Source: Oscillospiraceae bacterium
Lineage (GTDB): Bacteria > Bacillota > Clostridia > Oscillospirales > Oscillospiraceae
Assembly (NCBI GenBank): GCA_031261745.1
Contig: JAISJC010000062.1
Location: forward strand, 1 to 42,809
DNA: 42,809 bases
Direction: 5' to 3'
The position numbers and the translations under genes are program-made. Under the pieces are notes generated by a model, which ran no database searches, was not told where the DNA came from, and worked only from the letters and a program-made list of their open reading frames with translations. Positions 1 to 42,809 of this stretch are shown here, piece after piece. Position 1 is the stretch's first letter. Every line of letters starts with the position of its first letter.

Positions 1-741
1 GCGGAGCTTGACGTTCCCGCCTCGCGCCCCGTGGATTTCGGCGTGTGCGACGACGGCAAAAGCGTCTATCAACTGCTGACGTGGATTGACGGCGAGGACG
101 CGGCGGAGGTTTTGCCGACACTTAATGAGGCGGAGCAATACGCGCTCGGCATAAAATCCGGCGAGATTTTGCGGAAAATCCACTCAATTCCCGCACCTGT
201 TACGATTGAACCGTGGGCGACGAGGTTTCAGCGCAAAATCGATGATTGGGTTGAAAAATACAACTCGAATCCGGCTGTGCATTCCGATATAGGAGCGGTG
301 ATTATAGAATATCTGCGTAAAAACTGCCGCATATTGGAAAATCGCGAGCAGACTTTTATTCACGGCGATTTTAATACCGAAAATATAATTATTTGCAATG
401 GCGAGCTTGGCTTAATTGATTTCAACAGTTATAATTCACCGTATGGCGACCCGTGGTGGGAATTTTACTCAATCGCTTGGACGAATACAGAACCGATTCA
501 TTATTTCAGAGGACAAATTAACGGATATTTCAGTAGCAATCCGCCGGAAGAATTTTTCGCAGTGTTAGCGTATTATTGCGCTTACTGCGCTTTGACGGCA
601 ATCGCCGACACCGAAGAATTGAATGGTCAGTCCAACGGCGTTGATGTAGCTAATATGATTTTGCGGTGGTACGACAATTTCAACAGCGTTGTGCCGTCGT
701 GGTATCTGCAAGATTGGAGTATAGAAAATGACCAAACTTAA
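1..741 (+). CDS. Aminoglycoside phosphotransferase (APH)-family kinase, 5'-truncated by the window edge
   Basis: Frame stays open to the window start; 'FIHGDFNTENIIICNGELGLIDFNSYNSPYGDPWWEF' resembles the APH catalytic HGDxxxxN and downstream D motif. Confidence 0.8.
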   Translation, partial: AELDVPASRPVDFGVCDDGKSVYQLLTWIDGEDAAEVLPTLNEAEQYALGIKSGEILRKIHSIPAPVTIEPWATRFQRKIDDWVEKYNSNPAVHSDIGAVIIEYLRKNCRILENREQTFIHGDFNTENIIICNGELGLIDFNSYNSPYGDPWWEFYSIAWTNTEPIHYFRGQINGYFSSNPPEEFFAVLAYYCAYCALTAIADTEELNGQSNGVDVANMILRWYDNFNSVVPSWYLQDWSIENDQT

Positions 742-1459
742 AGCGATAATTCTCGCGGCGGGGCGCGGAAAGCGGCTCGGCGGCGACGCGCCGAAGGTGA
801 TGCAGAGTGCGGGCGGAAGCCCGCTTTTGACGCACGTTTTGGACGCGCTGGACTTCGTTCCGCGCGACGATATCATAATTGTGGTCGGGTACAAAAAGGA
901 CGACGTAATCACGGCGTTCCCCGATTTTGACTTTGCGGAGCAGACGGAACAGCTCGGCACGGGCCACGCGGCGTTGTCGGCGGAGCCGAAGCTGCGCGGC
1001 TATGACGGCGCGGTGCTTGTCTGCTGCGGCGATATGCCGCTTTTGACGCGCGAAACGTATACCGCGCTCGTCGAGCGACACTTCGCTGACGGCAACGATT
1101 GCACGGTGCTGTCGGGCGTTGCCGATAAGCCGTTCGGGTTCGGGCGGATTGCGCGGGCGGCGGGCGGAAATTTCGCCGCGATTGTCGAAGAAAAGGATTG
1201 CACGCCCGAAGAGCGTGCAATCACTGAAATTAATGCGGGAGTGTATGTTTTCGGCGCGCGGGCTATGCTCGGCGCGCTGCGCGGACTGTCGAACGAAAAC
1301 GCGCAGGGCGAATACTATCTGACCGACGCGCCCGCGCTCATTCTGAAAAGCGGCGGAAAAGTCGGCGTACTCAAACGCGACCTCGGCGATGAGATTATCG
1401 GCGTTAACACGCCGGAACAGCTCGCGCAGGTCGAGGCAATACTCAAATCACGCGGGTAA
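728..1459 (+). CDS. Nucleotidyltransferase resembling the GlmU N-terminal uridylyltransferase domain
   Basis: 'AIILAAGRGKRLGGDAPKVM' NTP-transferase signature and 'EQLGTGHAA'; ends at about 243 aa without the left-handed beta-helix acetyltransferase domain. Confidence 0.8.
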   Translation: MTKLKAIILAAGRGKRLGGDAPKVMQSAGGSPLLTHVLDALDFVPRDDIIIVVGYKKDDVITAFPDFDFAEQTEQLGTGHAALSAEPKLRGYDGAVLVCCGDMPLLTRETYTALVERHFADGNDCTVLSGVADKPFGFGRIARAAGGNFAAIVEEKDCTPEERAITEINAGVYVFGARAMLGALRGLSNENAQGEYYLTDAPALILKSGGKVGVLKRDLGDEIIGVNTPEQLAQVEAILKSRG

Positions 1460-2662
1460 ACGTGAGTCGGTAAAGCAGACAAAGGTTTGGATTGTTCTGT
1501 CCGGGGGCATTGCCCACGCGCCGCCATCGCTGTCCGTGAACAGAGTCATATTCGGCAGAACGGTGAAATCGGTAACATTTTCTGCGAGCAATTTGCTCGT
1601 TTTTCCGTCGTACACATAGAAACCGCCGCCGCTCGTGAGGTAGTACACGCCCTTGTCGCGCGCGGGCGTGACCTCGGTGACGTTAAAATCGACGACGCGC
1701 GAGGAACTCTTGCCCTTTAAGGTGCGCAGCTCCCCCGCCGCGTTGATGAAATACAGCCGTTTGCGGACCGCGTCCAGACAGACGCTTTCGGGAACGATGT
1801 CGCTGTCGAGAGCGTTGTTGCCGACCTCGGTGGCGGAATTCTGCATCAGATATATTGTGCTGTCCTTGACGTAATACGCGCTGCCGTTATTGGAGCGCAT
1901 CAGGAGCGGCACGTCCGAAAGGCTGCCGTAACGGGACGAGGTTCCGTCGGCACCCACGCCGTAGAGCGCAAACTTGCCGTTGTTCTCGTTGATGTAGGCG
2001 ATCTCGAAGAGCGATGTGCCGCGATAGACGACGGTTTCGCCGCGCTTCTCGTTGTTGTCCGCAAAGTTATACGGGTAGTTCAGACCGTCGCCGCCGATGG
2101 GAACCGGCTCCGCGCCGGCTTGACAGATGTACGCGCCGAATTCCGTCTGGACGAGAACCTGCGTCCCGTCGGCGTTCGTGACGAGCGGGAAAGACTCGTT
2201 GATGTCCTCAATTCCCGCGAGCCAACCGCTGTAATCGCGTTCGGTCTGCATATCGGTACCGTCCGTCGGCTTCACGCCGGTCGGCGTGACCGCGTAGTAC
2301 GACTCGGAAGTGTCCCGATCCCGCGCATAGGCGAGCGAGCCGTCCAGTTCCGTGTAAACTATCTCGGCGTTGCCGTCGATAGTTTGAATAATGCTGCCGT
2401 CGGCGACAAACACGGTTTCGTTCGTCTGCGCGTTATAGAACGCAGCAAAGGTGTGTTCCGGCAGGATAAGCTCCTGCGGCACGGGGCGTTTGGTGAAAAT
2501 GAACGCGACGATAATGACGACGATACAAATCGGCGCGACGAGTTTCAGTTTCTTTTTCGCCTTGGCGTATTCCTCGTCCATTTCCGCCGCGGTTTTCTGG
2601 TGCAGAGGCTTTTTTTGAGGCGGTGTGCGGTCCTCCGGCTTGTAATTTTTATTTTTCGGCAT
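1448..2662 (-). CDS. Hypothetical membrane-anchored protein with beta-propeller-like repeats
   Basis: Start at MPKNKNYKPED with RBS-like GAGGA; one N-terminal TM (LVAPICIVVIIVAFIF) followed by a repetitive beta-rich ectodomain. Confidence 0.6.
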   Translation of the reverse strand: MPKNKNYKPEDRTPPQKKPLHQKTAAEMDEEYAKAKKKLKLVAPICIVVIIVAFIFTKRPVPQELILPEHTFAAFYNAQTNETVFVADGSIIQTIDGNAEIVYTELDGSLAYARDRDTSESYYAVTPTGVKPTDGTDMQTERDYSGWLAGIEDINESFPLVTNADGTQVLVQTEFGAYICQAGAEPVPIGGDGLNYPYNFADNNEKRGETVVYRGTSLFEIAYINENNGKFALYGVGADGTSSRYGSLSDVPLLMRSNNGSAYYVKDSTIYLMQNSATEVGNNALDSDIVPESVCLDAVRKRLYFINAAGELRTLKGKSSSRVVDFNVTEVTPARDKGVYYLTSGGGFYVYDGKTSKLLAENVTDFTVLPNMTLFTDSDGGAWAMPPDRTIQTFVCFTDSRLPA

Positions 2663-2731
2663 AATATCCTCTTCTGTGTTTTTGATAGTTGCACCATTAT
2701 AACACAAAATAAAAATAATACAAGAATATTC

Positions 2732-2760
2732 TTGACAAGCCGTATAATTTGTGCTAATCT
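2732..2760 (+). promoter_or_regulatory. Sigma-A-type promoter for rplJL
   Basis: TTGACA (2732-2737), 17-nt spacer, TAATCT (2755-2760) preceded by TGC. Confidence 0.7.
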
Positions 2761-2762
2761 AT

Positions 2763-2858
2763 TCAAGCGTTCCAAAGACAGCGGGCATTTGTAAGCCCCG
2801 CCGAGGGCTGCTATCGTTATGATTGTAGTTTCCTGTGTCTTTGACACAGGAATTTTTA
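2763..2858 (+). ncRNA. Ribosomal protein L10 leader with attenuator hairpin
   Basis: 'CCAAAGACAGCGGGCATTTGTAAGCCCCGCCGAGGG' matches the L10-leader core; followed by TTCCTGTGTC-ttt-GACACAGGAA-TTTTT (2830-2857) just upstream of rplJ. Confidence 0.85.
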
Positions 2859-2892
2859 TTTGGACGTGATTTGAATTTCGGAGGTGAAAAGT

Positions 2893-3546
2893 ATGCCTAA
2901 CGCAAAAGTTTTAAGTGAAAAGCAGGCGGTCGTCGAAACGCTGACCGAAAAGCTGCGCGGAATCTCCGGCGTTTTCGTTGATTATTCCGGTATCACCGTC
3001 GCCGAGGACACGGAAATGCGCGCGAAGCTGCGCGCGGAGAACGTCGATTACTCGGTCGTCAAGAACACGCTGATGCGGTTCGCGGCGAAGAACGTCGGTC
3101 TCGACGCGCTCGACCCGATCCTCAACGGCACGACGAGCCTTGCGGTTTCCAAGGACGACGCGGTCGCTCCCGCGCGGATTATCAAGGAGTATGCCGGTAA
3201 GTTCACGGAGCATTTCACGATCAAGGGCGGTTTCTACGACGGAAAGGTTCTGTCCGCCGCGGAGGTCGAAAGTCTTGCGTCTATCCCCGCCCTGCCGGTG
3301 TTGCAGGCGCAGGTCCTCGGAACGATGCTCGCGCCGATTACGGCTCTGGCAATCGTCATCAAGGCGATTGCCGAGAAGGACGGCGGCTCCGTCGATGTCG
3401 CGCAGGCGGTCGAAGTAGTTGAAGCCGTTATTGAGGCCGCTCCCGCAGTTGAGGAAGCCCCTGTTGAAGCGGCTCCCGCAGTTGAAGAAACACCCGCAGA
3501 ACCCGAAGCCCCGGCAGAAGAAGCTGCTCCCGAAGCGGCGGAATAA
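2893..3546 (+). CDS. rplJ: 50S ribosomal protein L10 with Ala/Glu/Pro-rich C-terminal tail
   Basis: MPNAKVLSEKQAVVETLTEKLRGISGVFVDYSGITVAEDTEMRAKLR; L10 leader upstream and rplL downstream. Confidence 0.95.
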   Translation: MPNAKVLSEKQAVVETLTEKLRGISGVFVDYSGITVAEDTEMRAKLRAENVDYSVVKNTLMRFAAKNVGLDALDPILNGTTSLAVSKDDAVAPARIIKEYAGKFTEHFTIKGGFYDGKVLSAAEVESLASIPALPVLQAQVLGTMLAPITALAIVIKAIAEKDGGSVDVAQAVEVVEAVIEAAPAVEEAPVEAAPAVEETPAEPEAPAEEAAPEAAE

Positions 3547-3581
3547 TTAATAAAACAATACATTAAAGGAGAAATATTATT

Positions 3582-3962
3582 ATGGCAAGCGAAAAAATCG
3601 CCGCTTTGATTGAAGAAGTCAAGGCTTTAACAGTAATCGAGCTGTCCGACCTTGTCCACGCGCTTGAAGAGGAATTCGGCGTTTCCGCGGCCGCTATGGC
3701 GGCACCCGCAGGCGGCGGCGCGGCGGCTCCCGCGGCTGCGGCTGAGGAGCAGACGGAGTTTGACGTCATTATGACGGACTTCGGCGGCGAGAAAATTAAG
3801 GTCATCAAGGAAGTCCGCGGTATCACCGGTCTCGGACTTGCCGAAGCGAAGGCTCTCGTCGAGGGCGTTCCCGCGAAGATTAAGGAAGGCGTCAACAAGG
3901 ACGAAGCCGCCGAAATCAAGGGCAAGCTCGAAGAAGCCGGCGCGAAAGTCGAAATTAAGTAA
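3582..3962 (+). CDS. rplL: 50S ribosomal protein L7/L12
   Basis: '[18 protein letters not shown]' and '[56 protein letters not shown]'. Confidence 0.97.
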
Positions 3963-3991
3963 GGACATACTTCACGTTTGTCCGCACGCAG

Positions 3992-4019
3992 CGCGCCCGA
4001 AAGGGCGCGTTGTTTTTTT
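3992..4019 (+). terminator. Intrinsic terminator after rplL
   Basis: CGCGCCC-gaaa-GGGCGCG then T-rich run. Confidence 0.85.
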
Positions 4020-4076
4020 GCTTGTTTTATTGTAAATATGTGATATAATAATGGAAAACATTGTGGGGGTTTTGCC

Positions 4077-4970
4077 TTGAAATTTATCTCCGATAAAATC
4101 GACAAATTTTGCCTGACGCACAGGCGGTTCGGGATTCCGAGCCTGATGCGTTATATCGTTACGATTTCCGCAGTGGTTCTGGTTGTCAGCTGGCTGGATA
4201 AGACCGGCGGCGGGTTCCGCGAACTGCTGACGTTCTATCCGGACAGAATCGCGCGCGGCGAGCTTTGGCGGATTATCACGTGGGTTTTCATTCCGAGCGG
4301 CGGCGGAACGGGATTTACGGATCTGCTTTGGGGCGCGGTTTCGCTGTACTTTTATTACTTCATCGGCAAGACGCTTGAACACGAGTGGGGCGCGGGAAAA
4401 TTCACGATTTTCTATGCCTCCGGCGTGGTTCTGAATATCGTTTACGGCCTCATCGTCTGGTTTGTGTTTTACAGCCAAATCGGTCCGGCGGCAAAGTTCC
4501 TGTTTGTAGGTTTCGGTCCCGCGTACATCAATCTGTCGATGTTCTTCGCGTTTGCGGTGCTGTATCCGGATATGAAGATTATGCTGTTTTTCATCATTCC
4601 CGTGAAGATGAAGTGGCTCGCGCTGGTGGACGCGGCATTGTTCCTGTACACCGTTATCGCCGCGCTCGCGGCGGGGCAGTTCTTATTGGCGTTCCTCCCC
4701 GTCGTCGCAATCGCGAATTTCCTGTTGTTTTGCGGCATTCCGAATTTCCGCTTATTCAGGGCGCGCGCGAAGTCAAACGTAATCCACTTCAAGTCCGCCG
4801 CAAAAAAGATTCAGAAGCGCGCCGCCGCCGAGGGTTACCGCCATAAGTGCGAGGTTTGCGGCAGAACGGATGTTACGAATCCGGAGCTGCAATTCCGCTA
4901 CTGCTCACGGTGCGAGGGGTTCCACTGCTTCTGCGAAGAGCACATCGAAAACCATCAGCACAGAAATTAA
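4077..4970 (+). CDS. Rhomboid-like membrane protein, apparently lacking catalytic residues, with C-terminal Cys/His zinc-ribbon-like tail
   Basis: Rhomboid-type hydrophobic pattern 'GELWRIITWVFIP...FYYFIGKTLEHEWG'; C-terminal 'CEVCGRT...YCSRCEGFHCFCEEHIENH'. Confidence 0.7.
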   Translation: MKFISDKIDKFCLTHRRFGIPSLMRYIVTISAVVLVVSWLDKTGGGFRELLTFYPDRIARGELWRIITWVFIPSGGGTGFTDLLWGAVSLYFYYFIGKTLEHEWGAGKFTIFYASGVVLNIVYGLIVWFVFYSQIGPAAKFLFVGFGPAYINLSMFFAFAVLYPDMKIMLFFIIPVKMKWLALVDAALFLYTVIAALAAGQFLLAFLPVVAIANFLLFCGIPNFRLFRARAKSNVIHFKSAAKKIQKRAAAEGYRHKCEVCGRTDVTNPELQFRYCSRCEGFHCFCEEHIENHQHRN

Positions 4971-4989
4971 AATTTTTACAAAATCCCTA

Positions 4990-5018
4990 TTGCAATTACG
5001 GTAAACCTATGGTATACT
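4990..5018 (+). promoter_or_regulatory. Sigma-A-type promoter of the Rrf2-ridA-cysK unit
   Basis: TTGCAA (4990-4995), 17-nt spacer, TATACT (5013-5018). Confidence 0.65.
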
Positions 5019-5066
5019 GTGTTTCAGTAGGGATTAAAGCATACTAAGTTCAAGGAGGCGAGAAAT

Positions 5067-5504
5067 ATCAAGATAAGTACAAAAGGCAGGTATTCCCTGC
5101 GGATGCTGCTGGATTTGGCGGAGCATAAGGACGACGGTTTCGTCGCGCTGCGCGATATTGCGGAGCGGCAGGGCATATCGAAAAAGTATTTGGAGCAGAT
5201 TGTCACGTTGTTTAACAACACGGATTTCCTGCGCACAAACCGCGGTTATCAGGGCGGTTACCAGCTGGCGAAAGAGCCGCGGCATTATTCCGTCGGCGAG
5301 ATTCTGCGCGTGACGGAGGGCGGACTGTCCCCTGTCGCGTGTCTTGACGGCGATCCGAGCGAGTGCGAGCGCAGCGCGTTCTGCAAGACACTTCCCATTT
5401 GGAAAGGTCTCGGCGAGGTGATGAGCAATTACCTCGACAACATCTCTCTTCAAACGATTATCGACGAGTACGGGAACGTCGGTGCGGACGAATACTACAT
5501 TTAA
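5067..5504 (+). CDS. Rrf2-family transcriptional regulator (IscR/CymR-like); probable ATC start codon
   Basis: Translation from ATC gives (M)KISTKGRYSLRMLLDLAEHKDDGFVALRDIAERQGISKKYLEQIV, the canonical Rrf2 N-terminus; AAGGAGG RBS 8 nt upstream; no ATG/GTG/TTG between the in-frame stop at 5028 and ATG 5103. Confidence 0.85.
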   Translation: MKISTKGRYSLRMLLDLAEHKDDGFVALRDIAERQGISKKYLEQIVTLFNNTDFLRTNRGYQGGYQLAKEPRHYSVGEILRVTEGGLSPVACLDGDPSECERSAFCKTLPIWKGLGEVMSNYLDNISLQTIIDEYGNVGADEYYI

Positions 5505-5519
5505 CGGAGGAGGAATTAT

Positions 5520-5891
5520 ATGGCGGTCATAGCAACGGATAAGGCTCCTGCCGCAATCGGCCCGTATTCGCAGGCGATTACGGCAAACGGTTTTGTGTAC
5601 CTGTCGGGACAGCTCGGACTTGTGCCGGAGACGGGAAAGCTCGCGGAGGGCGGGACGCTTGAACAGGCGAAGCGGATTTTCAGGAACATCGCGGCGGTAC
5701 TGGACGCGGCGGGTTCAAAACCGGAGAATGTCGTCAAGACGACGTGCTTCCTCACGGATTTGGGCGACTTTGCGGCGTTCAACGCGCTTTACGCGGAGTT
5801 TTTCACGGGGAAACCGGCGCGGAGCTGCGTCGAAGTTTCAAAGCTCCCTCTCGGCGGCAGCGTCGAGGTTGAAGTTATAGCGACAATATAA
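5520..5891 (+). CDS. RidA family (YjgF/UK114) enamine/imine deaminase
   Basis: 'TDKAPAAIGPYSQAITANGFVYLSGQLGL...VVKTTCFLTDL'. Confidence 0.92.
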   Translation: MAVIATDKAPAAIGPYSQAITANGFVYLSGQLGLVPETGKLAEGGTLEQAKRIFRNIAAVLDAAGSKPENVVKTTCFLTDLGDFAAFNALYAEFFTGKPARSCVEVSKLPLGGSVEVEVIATI

Positions 5892-5922
5892 TTAAACATT
5901 ATTTTATTAAGGAGTCAACACT

Positions 5923-6852
5923 ATGAAAACCTACAAGAAACTCACGGAACTCATCGGCGGAACCCCCCTGCTTGAACTCACGAATTACTCGGCAAAAGCG
6001 GGACTGAAAGCGACCGTTCTCGGCAAACTGGAATACTTCAATCCGGCCGGATCGGTTAAAGACCGTATCGCAAAGGCGATGATTGACGACGCGGAAGCCA
6101 AAGGGCTGCTTAAAACCGGCTCCGTCATCATCGAGCCGACGTCCGGCAACACCGGTATCGGTCTCGCCGCCGTCGCGGCTTCGCGCGGGTATCGCATTAT
6201 CCTCACGATGCCGGAAACGATGTCCGTTGAGCGTCGCAACCTGTTGAAGGCCTACGGTGCGGAGCTTGTTCTGACCGACGGGTCCAAGGGTATGAAGGGC
6301 GCGATCGCGCGCGCGACGGAGCTTGCCGAAGAGATCCCCGGTGGCTTCATCCCGTCGCAGTTCACGAACCCCGCGAATCCCGCGGTTCACAAGGCGACGA
6401 CCGGTCCCGAAATCTGGGACGACACGGACGGCAAGGTTGACATTCTCGTCGGCGGCGTCGGCACGGGCGGCACGATTACGGGCGCGGGCGAATACCTGAA
6501 ATCCAAGAACCCGAACATCAAGGTCATCGCGGTCGAGCCGACCTCCTCCCCCGTTTTGTCCACCGGCACGGCGGGCGCGCACAAGATTCAGGGTATCGGC
6601 GCGGGCTTCGTGCCTGACGTTCTGAACACGAGCATTTACGACGAAATTATCACCGTGTCCAATGAGGACGCGTTCGCGACGGGTCGCGAGCTTGCCCACA
6701 GCGAGGGATTACTCGTCGGAATTTCCTCCGGCGCGGCGGCCTGGGCGGCCGGCGAACTCGCCAAACGTCCTGAGAACGCGGGTAAGATTATCGTCGCGAT
6801 TCTCCCCGACACGGGTGAGCGTTATCTGTCCACCCCGATGTTCGCGGACTAA
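5923..6852 (+). CDS. cysK: Cysteine synthase A (O-acetylserine sulfhydrylase)
   Basis: '[11 protein letters not shown]', '[15 protein letters not shown]', '[12 protein letters not shown]', '[13 protein letters not shown]'. Confidence 0.95.
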
Positions 6853-6865
6853 TCAAAAATAATAG

Positions 6866-6896
6866 AACAGCCCCCACTGAAAAAGTGGGGGCTGTT
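6866..6896 (+). terminator. Terminator hairpin after cysK
   Basis: AACAGCCCCCACT-gaaaa-AGTGGGGGCTGTT perfect inverted repeat between convergent genes. Confidence 0.8.
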
Positions 6897-6901
6897 TGCG
6901 T

Positions 6902-7786
6902 TTATGATACGTACATCTCATAGAATATTCTGAACGTGTCCTCCATTCCCTCGACGAAGGGGGTGTAGCGGAAATCAAAGGTGTCGGCGAACTTCGCGCC
7001 GCTGATAAGACGGTCGTCGCGCAGCGGAAACGGGAACGCAATCTCTTCCTCCTCCGCTTCGCGCACGGTCAGTTCGCGCGTATCAAAGCTGCCGCCGTTA
7101 TATCGCTCAAAGTCGGAGATAAGGCGCGTATACGTGACGGATTCCGCCCCCGCGAGGTTGTAAACCGCGTCATAGGCGCGCTCGTCGCCGATTATAGTCA
7201 TCAGCGCGCGCGCAACATCGCGGACATAGACGAAATTAAAGCTCGCAGTCGCGTCAATCGGTATCGGCACCGTGTGGCGGCGCGCAATCATCTCAATGAA
7301 CCACGGTTCCCGCGGCATATAGTTCAGCGGACCGTAAATCATCGCGGGGCGCAGAATCGTGTAGCGCACGTCGCTGCGCTGCGCCGCCTTGATGAGTTCC
7401 GCTTCAAGCGTGGTCTTTGTGTTGTCGGGTGTCAGCACGTCGCCCTCAAAGAGAATCTTGCGCGCAGAACCGTCGTATGCCGCCGCGTCGGAGATGAAGA
7501 TATACTGCCTGACGCGGGACGCGAGCGCGGCGAGAACCGGAGCGATGTCGTTGCGCTTTTCGGCGCAGAAGTCGATTACCGCGTCAAATGGGAGATTGGG
7601 TATTACGCGCTGCAAGACAGGCACGGAATGCCTGTCGCATTTGTATTCGGTGACGTTCGGCAGCTCGCCGAGCGGGAACCTACCGCGATTGACGACGTGA
7701 ATCTCAAATTCGCCGGACTGTGAGGCGAGAATTGAGAATACGCGCCCGACGAACATACTGCCGCCGATAATCAATATACGTTTCAT
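6902..7786 (-). CDS. NAD-dependent epimerase/dehydratase-like SDR protein
   Basis: 'MKRILIIGGSMFVGRVFS', 'TILRPAMIYGP', 'FNFVYVRDVARALM'. Confidence 0.85.
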   Translation of the reverse strand: MKRILIIGGSMFVGRVFSILASQSGEFEIHVVNRGRFPLGELPNVTEYKCDRHSVPVLQRVIPNLPFDAVIDFCAEKRNDIAPVLAALASRVRQYIFISDAAAYDGSARKILFEGDVLTPDNTKTTLEAELIKAAQRSDVRYTILRPAMIYGPLNYMPREPWFIEMIARRHTVPIPIDATASFNFVYVRDVARALMTIIGDERAYDAVYNLAGAESVTYTRLISDFERYNGGSFDTRELTVREAEEEEIAFPFPLRDDRLISGAKFADTFDFRYTPFVEGMEDTFRIFYEMYVS

Positions 7787-8715
7787 TTGAATCTCCGGGT
7801 TTTCAGGGCGGTGATATTTTCTTTGAGCGCGCGGGTCTGCTCGTGTTCCGCGCCGAGGTTGCCCTTGGACGCTTTGAACGCGGGTTTCAGGTAGGTCAGC
7901 GCGGTTTTTGTGTCGCCCTGCGCCTCATAAATCTTGGCGATGCTCTCATATATAGAGATGACCTGAGAGTTTTTCCCGAAAAAGCTCTCAATCAACTGCG
8001 CCGCTTTGATATACGCCTCGCGCGCGCCGTCAAGGTCGCCCTTGATGTAGCGGATTGCGGCGAAAGTGGACAACGCGGCACCGTGGCGGGCTTCGACGTG
8101 TTCAAGTCCCTCAAACAGCTTTACGGCCTCGTTCACGAGGGCTTCCGCAGCGTCATAATCGCGCAGCGAGTGTTTGATAATCGCCGCGCCGGAGAGTGCG
8201 GCCGCGAGGTCGTTTGCTTCGCCGGCCCCGTCGCGCAGCAGCGCGATTTCGCGGTCGGCATATCCGGCGGCTTTTTTCAGATCGCCGGAGGCGCGTGCGA
8301 CGAGTGAAAGACTGCGCAAAAGTGCGGCCTGATCATTAGGCTTGTCGTTATTTTCGGCGATTTTAAGTGCCTGCGCAAAAATTTCCGACGCCGCGCCGTA
8401 GTCGCCGGTCTGACGCAGCAACTCGCCGTAGGCGTTGTAAACCATCAGAAAGTCCTGCGACTCCTCCATATGGAAATCGCGCATCTTTGATAACGCCTTT
8501 TTATACGTCTCCGTTGCTTTTTCGGGGTTTGGCAGTCCGCGGTAGAAATTCGCGAGTTCCCACAAGAGCGCGAAATATTCCGGCATTTCGTCCTCTTTGT
8601 TTTTCTCCATCATTTCGACCCCGCCGGTAATCAGCTTTTCTATGTCCTCGTTGCCGGCGGAGGTGTACATTGCCGCGAGCTGCGCGAAAATCGGGTTCTC
8701 TTTTGTTTTAGCCAT
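7783..8715 (-). CDS. Tetratricopeptide repeat protein
   Basis: Repeated TPR-like helices ('TYKKALSKMRDFH', 'IFAQALKIAENN', 'ALTYLKPAFKASKGNLG'). Confidence 0.75.
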   Translation of the reverse strand: MAKTKENPIFAQLAAMYTSAGNEDIEKLITGGVEMMEKNKEDEMPEYFALLWELANFYRGLPNPEKATETYKKALSKMRDFHMEESQDFLMVYNAYGELLRQTGDYGAASEIFAQALKIAENNDKPNDQAALLRSLSLVARASGDLKKAAGYADREIALLRDGAGEANDLAAALSGAAIIKHSLRDYDAAEALVNEAVKLFEGLEHVEARHGAALSTFAAIRYIKGDLDGAREAYIKAAQLIESFFGKNSQVISIYESIAKIYEAQGDTKTALTYLKPAFKASKGNLGAEHEQTRALKENITALKTRRFK

Positions 8716-8720
8716 AACCG

Positions 8721-9305
8721 CTAATCCTCAATGTCGATATTAAAATCGTCATCGTATTCTTCATATTCCGGCTCCGCGTATTGCGTATCCTCGTACTGCG
8801 AATCCGGTTCAGGTTCGCGGGTTTCGCCGCTTCTGCCGCCCGTGGCTTCCGTAAACCTTGCGCGGGTGTTCTGCATCTCGTCAAGCGCGGTTGACAACGC
8901 GGAAACGCTGCTGCGCAACATTTCATCGACGTACTCCGTGACGGAATGGCGCAGATTGTCCGCCTTGGTTTCGGCGGAAACAAGCAAATCGCGGCTCTCC
9001 GCGCGGGCTGTACGCAGAACCTCCTGCTCATCCACGAGCTGACGCGAGCGTTCCTCGGCCGCGTGGCGAATGGCCTCCGCCTCGCGCTTGGCGTTGGCGA
9101 TGAAATCGCTGCGCGCCGAGACAAGACGCTGCGCCTCGGAAAGCTCCTGCGGGAACACCGAACGCGCCTCGTCGATCAGGTCCAGCGCGGCTCCCCTGTC
9201 GATTACGCATTTGTCGGAGCCTATCGGAATCCATCGCGCGCTCTGAATCATCGCGCGCAGCTGTTCGAGCAGATCTGCTGCTCTTTCTCCACCTGACATA
9301 TGCAA
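8721..9305 (-). CDS. Coiled-coil hypothetical protein encoded next to coaD
   Basis: Long charged helices 'ANAKREAEAIRHAAEERSRQLVDEQEVLRTARAE'. Confidence 0.6.
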   Translation of the reverse strand: MHMSGGERAADLLEQLRAMIQSARWIPIGSDKCVIDRGAALDLIDEARSVFPQELSEAQRLVSARSDFIANAKREAEAIRHAAEERSRQLVDEQEVLRTARAESRDLLVSAETKADNLRHSVTEYVDEMLRSSVSALSTALDEMQNTRARFTEATGGRSGETREPEPDSQYEDTQYAEPEYEEYDDDFNIDIED

Positions 9306-9328
9306 TACCTCTTTCGTTGTTTTCGTTG

Positions 9329-9817
9329 TTATTTCTGATTAACTTTGTTAAGAATATCCTGAATGATTTCCCGCGGGACGAACTCATCTATACTCGCGTC
9401 GTGCCGCGCCATTTCGCGCACGACGGTTGAACTGAGATAGGTGTATTTGCTGCTCGAAGTCATAAAGAGCGTTTCAATCTCCGGTTCGATCACCTTGTTG
9501 GCGAGTGCCATCTGAAACTCCCAGTCGAAATCGGAAACGGCCCGTAAGCCCTTAATGATAACATTCGCGCCGACTTCCTTGGCGTGCTTGACGAGCAGCC
9601 CGTCGCTGGATTCGACTTCGACGTTGCCGAGCCGGCTTACTGTACGCTCAATTAGTTCCACGCGTTCCTCCAACGTGAACAGCGGTGTCTTAGAGGAATT
9701 GACCATTACGCAGACAATAATCTTGTCGAACACGCGAGCGGCGCGGCGGATAATGTTCAGATGTCCGAGCGTAATCGGGTCAAAGCTCCCCGGATATAAA
9801 GCGATTCTTGTACTCAT
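9329..9817 (-). CDS. coaD: Pantetheine-phosphate adenylyltransferase
   Basis: 'ALYPGSFDPITLGHLNIIRRAA' and 'YTYLSSTVVREMARHDASIDEFVP'. Confidence 0.96.
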   Translation of the reverse strand: MSTRIALYPGSFDPITLGHLNIIRRAARVFDKIIVCVMVNSSKTPLFTLEERVELIERTVSRLGNVEVESSDGLLVKHAKEVGANVIIKGLRAVSDFDWEFQMALANKVIEPEIETLFMTSSSKYTYLSSTVVREMARHDASIDEFVPREIIQDILNKVNQK

Positions 9818-10362
9818 TAATCTGTTTCCTTAATATAGGTTGTTATTTTTATCTTGCCGTAGCGGTACTCGCGCGTTTTGCGGTACGGCGCGTCAAGCTC
9901 CGGCAGGCTGCGTTCAACGCGTGATTCGCAAACTATTATACCACGTTCGTTGAGAATGTCAAATGCTGTTATTTTTTCGAGCGCAACATTAATCAAATCG
10001 GTCTCATACGGCGGATCGACGAAGATGATGTCGAATTTTCCGGCGCGGGAGAGATACGACGCGGCGTCGCTGCGAAAAACCTCCGAAACGTCGGAAAATC
10101 CGGATATTGCAATGTTTTTCTTCGCGAGCAGCAATGAGTCCTGCGACGCGTCCACAAATACGCAGGACTTTGCCCCGCGCGACAACGCTTCAATACCGAG
10201 CTGTCCCGTCCCCGCGAATAAATCGAGGACGCGCGCGGATTGCACGTCGAACTGGATGATGTTGAATATGGATTCCTTGACCATATCGCTTGTCGGGCGA
10301 ATGTCGTCACCTTTCGGGGTTTCGAGCTTGCGCCCGCGCGCGGAACCGGAAATAATACGCAT
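9817..10362 (-). CDS. rsmD: 16S rRNA (guanine966-N2)-methyltransferase
   Basis: 'MRIISGSARGRKLETPKGDDIRPTSDMVKESIFNII' and 'DIIFVDPPYE'. Confidence 0.95.
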   Translation of the reverse strand: MRIISGSARGRKLETPKGDDIRPTSDMVKESIFNIIQFDVQSARVLDLFAGTGQLGIEALSRGAKSCVFVDASQDSLLLAKKNIAISGFSDVSEVFRSDAASYLSRAGKFDIIFVDPPYETDLINVALEKITAFDILNERGIIVCESRVERSLPELDAPYRKTREYRYGKIKITTYIKETD

Positions 10363-12180
10363 TTACTTATCCTCCGTACGGAAAAATTCATATACCGCCG
10401 ATGCGGCGTTTTTCGGAACTATGCGCTCCAACTCTTCGAGCGATGCGGACTGAATCTTCGTCAGACTGCCGAATGCCTTTATCAGCGCGCGGCGGCGGAC
10501 CTCGCCGACGCCCGGAATCTCGTCGAGCTTGGACTTCTTGACACTTTTCCCCCGCTTTTCGCGGTGGAACTCAATCGCAAAGCGGTGCGTCTCCTCCTGA
10601 ATGGTGCCTATCAGCGCGAACGCGGCGGGATTTGTGTCGATGCCGATTTCCGCGCCGTCGGGCGTGACGAGGGCGCGCGTGCGGTGCCTGTCGTCCTTGA
10701 CCATTCCGAACACGGGCGCGAAAATCCCAAGCGCGTTCAGCGCGCTCTTCGCGATGCTTGCGTGGTTCGCGCCGCCGTCAATCAGAAACACGTCGGGCAG
10801 CGGAGAAAACTTCTCGTCGCCGTCGAGAAAACGTTTCGCGCGGCGCGTGATTACCTCCTCCATTGAGTGGTAATCGTCCTGCGACTCCAAGGATTTTATC
10901 GTGAAACGGCGGTAAGACGCGCGGCGCGGGCTGCCGTTCTCGAACACGGTCATTGACGCGACGATGTTATCGGAGCCGGTGTTGGAAATATCGTACGCCT
11001 CCATTCGCACGGGCGGAGCGTCCAGTCCCATAGCCTTTTGGAGCCATTCGATAGTTTTGCGGATTTTCTCCTCACGCGTGCTGGCGCGCTCGGCCTCCTC
11101 CTGCGCATTGATTGCGGCGGTCTCGACGAGCTTGCGCTTGTCGCCGCGGCGCGGCGCGGCAAGCTCCACGCGGCGTTCAGCGGCTTCGGTGAACAGCAGT
11201 TCGATGACCTCCGCGTCCTGCGGCATCTCCGGCAAGAGGATTGAGCGCGGAAAGACCTCGCGCCGCAGATAGTATTGCCGAAGCAGGCTCGATAACGCGT
11301 CTCCGTCGTCTTCAAGCGGCGTGTCTAAGATTTCGTAATCCTTGTCGAGGAGCTTCCCTTCGATATGGTGCAGAACCACGAAGCAAGACTTCGCCGTGCC
11401 GCGATACCAGCCGATTACGTCCGTGTCGGCTTTCGCGCCGGACACGACAAACTGACGCCGCGTGAGTTCCCTGACCGCTTTCAGCCTGTCGCGCAGGCGC
11501 GCGGCCTGTTCAAATTTCAGTTCACCGGCGGCGGTCTCCATTTCGGCGGCGGTCTCGGCAATCAGCCGCTCCGCGTGTCCGTCGAACACGGCGAGCGCGC
11601 TTTGCAGAGCGGACGCGTATTGCTCCGACGTGCTTTCCGCGAGGCACCAGCCGCGGCACAGTCCGAGCTGGTGATTGAGGCACGGCCGCTCGCGTCCGAT
11701 ATCCCGCGGGAATTTGCGCGTGCAGGTCGGCAGACCGAACGCCTTGGAGACGGCGTCAATCGCGGCGTAGGCGATGCTTCGCCCCGAATACGGGCCGAGA
11801 TATCTCGCGCCGTCCGTGCGCCGCTTGGAAACGACCGTGAAGCGCGGATAAGGTTCGCGAGTGTCGAGACGGATGAACGGATGACCCTTGTCGTCGCGCA
11901 GACGGATGTTGTACTTCGGCATATGGTGCTTTATGAGCTGGTTTTCAAGCACAAGGGCTTCAAATTCCGAGTTTGCGGCGATAACGTCAAAGGTCGCGAC
12001 CTTTGAGACCATCATCTCCGTTTTCGGCGTGTGGGAGCCGTGGAAGTAACTGGACACGCGGTTTTTGAGCGCGATCGCCTTGCCGACGTAAATCACCTCG
12101 CCGGTTTTGTCCATCATTATATAAACGCCGGGCGATTTAGGGAGTTTATTCGCGCGCTCCGCCAGTTCTTTTATGTCCAT
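10363..12180 (-). CDS. uvrC: Excinuclease ABC subunit C
   Basis: N-terminal GIY-YIG-type 'LPKSPGVYIMMDKTGEVIYVGKAIALKNRVSSYF', UVR motif, C-terminal HhH 'LDEIPGVGEVRRRALIKAFGS'. Confidence 0.96.
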   Translation of the reverse strand: MDIKELAERANKLPKSPGVYIMMDKTGEVIYVGKAIALKNRVSSYFHGSHTPKTEMMVSKVATFDVIAANSEFEALVLENQLIKHHMPKYNIRLRDDKGHPFIRLDTREPYPRFTVVSKRRTDGARYLGPYSGRSIAYAAIDAVSKAFGLPTCTRKFPRDIGRERPCLNHQLGLCRGWCLAESTSEQYASALQSALAVFDGHAERLIAETAAEMETAAGELKFEQAARLRDRLKAVRELTRRQFVVSGAKADTDVIGWYRGTAKSCFVVLHHIEGKLLDKDYEILDTPLEDDGDALSSLLRQYYLRREVFPRSILLPEMPQDAEVIELLFTEAAERRVELAAPRRGDKRKLVETAAINAQEEAERASTREEKIRKTIEWLQKAMGLDAPPVRMEAYDISNTGSDNIVASMTVFENGSPRRASYRRFTIKSLESQDDYHSMEEVITRRAKRFLDGDEKFSPLPDVFLIDGGANHASIAKSALNALGIFAPVFGMVKDDRHRTRALVTPDGAEIGIDTNPAAFALIGTIQEETHRFAIEFHREKRGKSVKKSKLDEIPGVGEVRRRALIKAFGSLTKIQSASLEELERIVPKNAASAVYEFFRTEDK

Positions 12181-12271
12181 ATTTACGCGCCCCTCTCACG
12201 ACGATTTATAAGATAAATCATTATCGCACATTTTAACAATAAAAAAAAGAGAAAATTTTATAAATTTGTGA

Positions 12272-12299
12272 TTGCATTATTTTATAATTCTGGTATACT
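12272..12299 (+). promoter_or_regulatory. Promoter upstream of the Hpt/HD-GYP genes
   Basis: TTGCAT, 16-nt spacer, TATACT; a perfect 12-bp palindrome TGCTAATTAGCA (12302-12313) follows immediately. Confidence 0.5.
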
Positions 12300-12350
12300 A
12301 ATGCTAATTAGCAATGTTCTAACAACAAGATTCAAAGGAGTAGTTCATCT

Positions 12351-12671
12351 ATGCCCAATTATATTGATATGGAAAGCGGATTGAAACGCGTCGGCGGAAG
12401 CGAGGCACTTTTCAAAAAACTCCTCGGTAAATTCGTAGACGGCAATTATCAGGATCAGCTTGAAGCACTGATTGCCGAGGGGAAAACTGAGGAAGCTACC
12501 GCTATGGCGCATACAATTAAAGGCGTCGCGGCAAATTTATCGTTAATGGAAGTCAACGCGCTCGCGCTTCAAATTGAGCAGGCTCTCAAAAACGGCACGG
12601 AACACGCGTCCTTGGTGCCGCAGCTGCGTGAAGTGACCGACGCGACGATCGTTGAAATCCAGAAGCTGTAA
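12351..12671 (+). CDS. Hpt-domain phosphotransfer protein
   Basis: 'ATAMAHTIKGVAANLSLMEVNALALQIEQAL' Hpt phospho-His motif. Confidence 0.85.
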   Translation: MPNYIDMESGLKRVGGSEALFKKLLGKFVDGNYQDQLEALIAEGKTEEATAMAHTIKGVAANLSLMEVNALALQIEQALKNGTEHASLVPQLREVTDATIVEIQKL

Positions 12672-12706
12672 ATTAAGCGTTATGACGCAAAACGGAGGTG
12701 ACTTGT

Positions 12707-13795
12707 ATGCGTGAGGTAGTTCAAAAAGACATTGTTCTTATCGTCGACGACGATGAGATTAACCGTATGATTCTCGCCGATATTCTTGAAGAGGATTATC
12801 GGATTGTTGAAGCCGAGGACGGTTTTAAGGCGTTGGACATTGTCCATACGCGTGAGACGCGCCCAAGAGCTATTCTGCTTGATATTATGATGCCGGGTAT
12901 GGACGGGTTTGAGGTGCTCGAAAAGCTCAAATCCGATCCGGAAACCGCTAAAATCCCCGTGTTGCTTATTACGGCGTCCGACTCGGATGAAAATGAGTCC
13001 CGCGGACTGAAAGCCGGCGCGGCGGATTTCCTGCCCAAGCCGTTTAACCGCGACATCGGCAAGGCGCGCCTCGCCAACCATATCGACCTCGCACGGTATC
13101 AGAACGAGCTTGAAAGCCTTGTGGAGGAAAAAACGGCGGAGCTGATGCGTACCTACGAGCAAACACTCGAAGTTCTCGCAACCGTCGTCGAGTACCGGAG
13201 CCTCGAATCCGGCGAACACATCAAACGCACGAGTATGCTGTCCGAAGTTCTTATCAGCCACCTGATGACCGACCCGAAATACGCGGATTACGTCAAGAAA
13301 AACGAGCTTGATTCCAAGAAAGCGTATTCGATTGTCCGCGCGACGAGCCTGCACGATATCGGTAAAATCGGTATCTCCGATACGATTTTGCTCAAACCGG
13401 AACGGCTTACCGATGACGAGTTTGAGCTGATGAAGACGCACACGCTCCTCGGAAGTCAGATTATCGACGAAATCCTTACGACGCTCGGCGACAGCGCGGG
13501 GTTCCTCACCTACTGTCGCGAGATTTGTTACTATCACCACGAGCGTTGGGACGGGCTTGGCTATCCGACGCGGCTCGCGGCCGAGGAAATTCCGTTTTCG
13601 GCGCGTATGCTGTCAATCGTCGACGTCTACGACGCGCTCGTCAATCAGCGGTGCTACAAGCCGGCGTTCTCGCACGATGAGGCGATGGACATCATCACCG
13701 AATCGAAGAGCAAGCAGTTCGACCCGACCCTCGTGGAGGCGTTTGTTGAGGTCTCGTCGAAGTTCGCGGAGCTGGAAGTGAAACTTAAAGACTAA
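12707..13795 (+). CDS. Response regulator with REC and HD-GYP phosphodiesterase domains
   Basis: REC 'VLIVDDDEINR...AILLDIMMPGMDGFEVL'; HD-GYP 'TSLHDIGKIGISDTILLKP', 'CYYHHERWDGLGYP'. ATG 12707 has RBS GGAGG. Confidence 0.92.
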   Translation: MREVVQKDIVLIVDDDEINRMILADILEEDYRIVEAEDGFKALDIVHTRETRPRAILLDIMMPGMDGFEVLEKLKSDPETAKIPVLLITASDSDENESRGLKAGAADFLPKPFNRDIGKARLANHIDLARYQNELESLVEEKTAELMRTYEQTLEVLATVVEYRSLESGEHIKRTSMLSEVLISHLMTDPKYADYVKKNELDSKKAYSIVRATSLHDIGKIGISDTILLKPERLTDDEFELMKTHTLLGSQIIDEILTTLGDSAGFLTYCREICYYHHERWDGLGYPTRLAAEEIPFSARMLSIVDVYDALVNQRCYKPAFSHDEAMDIITESKSKQFDPTLVEAFVEVSSKFAELEVKLKD

Positions 13796-13805
13796 ATCAA
13801 GGTTA

Positions 13806-13834
13806 ACCGCCCCGATAATATCGGGGCGGTTTTT
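13806..13834. terminator. Intrinsic terminator between convergent genes
   Basis: ACCGCCCCGATA / TATCGGGGCGGT followed by TTTTT. Confidence 0.85.
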
Positions 13835-13847
13835 GCGTCCGTAAATT

Positions 13848-16800
13848 CTACACGTCGGAGAGGCGTTCCGCAATCTGCCGGAAAGCCAGAGACGTCAGCT
13901 GCTCGTGTATCCACTCAATAAGTTCCGCGCCGTCGTCGTAGTCAAATTTGTCGAGCTTTGCCACGGCGGCGTCCGCGCCGTCAATGTCGAAGCTAAGGCA
14001 GGCTTCCGCAAGCTCGCGGAGCGTCGCGGGGTTGGGAGACGCTGCGCGCGGCTTCGGATTCGCGTCCGCAACCTCCGCGAGGAAAGTCGCTAACGCGGAA
14101 AGCAGCGTCTCCGCCTGCGCGAGGAATTGCCTGTTTTCTTTTAATACAAAAGGCGCGTCTCCCCGCTTACCCGCGAATTCGAGCTTCTCGGCAAAATCGC
14201 CGAGATCCGCCGCGCCGATACTGCGGCTGCCGGATTTTATGCCGTGGACGATGATCGTGTAGTCTGCGAGTGTCGCCTCCGTGACATCGGCGAGCGTGAC
14301 GAGCAGTCCGGGCGTGTTCTTTACAAAGGAGCGCAGCACGTCAATGTACGAGTCCTCGTCGCCGCCAAAGCGTTGCAGCCCGTGCGCCAAGTCGAGACCG
14401 TCAATCACACGGTCGAAAACCGGAGACGGCTGACGCTCCTCCGCGGGCTGCGCGCTCGGCTCCGCAGTCTCGGCACTGCGCTCTTGCGACTTGTCGCGAA
14501 CCCACTGACGAATGGCGTTGTCCATCGCGAGAATGTCAATCGGCTTTGACAAAAACGCCTGAAAACCGTGTTCAAGGAACATTTTATCGTTTCCGGAGAT
14601 CGCGTTCGCGGTGAGCGCGAGAATCGGAACCGTTTTTGCGTACTCGGTGCCTATCTCCTCGCGGATTATGCGCGTGGCCTCAATGCCGTCCATTTCGGGC
14701 ATCATATGGTCCATAAATATCGCGTTATAGCGCGGTTCGCCCGCGCGGATGAGCTCGACGGCGCGGCGGCCGCTTGTCACGTAGTCAATCTGCATTTCAT
14801 ACGGTTTCAATATGCCTTTCGCGACGTCGAGGTTCGTCTGAACGTCGTCAACGACAAGGACGCGCGCGTACGGGAGTTTGATGCGCACAAGACTCGTGTT
14901 GCGTTTGCGCTTGGAGTCGGCGTAGTTGAAGTCCATAATGTTCTTTGAGACCTGCTCGCCGATTATCACATCGCTGACGAAACCCTGACGAATTACGGCG
15001 GTGAACGTGCTGCCGACGCCATACTCGCTTTCGACGCTGACCTCGCCGTCCATCATCTCAACCATACCTTTTGCGATTGAAAGGCCGAGACCGGTTCCCT
15101 CAATCTTGCGGTTGCTCTTCGTGTCCACCTGACCGTACTTTGAGAAGAGCATCTGAACCCCCTCAGGCTTGATGCCGATCCCGGTGTCGGAAACGCGGAA
15201 CGTGAGCCAGACGGAATCCCCGTCGCGGCGGCTGCTGACGTACCAGTCAACCGTACCCTCCATAGTATACTTGAACGCGTTTGAGAGAAAATTGTTGAGA
15301 ACCTGTTTGATACGCAGCTCATCACCGCAGAGCGACGACGGCAGTTGCGGCGATATGTGCAGACGGAAATCAATCGGTTTTGAGCCGATGCGCATAATAT
15401 TCAGCATAATGGTGTCGTTAATAAGGCTCGGCACATCATACTCGGAATTGATGAGTTCGAGCTTGCCGGCCTCGATTTTTGACAGGTCGAGAATGTCGTT
15501 CACAATCCCAAGGAGCGTCATTCCTGAGGTGCTGATTTTCTCGATGCTGCTCCGCGTGTCCTCGTCAAGATCGTTGTTGCCGAGCGCAAGCTCCGACAGA
15601 CCGATGACGGCGTTTAGCGGCGTGCGCATTTCGTGCGACATATTCGCGAGGAAGTTGCTTTTCGTCTCGCTGGCGTTTACGGCGTCCTGACGCGCTTCAT
15701 TGAGGTGGTTGAACATCTCTTTCAGGCTGTACGCCATTTTTTGCAGCTCGATATTCAGCAAATCGCGGTCGCTTGCGGGGACAATCTCGAAATCGTACTC
15801 GCCGGACCCGATAAGCCGCACCTCGTCAACCTGCTTTTGCATTGAGCGTACGAGCGCGTCCGCCGCGAGCTTTATCTTGTCGATTTCATTTCTCGTGGAC
15901 GGATCCGGCAACTCGCCGATTGTGATGTCAATGTCGCCGACGGCGAGCAGCTGCGCGACGGAGGTAATCATCGGCAGCTCGCGCAGGCTGTGAGTTGTAA
16001 TCAGCAAAACGGTGACGGTGCTGATAAGCACGAGCGCGAGACTGGTGATTGTAATCATTGTGGTAATCCGTACGGACGGGGCGGCAACCTCTTCCTCGGT
16101 AACGAAGCTGCCTACGACCCAAACCTCGTCGGAATTTGCGAAATTGAACCGGATTCCCGTAAACTGAACCTCTTCGTTGCTGTCGCGGTTAGAACCCCAC
16201 GTCTGAATAAAGGAAATGCCGTTGTCCTCGGATATGGTGTCTATGCTCGGCTTGAATTCGGAAATCCAGGTGTCGGTATACGGCGTCATCAAATACTCTT
16301 CCGACGGGTAAACGATGAACATACCATCGGGACTGATTGCGAAAAACTGTCCGGTTTCAAACGTCAAATCAGAGTTCACTTTCTCCGCGAGGAAATCGAG
16401 CGCGATGTCGATGCCGACTATGCCGACGACCTCACCGTTGCGAAAAACCGGAGCTGAAATCGCGATGGCGCGCACCATTTCCCCGTCCAGCTGAAATGTC
16501 TCCGGCTCGGACACGGATATGGGTTTCGCCGCCTTTTTCGGCGTCTGGTAAAACGCGCCTTTAACGGGGTCGTCGTAACCGCTGAGCGACGTGTATTCCA
16601 CTTCCCCTGTCGCGGCGTCGCGGTAGACATAAGGGGCAAAGCGTCCCTCCGCGTTGTCGTACGGGGTCTTGTTTATGTGGTCCGCGTCGCTGCCGTCAAA
16701 TGCGTCCGGCTCCCAACAGGTCCAAATACCCCTCACGTTATAGCTCGCGCCGAGAGCCTGCGCCATAACGGCCACGACCTTTTCGCGCCCGTTTTCCGTG

Positions 16801-17036
16801 CCGGAAAACCGCTCCGCCGCCGCTTCGATAGTAACCGCGAGATCGTATGCCGCAAGACCGATGCCTTCAAGCTCGTTTGCGTGCCGCCGCGTAACCTCGC
16901 TCGCGAGGCGCAGAGACAGATCCCCTGTGGCGTCGGTTGATGTGGAGGACATAATAACGGTCTGCGCGATAACACCGAGAATTAAGATAACAAGCAGCGG
17001 AATAACAAGTCTGTACCTGATGCTCATATTTTTCAT
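13848..17036 (-). CDS. Hybrid sensor histidine kinase (Cache-like sensor, HisKA, HATPase, REC, Hpt)
   Basis: 'KSNFLANMSHEMRTPLNAVIGLSELAL', 'GTGLGLSIAKGMVEMMDG', 'AIFMDHMMPEMDGIEATR', C-terminal 'IIVHGIKSGSRSIGAADLGDFAEKLE'; two TM segments flank the sensor. Confidence 0.92.
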   Translation of the reverse strand: MKNMSIRYRLVIPLLVILILGVIAQTVIMSSTSTDATGDLSLRLASEVTRRHANELEGIGLAAYDLAVTIEAAAERFSGTENGREKVVAVMAQALGASYNVRGIWTCWEPDAFDGSDADHINKTPYDNAEGRFAPYVYRDAATGEVEYTSLSGYDDPVKGAFYQTPKKAAKPISVSEPETFQLDGEMVRAIAISAPVFRNGEVVGIVGIDIALDFLAEKVNSDLTFETGQFFAISPDGMFIVYPSEEYLMTPYTDTWISEFKPSIDTISEDNGISFIQTWGSNRDSNEEVQFTGIRFNFANSDEVWVVGSFVTEEEVAAPSVRITTMITITSLALVLISTVTVLLITTHSLRELPMITSVAQLLAVGDIDITIGELPDPSTRNEIDKIKLAADALVRSMQKQVDEVRLIGSGEYDFEIVPASDRDLLNIELQKMAYSLKEMFNHLNEARQDAVNASETKSNFLANMSHEMRTPLNAVIGLSELALGNNDLDEDTRSSIEKISTSGMTLLGIVNDILDLSKIEAGKLELINSEYDVPSLINDTIMLNIMRIGSKPIDFRLHISPQLPSSLCGDELRIKQVLNNFLSNAFKYTMEGTVDWYVSSRRDGDSVWLTFRVSDTGIGIKPEGVQMLFSKYGQVDTKSNRKIEGTGLGLSIAKGMVEMMDGEVSVESEYGVGSTFTAVIRQGFVSDVIIGEQVSKNIMDFNYADSKRKRNTSLVRIKLPYARVLVVDDVQTNLDVAKGILKPYEMQIDYVTSGRRAVELIRAGEPRYNAIFMDHMMPEMDGIEATRIIREEIGTEYAKTVPILALTANAISGNDKMFLEHGFQAFLSKPIDILAMDNAIRQWVRDKSQERSAETAEPSAQPAEERQPSPVFDRVIDGLDLAHGLQRFGGDEDSYIDVLRSFVKNTPGLLVTLADVTEATLADYTIIVHGIKSGSRSIGAADLGDFAEKLEFAGKRGDAPFVLKENRQFLAQAETLLSALATFLAEVADANPKPRAASPNPATLRELAEACLSFDIDGADAAVAKLDKFDYDDGAELIEWIHEQLTSLAFRQIAERLSDV

Positions 17037-17161
17037 TGCGCCACCTCCCCGTTTGGCTTACAATATACCACTTTTTTCGACAAATTTCAATATGGAAAAA
17101 AACAATTTTTCTATTGACTTTATCGTCCGGACGGCTTATAATATAACGGCTGTGAATAAAT

Positions 17162-17254
17162 GGAGAAGTCGCCTAGCTTGGTCGAGGGCGCACGATTGGA
17201 AATCGTGTAGGCGTCAAAAGCGTCTCGAGGGTTCGAATCCCTCCTTCTCCGCCA
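17162..17254 (+). tRNA. tRNA-Ser (anticodon GGA), CCA encoded
   Basis: Acceptor GGAGAAG/CTTCTCC, anticodon loop TTGGAAA, long variable arm, T-arm GGGTTCGAATCCC, terminal GCCA; promoter-like TTGACT-17-TATAAT upstream. Confidence 0.95.
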
Positions 17255-17391
17255 CGGTTTCCTTTCCGCTGGGAAAATAAGCAAATTCGCCCTATGGTTG
17301 ATTTTTTATCGCCTATTGGGATATTGAATATTAGCGCGGTTGCGATTATAATAATCTCAAGCGCGCTAATATTTTTTCTGGAGGAATAAAA

Positions 17392-18309
17392 ATGCTGTAT
17401 CTCGCTGAAAACTTGAAATCCTTACGCAAAGGCAAAGACCTCACGCAAGAAGAAATTTCGGAAATCCTCGGAGTCTCCCCGCAAAGCGTCAGCAAATGGG
17501 AACGCGGCGAAACTTTTCCAGACATCACATTGCTTCCTGCGCTCGCTAATCTGTACAAAGTGAGTGTTGACGCGCTGATTGGGATGGATAAAATCAATGA
17601 CTGGCAAACAAGAACGGCTATCTTTACCACCGCACACAAACATTGGCGAAACGGCGACATCAATTCTGCCATTGATGTTTTTTCCGACGCATTAAAGACT
17701 TTCCCGAATGACGAGGGTATTATGTCGGACTTGGCTATGGCGCTTGCTCTTTGTGATGATACTGATAAATTATCTCAAGCTGTCGCGTTGTGTGAACGTG
17801 TATTGTCAGGCAGCCAAGGCGATAAAGTCCATCACACGACCCGCGCCGCGTTATGTTTTATTTATCTGAAAGTTAGCGAACGGGATAAAGCAATCGCGGC
17901 GGCGAGAAAACTACCTCATCTTCGCGAAAGCCGTGAAATGATTCTGACGCAGATGGAAAAGGATTTGAGTGCTGATGAAATTAACTCTTATCTGAAATTC
18001 ATCGCCATCGGTGAAAACGACGAGCAAGATGTTATTGAGGTTGATTTTGGAATTGATATGGTAGCTGTCTGCACAGAGTATGATTTACTCGGAAAAATAG
18101 AAGCGTTGCGTGTTGAAGTCGGAGCACCAAAAACCACCGAGGGATTTCGCGTTCTCCCTCAAATTCGGATTAGGGACAAAGTGGAGCTTGCCCCCTATCA
18201 AGTACGAGTTCGCCGCTATGCGGATTATCTTCTTGACAAGACGTTTGACAATCAACTCAATGCCGCGAACGAAATTATTGAGGTTTTACGCAGTATAGTG
18301 CAAGGTTAA
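17392..18309 (+). CDS. XRE-family HTH transcriptional regulator with TPR-like C-terminus
   Basis: 'LAENLKSLRKGKDLTQEEISEILGVSPQSVSKWERGETFPDITLLPALANLYKVSVDALIG'. Confidence 0.88.
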   Translation: MLYLAENLKSLRKGKDLTQEEISEILGVSPQSVSKWERGETFPDITLLPALANLYKVSVDALIGMDKINDWQTRTAIFTTAHKHWRNGDINSAIDVFSDALKTFPNDEGIMSDLAMALALCDDTDKLSQAVALCERVLSGSQGDKVHHTTRAALCFIYLKVSERDKAIAAARKLPHLRESREMILTQMEKDLSADEINSYLKFIAIGENDEQDVIEVDFGIDMVAVCTEYDLLGKIEALRVEVGAPKTTEGFRVLPQIRIRDKVELAPYQVRVRRYADYLLDKTFDNQLNAANEIIEVLRSIVQG

Positions 18310-18338
18310 TTATTGACGGCAGAAAAACAACTATGAGA

Positions 18339-18374
18339 AACGCCGCACGGATATAATAATCCGCGCGGCGTTTT
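18339..18374. terminator. Bidirectional-type terminator hairpin
   Basis: AACGCCGC...GCGGCGTT with nested GGAT/ATCC and TTTT, between convergent genes. Confidence 0.75.
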
Positions 18375-18381
18375 GTCGCAA

Positions 18382-20847
18382 CTATTTGTGTTTCCGTTTC
18401 CGCACGAGCGCGAGGGCAACCGCGAGGGCAACGGCACCGACGCCGAGGGTTGCAAAACCGATGACGGCAAAGACCGACAGGCTTTTCTCCTTTGCGGCGG
18501 GCGCGTCGTCCGGCGTTTCAGTCGCTGTCGGCTCCGCCTCCGCCTCCGCTGTCAATGCGGCGTGGTAATACCAGCCGTCGTTTTCGGCGGTGCCGCCGGT
18601 TATCGCGGAAAAACCGCCGTAATAGTAGTCGTAAGGCGTCGCGCCGCTTGACACCGCGTACATAAACGGATTGTCGCGCAGCGACGCGTCTGCCGCTGCG
18701 TCAAGCGTTTCACCGTAGAAATAGTGCCGCAGATACGCCGCGACATTCGCCGCCGCGCCGACCTGTCCGTGCGGGTCGCCGAACGCGGCGTATTTGCCGT
18801 AGTTAAAGCGCAGCAGCTCATCGCCGTCGTATCCGAGCGCGCGGTACACGCTCTTCACAAGCTCCATAGAGAGCGCGTCGGACTCGGAGCCGTCGTTGTA
18901 GTCGTTCACCGTGTTTTCGAGGATTACGGCGCGGGGCGCGAGCGTCGCGAGCAGGTCATTCTGGTCATAGGGCAGACGCGTGCCGTAGCCGAACGCGCCC
19001 TCCTCCTGCTCGTACATATGCCCTGGGTTCAGGAAGCGGCGGAACAGCTCGGTTTCGCGCACGCGGTTGTGGCGAATGCTGTTGCCCATAAACTCGGTAC
19101 CCGTCGCGACGGCCTTTGCCGAAGCGTCTGTGTTATAAAACGGCGTACCCGTCCAGTCGTACTCGTGTCCGACATAGGTATAACGCCACGGGCTGACGCC
19201 GCTCGCGCCCGACGCGCCGGGAATGCACACGCCGACGCGCTCGTCAAACACCGCGGCGACGAACGTGTATTTGCCGTTGATTGAGAAGCCGCGCGCCGCG
19301 ATTTTTGACGCGTCGAGCGCGACGGGAAGCCGCGAATCTGACGCAATCAGCTCCAATGCGTCAATCACGCGCGACAAGCCGTAGGCGTAAGCCATCTCCG
19401 CGCTGACCTCGGACGTTGAATTGCGCGAGTACGGGAACAGCTTGTAGAACAGACCCATTTCGCGCATCGCGAACGTGCCGAAATCGAAGCCGTAGGCGTT
19501 GCGGTTGCCCCACGCAACGGCGTCGGAGCGGTCGTCCGTCGTCCACTCGGTCGGCGCGGTCACGCCCGCAATCCCTTGCGCCATAAAGCTCTGGTCGCCG
19601 ATGATGATCGCCGCGCCACCCGCCTGCGCCGTCGCCGGCAGCTTAATATTGAAGTATGTTTCGACGGTTTTGCCGTTCGCCGTGACGGCGTAGGTGACCT
19701 TGTAGCTGCCCGCCGCGTCGGCGGCGATATCGCGAATCTCGACAGTCCCCTCCTGCGGCTTGTAGCCGTATTCGTAGAATTGTGCGAGGTCGAGAAGCTC
19801 CGCGCGGCGTTCCTCCCAGTCGGCGAGGGTCGTGACCTCGCGGTCGGAATCGAAAAATTTATACGGGTTCGGGAGCGTATTTGAGCGCGGCAAATCCAGC
19901 GGGTCGGGGTACTTCGTGTCCGCCCAGCGCAAGCCGAGATACGCGTTCCACACGCGGTCGATAATATCCGCGTTCCACACGCCGACATAGCCCGGCGCGG
20001 TGACGGCTTCGTACTCCGCCAGAGCGGCTGAAAACTCAGCGAGTGTGTCCGCGCGCCAGACGTTATCGCCGGGGTTCGACTTAGAGTTGTACCACCGTTT
20101 CGCTTCATCGGATCGCCACGTCGAAACGGGGACGTTCGCGTCGTCGGGTTTTCCCGCGAGTGTAATCAAGCCCCAATCCGCGGCACGGGCGCGCTCGTGG
20201 TCGGGTACTGCGTAGAGCGACGCGTCGCTGTGGCTCCAAAACGCCCAGCCGTCGTCCGCGCCGTCGTGAATCGCGACCTCAACCGCGCAGACGTCACCGT
20301 CAGCGGGATATTTACGCCCGACGGCTTCGAGTTGCAGCGTAATATCGTACACGCGCTCGCCGCCGCCTGCCGTTGCGGACGCGGAAACGCGGTCGCTGTA
20401 CTCAGGGCTGTTCGGGTTCCACGGCGACGAAAGCGACGGAATCATCGCGTTTGAAAACATCTTTACGGTGCCGTCGCCGAGGACGAGGAACCAGCCCGCC
20501 GTGTCCGTTTCAAAGTTGAAGCGGTCGCCGTACACGTCAAAGCCGACGGCGAGGAAGTCCTGCGCGCGCGGATAATCCGTGCCGCCCGCGAAGCTAAACG
20601 GCGCGGCGGCATCCGTTGTGACGTTTGCGCGGACGCGTAAATGCAGCGTGACGCCGTCCCACAGCAGCTTAAAGCTGCCGCGCTCCCCTACTTTGTACGA
20701 CGGCGCGTTTTCCCAAGCCGCGTCGTCAATAACGGCGGCAAATTGCGCCGTTGCGGCCTCGGCGGCTACGTTTGCGGGGTACGAAATCCACGTCGGAACG
20801 GTCAGCGCGGTCACGGCCGCAAGTGTGAGCGCAATAATGTTTTTCAT
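18382..20847 (-). CDS. Secreted/membrane-anchored protein with CBM9-like N-domain and CE15 glucuronoyl-esterase-like alpha/beta hydrolase domain
   Basis: Signal peptide MKNIIALTLAAVTALTVPTW; CBM9-like 'FKLLWDGVTLHLRVRAN'; hydrolase nucleophile-like 'AARGFSINGKYTFVAAVFDERVGV' and 'FGDPHGQVG'; C-terminal TM plus RKRKHK. Confidence 0.65.
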   Translation of the reverse strand: MKNIIALTLAAVTALTVPTWISYPANVAAEAATAQFAAVIDDAAWENAPSYKVGERGSFKLLWDGVTLHLRVRANVTTDAAAPFSFAGGTDYPRAQDFLAVGFDVYGDRFNFETDTAGWFLVLGDGTVKMFSNAMIPSLSSPWNPNSPEYSDRVSASATAGGGERVYDITLQLEAVGRKYPADGDVCAVEVAIHDGADDGWAFWSHSDASLYAVPDHERARAADWGLITLAGKPDDANVPVSTWRSDEAKRWYNSKSNPGDNVWRADTLAEFSAALAEYEAVTAPGYVGVWNADIIDRVWNAYLGLRWADTKYPDPLDLPRSNTLPNPYKFFDSDREVTTLADWEERRAELLDLAQFYEYGYKPQEGTVEIRDIAADAAGSYKVTYAVTANGKTVETYFNIKLPATAQAGGAAIIIGDQSFMAQGIAGVTAPTEWTTDDRSDAVAWGNRNAYGFDFGTFAMREMGLFYKLFPYSRNSTSEVSAEMAYAYGLSRVIDALELIASDSRLPVALDASKIAARGFSINGKYTFVAAVFDERVGVCIPGASGASGVSPWRYTYVGHEYDWTGTPFYNTDASAKAVATGTEFMGNSIRHNRVRETELFRRFLNPGHMYEQEEGAFGYGTRLPYDQNDLLATLAPRAVILENTVNDYNDGSESDALSMELVKSVYRALGYDGDELLRFNYGKYAAFGDPHGQVGAAANVAAYLRHYFYGETLDAAADASLRDNPFMYAVSSGATPYDYYYGGFSAITGGTAENDGWYYHAALTAEAEAEPTATETPDDAPAAKEKSLSVFAVIGFATLGVGAVALAVALALVRKRKHK

Positions 20848-20869
20848 AAACAATCTCCCCGATTCATAT

Positions 20870-21871
20870 TCAGATTGCTCCCGCCGTCCGCCGCCGGATA
20901 TCGTCAACCAGCTCGAACGCGGCGTCGCGGAGCCGCTTCGGATGCTTCTCAAAAAACGTCACGACCGGCTCGTTTTTCTTGATGTTCCAGATGCCCGCGA
21001 CCTTTCCGTCCACAGCGATTGTCGGGTTGCAAATCCCCGATTTCAGTACGACCGCGCTCCTGTATTCGGGCGGCAAAACCGCGCCGCGCTCCGTGTAGGA
21101 CACGATCAGCGGGTCGAAGCCCGAAAGCAGCGTCAGCCCCGGAATGTCGCCCGAATCCTCGCCGGCGTCAACGTAATAGTATGTGCTTCTGCCGCATTCA
21201 AGCCGTGAAAATTCGTCTAAATTCAGCGCGGACAGCCGTTTCCTGTCGTCCTTCAAAAACCCCAGAAACCAGGCCGCGTCCGCGAGCGTCGCGGGACCGT
21301 ACGCCGCGAAGTATCTGCTTAGCAGCTCCGGAAGAGCCTCGTCAGAAGTCAGCGTCGGCTCCGCGCTTATCAGGTCGAAGTCGCGGCTCGTCATATCGCG
21401 GAACGCGACTCTGCCCTGACGCGCCAGATAGACGAAAATCCCGCCCCACGAGGAAAACACCGCTTCGATTGTCTGCGCGTCGTATTCGGGCGCGAAAATC
21501 CGCCGCATTTCGGCGCGCGAATATACGCCGTCCTCCATCAGGCGGACGACCTCTGCCGCAATCGTTTCCATTCGCTCCCCGCCGAGGAAATCTCTCAGGT
21601 ACGATTCACCGGGGTGCAGAGCGAGCAGCAGCGGCAAATCCTCAAAGACGACGCCGTGCAGCGTGCCGCGGTAGAGCCACGTCTTGGTGAGCGCGGTTTT
21701 CCAGCCCGAAATACCCGCGCCGCGAATGAGCGCGGAGAACGGGACGTTGCGGTGGAACCAACAATGCAGACCGAGCAGCTCACGCGAGAGCCGCGTAATA
21801 TCCCCGCATTGCCGCGACAAATACAGCCCGTGCATTCGCTTGCGTAAAATAAACTCCGTGGTTTTATCCAT
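20870..21871 (-). CDS. Winged-helix DNA-binding protein of the AlkZ/YcaQ-like (COG3214) type
   Basis: 'LLGLHCWFHRNVPFSALIRG...KTWLYRGTLHGVVFEDLPLLLAL' and 'LLSGFDPLIVSYTERGAVLPPEYRSAVVLKSGICNPTIAVDGKVAGIW'. Confidence 0.7.
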   Translation of the reverse strand: MDKTTEFILRKRMHGLYLSRQCGDITRLSRELLGLHCWFHRNVPFSALIRGAGISGWKTALTKTWLYRGTLHGVVFEDLPLLLALHPGESYLRDFLGGERMETIAAEVVRLMEDGVYSRAEMRRIFAPEYDAQTIEAVFSSWGGIFVYLARQGRVAFRDMTSRDFDLISAEPTLTSDEALPELLSRYFAAYGPATLADAAWFLGFLKDDRKRLSALNLDEFSRLECGRSTYYYVDAGEDSGDIPGLTLLSGFDPLIVSYTERGAVLPPEYRSAVVLKSGICNPTIAVDGKVAGIWNIKKNEPVVTFFEKHPKRLRDAAFELVDDIRRRTAGAI

Positions 21872-21886
21872 TTGTAACACGACCTA

Positions 21887-22633
21887 TCAAAATTTCTGCT
21901 CGTTCGCCGCGATAATTTCCGAAAGCGTGACGTTCGGGTTGCGATAGCGGTATCGTGTCGGCTCGTTCGGCATATGCAGCGCGGCGGCGGGACAGTTTTG
22001 CAGGCACGCCATACAGCCCTCGCAGCGGGCGGAGAATTTGAAAAGCGGCACGCCGTTCTCGTCGCGTTCGTCCTCGCTAATCGTGTAATTCGCGACGGGA
22101 CAGACCCGCATACACGTCCCGCAGGCCGTGCAATCCTTGCGCCAACGGTAGTCGAGAGCTTGCAGACGCCACGGAGCCGCGTCGAACGGCTCACCGCCGT
22201 CGGGCTTGAATTTCTGCGTCTTTCGTGCGCGAATCGTCTCTGCGATTTGCTCAATGTCGCCCGAAATGTCGGTCGCGACAGGCGGAATATCCGGATTGAA
22301 CGGCAGGTAATTCGACCACGTTTCAACGTCAAATACGTTGTCGAAATCCGAGATTCTCGCCAGAACGCCGCCGATGGGTCCGGGGTCGCCGCCGTGAACC
22401 GCGACGGCGAATTTGTAATTCGCTTTGAGGTTGACGCGGCGCAGAAAGCGCGTCACAATAGCCGGAATATTCGCCGCGAACACGGGAAATACCACGCCGA
22501 TTGCGTCCTCCGAAGCACCGATAGTATCGCGCTCCTGCGGGATTGAGCGCAGCTGCGCGTTCGGGAATTTCGCGCCGAGCTGTTTTGCGGCGTCAAGGCT
22601 GTTGCCCGTCGCCGTGAAGTAGAATATTGTCAT
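21887..22633 (-). CDS. EFR1-type flavodoxin-ferredoxin fusion protein
   Basis: 'MTIFYFTATGNSLDAAKQL'; two 4Fe-4S motifs 'CTACGTCMRVCP' and 'CEGCMACLQNCP'. Confidence 0.88.
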   Translation of the reverse strand: MTIFYFTATGNSLDAAKQLGAKFPNAQLRSIPQERDTIGASEDAIGVVFPVFAANIPAIVTRFLRRVNLKANYKFAVAVHGGDPGPIGGVLARISDFDNVFDVETWSNYLPFNPDIPPVATDISGDIEQIAETIRARKTQKFKPDGGEPFDAAPWRLQALDYRWRKDCTACGTCMRVCPVANYTISEDERDENGVPLFKFSARCEGCMACLQNCPAAALHMPNEPTRYRYRNPNVTLSEIIAANEQKF

Positions 22634-23244
22634 ACGCCCACCTCGGCTTGCGCGAGTTCAATCTCCTGCCCCGGCTCGACAATAAGTTTGTTCGGCGCGT
22701 CCCATTTGTCGGCTTTCTTGCGGTCAAATAATGCGCCGGGTTTGAGGTGAATCGGTATGTTGTGCTTCGCTCCGACAAGCCTCGCGCACTCCGCGCCCTC
22801 TTTCTGGCTCATATTGAAAACGCCGTCAAGCGGGAACAGCGCGTAGTCGAGTTCCCTCGCCGCAAACGAATTCATCTGCTCGGTTTTCGATGTGTCACCG
22901 GAGGCGTAAAGCGTTATGCCGTCGATTGTGACGATGTAACCGACGCACTTTTTCGGGCTATGGTTGAGGTTTTTCGCTTCAACTGCTTCGGCGGTAATGC
23001 CGCCGCCGAGGTCAAACGCGTTGTGTTTGCCGCCCGCAAGTGCCTCGGTATTTGTGATGACGCGGCAGTCCTGCTTCTGCGAAACAAGCTGAATTTGGTT
23101 GTGGTCGCCGTGGTCGTGGGTGACGAGTATCACATCGGCGGCAAGGTCGTAACCGTCGCCGGCGTACGGGTCGATGTAGACGATGCGCCCGTCGTTTGCG
23201 GTCAGGCGGTACGACCCGTGACCCTGGTAGTAAAGTTTCGGCAT
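22630..23244 (-). CDS. MBL-fold metal-dependent hydrolase
   Basis: 'MPKLYYQGHGSYRL...ILVTHDHGDHNQI...LYASGDTSKTEQM'; GGAGG RBS before ATG 23244. Confidence 0.88.
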   Translation of the reverse strand: MPKLYYQGHGSYRLTANDGRIVYIDPYAGDGYDLAADVILVTHDHGDHNQIQLVSQKQDCRVITNTEALAGGKHNAFDLGGGITAEAVEAKNLNHSPKKCVGYIVTIDGITLYASGDTSKTEQMNSFAARELDYALFPLDGVFNMSQKEGAECARLVGAKHNIPIHLKPGALFDRKKADKWDAPNKLIVEPGQEIELAQAEVGV

Positions 23245-23325
23245 AAGCGGCCTCCATATTTGTTTTAGTATTTCAGCCATTTTAACATATCCGCGCCTGT
23301 TACACAAGAACAAAGTATTTTTAAC

Positions 23326-23354
23326 TTTACATTCAGTATAAAAAGGGATATAAT
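23326..23354 (+). promoter_or_regulatory. Promoter of the retron operon
   Basis: TTTACA (23326-23331), 17-nt spacer, TATAAT (23349-23354). Confidence 0.6.
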
Positions 23355-23407
23355 GACACAGAAACATTTTGTCGATATTTGGGTGGAGAACAGGAGGTAA
23401 TTGAAAT

Positions 23408-24376
23408 ATGGATAAAGATGAAGCCCTTGAAAGTTTTTACCGCCTGAATAAAATCGACAAATTGCGGGTACACAATCCGGATTCCGCCGATTATGATAAA
23501 CGCATTGAGGAACTGCCGGAAAAGTTAGACAAATGGCTGGCGTCCGTTGCGTGTGATGACCGTGAAATATTTCTTCGGCTTTTCAGCAGATATACATATA
23601 TTACTCCCGCGGTTGCGCAGGAGCGTTATGAGCGCGCCGTCGTACTGTTAAAAGACAAGCTGGCGGCTCAAAGTCTGTCGCTATCCGACGTCCTTTTCAT
23701 TACCGTTGAGGCACCCGGTGCCGCGAAAAGCGGCAGTGACAATGTAAGAACGGATTTGCACAGGAGGACACTGGATGAAATAGACAAAGAGCAAATTATC
23801 GCCTCTTGCGGGAAATTAAAATCGGATGTTTGGACCGGTTACAAAGCGATTGTTTTTGTTGATGATATAGTCGGAACCGGATTTACTTTGAGCGGGGAAA
23901 TCAAACGTGTAGCTGAAAATTATTCGCTTGATAATAAATTGCTGTACTATATTTGTTTGATTCCTACGCGATCGGGAATTAGATTTATAAAGAAAAAATG
24001 CAAAGAAATCAATATAATTATTACACCGACTTTTGAAAAACCGTGGATTTTACCATCCGCATTCAAAGAAAACTTCACTGCTGCGGAAGAGGAAAGAGTT
24101 CGGTGTTATGAAGAAATAATTGATGCCTATATGAAGGAGCCGGATAAAACTTTTGTTATGGGTTTTTATGAAAGCAAACAGCTGATCTCATTTTATTATA
24201 ATACTCCCAACAATACGCTGTGCTGTTTTTGGAAAGAGTCAGACATCCATACACCGCTCTTCAAACGGCAGGGACAGCGACCGACACTGTCAGATCTTAA
24301 AGATGCAAAAACGGGAAATGTTGAAAATGCGTATGCCATAGCTGCTGAAAAGAGAAGAAAAGGTGTGGCTCGATAA
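23408..24376 (+). CDS. PRTase-like (phosphoribosyltransferase-fold) retron effector
   Basis: PRPP-loop-like 'AIVFVDDIVGTGFTLSGEIKRV'; first gene of a PRTase-wHTH-ncRNA-RT cassette; TAATG overlap with the next gene. Confidence 0.8.
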   Translation: MDKDEALESFYRLNKIDKLRVHNPDSADYDKRIEELPEKLDKWLASVACDDREIFLRLFSRYTYITPAVAQERYERAVVLLKDKLAAQSLSLSDVLFITVEAPGAAKSGSDNVRTDLHRRTLDEIDKEQIIASCGKLKSDVWTGYKAIVFVDDIVGTGFTLSGEIKRVAENYSLDNKLLYYICLIPTRSGIRFIKKKCKEINIIITPTFEKPWILPSAFKENFTAAEEERVRCYEEIIDAYMKEPDKTFVMGFYESKQLISFYYNTPNNTLCCFWKESDIHTPLFKRQGQRPTLSDLKDAKTGNVENAYAIAAEKRRKGVAR

Positions 24377-24666
24377 TGCATATATATGTTTATGACCGTT
24401 TAATACTGGGTTATTTATATGAACATTCGGATTTTTCTTATGACCGGTTATCACAGCTCCTGAATTGTTCAAAGGTCTTTATTGACGAGCGGCTGCAACA
24501 GCTGAGGGCAAATGAATATATTGTTATAACACAGAATCATATCCGATTAACGAAAAAAGGTGAAAAGGAGAAATCAGACTATCCGGAGGCGCATCCCTAT
24601 GATATTCATACGCATTTTGAATGGGATGTTTTGTATATACCTGATGAGTTCAGATTAAACGATTAA
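24376..24666 (+). CDS. Small winged-helix DNA-binding protein, retron accessory
   Basis: 96 aa, 'LSQLLNCSKVFIDERLQQLRANEYIVITQNHIRLTKKGEKE'; starts within the PRTase stop codon. Confidence 0.75.
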   Translation: MHIYVYDRLILGYLYEHSDFSYDRLSQLLNCSKVFIDERLQQLRANEYIVITQNHIRLTKKGEKEKSDYPEAHPYDIHTHFEWDVLYIPDEFRLND

Positions 24667-24846
24667 TAAAGTCGGGAACGGTTAGAATGGGGTGTATTCG
24701 CCCCCTTGCAAAAAGGCACTAACTCGTGTGCGTGATACACACATTTCGCTCGCTCCCCGTGGGTATCCGCTCGCTTCACGTGTGTATCACGCACACGGTG
24801 CAGCAATAACGAATAGGGTTTACCGTAACCGTTTCCGGCTTTGTTA
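24664..24846 (+). ncRNA. Retron msr-msd ncRNA
   Basis: a1 AAAGTCGGGAACGGTTA (24668-24684) pairs with a2 TAACCGTTTCCGGCTTT (24826-24842) with two G-U wobbles, extendable to 24664-24684/24826-24846; candidate branching G 24685; msr hairpin 24689-24704; msd stem GTGTGCGTGATACACAC/GTGTGTATCACGCACAC. Confidence 0.85.
24725..24797 (+). repeat. msd 18-bp inverted repeat with 37-nt loop
   Basis: CGTGTGCGTGATACACAC (24725-24742) and GTGTGTATCACGCACACG (24780-24797) are perfect reverse complements. Confidence 0.95.
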
Positions 24847-24871
24847 TATATTATCGGAGAGTAAAGGCATT

Positions 24872-25867
24872 ATGGAACAACAAGAATATATCACGCGTCT
24901 TCGGCAAGCGATGGAGAAAAAACAATATCCGGCTCAATATATTCAGTTGTGCTGTACATATGCTCAGACGCTTATAAACAAGAATTTACCTGTGTTTTTC
25001 GATGCGCAGCATATTAACTCGGTTCTCAGATTAGGCGACATTCAAGAAGATTACTATAATAGATTTATTGTAAAAAAAGGAAAAAAACACAGACTGATTA
25101 CAGCACCGAGTAAGCCTTTGAAGTTAAGGCAGAGATGGATTCTCGACAATATCTTATCAAAAATAGAAATCTCCGAGTATGCACACGGTTTTGCAAAAAA
25201 CCGTTCAATTGTAACTAATGCCGTAACGCATATTTCGCAGCCGGTTGCTTTCTGTTTTGATATTAAGGACTTTTTTCCGTCAATTAAAGAGAAATCTGTT
25301 GCCGATATATTCAAAAATGCGGGTTATTCAGACAGTGTGTCGGCAAAATTTGCTTCGCTGTGTTGTTATGAAGGCGTTGTGCCGCAGGGGGCTCCGACCA
25401 GCCCCTATATTGCGAATGTTGTATGCGTAACGATGGACGAGGAATTGGCGGCGATGTCACAACAGTTAGGTGCCCGCTATACCAGATATGCTGACGACAT
25501 AACCATTTCCTGCGACAGGGATATTACGCCGCATATGCGGGATATTGAAAACATAATTAATGCATACGGCTTTCAATTAAATGCGGATAAAACCCGCGTG
25601 TTCGGTGAGAACAGACCGAAATTTATTACCGGATTAGTGGTCGGCGAGGATATACGAATAAGAAAAGCCTTCAAAAGAAAACTCAAACAAGAAATTCATT
25701 TCTGCAAAAAATTCGGCGTGACAGTTCATCTGGAAAATTCAAATAATGCAAAATCTATTAATTACAAAGAGCATTTGTACGGTAAAGCCTATTACGTAAA
25801 AATGGTCGAACCCGAATTGGGAATACATTTTCTAAAAGAATTGGACGAAATAGTTTGGCCGATCTGA
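24872..25867 (+). CDS. Retron-type reverse transcriptase
   Basis: 'NAVTH' (retron NAxxH motif), 'PQGAPTSPYIANVV', catalytic 'YTRYADDITIS', 'LNADKTRV', 'FITGLVVGEDIRI' (VTG-like motif). Confidence 0.95.
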   Translation: MEQQEYITRLRQAMEKKQYPAQYIQLCCTYAQTLINKNLPVFFDAQHINSVLRLGDIQEDYYNRFIVKKGKKHRLITAPSKPLKLRQRWILDNILSKIEISEYAHGFAKNRSIVTNAVTHISQPVAFCFDIKDFFPSIKEKSVADIFKNAGYSDSVSAKFASLCCYEGVVPQGAPTSPYIANVVCVTMDEELAAMSQQLGARYTRYADDITISCDRDITPHMRDIENIINAYGFQLNADKTRVFGENRPKFITGLVVGEDIRIRKAFKRKLKQEIHFCKKFGVTVHLENSNNAKSINYKEHLYGKAYYVKMVEPELGIHFLKELDEIVWPI

Positions 25868-25895
25868 GCCTTTTTTGCCAAACCAAGCACATCGG

Positions 25896-25946
25896 AAACA
25901 AAAGCGAACACGCGCCGTATATCCGGCTCGTGTTCGCTTTTGTTTT
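25896..25946 (+). terminator. Intrinsic terminator of the retron operon
   Basis: AAACAAAAGCGAACACG (25896-25912) / CGTGTTCGCTTTTGTTT (25929-25945), perfect 17-bp arms. Confidence 0.85.
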
Positions 25947-25982
25947 ATTTGCAATTAAATTGAAATTTATCGCAAACAGCTA

Positions 25983-26046
25983 TTGACAAACGCGCTGTAA
26001 TGAGGTATCATATAAAACATATCGAATACCTATGTTTTATATGATA
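25983..26046 (+). promoter_or_regulatory. Promoter plus palindromic operator of the nifH-like/nifB-like unit
   Basis: TTGACA (25983-25988)-17-TATCAT (26006-26011); perfect 16-nt inverted repeat TATCATATAAAACATA (26006-26021)-N9-TATGTTTTATATGATA (26031-26046). Confidence 0.85.
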
Positions 26047-26064
26047 ATAAGTGAGGTCAAAACA

Positions 26065-26943
26065 GTGGCAAAGAAAATAAAGCAAATCGCAATTTACGGC
26101 AAGGGCGGCATCGGCAAATCGACGACCACCTCAAATCTCTCCGCCGCGCTTTCAAAGCTCGGCTTCAAAGTTATGCAGTTCGGGTGCGACCCGAAGAGCG
26201 ACTCGACGAACACGCTGCGCGACGGCGAGTACATACCGACCGTGCTCGACACGCTGCGCGAGAAAAGCGTAGTCAAGGCGAACGACGTTATCTTCCAAGG
26301 GTTCAACGGCATATACTGCGTCGAGGCGGGCGGTCCCGCACCCGGCGTCGGCTGTGCGGGCCGCGGAATCATCACCGCCGTTGAGTTATTCAAGCAGCAG
26401 AAAGCGTTTGAGGCACTCGACCTCGATTACGTCATCTACGACGTCCTCGGCGACGTGGTTTGCGGCGGGTTTGCAATGCCGATTCGCGAGGGCATCGCGG
26501 AACACGTTTTTACCGTCTCCTCGTCGGACTTTATGAGCATTTACGCGTCGAACAACCTGTTTAAGGGCATCCAGAAGTATTCCAACGCCGGCGGCGCGCT
26601 CCTCGGCGGCGTAATCGCCAACTCAATCAGCGCGGGCTATTCCAAGGAGATTGTCGACGACTTCGCGGAGCGCACAAAGACACAGATTATGGAGTACATT
26701 CCGCGCTCGATAACCGTCACGCAGTCCGAGCTTCGCGGCAAAACCACAATCGAAGCCGCACCCGATTCCGCGCAGGCGAAGGTCTATATGTCGCTCGCGG
26801 AGAAAATGGCGGCGCACGAGATTTCACACACACCGGCTCCGCTTGAACTCACCGACCTGCGCGCCTGGGCCTCGTCGTGGAGCGACCAGTTGATCGCGCT
26901 TGAAACAGGCGTCGTCGTCGGCGGTGGTGCGGCCGGCATTTAA
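26065..26943 (+). CDS. NifH-like nitrogenase-family iron protein
   Basis: P-loop '[22 protein letters not shown]', 'GCDPKSDST', cluster cysteines '[10 protein letters not shown]' and '[13 protein letters not shown]'; GTG start after GTGAGG. Confidence 0.93.
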
Positions 26944-26968
26944 TTTTCAGTAAATGAGTTGATTAATT

Positions 26969-28195
26969 ATGAGGGTAGCCTTAGCTTCAAGGGATTCCGA
27001 CTTTGTGGCACAGCACTTCGGACGCGCTCCCGCGTTCCTGATTGCCGATGTTTCGGAAGCCGACGGCAGCTGGAAAATCGTCGAACAGCGTGCGAACGCG
27101 CCCGCGTGTACCGGTGACGAGCAGGGGCATTCCTCTGCGCAGTTCGCCGAGACGTTCAAGATTATCGAGGACTGCGGCGCGGTCATAGCTGTGAAAATCG
27201 GCAACTACGCGCAGGTTGAACTACAACGGCGAGGAATCTCCGCGCTCGAAAAATCCGGTGTCGTAGACGAAATTCTTGACAGCTACGGTAAGTACCTGAC
27301 GCGGGCAAAAAAGCCGCTGATTAACGCTGTCGTCGCGAAGAAAGCCGATTTAAGCGACCACCCCTGCTTCGCGGAGAGCGCGGAAAACCGCCACGGGCGG
27401 CTCCACCTCCCGACGAGCGCGGCGTGCAATATTCAGTGCCGCTTTTGCCAGCGCAGCTGCAACACCGATGAGGAGCGTCCCGGCGTTTCGCAGGGCATCG
27501 TCTCCCCTGACGAAGCCGTTAGTATTGTCGCGCGCGCCTTGGAGCTGTCTCCGAATATCGCGGTCGTCGGTATCGCGGGGCCGGGTGACACGCTCGCTTC
27601 GCCGTACGCGCTCGAAGCGTTCCGCCGCGTCAACGAGGTTTATCCGGAACTCATAAAATGTATGTCCACGAACGGACTCGCCCTCCCCGGCCGCGCGCGC
27701 GACCTTTATGATGCGGGCGTTCGTGCGCTTACGGTCACGGTGAACGCCGTGAAGCCGGAGATTACGGCGCAGATCGTCTCGCAAATTGTCTATCAGGGCA
27801 AAATCTACACCGGTGAGACCGCGGGTGCGATACTGATTTCCAATCAGCTTGCGGGAATACGCGAGGCCGTCGCGCAGGGCATCACAGTCAAGGTCAATTC
27901 CGTGCTGATCCCCGGCGTGAACGATGAACACGTCGCCGAGATTGCGAAAGCAGTTGCGGAGGCGGGAGCGGAGCGGCACAACATCATTCCGCTGATACCG
28001 CAGTACGAATTTGCTGATACGCCCGCGCCGACGTGCGAACAGACGGAGAAAGCCCGCGCGGAAGCCGGCAAGTACATAAATCAGTTTCTGCATTGTGCGC
28101 ACTGCCGTGCGGACGCCTGCGGAGTGCCGGGCGAGTCCGACTTTTCGGAGCAATTGTACTCAGGGAAGGTTTTGGAGACGTTCAGTCACGGTTGA
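26969..28195 (+). CDS. NifB-like radical SAM protein with N-terminal NifX/NafY-like domain
   Basis: 'MRVALASRDSDFVAQHFGRAPAFLIADV' (NifX-like) then 'SAACNIQCRFCQRSCNTDEERPGVSQGIVSPDEAV' (NifB-type radical SAM). Confidence 0.9.
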   Translation: MRVALASRDSDFVAQHFGRAPAFLIADVSEADGSWKIVEQRANAPACTGDEQGHSSAQFAETFKIIEDCGAVIAVKIGNYAQVELQRRGISALEKSGVVDEILDSYGKYLTRAKKPLINAVVAKKADLSDHPCFAESAENRHGRLHLPTSAACNIQCRFCQRSCNTDEERPGVSQGIVSPDEAVSIVARALELSPNIAVVGIAGPGDTLASPYALEAFRRVNEVYPELIKCMSTNGLALPGRARDLYDAGVRALTVTVNAVKPEITAQIVSQIVYQGKIYTGETAGAILISNQLAGIREAVAQGITVKVNSVLIPGVNDEHVAEIAKAVAEAGAERHNIIPLIPQYEFADTPAPTCEQTEKARAEAGKYINQFLHCAHCRADACGVPGESDFSEQLYSGKVLETFSHG

Positions 28196-28217
28196 TCAAA
28201 TTGATTGCAGATGATGC

Positions 28218-28249
28218 AAATCCCCGCTCTTACGAGCGGGGATTTTTAT
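28218..28249. terminator. Terminator between convergent nifB-like and ABC genes
   Basis: AAATCCCCGCTC-ttac-GAGCGGGGATTT then TT. Confidence 0.85.
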
Positions 28250-28908
28250 GTGAGTTTTCCGTTTTCCATCTGCAAATGGCGGTCGCAGTATCGCAGACTC
28301 TCGGTCTCGTGCGTGACTACAAGGACTGCGGTTCCGGATTTTGCGACGGCAGAGAACAGTTCCATAACCCCGTCGGAGTTGCGCCGGTCGAGGTCGCCCG
28401 TCGGCTCGTCCGCAATCAGCAGACGCGGGGCGTTAACCAGCCCGCGCGCGATTGAGACGCGCCGCAGTTCCCCGCCGGACAGCTCCGCGGGATAGGAGTG
28501 CGCGAGATGCGCGATTCCGACCTCGGCGAGCAGCTCCCCCGCGCGGTCCGCCGGGTTCCCGACACGCGGATAGAGGTAGAACGGCAGGCAGACGTTTTCG
28601 AGGACTGTCAGGTTCGCGAGGACGCTGTGGCCCTGCGGAATGTAGCCGATTTGCGTGTTGCGCAGATATGACAGCTCGGCGTCGCCGAGCGAAGTCAGTT
28701 CGGTCGCGTCGAACGTGACCGCACCCGCGCTCGGCGGCAGCAGCCCCGCGATAATATTCAGCAGCGTGGACTTCCCGCTCCCCGAATGGCCGGTGACGCA
28801 GACAAATTCACCCGCGCCGAGCGCGAGGCTCGCGTTCTCCACCGCAAAAAAGTGCGCCGCGCCGCGCTGATAGCGTTTTGATACACTTTTGACATCTAAC
28901 AGCGTCAC
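28246..28908 (-). CDS. ABC transporter ATP-binding protein (LolD/MacB-like)
   Basis: GTG start; 'VTGHSGSGKSTLLNIIAGLLPP', 'AELSGGELRRVSIARGL', 'LLIADEPTGDLD'. Confidence 0.9.
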   Translation of the reverse strand: MTLLDVKSVSKRYQRGAAHFFAVENASLALGAGEFVCVTGHSGSGKSTLLNIIAGLLPPSAGAVTFDATELTSLGDAELSYLRNTQIGYIPQGHSVLANLTVLENVCLPFYLYPRVGNPADRAGELLAEVGIAHLAHSYPAELSGGELRRVSIARGLVNAPRLLIADEPTGDLDRRNSDGVMELFSAVAKSGTAVLVVTHETESLRYCDRHLQMENGKLT

Positions 28909-30119
28909 TATTCGCCCTCCCGCATTATCGAATTTGTGGCGATACTTCCGATTTTCACGGCGGAGCGGAGCGCGGCGAGCGGACCCGTGAGCATCGACAA
29001 CGCCAGTCCCCCGCCGAGAATTGCCGCGAGTGTTCCCGCGTCCGGCTGCAAATACGGCAGGTCGATCGACAGTCCGATCAACCTTGAAAACGGGAAAAAC
29101 GCGAGGCACAGCAACGCTGTGCCGATTACCGCGCCGGAAAGGCTGATAATCACCGATTCCGTGATGATGATTTGTGCGAGCTTGCGCCGCGTCGCGCCGA
29201 GCGCGCGGTAAATCCCGAATTCGCGCTTGCGCTCGCCGAGCGTCACGGAGAAGAGAATCGCGAGGACGCCGACGGTCAGCAGCCATAGAAACACAATCAG
29301 CGCGGTGATAATCGTGAGAAATGTGTTCAGATTGCCGGCAACGCTTCCGAGCATAGACTGCGTGAGCAAAACGCCGACGTTTTCGTCGCGAAAGCCGTAA
29401 CGAATCCCGCGTGCGAAGTCGTTTTCGCTCACGTTTTGCGCAATATTCACGGCGATGGACGAGACCGCGCCGTCACCGTCGGGGACATTCTCGCCGCCGA
29501 GCTTCGCGTAGTCGCGTAATGCGGCCTGAGCCGTGTCCAAGTTGATGAAAACAGATGTGTCGAAGCCCATTCCCGTCTCGTCGAGCTTGCCGACGACGTT
29601 GTATTTCGACCCCAAAAGTGTAAGCACTTCGCCGATTTTCCCGTCAACGGACGCGCCGATGATGATCTCGCTGTCGCGCGGACCTCCCGGCACGGCTTCG
29701 GCGAGCCACGGCGCGACGACAAAGTCGGTAGACGGGTCGTAACCTATCATCTGCACGGCGAAGTCGCAATGCTCCGACTCGAATGACGCGATAAAGAGCT
29801 GCGGTGACGCCTGACTTATTCCGTCCGCGTTCAGCAAGCGTGACGCAAGTTCGCCGTCGAAGAAAAACGCCGACGGTTCCCCGCGCAGCAACGCGCCCTC
29901 CGCTTTCGTCTCGTACCCCGCGGGGACGAGCATTGCGTCCGCGCCGAGGCGGTCAGACATACTCGCCGTGCCGGTTTTCAGGCTTGACGCGAGCAATGAG
30001 CCGCCGATCAGTGCGAACGAAAGCAGCGCGACGAGCGCGATTAAGCATACGCTCCGTCCCGCCCGCCGCCGAATATTACGCGTAGACAGATTAAGCGCGG
30101 TTAACTGCTGCGTGCGCAT
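28908..30119 (-). CDS. FtsX-like ABC transporter permease
   Basis: N-terminal TM, large extracytoplasmic region, 'REFGIYRALGATRRKLAQIIITESVIISLSGAVIG'. Confidence 0.88.
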   Translation of the reverse strand: MRTQQLTALNLSTRNIRRRAGRSVCLIALVALLSFALIGGSLLASSLKTGTASMSDRLGADAMLVPAGYETKAEGALLRGEPSAFFFDGELASRLLNADGISQASPQLFIASFESEHCDFAVQMIGYDPSTDFVVAPWLAEAVPGGPRDSEIIIGASVDGKIGEVLTLLGSKYNVVGKLDETGMGFDTSVFINLDTAQAALRDYAKLGGENVPDGDGAVSSIAVNIAQNVSENDFARGIRYGFRDENVGVLLTQSMLGSVAGNLNTFLTIITALIVFLWLLTVGVLAILFSVTLGERKREFGIYRALGATRRKLAQIIITESVIISLSGAVIGTALLCLAFFPFSRLIGLSIDLPYLQPDAGTLAAILGGGLALSMLTGPLAALRSAVKIGSIATNSIMREGE

Positions 30120-30534
30120 TTTTCGTGTCCTTTCCGCTCTTCACAAGAAGGTATACAGTGTTGCCGATTGCGAGCGCGAACGATAGAATGCTGATGACAT
30201 TGAGCGCGGGCAGCGTCTTTACGCGGCACGCCATCATCGCCATATCGTCCATTCCGATAAGTACGTTCGCGAGCAGGAATGTCAAGACGCTCGTCGCCGC
30301 GACGGAAAGGCTGATACCGGCGCGCGTCTGCTCCGACGCGAAAATGAGATACGCGACGCCGAGCAGCGCAACAATAATACCGACGCCGATTGTCGCCTGA
30401 CCGGTCCAGAAGCAGACCGAATGTCCCTCGTGATGACCCTGATCGCAAATCTTGAAGATTGTGTGCGGACCGACTGCGGTCAGCGCGCCCGTTACGACGG
30501 TTGCGACTCCGCCGATAATACGATTTTTGCTCAT
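30091..30534 (-). CDS. DUF4418-like four-TM membrane protein
   Basis: 'MSKNRIIGGVATVVTGALTAVGPHTIFKICDQ' with four hydrophobic segments; family assigned from recall. Confidence 0.65.
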   Translation of the reverse strand: MSKNRIIGGVATVVTGALTAVGPHTIFKICDQGHHEGHSVCFWTGQATIGVGIIVALLGVAYLIFASEQTRAGISLSVAATSVLTFLLANVLIGMDDMAMMACRVKTLPALNVISILSFALAIGNTVYLLVKSGKDTKNAHAAVNRA

Positions 30535-30558
30535 AATATTTGCCTCCAAAACCCTGCG

Positions 30559-30933
30559 TTATGTGAACTGCCGGTGCTTGTATGATTTTTTAATTTTTAC
30601 GAACGCGTCCTCAATCGTGCCGTTGAACTGCAACGGCACGATATGTTTCAGCGTCACCTGCTTCTCGGACTTCCCGCCGATTTTCTGCACGAGTATAATC
30701 TGCACATCGCCCAGCGCGTCGAGTTTGGACGTGACGGCGGTTTCGTCGTGTCCGCCGCCGCACCCGCAGTCTTCGCCGCCATCGGCGTCTTCATCTACGA
30801 AGCTGCGTCGCTCGACGAGGATGGTTTCGTCAGAGTCCTGGTCAATTTCGTAGATGAAAAAGCCTTTGGCCTGACCGAAATGCTCAGTCACATTCACGCC
30901 GTCCGTCGTTCCGACGGCAATCTTGTACCTCAT
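30559..30933 (-). CDS. NifX/dinitrogenase iron-molybdenum cofactor-binding family protein
   Basis: 'YKIAVGTTDGVNVTEHFGQAKGFFIYEID'; 'EDCGCGGGHDE' insert. Confidence 0.85.
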   Translation of the reverse strand: MRYKIAVGTTDGVNVTEHFGQAKGFFIYEIDQDSDETILVERRSFVDEDADGGEDCGCGGGHDETAVTSKLDALGDVQIILVQKIGGKSEKQVTLKHIVPLQFNGTIEDAFVKIKKSYKHRQFT

Positions 30934-30936
30934 CGC

Positions 30937-31908
30937 TTAATACCAGAAGCGGCTCTTTTCGTCCGCGACGTTCTTAAACAGGTCGGTGGAGAGATAACGC
31001 TCGCCCGTGTCGGGAAGAATTGCGACGACGGTTTTCCCTTTGTTTTCGGGGCGGCGGGCGATGCGAGCCGCGGCGAACGCTGCGGCACCGGACGAGATTC
31101 CGACGAGCAGCCCCTCCTCGCGCGCGAGGACGCGCGCCGTGTCAACGGCTTCCTCGTCCAGAACCTTGTAAATATCGCTGATCAGCGACAGATCCAAGAC
31201 CTGCGGCACGAAGCCTGCGCCGATGCCCTGAATTTTATGCGGTGACGGATTGCCGCCCGACAAAACGGGAGAAGCGGACGGCTCGACCGCGATAATCTCC
31301 ACGGACGGTTTCTTTTCCTTTAAGAACGCACCCGCACCGGTGATGGTTCCGCCCGTTCCGACGCCGCCGACAAGAATATCGACTTTGCCGCCCGTGGCGT
31401 CCCAGATCTCCGGACCCGTTGTCGCCTTGTGAATACGCGGGTTCGCGGGGTTATTGAACTGTTGCAGGATTACGCCGTGCGCGACCTGCGTTTGAAGTTC
31501 CTCCGCCTTGCGAATCGCGCCTTTCATCCCCGCTGCGCCTGGCGTGAGGACAAGTTCCGCACCGAGCGCGGCGACGAGACCGCGACGCTCCTGCGTCATT
31601 GTGTCGGGCATTACGATTACGATTTTGTACCCGCGCGCCGCCGCGACGAACGCGAGTCCGACGCCGGTGTTGCCGCTCGACGGCTCGATGATTACGCTCT
31701 CAGGCGTGAGAATCCCCTGCTCCTCCGCGTCGGTGATCATCGCGTAGGCGATGCGGTCCTTGACCGAGCCGAGCGGATTGAAGTATTCGAGTTTCAGAAG
31801 CAGCTCCGAGTGGTCTGCGAGTCCGGCGAGTGCGGAGAATTTCTTCGGGCGCAGAATCGGCGTGTTGCCGATAAGCTCCGTGAGGTTATTCACGATTTGA
31901 TTGCTCAT
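30937..31908 (-). CDS. cysK: Cysteine synthase (second copy, in the nitrogenase-like operon)
   Basis: '[16 protein letters not shown]', '[15 protein letters not shown]', '[13 protein letters not shown]', '[13 protein letters not shown]'. Confidence 0.94.
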
Positions 31909-31925
31909 TTTAATTCAGCTCCTTC

Positions 31926-33461
31926 TTATACTAAATCGTTTTCTTTGATGTTGTCTTTCACGTCGGTGTCGAACCATTCCTTGCGGAGCGGCAGATTTAC
32001 GTTCGCTGAAATGTTTTTCACGAAGTTTGTGTTTTTCAGGACCTTCACGGCCTTGCGCGCCAGTTCGTACGCACCCGAATAGCCCATAAAGTTCAGGCCC
32101 ATTCCGAACAGCGGGAGGTTCGGCACGCCGAGTCTCGCCACCCAGCCGTTCGCGCCCATATGACCGCAATAGAGGTCGGGTTTGAGCTTGTTGATGATAT
32201 TCAACTCCTCGGCAGGCTGACCCGCCGCGACTTCGATTACGAGTTCGGGACCGGTCACGTCTTCGAGAATCTCTTCGACGAAGCGGTCAACATTGTGCGC
32301 CTTGACGCCGACGAGTTCCATTCCGAGCGTTGACGAGAAGAATTCCGCCGTCGTGAGAATGCGCGTCTCGCCGCCGCCGACGAAGATTTTCTTGCCTTTC
32401 AGCTCTTTTTTCAGCGGTTCAAGTGCTTCAAGCAGCTGATCGTTTTCGAGCTTAATCACGCGCGCGGCTTCGTCTTCAAGTCCGAAGAATTCCGCGACTT
32501 TCCACAGCCAGCGGTTCGTGTTCTTGATGCCGATCGGCAGCGTGTCAATGATGTACGGCGTGCCGAAAAGCTCTTTGAGGTGACCGAGAAGATAGTCGTC
32601 GTGCGTCGCGCAGATGGACACGTTCAGCGCGGCGTCGCCGAGCCGGGCGAGGTCGTCAAGCGAATTGTGCAGCGGCACGACCTTCGGGAACAGACCGAGT
32701 GCGGATACGAGACGCGAGAGTTCGTTTTCATCTCCGGGCGAGTTGGAGCCGACGTTGAAGATGTTGACCGTGCGGCTGTTTTTGTAGCGTTCGAGCGCGT
32801 CCTGTCCCTCGTCTGGGAACACGCGGTCATACTGCTTAATCGGCTCTAACAGGCTGCGCAGGAAGCCGTGATATGCGGCATCGTAGCCGGACGCGACGTA
32901 ACGGCTTTTGAAGCCCTCGCAGTGTACCGGTACGAGCTTCGCGGAAAGACGTCCGTTGAGTTCATTCACGAGCGAGTCAATATCGTCGCCGATAATTCCG
33001 GGGACGCAACCGTTGGCGATGACAATCGCTTCGGGATTGTATTCCTTTTCGGCGTACAAAATCGCCTCGCGCAGCTTGTCGATGCCGCCGTTTACGACGT
33101 CGAGCTGATCCATATTCGTGTGGAGCCACACGAAATCTTCGTTGCGCTTGCCGCGCGTTTCGCGCTGCGTCTTACGCATTCCCGCCTGTCCGCCGAAGCC
33201 GGAGCAGCAACCGAGCGGAGAGTGAATAATCGTAACGACGTTCGTAATGCTCGAAGCAATGCCGACGGCGAGACCGAGCTGGCAACCGCCCGACTGCGCA
33301 AATTTGCGGCTCTGCACCTGCGCGCAGCCGCTTTTCACGTCCTCGTTCAGGTCGCCGCAGGTTCCGCAGTACGCCGAACAAACGCCGATACGCGTTTCAC
33401 GAACCGGAGGCGCAATGCCCTTCGTAAAATTATAGGTCAGTTCATCACTGTATTTTGACAT
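31926..33461 (-). CDS. Nitrogenase component 1-like subunit, NifD/E-like
   Basis: Cys in P-cluster-like positions 'SGGCQLGLAVG', 'HSPLGCCSG', 'NGCVPGIIGDD'; 'NVSICATHDDYL' at the cofactor-Cys-like position. Confidence 0.88.
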   Translation of the reverse strand: MSKYSDELTYNFTKGIAPPVRETRIGVCSAYCGTCGDLNEDVKSGCAQVQSRKFAQSGGCQLGLAVGIASSITNVVTIIHSPLGCCSGFGGQAGMRKTQRETRGKRNEDFVWLHTNMDQLDVVNGGIDKLREAILYAEKEYNPEAIVIANGCVPGIIGDDIDSLVNELNGRLSAKLVPVHCEGFKSRYVASGYDAAYHGFLRSLLEPIKQYDRVFPDEGQDALERYKNSRTVNIFNVGSNSPGDENELSRLVSALGLFPKVVPLHNSLDDLARLGDAALNVSICATHDDYLLGHLKELFGTPYIIDTLPIGIKNTNRWLWKVAEFFGLEDEAARVIKLENDQLLEALEPLKKELKGKKIFVGGGETRILTTAEFFSSTLGMELVGVKAHNVDRFVEEILEDVTGPELVIEVAAGQPAEELNIINKLKPDLYCGHMGANGWVARLGVPNLPLFGMGLNFMGYSGAYELARKAVKVLKNTNFVKNISANVNLPLRKEWFDTDVKDNIKENDLV

Positions 33462-33477
33462 AATATTTTCTCCTCTC

Positions 33478-34818
33478 TTATCGCGCGGCTATCAAGCCGG
33501 TAAGCAAATCTTCGACAAAGCTCAACGCGCCTTTGTAGCCCGCGTAACCCTTGTTCAGCACCACGCGGTTACTGACCGGATACGCCACGGCGAGGAAGCC
33601 CGCGCCGAGCTTTTCGGCGAGGCTGCGCTCAATGCCGCTGCCGATTACAAACGCGGGATTTAACGCGTCGTAATACTTGTTGTTTGCGTTCAATTCCCAG
33701 CTGTCGCGGACGTGTTTGAGCAATTGCCCCGCGTTCTGCTCGAATATAATCTTCGGTTTCGTTTCGGACGTGATGTCCGCAAACTTAGCCTCATAGTCCG
33801 CCTGACGCTCCGCGTCGTCCGCCTCGATGTCGTTAATCGCCGTGAGGTGCGGAATCCAGCCGAGGTCATTCGCGAGGAAGCGCGTGACCGCGTGGGCGTA
33901 ATACGTGTCCGCCGCGACGATCGCGAAGCGTTGAAGATCTATATCGGAGTAAATATCGACGATGCGCTCCAAAAACGAGTAGTACGAAACGCGCTCGTAT
34001 CTCAGAACCGACTCGACGAGTGCGATGTCGAGGTTCAGCGCGTCGCCGATCTGACGCAGGAAAATATCCGTACCCGTGGGACCGATCGGAATCTCGGAGA
34101 CGATATACGGCGTGCCGTGAATGTCCTCAAACGTCTTTGCGGGTTCCACGCCGACGTACGGAGACAGGACGACATTCAGTGCCGCGTCGCCGTAGCCGCG
34201 AATGGTCTCGACGGATTCGTCCGTCCCGAAGAACGTGTTGGCTTTTACGCCGACAAGGCGGAGCAGACGCTTCAACTCATCGAGGTTGCCGCGGTACTGA
34301 ACGTCGTGTCCCGGCACGACGCCGAGAATGTTCACTGTGCGGGCGTCTTTCGTGTCCGACTTGCGGATTACATCCTTGATTATCGCGTTGAGAACCGCGA
34401 CGTAGCCTTTTAGCGTGTTGCCGAGGAAACCGGGGCTGGACACGCCGATGACGTTTTGTTCGCGGAAGCGGTTCGCTATGGAAACCGCGTCGTCGCCGAT
34501 GATTTCAACCTGGCAGCCCGTAAGAACGACGTACAGGTCGCCGTCGAGAGCTTTAACGGTGTGTTCAATCTGCTCCGCAAGACGATCCTCGCCGCCGAAA
34601 ACGATGTTGTTTTCCGCGATGTTCGTCGTCGGAATCATATTTCCGCCGCAGTAACCGACGCCGCGATAGCCCGCCGCGACATTGTACGCGCCCGACAGCG
34701 ACGACGCACAGCCGCCGGCTGCGTGGACAATCGGCACGACGCGCGGAATACCCGCGACCGTCGTGAGCGCGCCGCCGAGCGCGCACGAGAATTTTGCTCG
34801 TTCAATAAAATCTGACAT
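33478..34818 (-). CDS. Nitrogenase component 1-like subunit, NifK/N-like
   Basis: 'FSCALGGALTTVAGI', 'HAAGGCASSL', 'TGCQVEIIGDDA', 'GHDVQYRGNLDELKRLL'. Confidence 0.87.
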   Translation of the reverse strand: MSDFIERAKFSCALGGALTTVAGIPRVVPIVHAAGGCASSLSGAYNVAAGYRGVGYCGGNMIPTTNIAENNIVFGGEDRLAEQIEHTVKALDGDLYVVLTGCQVEIIGDDAVSIANRFREQNVIGVSSPGFLGNTLKGYVAVLNAIIKDVIRKSDTKDARTVNILGVVPGHDVQYRGNLDELKRLLRLVGVKANTFFGTDESVETIRGYGDAALNVVLSPYVGVEPAKTFEDIHGTPYIVSEIPIGPTGTDIFLRQIGDALNLDIALVESVLRYERVSYYSFLERIVDIYSDIDLQRFAIVAADTYYAHAVTRFLANDLGWIPHLTAINDIEADDAERQADYEAKFADITSETKPKIIFEQNAGQLLKHVRDSWELNANNKYYDALNPAFVIGSGIERSLAEKLGAGFLAVAYPVSNRVVLNKGYAGYKGALSFVEDLLTGLIAAR

Positions 34819-34851
34819 TAAATTTACTCCTTATTTTTTGCTTAACCAAAA

Positions 34852-35733
34852 TTAAATAACTGTATCCGGTAAAATTTCTTCGCCGATGTCGATTTGCGCG
34901 CGCGGTGTTTTTTCCTCCGGGGCCTTGTCTTGAAGTAATTCCCAGACGTGGTGCGAAACAAGGCTGAAATCCGGCGTGTTGCGCACGTCGCCGATTCTGC
35001 GCGGGCGCGGCAGCTTGACGTCCACGACCTCTTTAACGGAGCCGGGAGAGCGGCAGATAACCGCGACGCGGTCCGCCAGACCGACGGCCTCCTCGATGCT
35101 GTGCGTGACGAAGATGATCGTCTTGCCTGTTTTCTCCCAGATCGTCAGCAGTTCGTCCTGCATTGTCTCGCGCGTCTGCGCGTCCACCGCCGCGAACGGT
35201 TCGTCCATAAGCAGCACCTCCGGGTCGTACGCGAGCGCGCGCGCGATTGCGACGCGCTGCTGCATCCCTCCGGAAAGCTCATACGGATAGTGGTTCTCGA
35301 ACCCGACCAGATCAACGAGCTTAATAAACTTGTCGCTTATCTCCGCGCGTTCCTTTGCGGGAATGCCCTTGATTTCAAGCCCGAACTCAATATTGCGCCG
35401 AACCGTGCGCCACGGGAAGAGCGCGTAGCCCTGCAAGACAATGCCACGGTCCAAATCGGGACCCTTAATCGCCTTGCCGTCGATGAGAATCTGCCCCTCG
35501 TCGGCTTTTGAAAGCCCGACAAGCAAATCCAAGAGAGTGGATTTGCCGCAGCCGGACGGCCCGACGATGGCGACAAATTCACCCTTATTAATAGCGAGAT
35601 TGAAGTCCTTCAACGCGAAGAACTTCTCCTTGGTTTTTGTGCCGGGCACATTCGATTTCTTGTTGAACGAGCGTCCCAAGCCGCGTATTTCAATCTTCGG
35701 CGTTCCTTCAAGCACCGCCGCCGTTGCCGCCAT
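34852..35733 (-). CDS. ABC transporter ATP-binding protein (SsuB/TauB/NrtD type)
   Basis: 'VGPSGCGKSTLLDLLVGLSKADEGQILIDGKAIKGPDLDRGIVLQGYALFPWRTV', 'LSGGMQQRVAIARAL', 'MDEPFAAVD'. Confidence 0.92.
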   Translation of the reverse strand: MAATAAVLEGTPKIEIRGLGRSFNKKSNVPGTKTKEKFFALKDFNLAINKGEFVAIVGPSGCGKSTLLDLLVGLSKADEGQILIDGKAIKGPDLDRGIVLQGYALFPWRTVRRNIEFGLEIKGIPAKERAEISDKFIKLVDLVGFENHYPYELSGGMQQRVAIARALAYDPEVLLMDEPFAAVDAQTRETMQDELLTIWEKTGKTIIFVTHSIEEAVGLADRVAVICRSPGSVKEVVDVKLPRPRRIGDVRNTPDFSLVSHHVWELLQDKAPEEKTPRAQIDIGEEILPDTVI

Positions 35734-35805
35734 AAAAATCACTTCCTTAATACATATCTCGGTGCCGGCGGCGGTAAAACACCGCCGCCGGACACTGCAT
35801 TAAAC

Positions 35806-36942
35806 TTATTTGAATTGCGGGGCCGTCAGGTCAGCTACCGTTATCGCCCCTACGGGCAGCGCGCCGGACTCTTCAAGGTCCTTGATCCACGGGTCGATTA
35901 ATTCAACGGGGAATCCGTCGCCGGAGTAGTAATAGTGAACCGCGTTGATTGCCTTTTCGATGTAGGCTTCGGTCAGCGCGATAGCCTCTTCCTCGTTGTC
36001 GAGCGTCCACTTTGACGCCTCTTTGATCGCGGTCACGAAACGCTGAACCGCGACGGGGTTGGATTCGATGAACTCATCGGTGAAGTAGAAAACCGAGGTG
36101 CCGGACGCGGCTCCGAGGCCGGAATCCGCAGAATCGGCGAGGAGGATAAGCCCCTCTTCCTCCGCGAGGTAGTAGAACGGCGGGTGAATGCCCGCGATAA
36201 TCAGATTGTCGGGTCCGAGCTGGACGGCCTGAATCGCCGCGATATCGGAGTCAAACGCCACAAAGCTGAGTTTCTTCGAGTCAAGTCCGTTGTTCTTGAA
36301 GATTTGGTTCGGGATGAACGAGGAGCAGGACGGAGCGCGCCCGCTGATTGTAATCTCGCCGTTTTTGTACAGGTCGGAATTTTTCAGCTCTTCGAGCGTC
36401 GTGATGCCGAGCTTCGGTGAGACGTAGAAGCGCATATGACGGAATTTCGGGTCAACGTCCGCAGGGGGGTCAACCTGGTTCAGCGTGACCGCCTTGATTG
36501 CCGCGCCCTCGCCCTCGTCGCCGTAGACATACGTCGCGAGCGCGTTCGGGAGCGTTCCGTCAAAGTCGTTCGTGCCTTGCAGGACTGCGGAGAGCGCGTC
36601 GGTCGTTTCGCCGGTGTACTCAATCTTTATGCCGTTTTTCTCGAAGAAGCCTTTGGCCTCCGCGACGACGAAAGGCGTCGATGTGCAATTCTTCTTCGTG
36701 CTGGTGTGCAGGGTGATGATCTGCGTGAGGTCGCCGACGTCAATTATGTCATCTCCGCTTACGGTAGATGCGTTTGAGCCGGTATCGGCCGTTACGACGG
36801 GGCTTTTGTCCGCCGAGGACGGATCCTTGGGTCCGATATTCGCTTTGGTCTTACCGACCGTGGAGCCGATTGTAATTCCGGCTGCGACTACCACAACCGC
36901 GGCGACGATAGCGCCGATTTTTCCGTTTTTACCGAGTGCCAT
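35806..36942 (-). CDS. ABC transporter substrate-binding protein (SsuA/NrtA/TauA-like)
   Basis: N-terminal hydrophobic segment; 'CTSTPFVVAEAKGFFEKNGIKIEYTGETTDALSAVLQGTNDFDG'; adjacent to SsuB/C-like genes. Confidence 0.85.
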   Translation of the reverse strand: MALGKNGKIGAIVAAVVVVAAGITIGSTVGKTKANIGPKDPSSADKSPVVTADTGSNASTVSGDDIIDVGDLTQIITLHTSTKKNCTSTPFVVAEAKGFFEKNGIKIEYTGETTDALSAVLQGTNDFDGTLPNALATYVYGDEGEGAAIKAVTLNQVDPPADVDPKFRHMRFYVSPKLGITTLEELKNSDLYKNGEITISGRAPSCSSFIPNQIFKNNGLDSKKLSFVAFDSDIAAIQAVQLGPDNLIIAGIHPPFYYLAEEEGLILLADSADSGLGAASGTSVFYFTDEFIESNPVAVQRFVTAIKEASKWTLDNEEEAIALTEAYIEKAINAVHYYYSGDGFPVELIDPWIKDLEESGALPVGAITVADLTAPQFK

Positions 36943-37033
36943 TGTTTATTCCTCCGTTTTAATGTTGTTTTGTTGACTGTCCTTTTTTAGCATCTGCTAC
37001 ATCGCAGATTGTTTCCTATGCGGTACCTGTTTC

Positions 37034-37810
37034 TCATTTCAGCGCGGCCTCCTTCCATACGAGGAAGTGTTTCTCCAAGCGCACGAACAGGAAGTTCACC
37101 AAAATCGCGAGGACCGTTATGAAGAGAATTGAGCCGTAAATCAGCGAGAGTTTATGTACAATTCTCTGTTGCGCGTAGTACCAGCCGAGGCCGTTAATCG
37201 CGCCCAGCGTCTCCGACGCGACCATCATAAAGAACGCCACGCGGCTCGACAGCCGCAGCCCCGTGAATATACTCGGCAGCGTGTACGGGAAGATTACGCC
37301 CGTGAAAACCTTGAACCGGTTCGCGCCCATACTACGCGCGGAGCGGACGAGGGAGAGGTCAACGCTCTTCGCGCCCTCCTGCGTGTTGAAGAAAATCGGC
37401 CAGAACGCCGCCCAGAACACGACCGCGATTTTTTCCTTGTCGCCCACCCCGAAGAGAATCATAAACACGGGGATAATCGCGAACGGATTGAGCTTTTCGC
37501 ACACGCGGAAGAACGGCAGGAAGAGCTTTTCCAGCGAGCGGAAATACGTTCCGAGGGCGAATCCGAGTACGATTCCGACGACCGACGCGAGCAGATAGCC
37601 GCGTAATATTCTCGACAGGCTCTGTCCCGTGTGCCATAGCAGAACGTGTTCGGGGTCGATAAACGCCTTCCACATCGCCTTTGCAATCTTCTCAGGCGAG
37701 GAGATTACGCCGCGCGGAACGTGCGACGAGCCGATTTGCCACAGAACAAAGAACGCGATAATCGGCAGAGCCGCAATAAGGAAACGCTTTACAAAATTCA
37801 GTGCTTTCAT
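37034..37810 (-). CDS. ABC transporter permease (SsuC/TauC type) 1
   Basis: 'LSRILRGYLLASVVGIVLGFALG', 'ARSMGANRFKVFTGVIFPYTLPSIFTGLRLS'. Confidence 0.9.
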   Translation of the reverse strand: MKALNFVKRFLIAALPIIAFFVLWQIGSSHVPRGVISSPEKIAKAMWKAFIDPEHVLLWHTGQSLSRILRGYLLASVVGIVLGFALGTYFRSLEKLFLPFFRVCEKLNPFAIIPVFMILFGVGDKEKIAVVFWAAFWPIFFNTQEGAKSVDLSLVRSARSMGANRFKVFTGVIFPYTLPSIFTGLRLSSRVAFFMMVASETLGAINGLGWYYAQQRIVHKLSLIYGSILFITVLAILVNFLFVRLEKHFLVWKEAALK

Positions 37811-38589
37811 ATAATCACGTCCTCCGGTACCTCTTTCCAGTCCACAAACGTCTTTTCAACCGCGCCGAGGGCTCCGTTGAGCAGAAATCCGACCACGCAG
37901 ACAATCAGTGCGCCGAGATAGATGCGCGGTATCCAGCCGAGACCCTGCGCGTTGTGTATCATCCAGCCGATTCCGCTGTCCGCGCCCATACTCTCGGAGC
38001 CGATTAGCATCAGAAATCCCATTGTCAGACCGGAGCGTATGCCGCGCATAACATTCGGGAAGATTGCGGGGAAAATAACCTTGAACAGGACGTCTCCCGT
38101 GCTCGCCCGCATTGACTTCGCGGCGCGGATTAAACGGGGGTCGATATCGTTGACGCCCTGCATTGTTGTAAAAAGTACGGGCCAGAACACAGACCAGAAT
38201 ATTACTATGTAAATTCCGTTCTCCCCCGGCCCGATAACCAAGAGAAAGAGAGGATACAGGATGAACGGCGGTATCTGCGACAGAAATTGCATCAACGGCC
38301 GCAGGAACGCCGCGAGTTTCGGCGCACCGTCCGCGAGGACGAAGCCGAGCGGGAGCGCGATTACCGTGCTGAGCGCGAAGCCGAACACAACACGTTTGAG
38401 CGAGATTGCGATATGCACGAGGATCCGCGCAAGACCGAGATCCGCGCCCTCCGTGAGAACCGTCGTGAACGGCGGCACGAACGTCGCGTTCGTCCAGCCG
38501 AACTTCGACGAGAACTGCCAAACGAGAATAAAAGCAATAATCAGGTAAAAGCTCATCAGGCGTTTATGTATTGCCAATAGAATTTTCAT
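37807..38589 (-). CDS. ABC transporter permease (SsuC/TauC type) 2
   Basis: 'ISLKRVVFGFALSTVIALPLGFVL', 'AKSMRASTGDVLFKVIFPAIFPNVMRGIRSGL'. Confidence 0.9.
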   Translation of the reverse strand: MKILLAIHKRLMSFYLIIAFILVWQFSSKFGWTNATFVPPFTTVLTEGADLGLARILVHIAISLKRVVFGFALSTVIALPLGFVLADGAPKLAAFLRPLMQFLSQIPPFILYPLFLLVIGPGENGIYIVIFWSVFWPVLFTTMQGVNDIDPRLIRAAKSMRASTGDVLFKVIFPAIFPNVMRGIRSGLTMGFLMLIGSESMGADSGIGWMIHNAQGLGWIPRIYLGALIVCVVGFLLNGALGAVEKTFVDWKEVPEDVII

Positions 38590-38612
38590 TTCTTACCCTC
38601 CATTAAGGTAAC

Positions 38613-38639
38613 AAAAAAGCAGAGACGATATTCTCTGCT
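38613..38639 (-). terminator. Intrinsic terminator between the yezD-like gene and the transporter genes
   Basis: Minus strand AGCAGAGA-atatcg-TCTCTGCT-TTTTT. Confidence 0.7.
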
Positions 38640-38670
38640 CTCCGGTTGACCGGTCAAACATTTTCAGTTG

Positions 38671-38832
38671 TTATTTGATGCGTATTTTTTCGAGCTTCTC
38701 GACCTGCACCACTTTGCCGTCCTGGATGACAAGCGTGATAGTTCCGTGCGTAGTCTCTTTAATGTACTCGAAAACCTTTGCGAGATTTTCTTCCGAAATT
38801 ACCTTCTCAATCTCTTTCGGGATTTCTGCCAC
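38671..38832 (-). CDS. yezD: YezD-like (DUF2292) small protein, first gene of the nitrogenase-like/ABC operon
   Basis: 53 aa, MAEIPKEIEKVISEENLAKVFEYIKETTHGTITLVIQDGKVVQVEKLEKIRIK; GTG start; not in the ORF track, probably because of its length. Confidence 0.8.
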   Translation of the reverse strand: MAEIPKEIEKVISEENLAKVFEYIKETTHGTITLVIQDGKVVQVEKLEKIRIK

Positions 38833-38851
38833 TTGTCACGCACCTCACTTT

Positions 38852-38927
38852 TATAATGCATACTAATTACATATGTTTTGTATGTCTTATTTTTCTATAC
38901 TATACGCTGTGGATTTGGATTTGTCAA
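38852..38927 (-). promoter_or_regulatory. Promoter and operator of the yezD-ABC-nifDK-like operon
   Basis: Minus strand TTGACA (38927-38922)-17-TATAGT (38904-38899); downstream element 38852-38884 matches the nifH-like operator at 25/33 positions. Confidence 0.8.
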
Positions 38928-38966
38928 GCATAAATTTTAATTTTTTTGAAAAATATATTATTTACG

Positions 38967-39003
38967 GCAAAACCCCCTGCAACCGCAACGGTTACAGGGG
39001 GTT
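38967..39003 (-). terminator. Terminator of the liv-type operon
   Basis: AACCCCCTG...CAGGGGGTT with nested AACCG/CGGTT, then TTTT on the minus strand. Confidence 0.8.
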
Positions 39004-39025
39004 AAAAATAGCTGGAAATTGTGTA

Positions 39026-39724
39026 TTAAGTGCCGAGATACGCGGCTTTTACTGCCGGATTGTTCAATAATTCGTTACCGGTGCCTGACATCGTAATGCG
39101 TCCGGTCTCCATTACATACGCGAAATCCGCCGCCTGTAACGCCATATTCGCGTTCTGCTCGACGAGCAGGATTGTAACGCCGCGCTTGTTTATCTCGCGC
39201 ATAATATCGAATATCCCGCGCACAATCAGCGGAGCGAGGCCGAGTGACGGCTCGTCCATCATAATCAACTTCGGGCGGCTCATCAGTGCGCGCGCGACCG
39301 CGAGCATCTGCTGCTCGCCGCCGGACAGGGTTCCGCCGGCCTGCCAGGCGCGCTCTTTCAGACGCGGAAACAGTCCGTAAACCCAGTCCAAATCCTCGGT
39401 GAGGTCGTCGCGCCGCATATACGCGCCGATGCGCAGGTTTTCCAGTACGGTTAAATCGGGGAATATCTTTCGCCCCTCCGGTACGAGCGTTACGCCCTTG
39501 CCGACGATAAACGCCGCGTCCTTGCTTGTGATGTCGGTGCCGAGGAACTCAATCCTGCCGGAACTCGGCTTCACGATGCCGGAAATGGATTTCAGGATTG
39601 TGCTTTTTCCCGCGCCGTTCGCGCCGATCAGCGTGACGATTTTGCCCTCAGGCACGTCGAACGATATGCCTTTAACGGCTTCAATACCGCCGTAATTGAC
39701 CTTCAAGTCGGTGATTTTAAGCAT
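39026..39724 (-). CDS. livF: Branched-chain amino acid-type ABC transporter ATP-binding protein
   Basis: MLKITDLKVNYGGIEAVKGISFDVPEGKIVTLIGANGAGKST; 'FPRLKERAWQAGGTLSGGEQQMLAVARALM'. Confidence 0.93.
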   Translation of the reverse strand: MLKITDLKVNYGGIEAVKGISFDVPEGKIVTLIGANGAGKSTILKSISGIVKPSSGRIEFLGTDITSKDAAFIVGKGVTLVPEGRKIFPDLTVLENLRIGAYMRRDDLTEDLDWVYGLFPRLKERAWQAGGTLSGGEQQMLAVARALMSRPKLIMMDEPSLGLAPLIVRGIFDIMREINKRGVTILLVEQNANMALQAADFAYVMETGRITMSGTGNELLNNPAVKAAYLGT

Positions 39725-40490
39725 CCTCAACCACCCCCAGATACGCGTCGATGACGCGCTGATTCGACTGCACTTCGGCGGGAGAGCCGGACGCGATAAG
39801 CGCGCCGAAATCCAGCACATATATGCGGTCGGAGATTTGCATAATCAAATCCATATGATGCTCGATGATGAAAACCGTCAGCTTGTACTCATCGCGAATC
39901 TGCTGAATAAACCCGGCAAGCTCCTGCGTCTCCTGCGGGTTCATTCCGGCGGCAGGCTCGTCCAAGAGAATAATCTGCGGGTCGGTGGCGAGCGCGCGGG
40001 CGATTTCAAGGTGCCGCTGTAAGCCGTACGGCAGGTTTGACGCCACTTCGTCTTTGAGGTGCAGAAGCCCCTGCTTGTCGAGTAGCTCCTCCGTCTCGCG
40101 CCGGACGCGTTTTTCCTCGTTGCGGTTGAACCGCAGCGTGGCGGAGAACACGTTTTGTTTTGTGCGCATATGTTTGGCGACCAGGACGTTTTCAAACACG
40201 GTCATTGACTTGAAAAGCCGGATATTCTGGAATGTTCTCGCAATGCCGAGTTTCGTAATCTTGTCCGGCGTGGTGCCGCGCTTGATGTCTTTGCCGAGGA
40301 ATCTTATTTTGCCGTCCGTCTGCTCATACACGCCGGTAATGCAGTTGAACGCGGTCGTCTTACCCGCGCCGTTCGGTCCGATAAGCGCGACAATCTCGCC
40401 GCGGTTCACGTCGAGTGAAAGCGCGTCCACCGCGGTAACGCCGCCGAAACGCATTGTTAAATTTTCGATGCGCAGTACATTTTCACTCAT
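39717..40490 (-). CDS. livG: Branched-chain amino acid-type ABC transporter ATP-binding protein
   Basis: 'LRIENLTMRFGGVTAVDALSLDVNRGEIVALIGPNGAGKTTAFNCITGVY', 'GIARTFQNIRLF', 'AAGMNPQET'. Confidence 0.94.
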   Translation of the reverse strand: MSENVLRIENLTMRFGGVTAVDALSLDVNRGEIVALIGPNGAGKTTAFNCITGVYEQTDGKIRFLGKDIKRGTTPDKITKLGIARTFQNIRLFKSMTVFENVLVAKHMRTKQNVFSATLRFNRNEEKRVRRETEELLDKQGLLHLKDEVASNLPYGLQRHLEIARALATDPQIILLDEPAAGMNPQETQELAGFIQQIRDEYKLTVFIIEHHMDLIMQISDRIYVLDFGALIASGSPAEVQSNQRVIDAYLGVVEDA

Positions 40491-41611
40491 TTTGTCGCCC
40501 CCTTTTCCGCGGGAGCGCGGCGGCGGAACAATCGTCGGAATCGGCCGGCAATCCGCGCAACCGAGAATTCTTTATCGCCCATCAAACCCTTGCGGTAGAA
40601 CAGCACAATAACCATTATTATCACCGCAAACACGACCTTGCGGAAGCCGGAGCGGAAAATCGTCGGCGCGGTGATTCCGAGGAACGTGCCGCTGTCGAGT
40701 CCGCGCAGCCACCATTCCGACGCGGCGATGAACAGGAACGAGCCGATGCAGCTGCCCGTAACGGAGCCGATGCCGCCGATGACGACAATCAGTAGGATTT
40801 CATACGTCATTGCGGACTTGAACGCGCTCGCCTGAATCGTCATCTGGTACATCGCGAGCAGTGCGCCGCCGATTCCCGCGAAAAACGAACTGACGACGAA
40901 CGATATTTCCTTGTGCGCGAACAGGTTTACGCCCATTGCTTCCGCGGCGCGCTCGTCGTCGCGAATCGCGCGGAACACGCGCCCGTAGCTCGAATTAATC
41001 AGCAGAACTATCAGGAATATACACACGCCGACTATCAAAAACGGAACGAGCGTGGACAGATATATGACGACATCTCCGTCCGCGTTTGTGATGTTGAAGT
41101 CATTAAACGTCGGGAATTTGCGGAGCAGGTTCGAGCCGTTGGTGACGGGACCGAGCTTGTCCCACTGGAAGATTGCGCGGAGAATTTCCGCAAAACCAAG
41201 CGTAGCAATCGCGAGATAATCGCTTTTCAGTCGCAGTGCAGGAAAGCCGATCAGCGCGGCGGCGATTGCCGCCGCGACGCCCGCGAGGACGATTGCGAGC
41301 AGAACCGGAACGGTGAACTGAATAACACCGCCGTCGAAATACTGATAAACGCTTGTGCGCATTTCCGTGGGAATCGTGAAGATACCGTATACATACGCGC
41401 CGATGAGCATAAATCCCGCCTGACCGAGGGAAAACAGACCGGTAAAGCCGTTCAGCAGATTCATCGACACGGCGACGAGGGCGTAAATCGCACCTTTTTT
41501 CAGAACGGTGAAGAGCATTGCCTGCGCGGGAATCACCTGCTCCATTACAAACACAGCGGCGTATACAAGCGCGAGCAGTATGACGGATATGATTTTCTGT
41601 CTTTTTGTCAT
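40487..41611 (-). CDS. livM: Branched-chain amino acid-type ABC transporter permease
   Basis: 'GFTGLFSLGQAGFMLIGAYV', 'RLKSDYLAIATLGFAEI', 'RVFRAIRDDERAAEAMGVN'. Confidence 0.93.
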   Translation of the reverse strand: MTKRQKIISVILLALVYAAVFVMEQVIPAQAMLFTVLKKGAIYALVAVSMNLLNGFTGLFSLGQAGFMLIGAYVYGIFTIPTEMRTSVYQYFDGGVIQFTVPVLLAIVLAGVAAAIAAALIGFPALRLKSDYLAIATLGFAEILRAIFQWDKLGPVTNGSNLLRKFPTFNDFNITNADGDVVIYLSTLVPFLIVGVCIFLIVLLINSSYGRVFRAIRDDERAAEAMGVNLFAHKEISFVVSSFFAGIGGALLAMYQMTIQASAFKSAMTYEILLIVVIGGIGSVTGSCIGSFLFIAASEWWLRGLDSGTFLGITAPTIFRSGFRKVVFAVIIMVIVLFYRKGLMGDKEFSVARIAGRFRRLFRRRAPAEKGATK

Positions 41612-41615
41612 AATT

Positions 41616-42494
41616 CTACACCTTATCCGTCTGCTTCTCGCCGAAAAGACCGGTGGGCTTGACAGCGAGAATAATAATCAGCAGCACGAACGTGAACGCG
41701 TCGGAGAAGGTCGTCCAGCTCGAACCGCCGCTTTTGATGATGTTTTCCGACAGCCCGATGAGAAACGCGCCGATAACCGCGCCGGGAATCGAGCCGATTC
41801 CGCCGAATACAGCCGCGACAAACGCCTTCAAGCCGGGCATCGCGCCGGAGGTCGGCACAATAGCCGTGTAGTTGGCAAAGTAAAGCAGCGAACCGACTGC
41901 CGCGAGGAGCGAGCCGATTAAGAACGTAACGCTGATAACCGTATTTATTTTTATGCCCATCAGGCGGCTTGTCTCGAAGTCGCGTGAGACCGCGCGCATA
42001 GCCATTCCGATTTTTGTTTTTTTAATCAGAATTACAAGCCCGACAATAAGTACAACCGTCAAAACCGGTGTAATTACGGTTACGCGCTTAGTCGTCGCGC
42101 CGAGAATTGTAATCGTGTCGCTGATCCACGGGAGCGAGGGATATGTCTTGGCGAGACCGCCCGTGACATAGAGCGCGACGTTCTGAACGAGATAGCTCAC
42201 GCCGATTGCGCTGATCATTACGCTCATACGCGGCGCGTCACGCAGAGGCTTATACGCCGCGCGCTCAACGGCAAATCCGAGTACCGCCGTAAATAAAATA
42301 ACCAGAGGAACCGCCAACCACAGCGTCAGCGGATTTGCGAGATATATCATCATAAGTCCCGCCGCCATAAAAATATCGCCGTGCGCAAAATTGATCAGGC
42401 GCAATATGCCGTATACCATCGTATAGCCGATGGCGATCAGCGCATACTGCCCCCCGACCGAAATTCCCGCTAGTAAATAGGGTACATACTGCAT
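41616..42494 (-). CDS. livH: Branched-chain amino acid-type ABC transporter permease
   Basis: 'GQYALIAIGYTMVYGILRLINFAHGDIFM', 'GSIPGAVIGAFLIGLSENI'. Confidence 0.94.
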   Translation of the reverse strand: MQYVPYLLAGISVGGQYALIAIGYTMVYGILRLINFAHGDIFMAAGLMMIYLANPLTLWLAVPLVILFTAVLGFAVERAAYKPLRDAPRMSVMISAIGVSYLVQNVALYVTGGLAKTYPSLPWISDTITILGATTKRVTVITPVLTVVLIVGLVILIKKTKIGMAMRAVSRDFETSRLMGIKINTVISVTFLIGSLLAAVGSLLYFANYTAIVPTSGAMPGLKAFVAAVFGGIGSIPGAVIGAFLIGLSENIIKSGGSSWTTFSDAFTFVLLIIILAVKPTGLFGEKQTDKV

Positions 42495-42597
42495 TTTCTG
42501 CCCTCCGATGCTTTGAATTAGAAAGCGCGGAACATTGCGGAAACAGTGACTAGTTTTTACATTATATCACAAATTCCCGCCCGGTCAACACGAAAAG

Positions 42598-42632
42598 CCG
42601 AAAAAAGCGCGGAACTGTTAAAGTCCCGCGCT
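42598..42632 (-). terminator. Terminator/attenuator between the binding-protein gene and livH
   Basis: Minus strand AGCGCGGGACT...AGTTCCGCGCT followed by TTTTT. Confidence 0.7.
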
Positions 42633-42646
42633 CTTGCGGTTTCATT

Positions 42647-42809
42647 CTATTTTACGCCCTGAATCGCCACGAAGTCCCACAGGCCGTTCGCTGTGTTCGC
42701 CTGCTTGACGACCGCGTCGCTGCGGACGGCGTCGCCGATTTCGTCAAACTCGATGTGACCTGTGACGCCGTCGTACTGAACCTTCCACAGCGCCTCGTTG
42801 ATTGCCACG
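42647..42809 (-). CDS. C-terminal end of a LivJ/LivK-like substrate-binding protein, truncated by the window edge
   Basis: 'VAINEALWKVQYDGVTGHIEFDEIGDAVRSDAVVKQANTANGLWDFVAIQGVK*' has the 'G.I.FDE.GD' pattern; precedes livH on the minus strand. Confidence 0.8.
   Translation of the reverse strand, partial: VAINEALWKVQYDGVTGHIEFDEIGDAVRSDAVVKQANTANGLWDFVAIQGVK

Follow-up and report, generated by a model that had tools for sequence, protein, structure and literature searches.

A predicted AUC start codon for an Rrf2-family regulator gene in an Oscillospiraceae bacterium

The window, a 42,809-nucleotide stretch from an Oscillospiraceae assembly, carries an Rrf2-family regulator gene (5067-5504, + strand; 145 amino acids) whose full-length protein can begin, as assembled, only at an ATC codon. 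We think it reasonably probable that the base is real and that AUC 5067 starts the gene with a lowered, IF3-sensitive output, as a lineage-specific trait. The sequence at 5067-5069 reads ATC and is followed by the codons AAG ATA AGT ACA AAA GGC AGG TAT TCC CTG CGG ATG, the last of which (5103-5105) is residue 13 of the frame. The in-frame stop TAG at 5028-5030 closes the frame upstream and no in-frame ATG, GTG or TTG lies between it and ATG 5103, as the initial annotation had described, so that an upstream alternative start is ruled out. Orthologues begin with (M)KISTKGRY at the codon that is ATC here, which bears out the claim that the conserved Rrf2 N-terminus needs a start at 5067.

The protein read from 5067 matches Pfam PF02082 (E=2.9e-34, 118.5 bits against a cut-off of 30), NCBIfam rrf2_super (E=6.1e-32) and TIGR00738 (110.3 against a cut-off of 73.3), and its membership of the Rrf2 family is established by scores above the curated cut-offs. 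More specific identities were considered and rejected: the IscR equivalog model gave 105.5 bits against its cut-off of 207.55 and the CymR model 102.9 against 195. As these scores are about half of the cut-offs, neither name was assigned. In an AlphaFold2 model (pLDDT 86.7), the N-terminal winged helix-turn-helix is intact only if the protein is begun at 5067, with helix 1 formed by residues 5-19. Ser4, Thr5, Arg8 and Leu11, which lie within or beside this helix, are invariant among 15 orthologues, and positions 1, 6, 7, 9 and 12 are nearly so; a start at Met13 would therefore break the DNA-binding domain.

Translation from ATG 5103 would give a shortened protein lacking residues 1-12 that probably does not bind DNA normally. 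This codon is the first canonical in-frame start, and the protein begun there keeps an Rrf2 match of 104 bits. However, such a start would remove half of helix 1 together with the invariant residues, confirming the loss of 12 DNA-binding-domain residues that had been pointed out from the sequence; the Shine-Dalgarno pairing before it is only -8.6 kcal/mol, and codons 2-12 are conserved as protein. We regard a start at 5103 as very improbable.

That conservation is visible at the codon level. Between the window and genome G008, 6 codons differ within codons 2-12, and 8 differ between the window and genome G003, every one of these differences being synonymous. Whole-gene dN/dS was 0.088 and 0.076 (about 0.09), and amino-acid changes show no excess on the window branch (7, versus 6 on the G008 branch). 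By these comparisons, the full-length protein has been kept under selection. The dN/dS values and the intact residues rule out pseudogene decay, unless the mutation is too recent to have left a mark. No second rrf2 copy was found in the window's genome.

A Shine-Dalgarno sequence, AAGGAGG, occupies 5052-5058, with a spacer of 8 nt to the ATC, exactly where the initial annotation had placed it. The pairing energy computed for it against the 16S tail is -13.2 kcal/mol, versus -7.3 and -7.9 kcal/mol in the ATG-bearing congeners. When all 1302 ATC triplets on both strands of the window were considered, 3 had anti-Shine-Dalgarno pairing of -13.2 kcal/mol or stronger at start-codon spacing, and the match at ATC 5067 thus exceeds chance. 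A strong Shine-Dalgarno sequence fits compensation for a weak codon, as a single case. In genome G023, an equally strong one is paired with a GTG start.

The weak codon is not shared by relatives. The two closest orthologues (L003 and L004; same genus, 85% and 79% identity) have ATG at the start codon, the closest ATG-bearing congeners being G008 and G003, and the orthologues in G037 and G023 begin at TTG and GTG, respectively. In a scan of 394 genomes of the order with the pattern (I)K-I-S/T-T-K-G-R-Y, the first codon was ATH once, in the window's genome, versus ATG, GTG or TTG 105 times, which rules out a weak start conserved across the order. We find no support for the weak start as a regulatory feature that has evolved and been conserved, given ATG within the genus and no other ATH in the 394 genomes of the order. 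The initial annotation had named ATG at this codon in relatives as a finding that would refute it, and the two closest orthologues do show ATG; this removes conservation of the weak start but does not prove the base wrong. We propose that ATC arose after the window species split from its sequenced congeners.

A GTDB-wide scan for the ATH pattern, covering about 85,000 genomes from which the window's own genome was possibly left out, gave 7 matches. Six of them proved ordinary, with an in-frame ATG or TTG 1-3 codons upstream. Only the rrf2 homologue of Ruminobacter amylophilus DSM 1361 (L039/L048; contig C40, 4973-5416) needs a weak start, ATT, and its two relatives at 89% identity carry ATG. 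R. amylophilus DSM 1361 is a cultured isolate in which the sporadic weak start is independent of the one in the window. Taken with the ATG relatives and the order scan, this case indicates that weak rrf2 starts are sporadic rather than conserved.

Such a pattern is also what a real but recent, strain-level hypomorphic mutation of no regulatory benefit would produce, with AUC still used as the start. The weak start is not conserved, the ATT of R. amylophilus is equally sporadic among ATG relatives, and there is a precedent in an E. coli stock, in which rpoS ATG>ATA lowered the protein up to 5-fold (PMC12864459). Against this, the weak codon adjoins a strong Shine-Dalgarno sequence and selection on the gene does not look relaxed, although a recent change would not yet show up. 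We hold such a mutation to be a real possibility, short of an even chance, and it overlaps with the explanation that we favour: AUC would be the codon used whether ATC is adaptive or a strain mutation that does mild damage.

An error of assembly or consensus, or a strain chimera, would mean that the organism really has ATG and that the gene is ordinary. The ATG of the closest congeners and the uniqueness of ATH among the 394 genomes of the order are both in keeping with such an error, as is the fact that ATC is known from a single fragmented assembly (155 contigs, 91% complete, 4.8% contamination); the window lies within one of these contigs. An error would, however, make the unusually strong Shine-Dalgarno sequence a coincidence. 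Moreover, the conserved genes of the window and of contig C60 have otherwise kept their starts and frames: with the exception of infC, these neighbours have NTG starts and open frames, which suggests that the assembly is locally sound. General assembly damage was considered and rejected, the flagged cases being tblastn over-extension, a likely shadow frame, or infC. We consider an error unlikely, yet read support is needed before anything is built on the ATC start.

The exception, infC, serves as an internal control. In E. coli, infC, the gene of IF3, uses an AUU start. In the window's genome, infC (L042; contig C60, 1950-2447, - strand) has ATC after GGAGGTG, with no ATG, GTG or TTG at that spacing from the motif. 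Among 36 infC loci examined in the order (L040-L047 and L097-L124 among those noted), 23 were parsed by motif, and all 23 begin at ATC (16), ATT (6) or ATA (1) behind strong Shine-Dalgarno sequences; the other 13 fell outside the motif parse, including L046, which likewise reads ATC. From the ATC of infC in the same genome and the uniform pattern in the order, it is very likely that ribosomes of this lineage initiate at AUC. The precedent invoked earlier for non-AUG initiation thus appears to be natural within the lineage itself. As a matter of annotation, gene finders limited to ATG, GTG and TTG will mis-start infC where it lies behind GGAGGT at ATC, ATT or ATA, in every parsed genome of the order, and in the window they would cut 12 residues off the DNA-binding domain of Rrf2.

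The explanation that we favour, AUC initiation at 5067, would work as follows. Translation would begin with formyl-methionine, the initiator tRNA pairing with the first two bases of the codon, A and U, and being mismatched at the third. The strong Shine-Dalgarno sequence would hold the mRNA in place while IF3 opposes the mismatched complex. The repressor, whose gene precedes a Rid-family gene and cysK, would in consequence be made in a smaller, IF3-sensitive amount. Use of AUC, reduced output and IF3 sensitivity are what we infer from the codon and its context. Counting against this explanation, ATG to ATC is a transversion; a start codon under drift would be expected to become ATA, through the commoner transition.

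Published work gives a range for the expected output. IF3 discriminates against AUU, AUC and AUA as bacterial starts, unlike AUG, GUG and UUG (PMC4611024). Reporter activity in two clostridia, C. butyricum and C. sporogenes, was 5-20% of that from AUG when AUC, AUU, AUA or CUG stood in one leader; with a second leader, alternative codons reached 40-100% of AUG in both species, where E. coli gave at most 3% (PMC9680021); these results may be relevant through an assumed kinship with the window organism. In S. aureus, infC, cvfC1 and ccpN have extended Shine-Dalgarno sequences at non-canonical starts, with about 10-30% of AUG from the AUA/AUU starts of ccpN and cvfC1 (PMC13009471). Our literature search found no paper linking Rrf2 with an AUU start.

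The surroundings of the gene point to a possible target. A predicted, good sigma-70-type promoter lies at 4990-5018 (+ strand; TTGCAA-N17-TATACT, with TG before the -10; 9/12 matches in a scan, by consensus only). It is straddled by an imperfect inverted repeat at 4982-5035 (14-nt arms 4982-4995 and 5022-5035, 86%), a putative operator by sequence. Downstream on the same strand are the Rid-family gene (5520-5891; TIGR00004, 159 bits), with its own Shine-Dalgarno sequence and ATG, and cysK for cysteine synthase A (5923-6852; TIGR01139, 457 bits). The gene order is the same in G008, including the poorly conserved upstream gene. It is a reasonable guess that Rrf2 controls cysteine or sulfur metabolism, with autoregulation. 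The upstream gene (4077-4970) encodes 297 amino acids, 50% identical in G008, and matches nothing in Pfam or NCBIfam; its product has hydrophobic stretches suggestive of a membrane protein and a Cys-rich C-terminal end. Elsewhere in the window are a second cysteine-synthase-like gene (30937-31914, - strand), which shares about 60-64% identity with the orthologues of the cysK at 5923-6852, and a ribosomal protein L10 leader (2754-2867; Rfam RF00557, 48.8 bits) upstream of the L10 gene.

A further reading is that the species fixed AUC and strengthened the Shine-Dalgarno sequence, so that Rrf2 would share the IF3-dependent control of infC and its level would track the condition of the translation apparatus. 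We find this doubtful; if true, a putative cysteine/sulfur operon would have its repressor tied to the translation state. If the start is real, a transcriptional repressor would join the short list of bacterial AUC-started genes, and the congener and window species would provide a natural ATG/ATC pair for the trade-off between a weak start and a strong Shine-Dalgarno sequence. If the codon is an assembly error, the value of the case is one of annotation caution only.

The phenomenon is of a known kind, with infC and ccpN as examples and lacI for the tuning of a repressor, and differs in being non-conserved here. infC begins, after a strong Shine-Dalgarno sequence, at an AUH codon that IF3 discriminates against, and its codon in this genome is the same ATC as in the window's rrf2. 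However, the weak start of infC is conserved, and autoregulatory in E. coli, whereas the window's rrf2 does not share its weak start even with congeners; and Rrf2, unlike IF3, has no role in start selection. The R. amylophilus rrf2 resembles the window's gene in family, position and ATG-bearing relatives, and it has no alternative start until codon 14, but its codon is ATT, its Shine-Dalgarno sequence is weak (-5.1 kcal/mol) and its lineage is distant, as of an independent event. With regard to the protein, CymR and IscR share the Rrf2 family and fold with it; IscR has three conserved cysteines in its C-terminal part, as does the window protein, and the target of CymR is cysteine metabolism, in line with the nearby cysK. 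The E. coli lacI GTG illustrates how a weaker start on a repressor tunes the regulated pathway (PMC11445065), yet GTG is a canonical start that escapes IF3 discrimination, unlike ATC. In S. aureus and B. subtilis, ccpN likewise encodes a metabolic transcriptional repressor with a non-canonical start, AUA, and an extended Shine-Dalgarno sequence (PMC13009471); its AUA is conserved between genera and mapped by ribosome profiling, whereas the ATC described here is known from the sequence of one genome.
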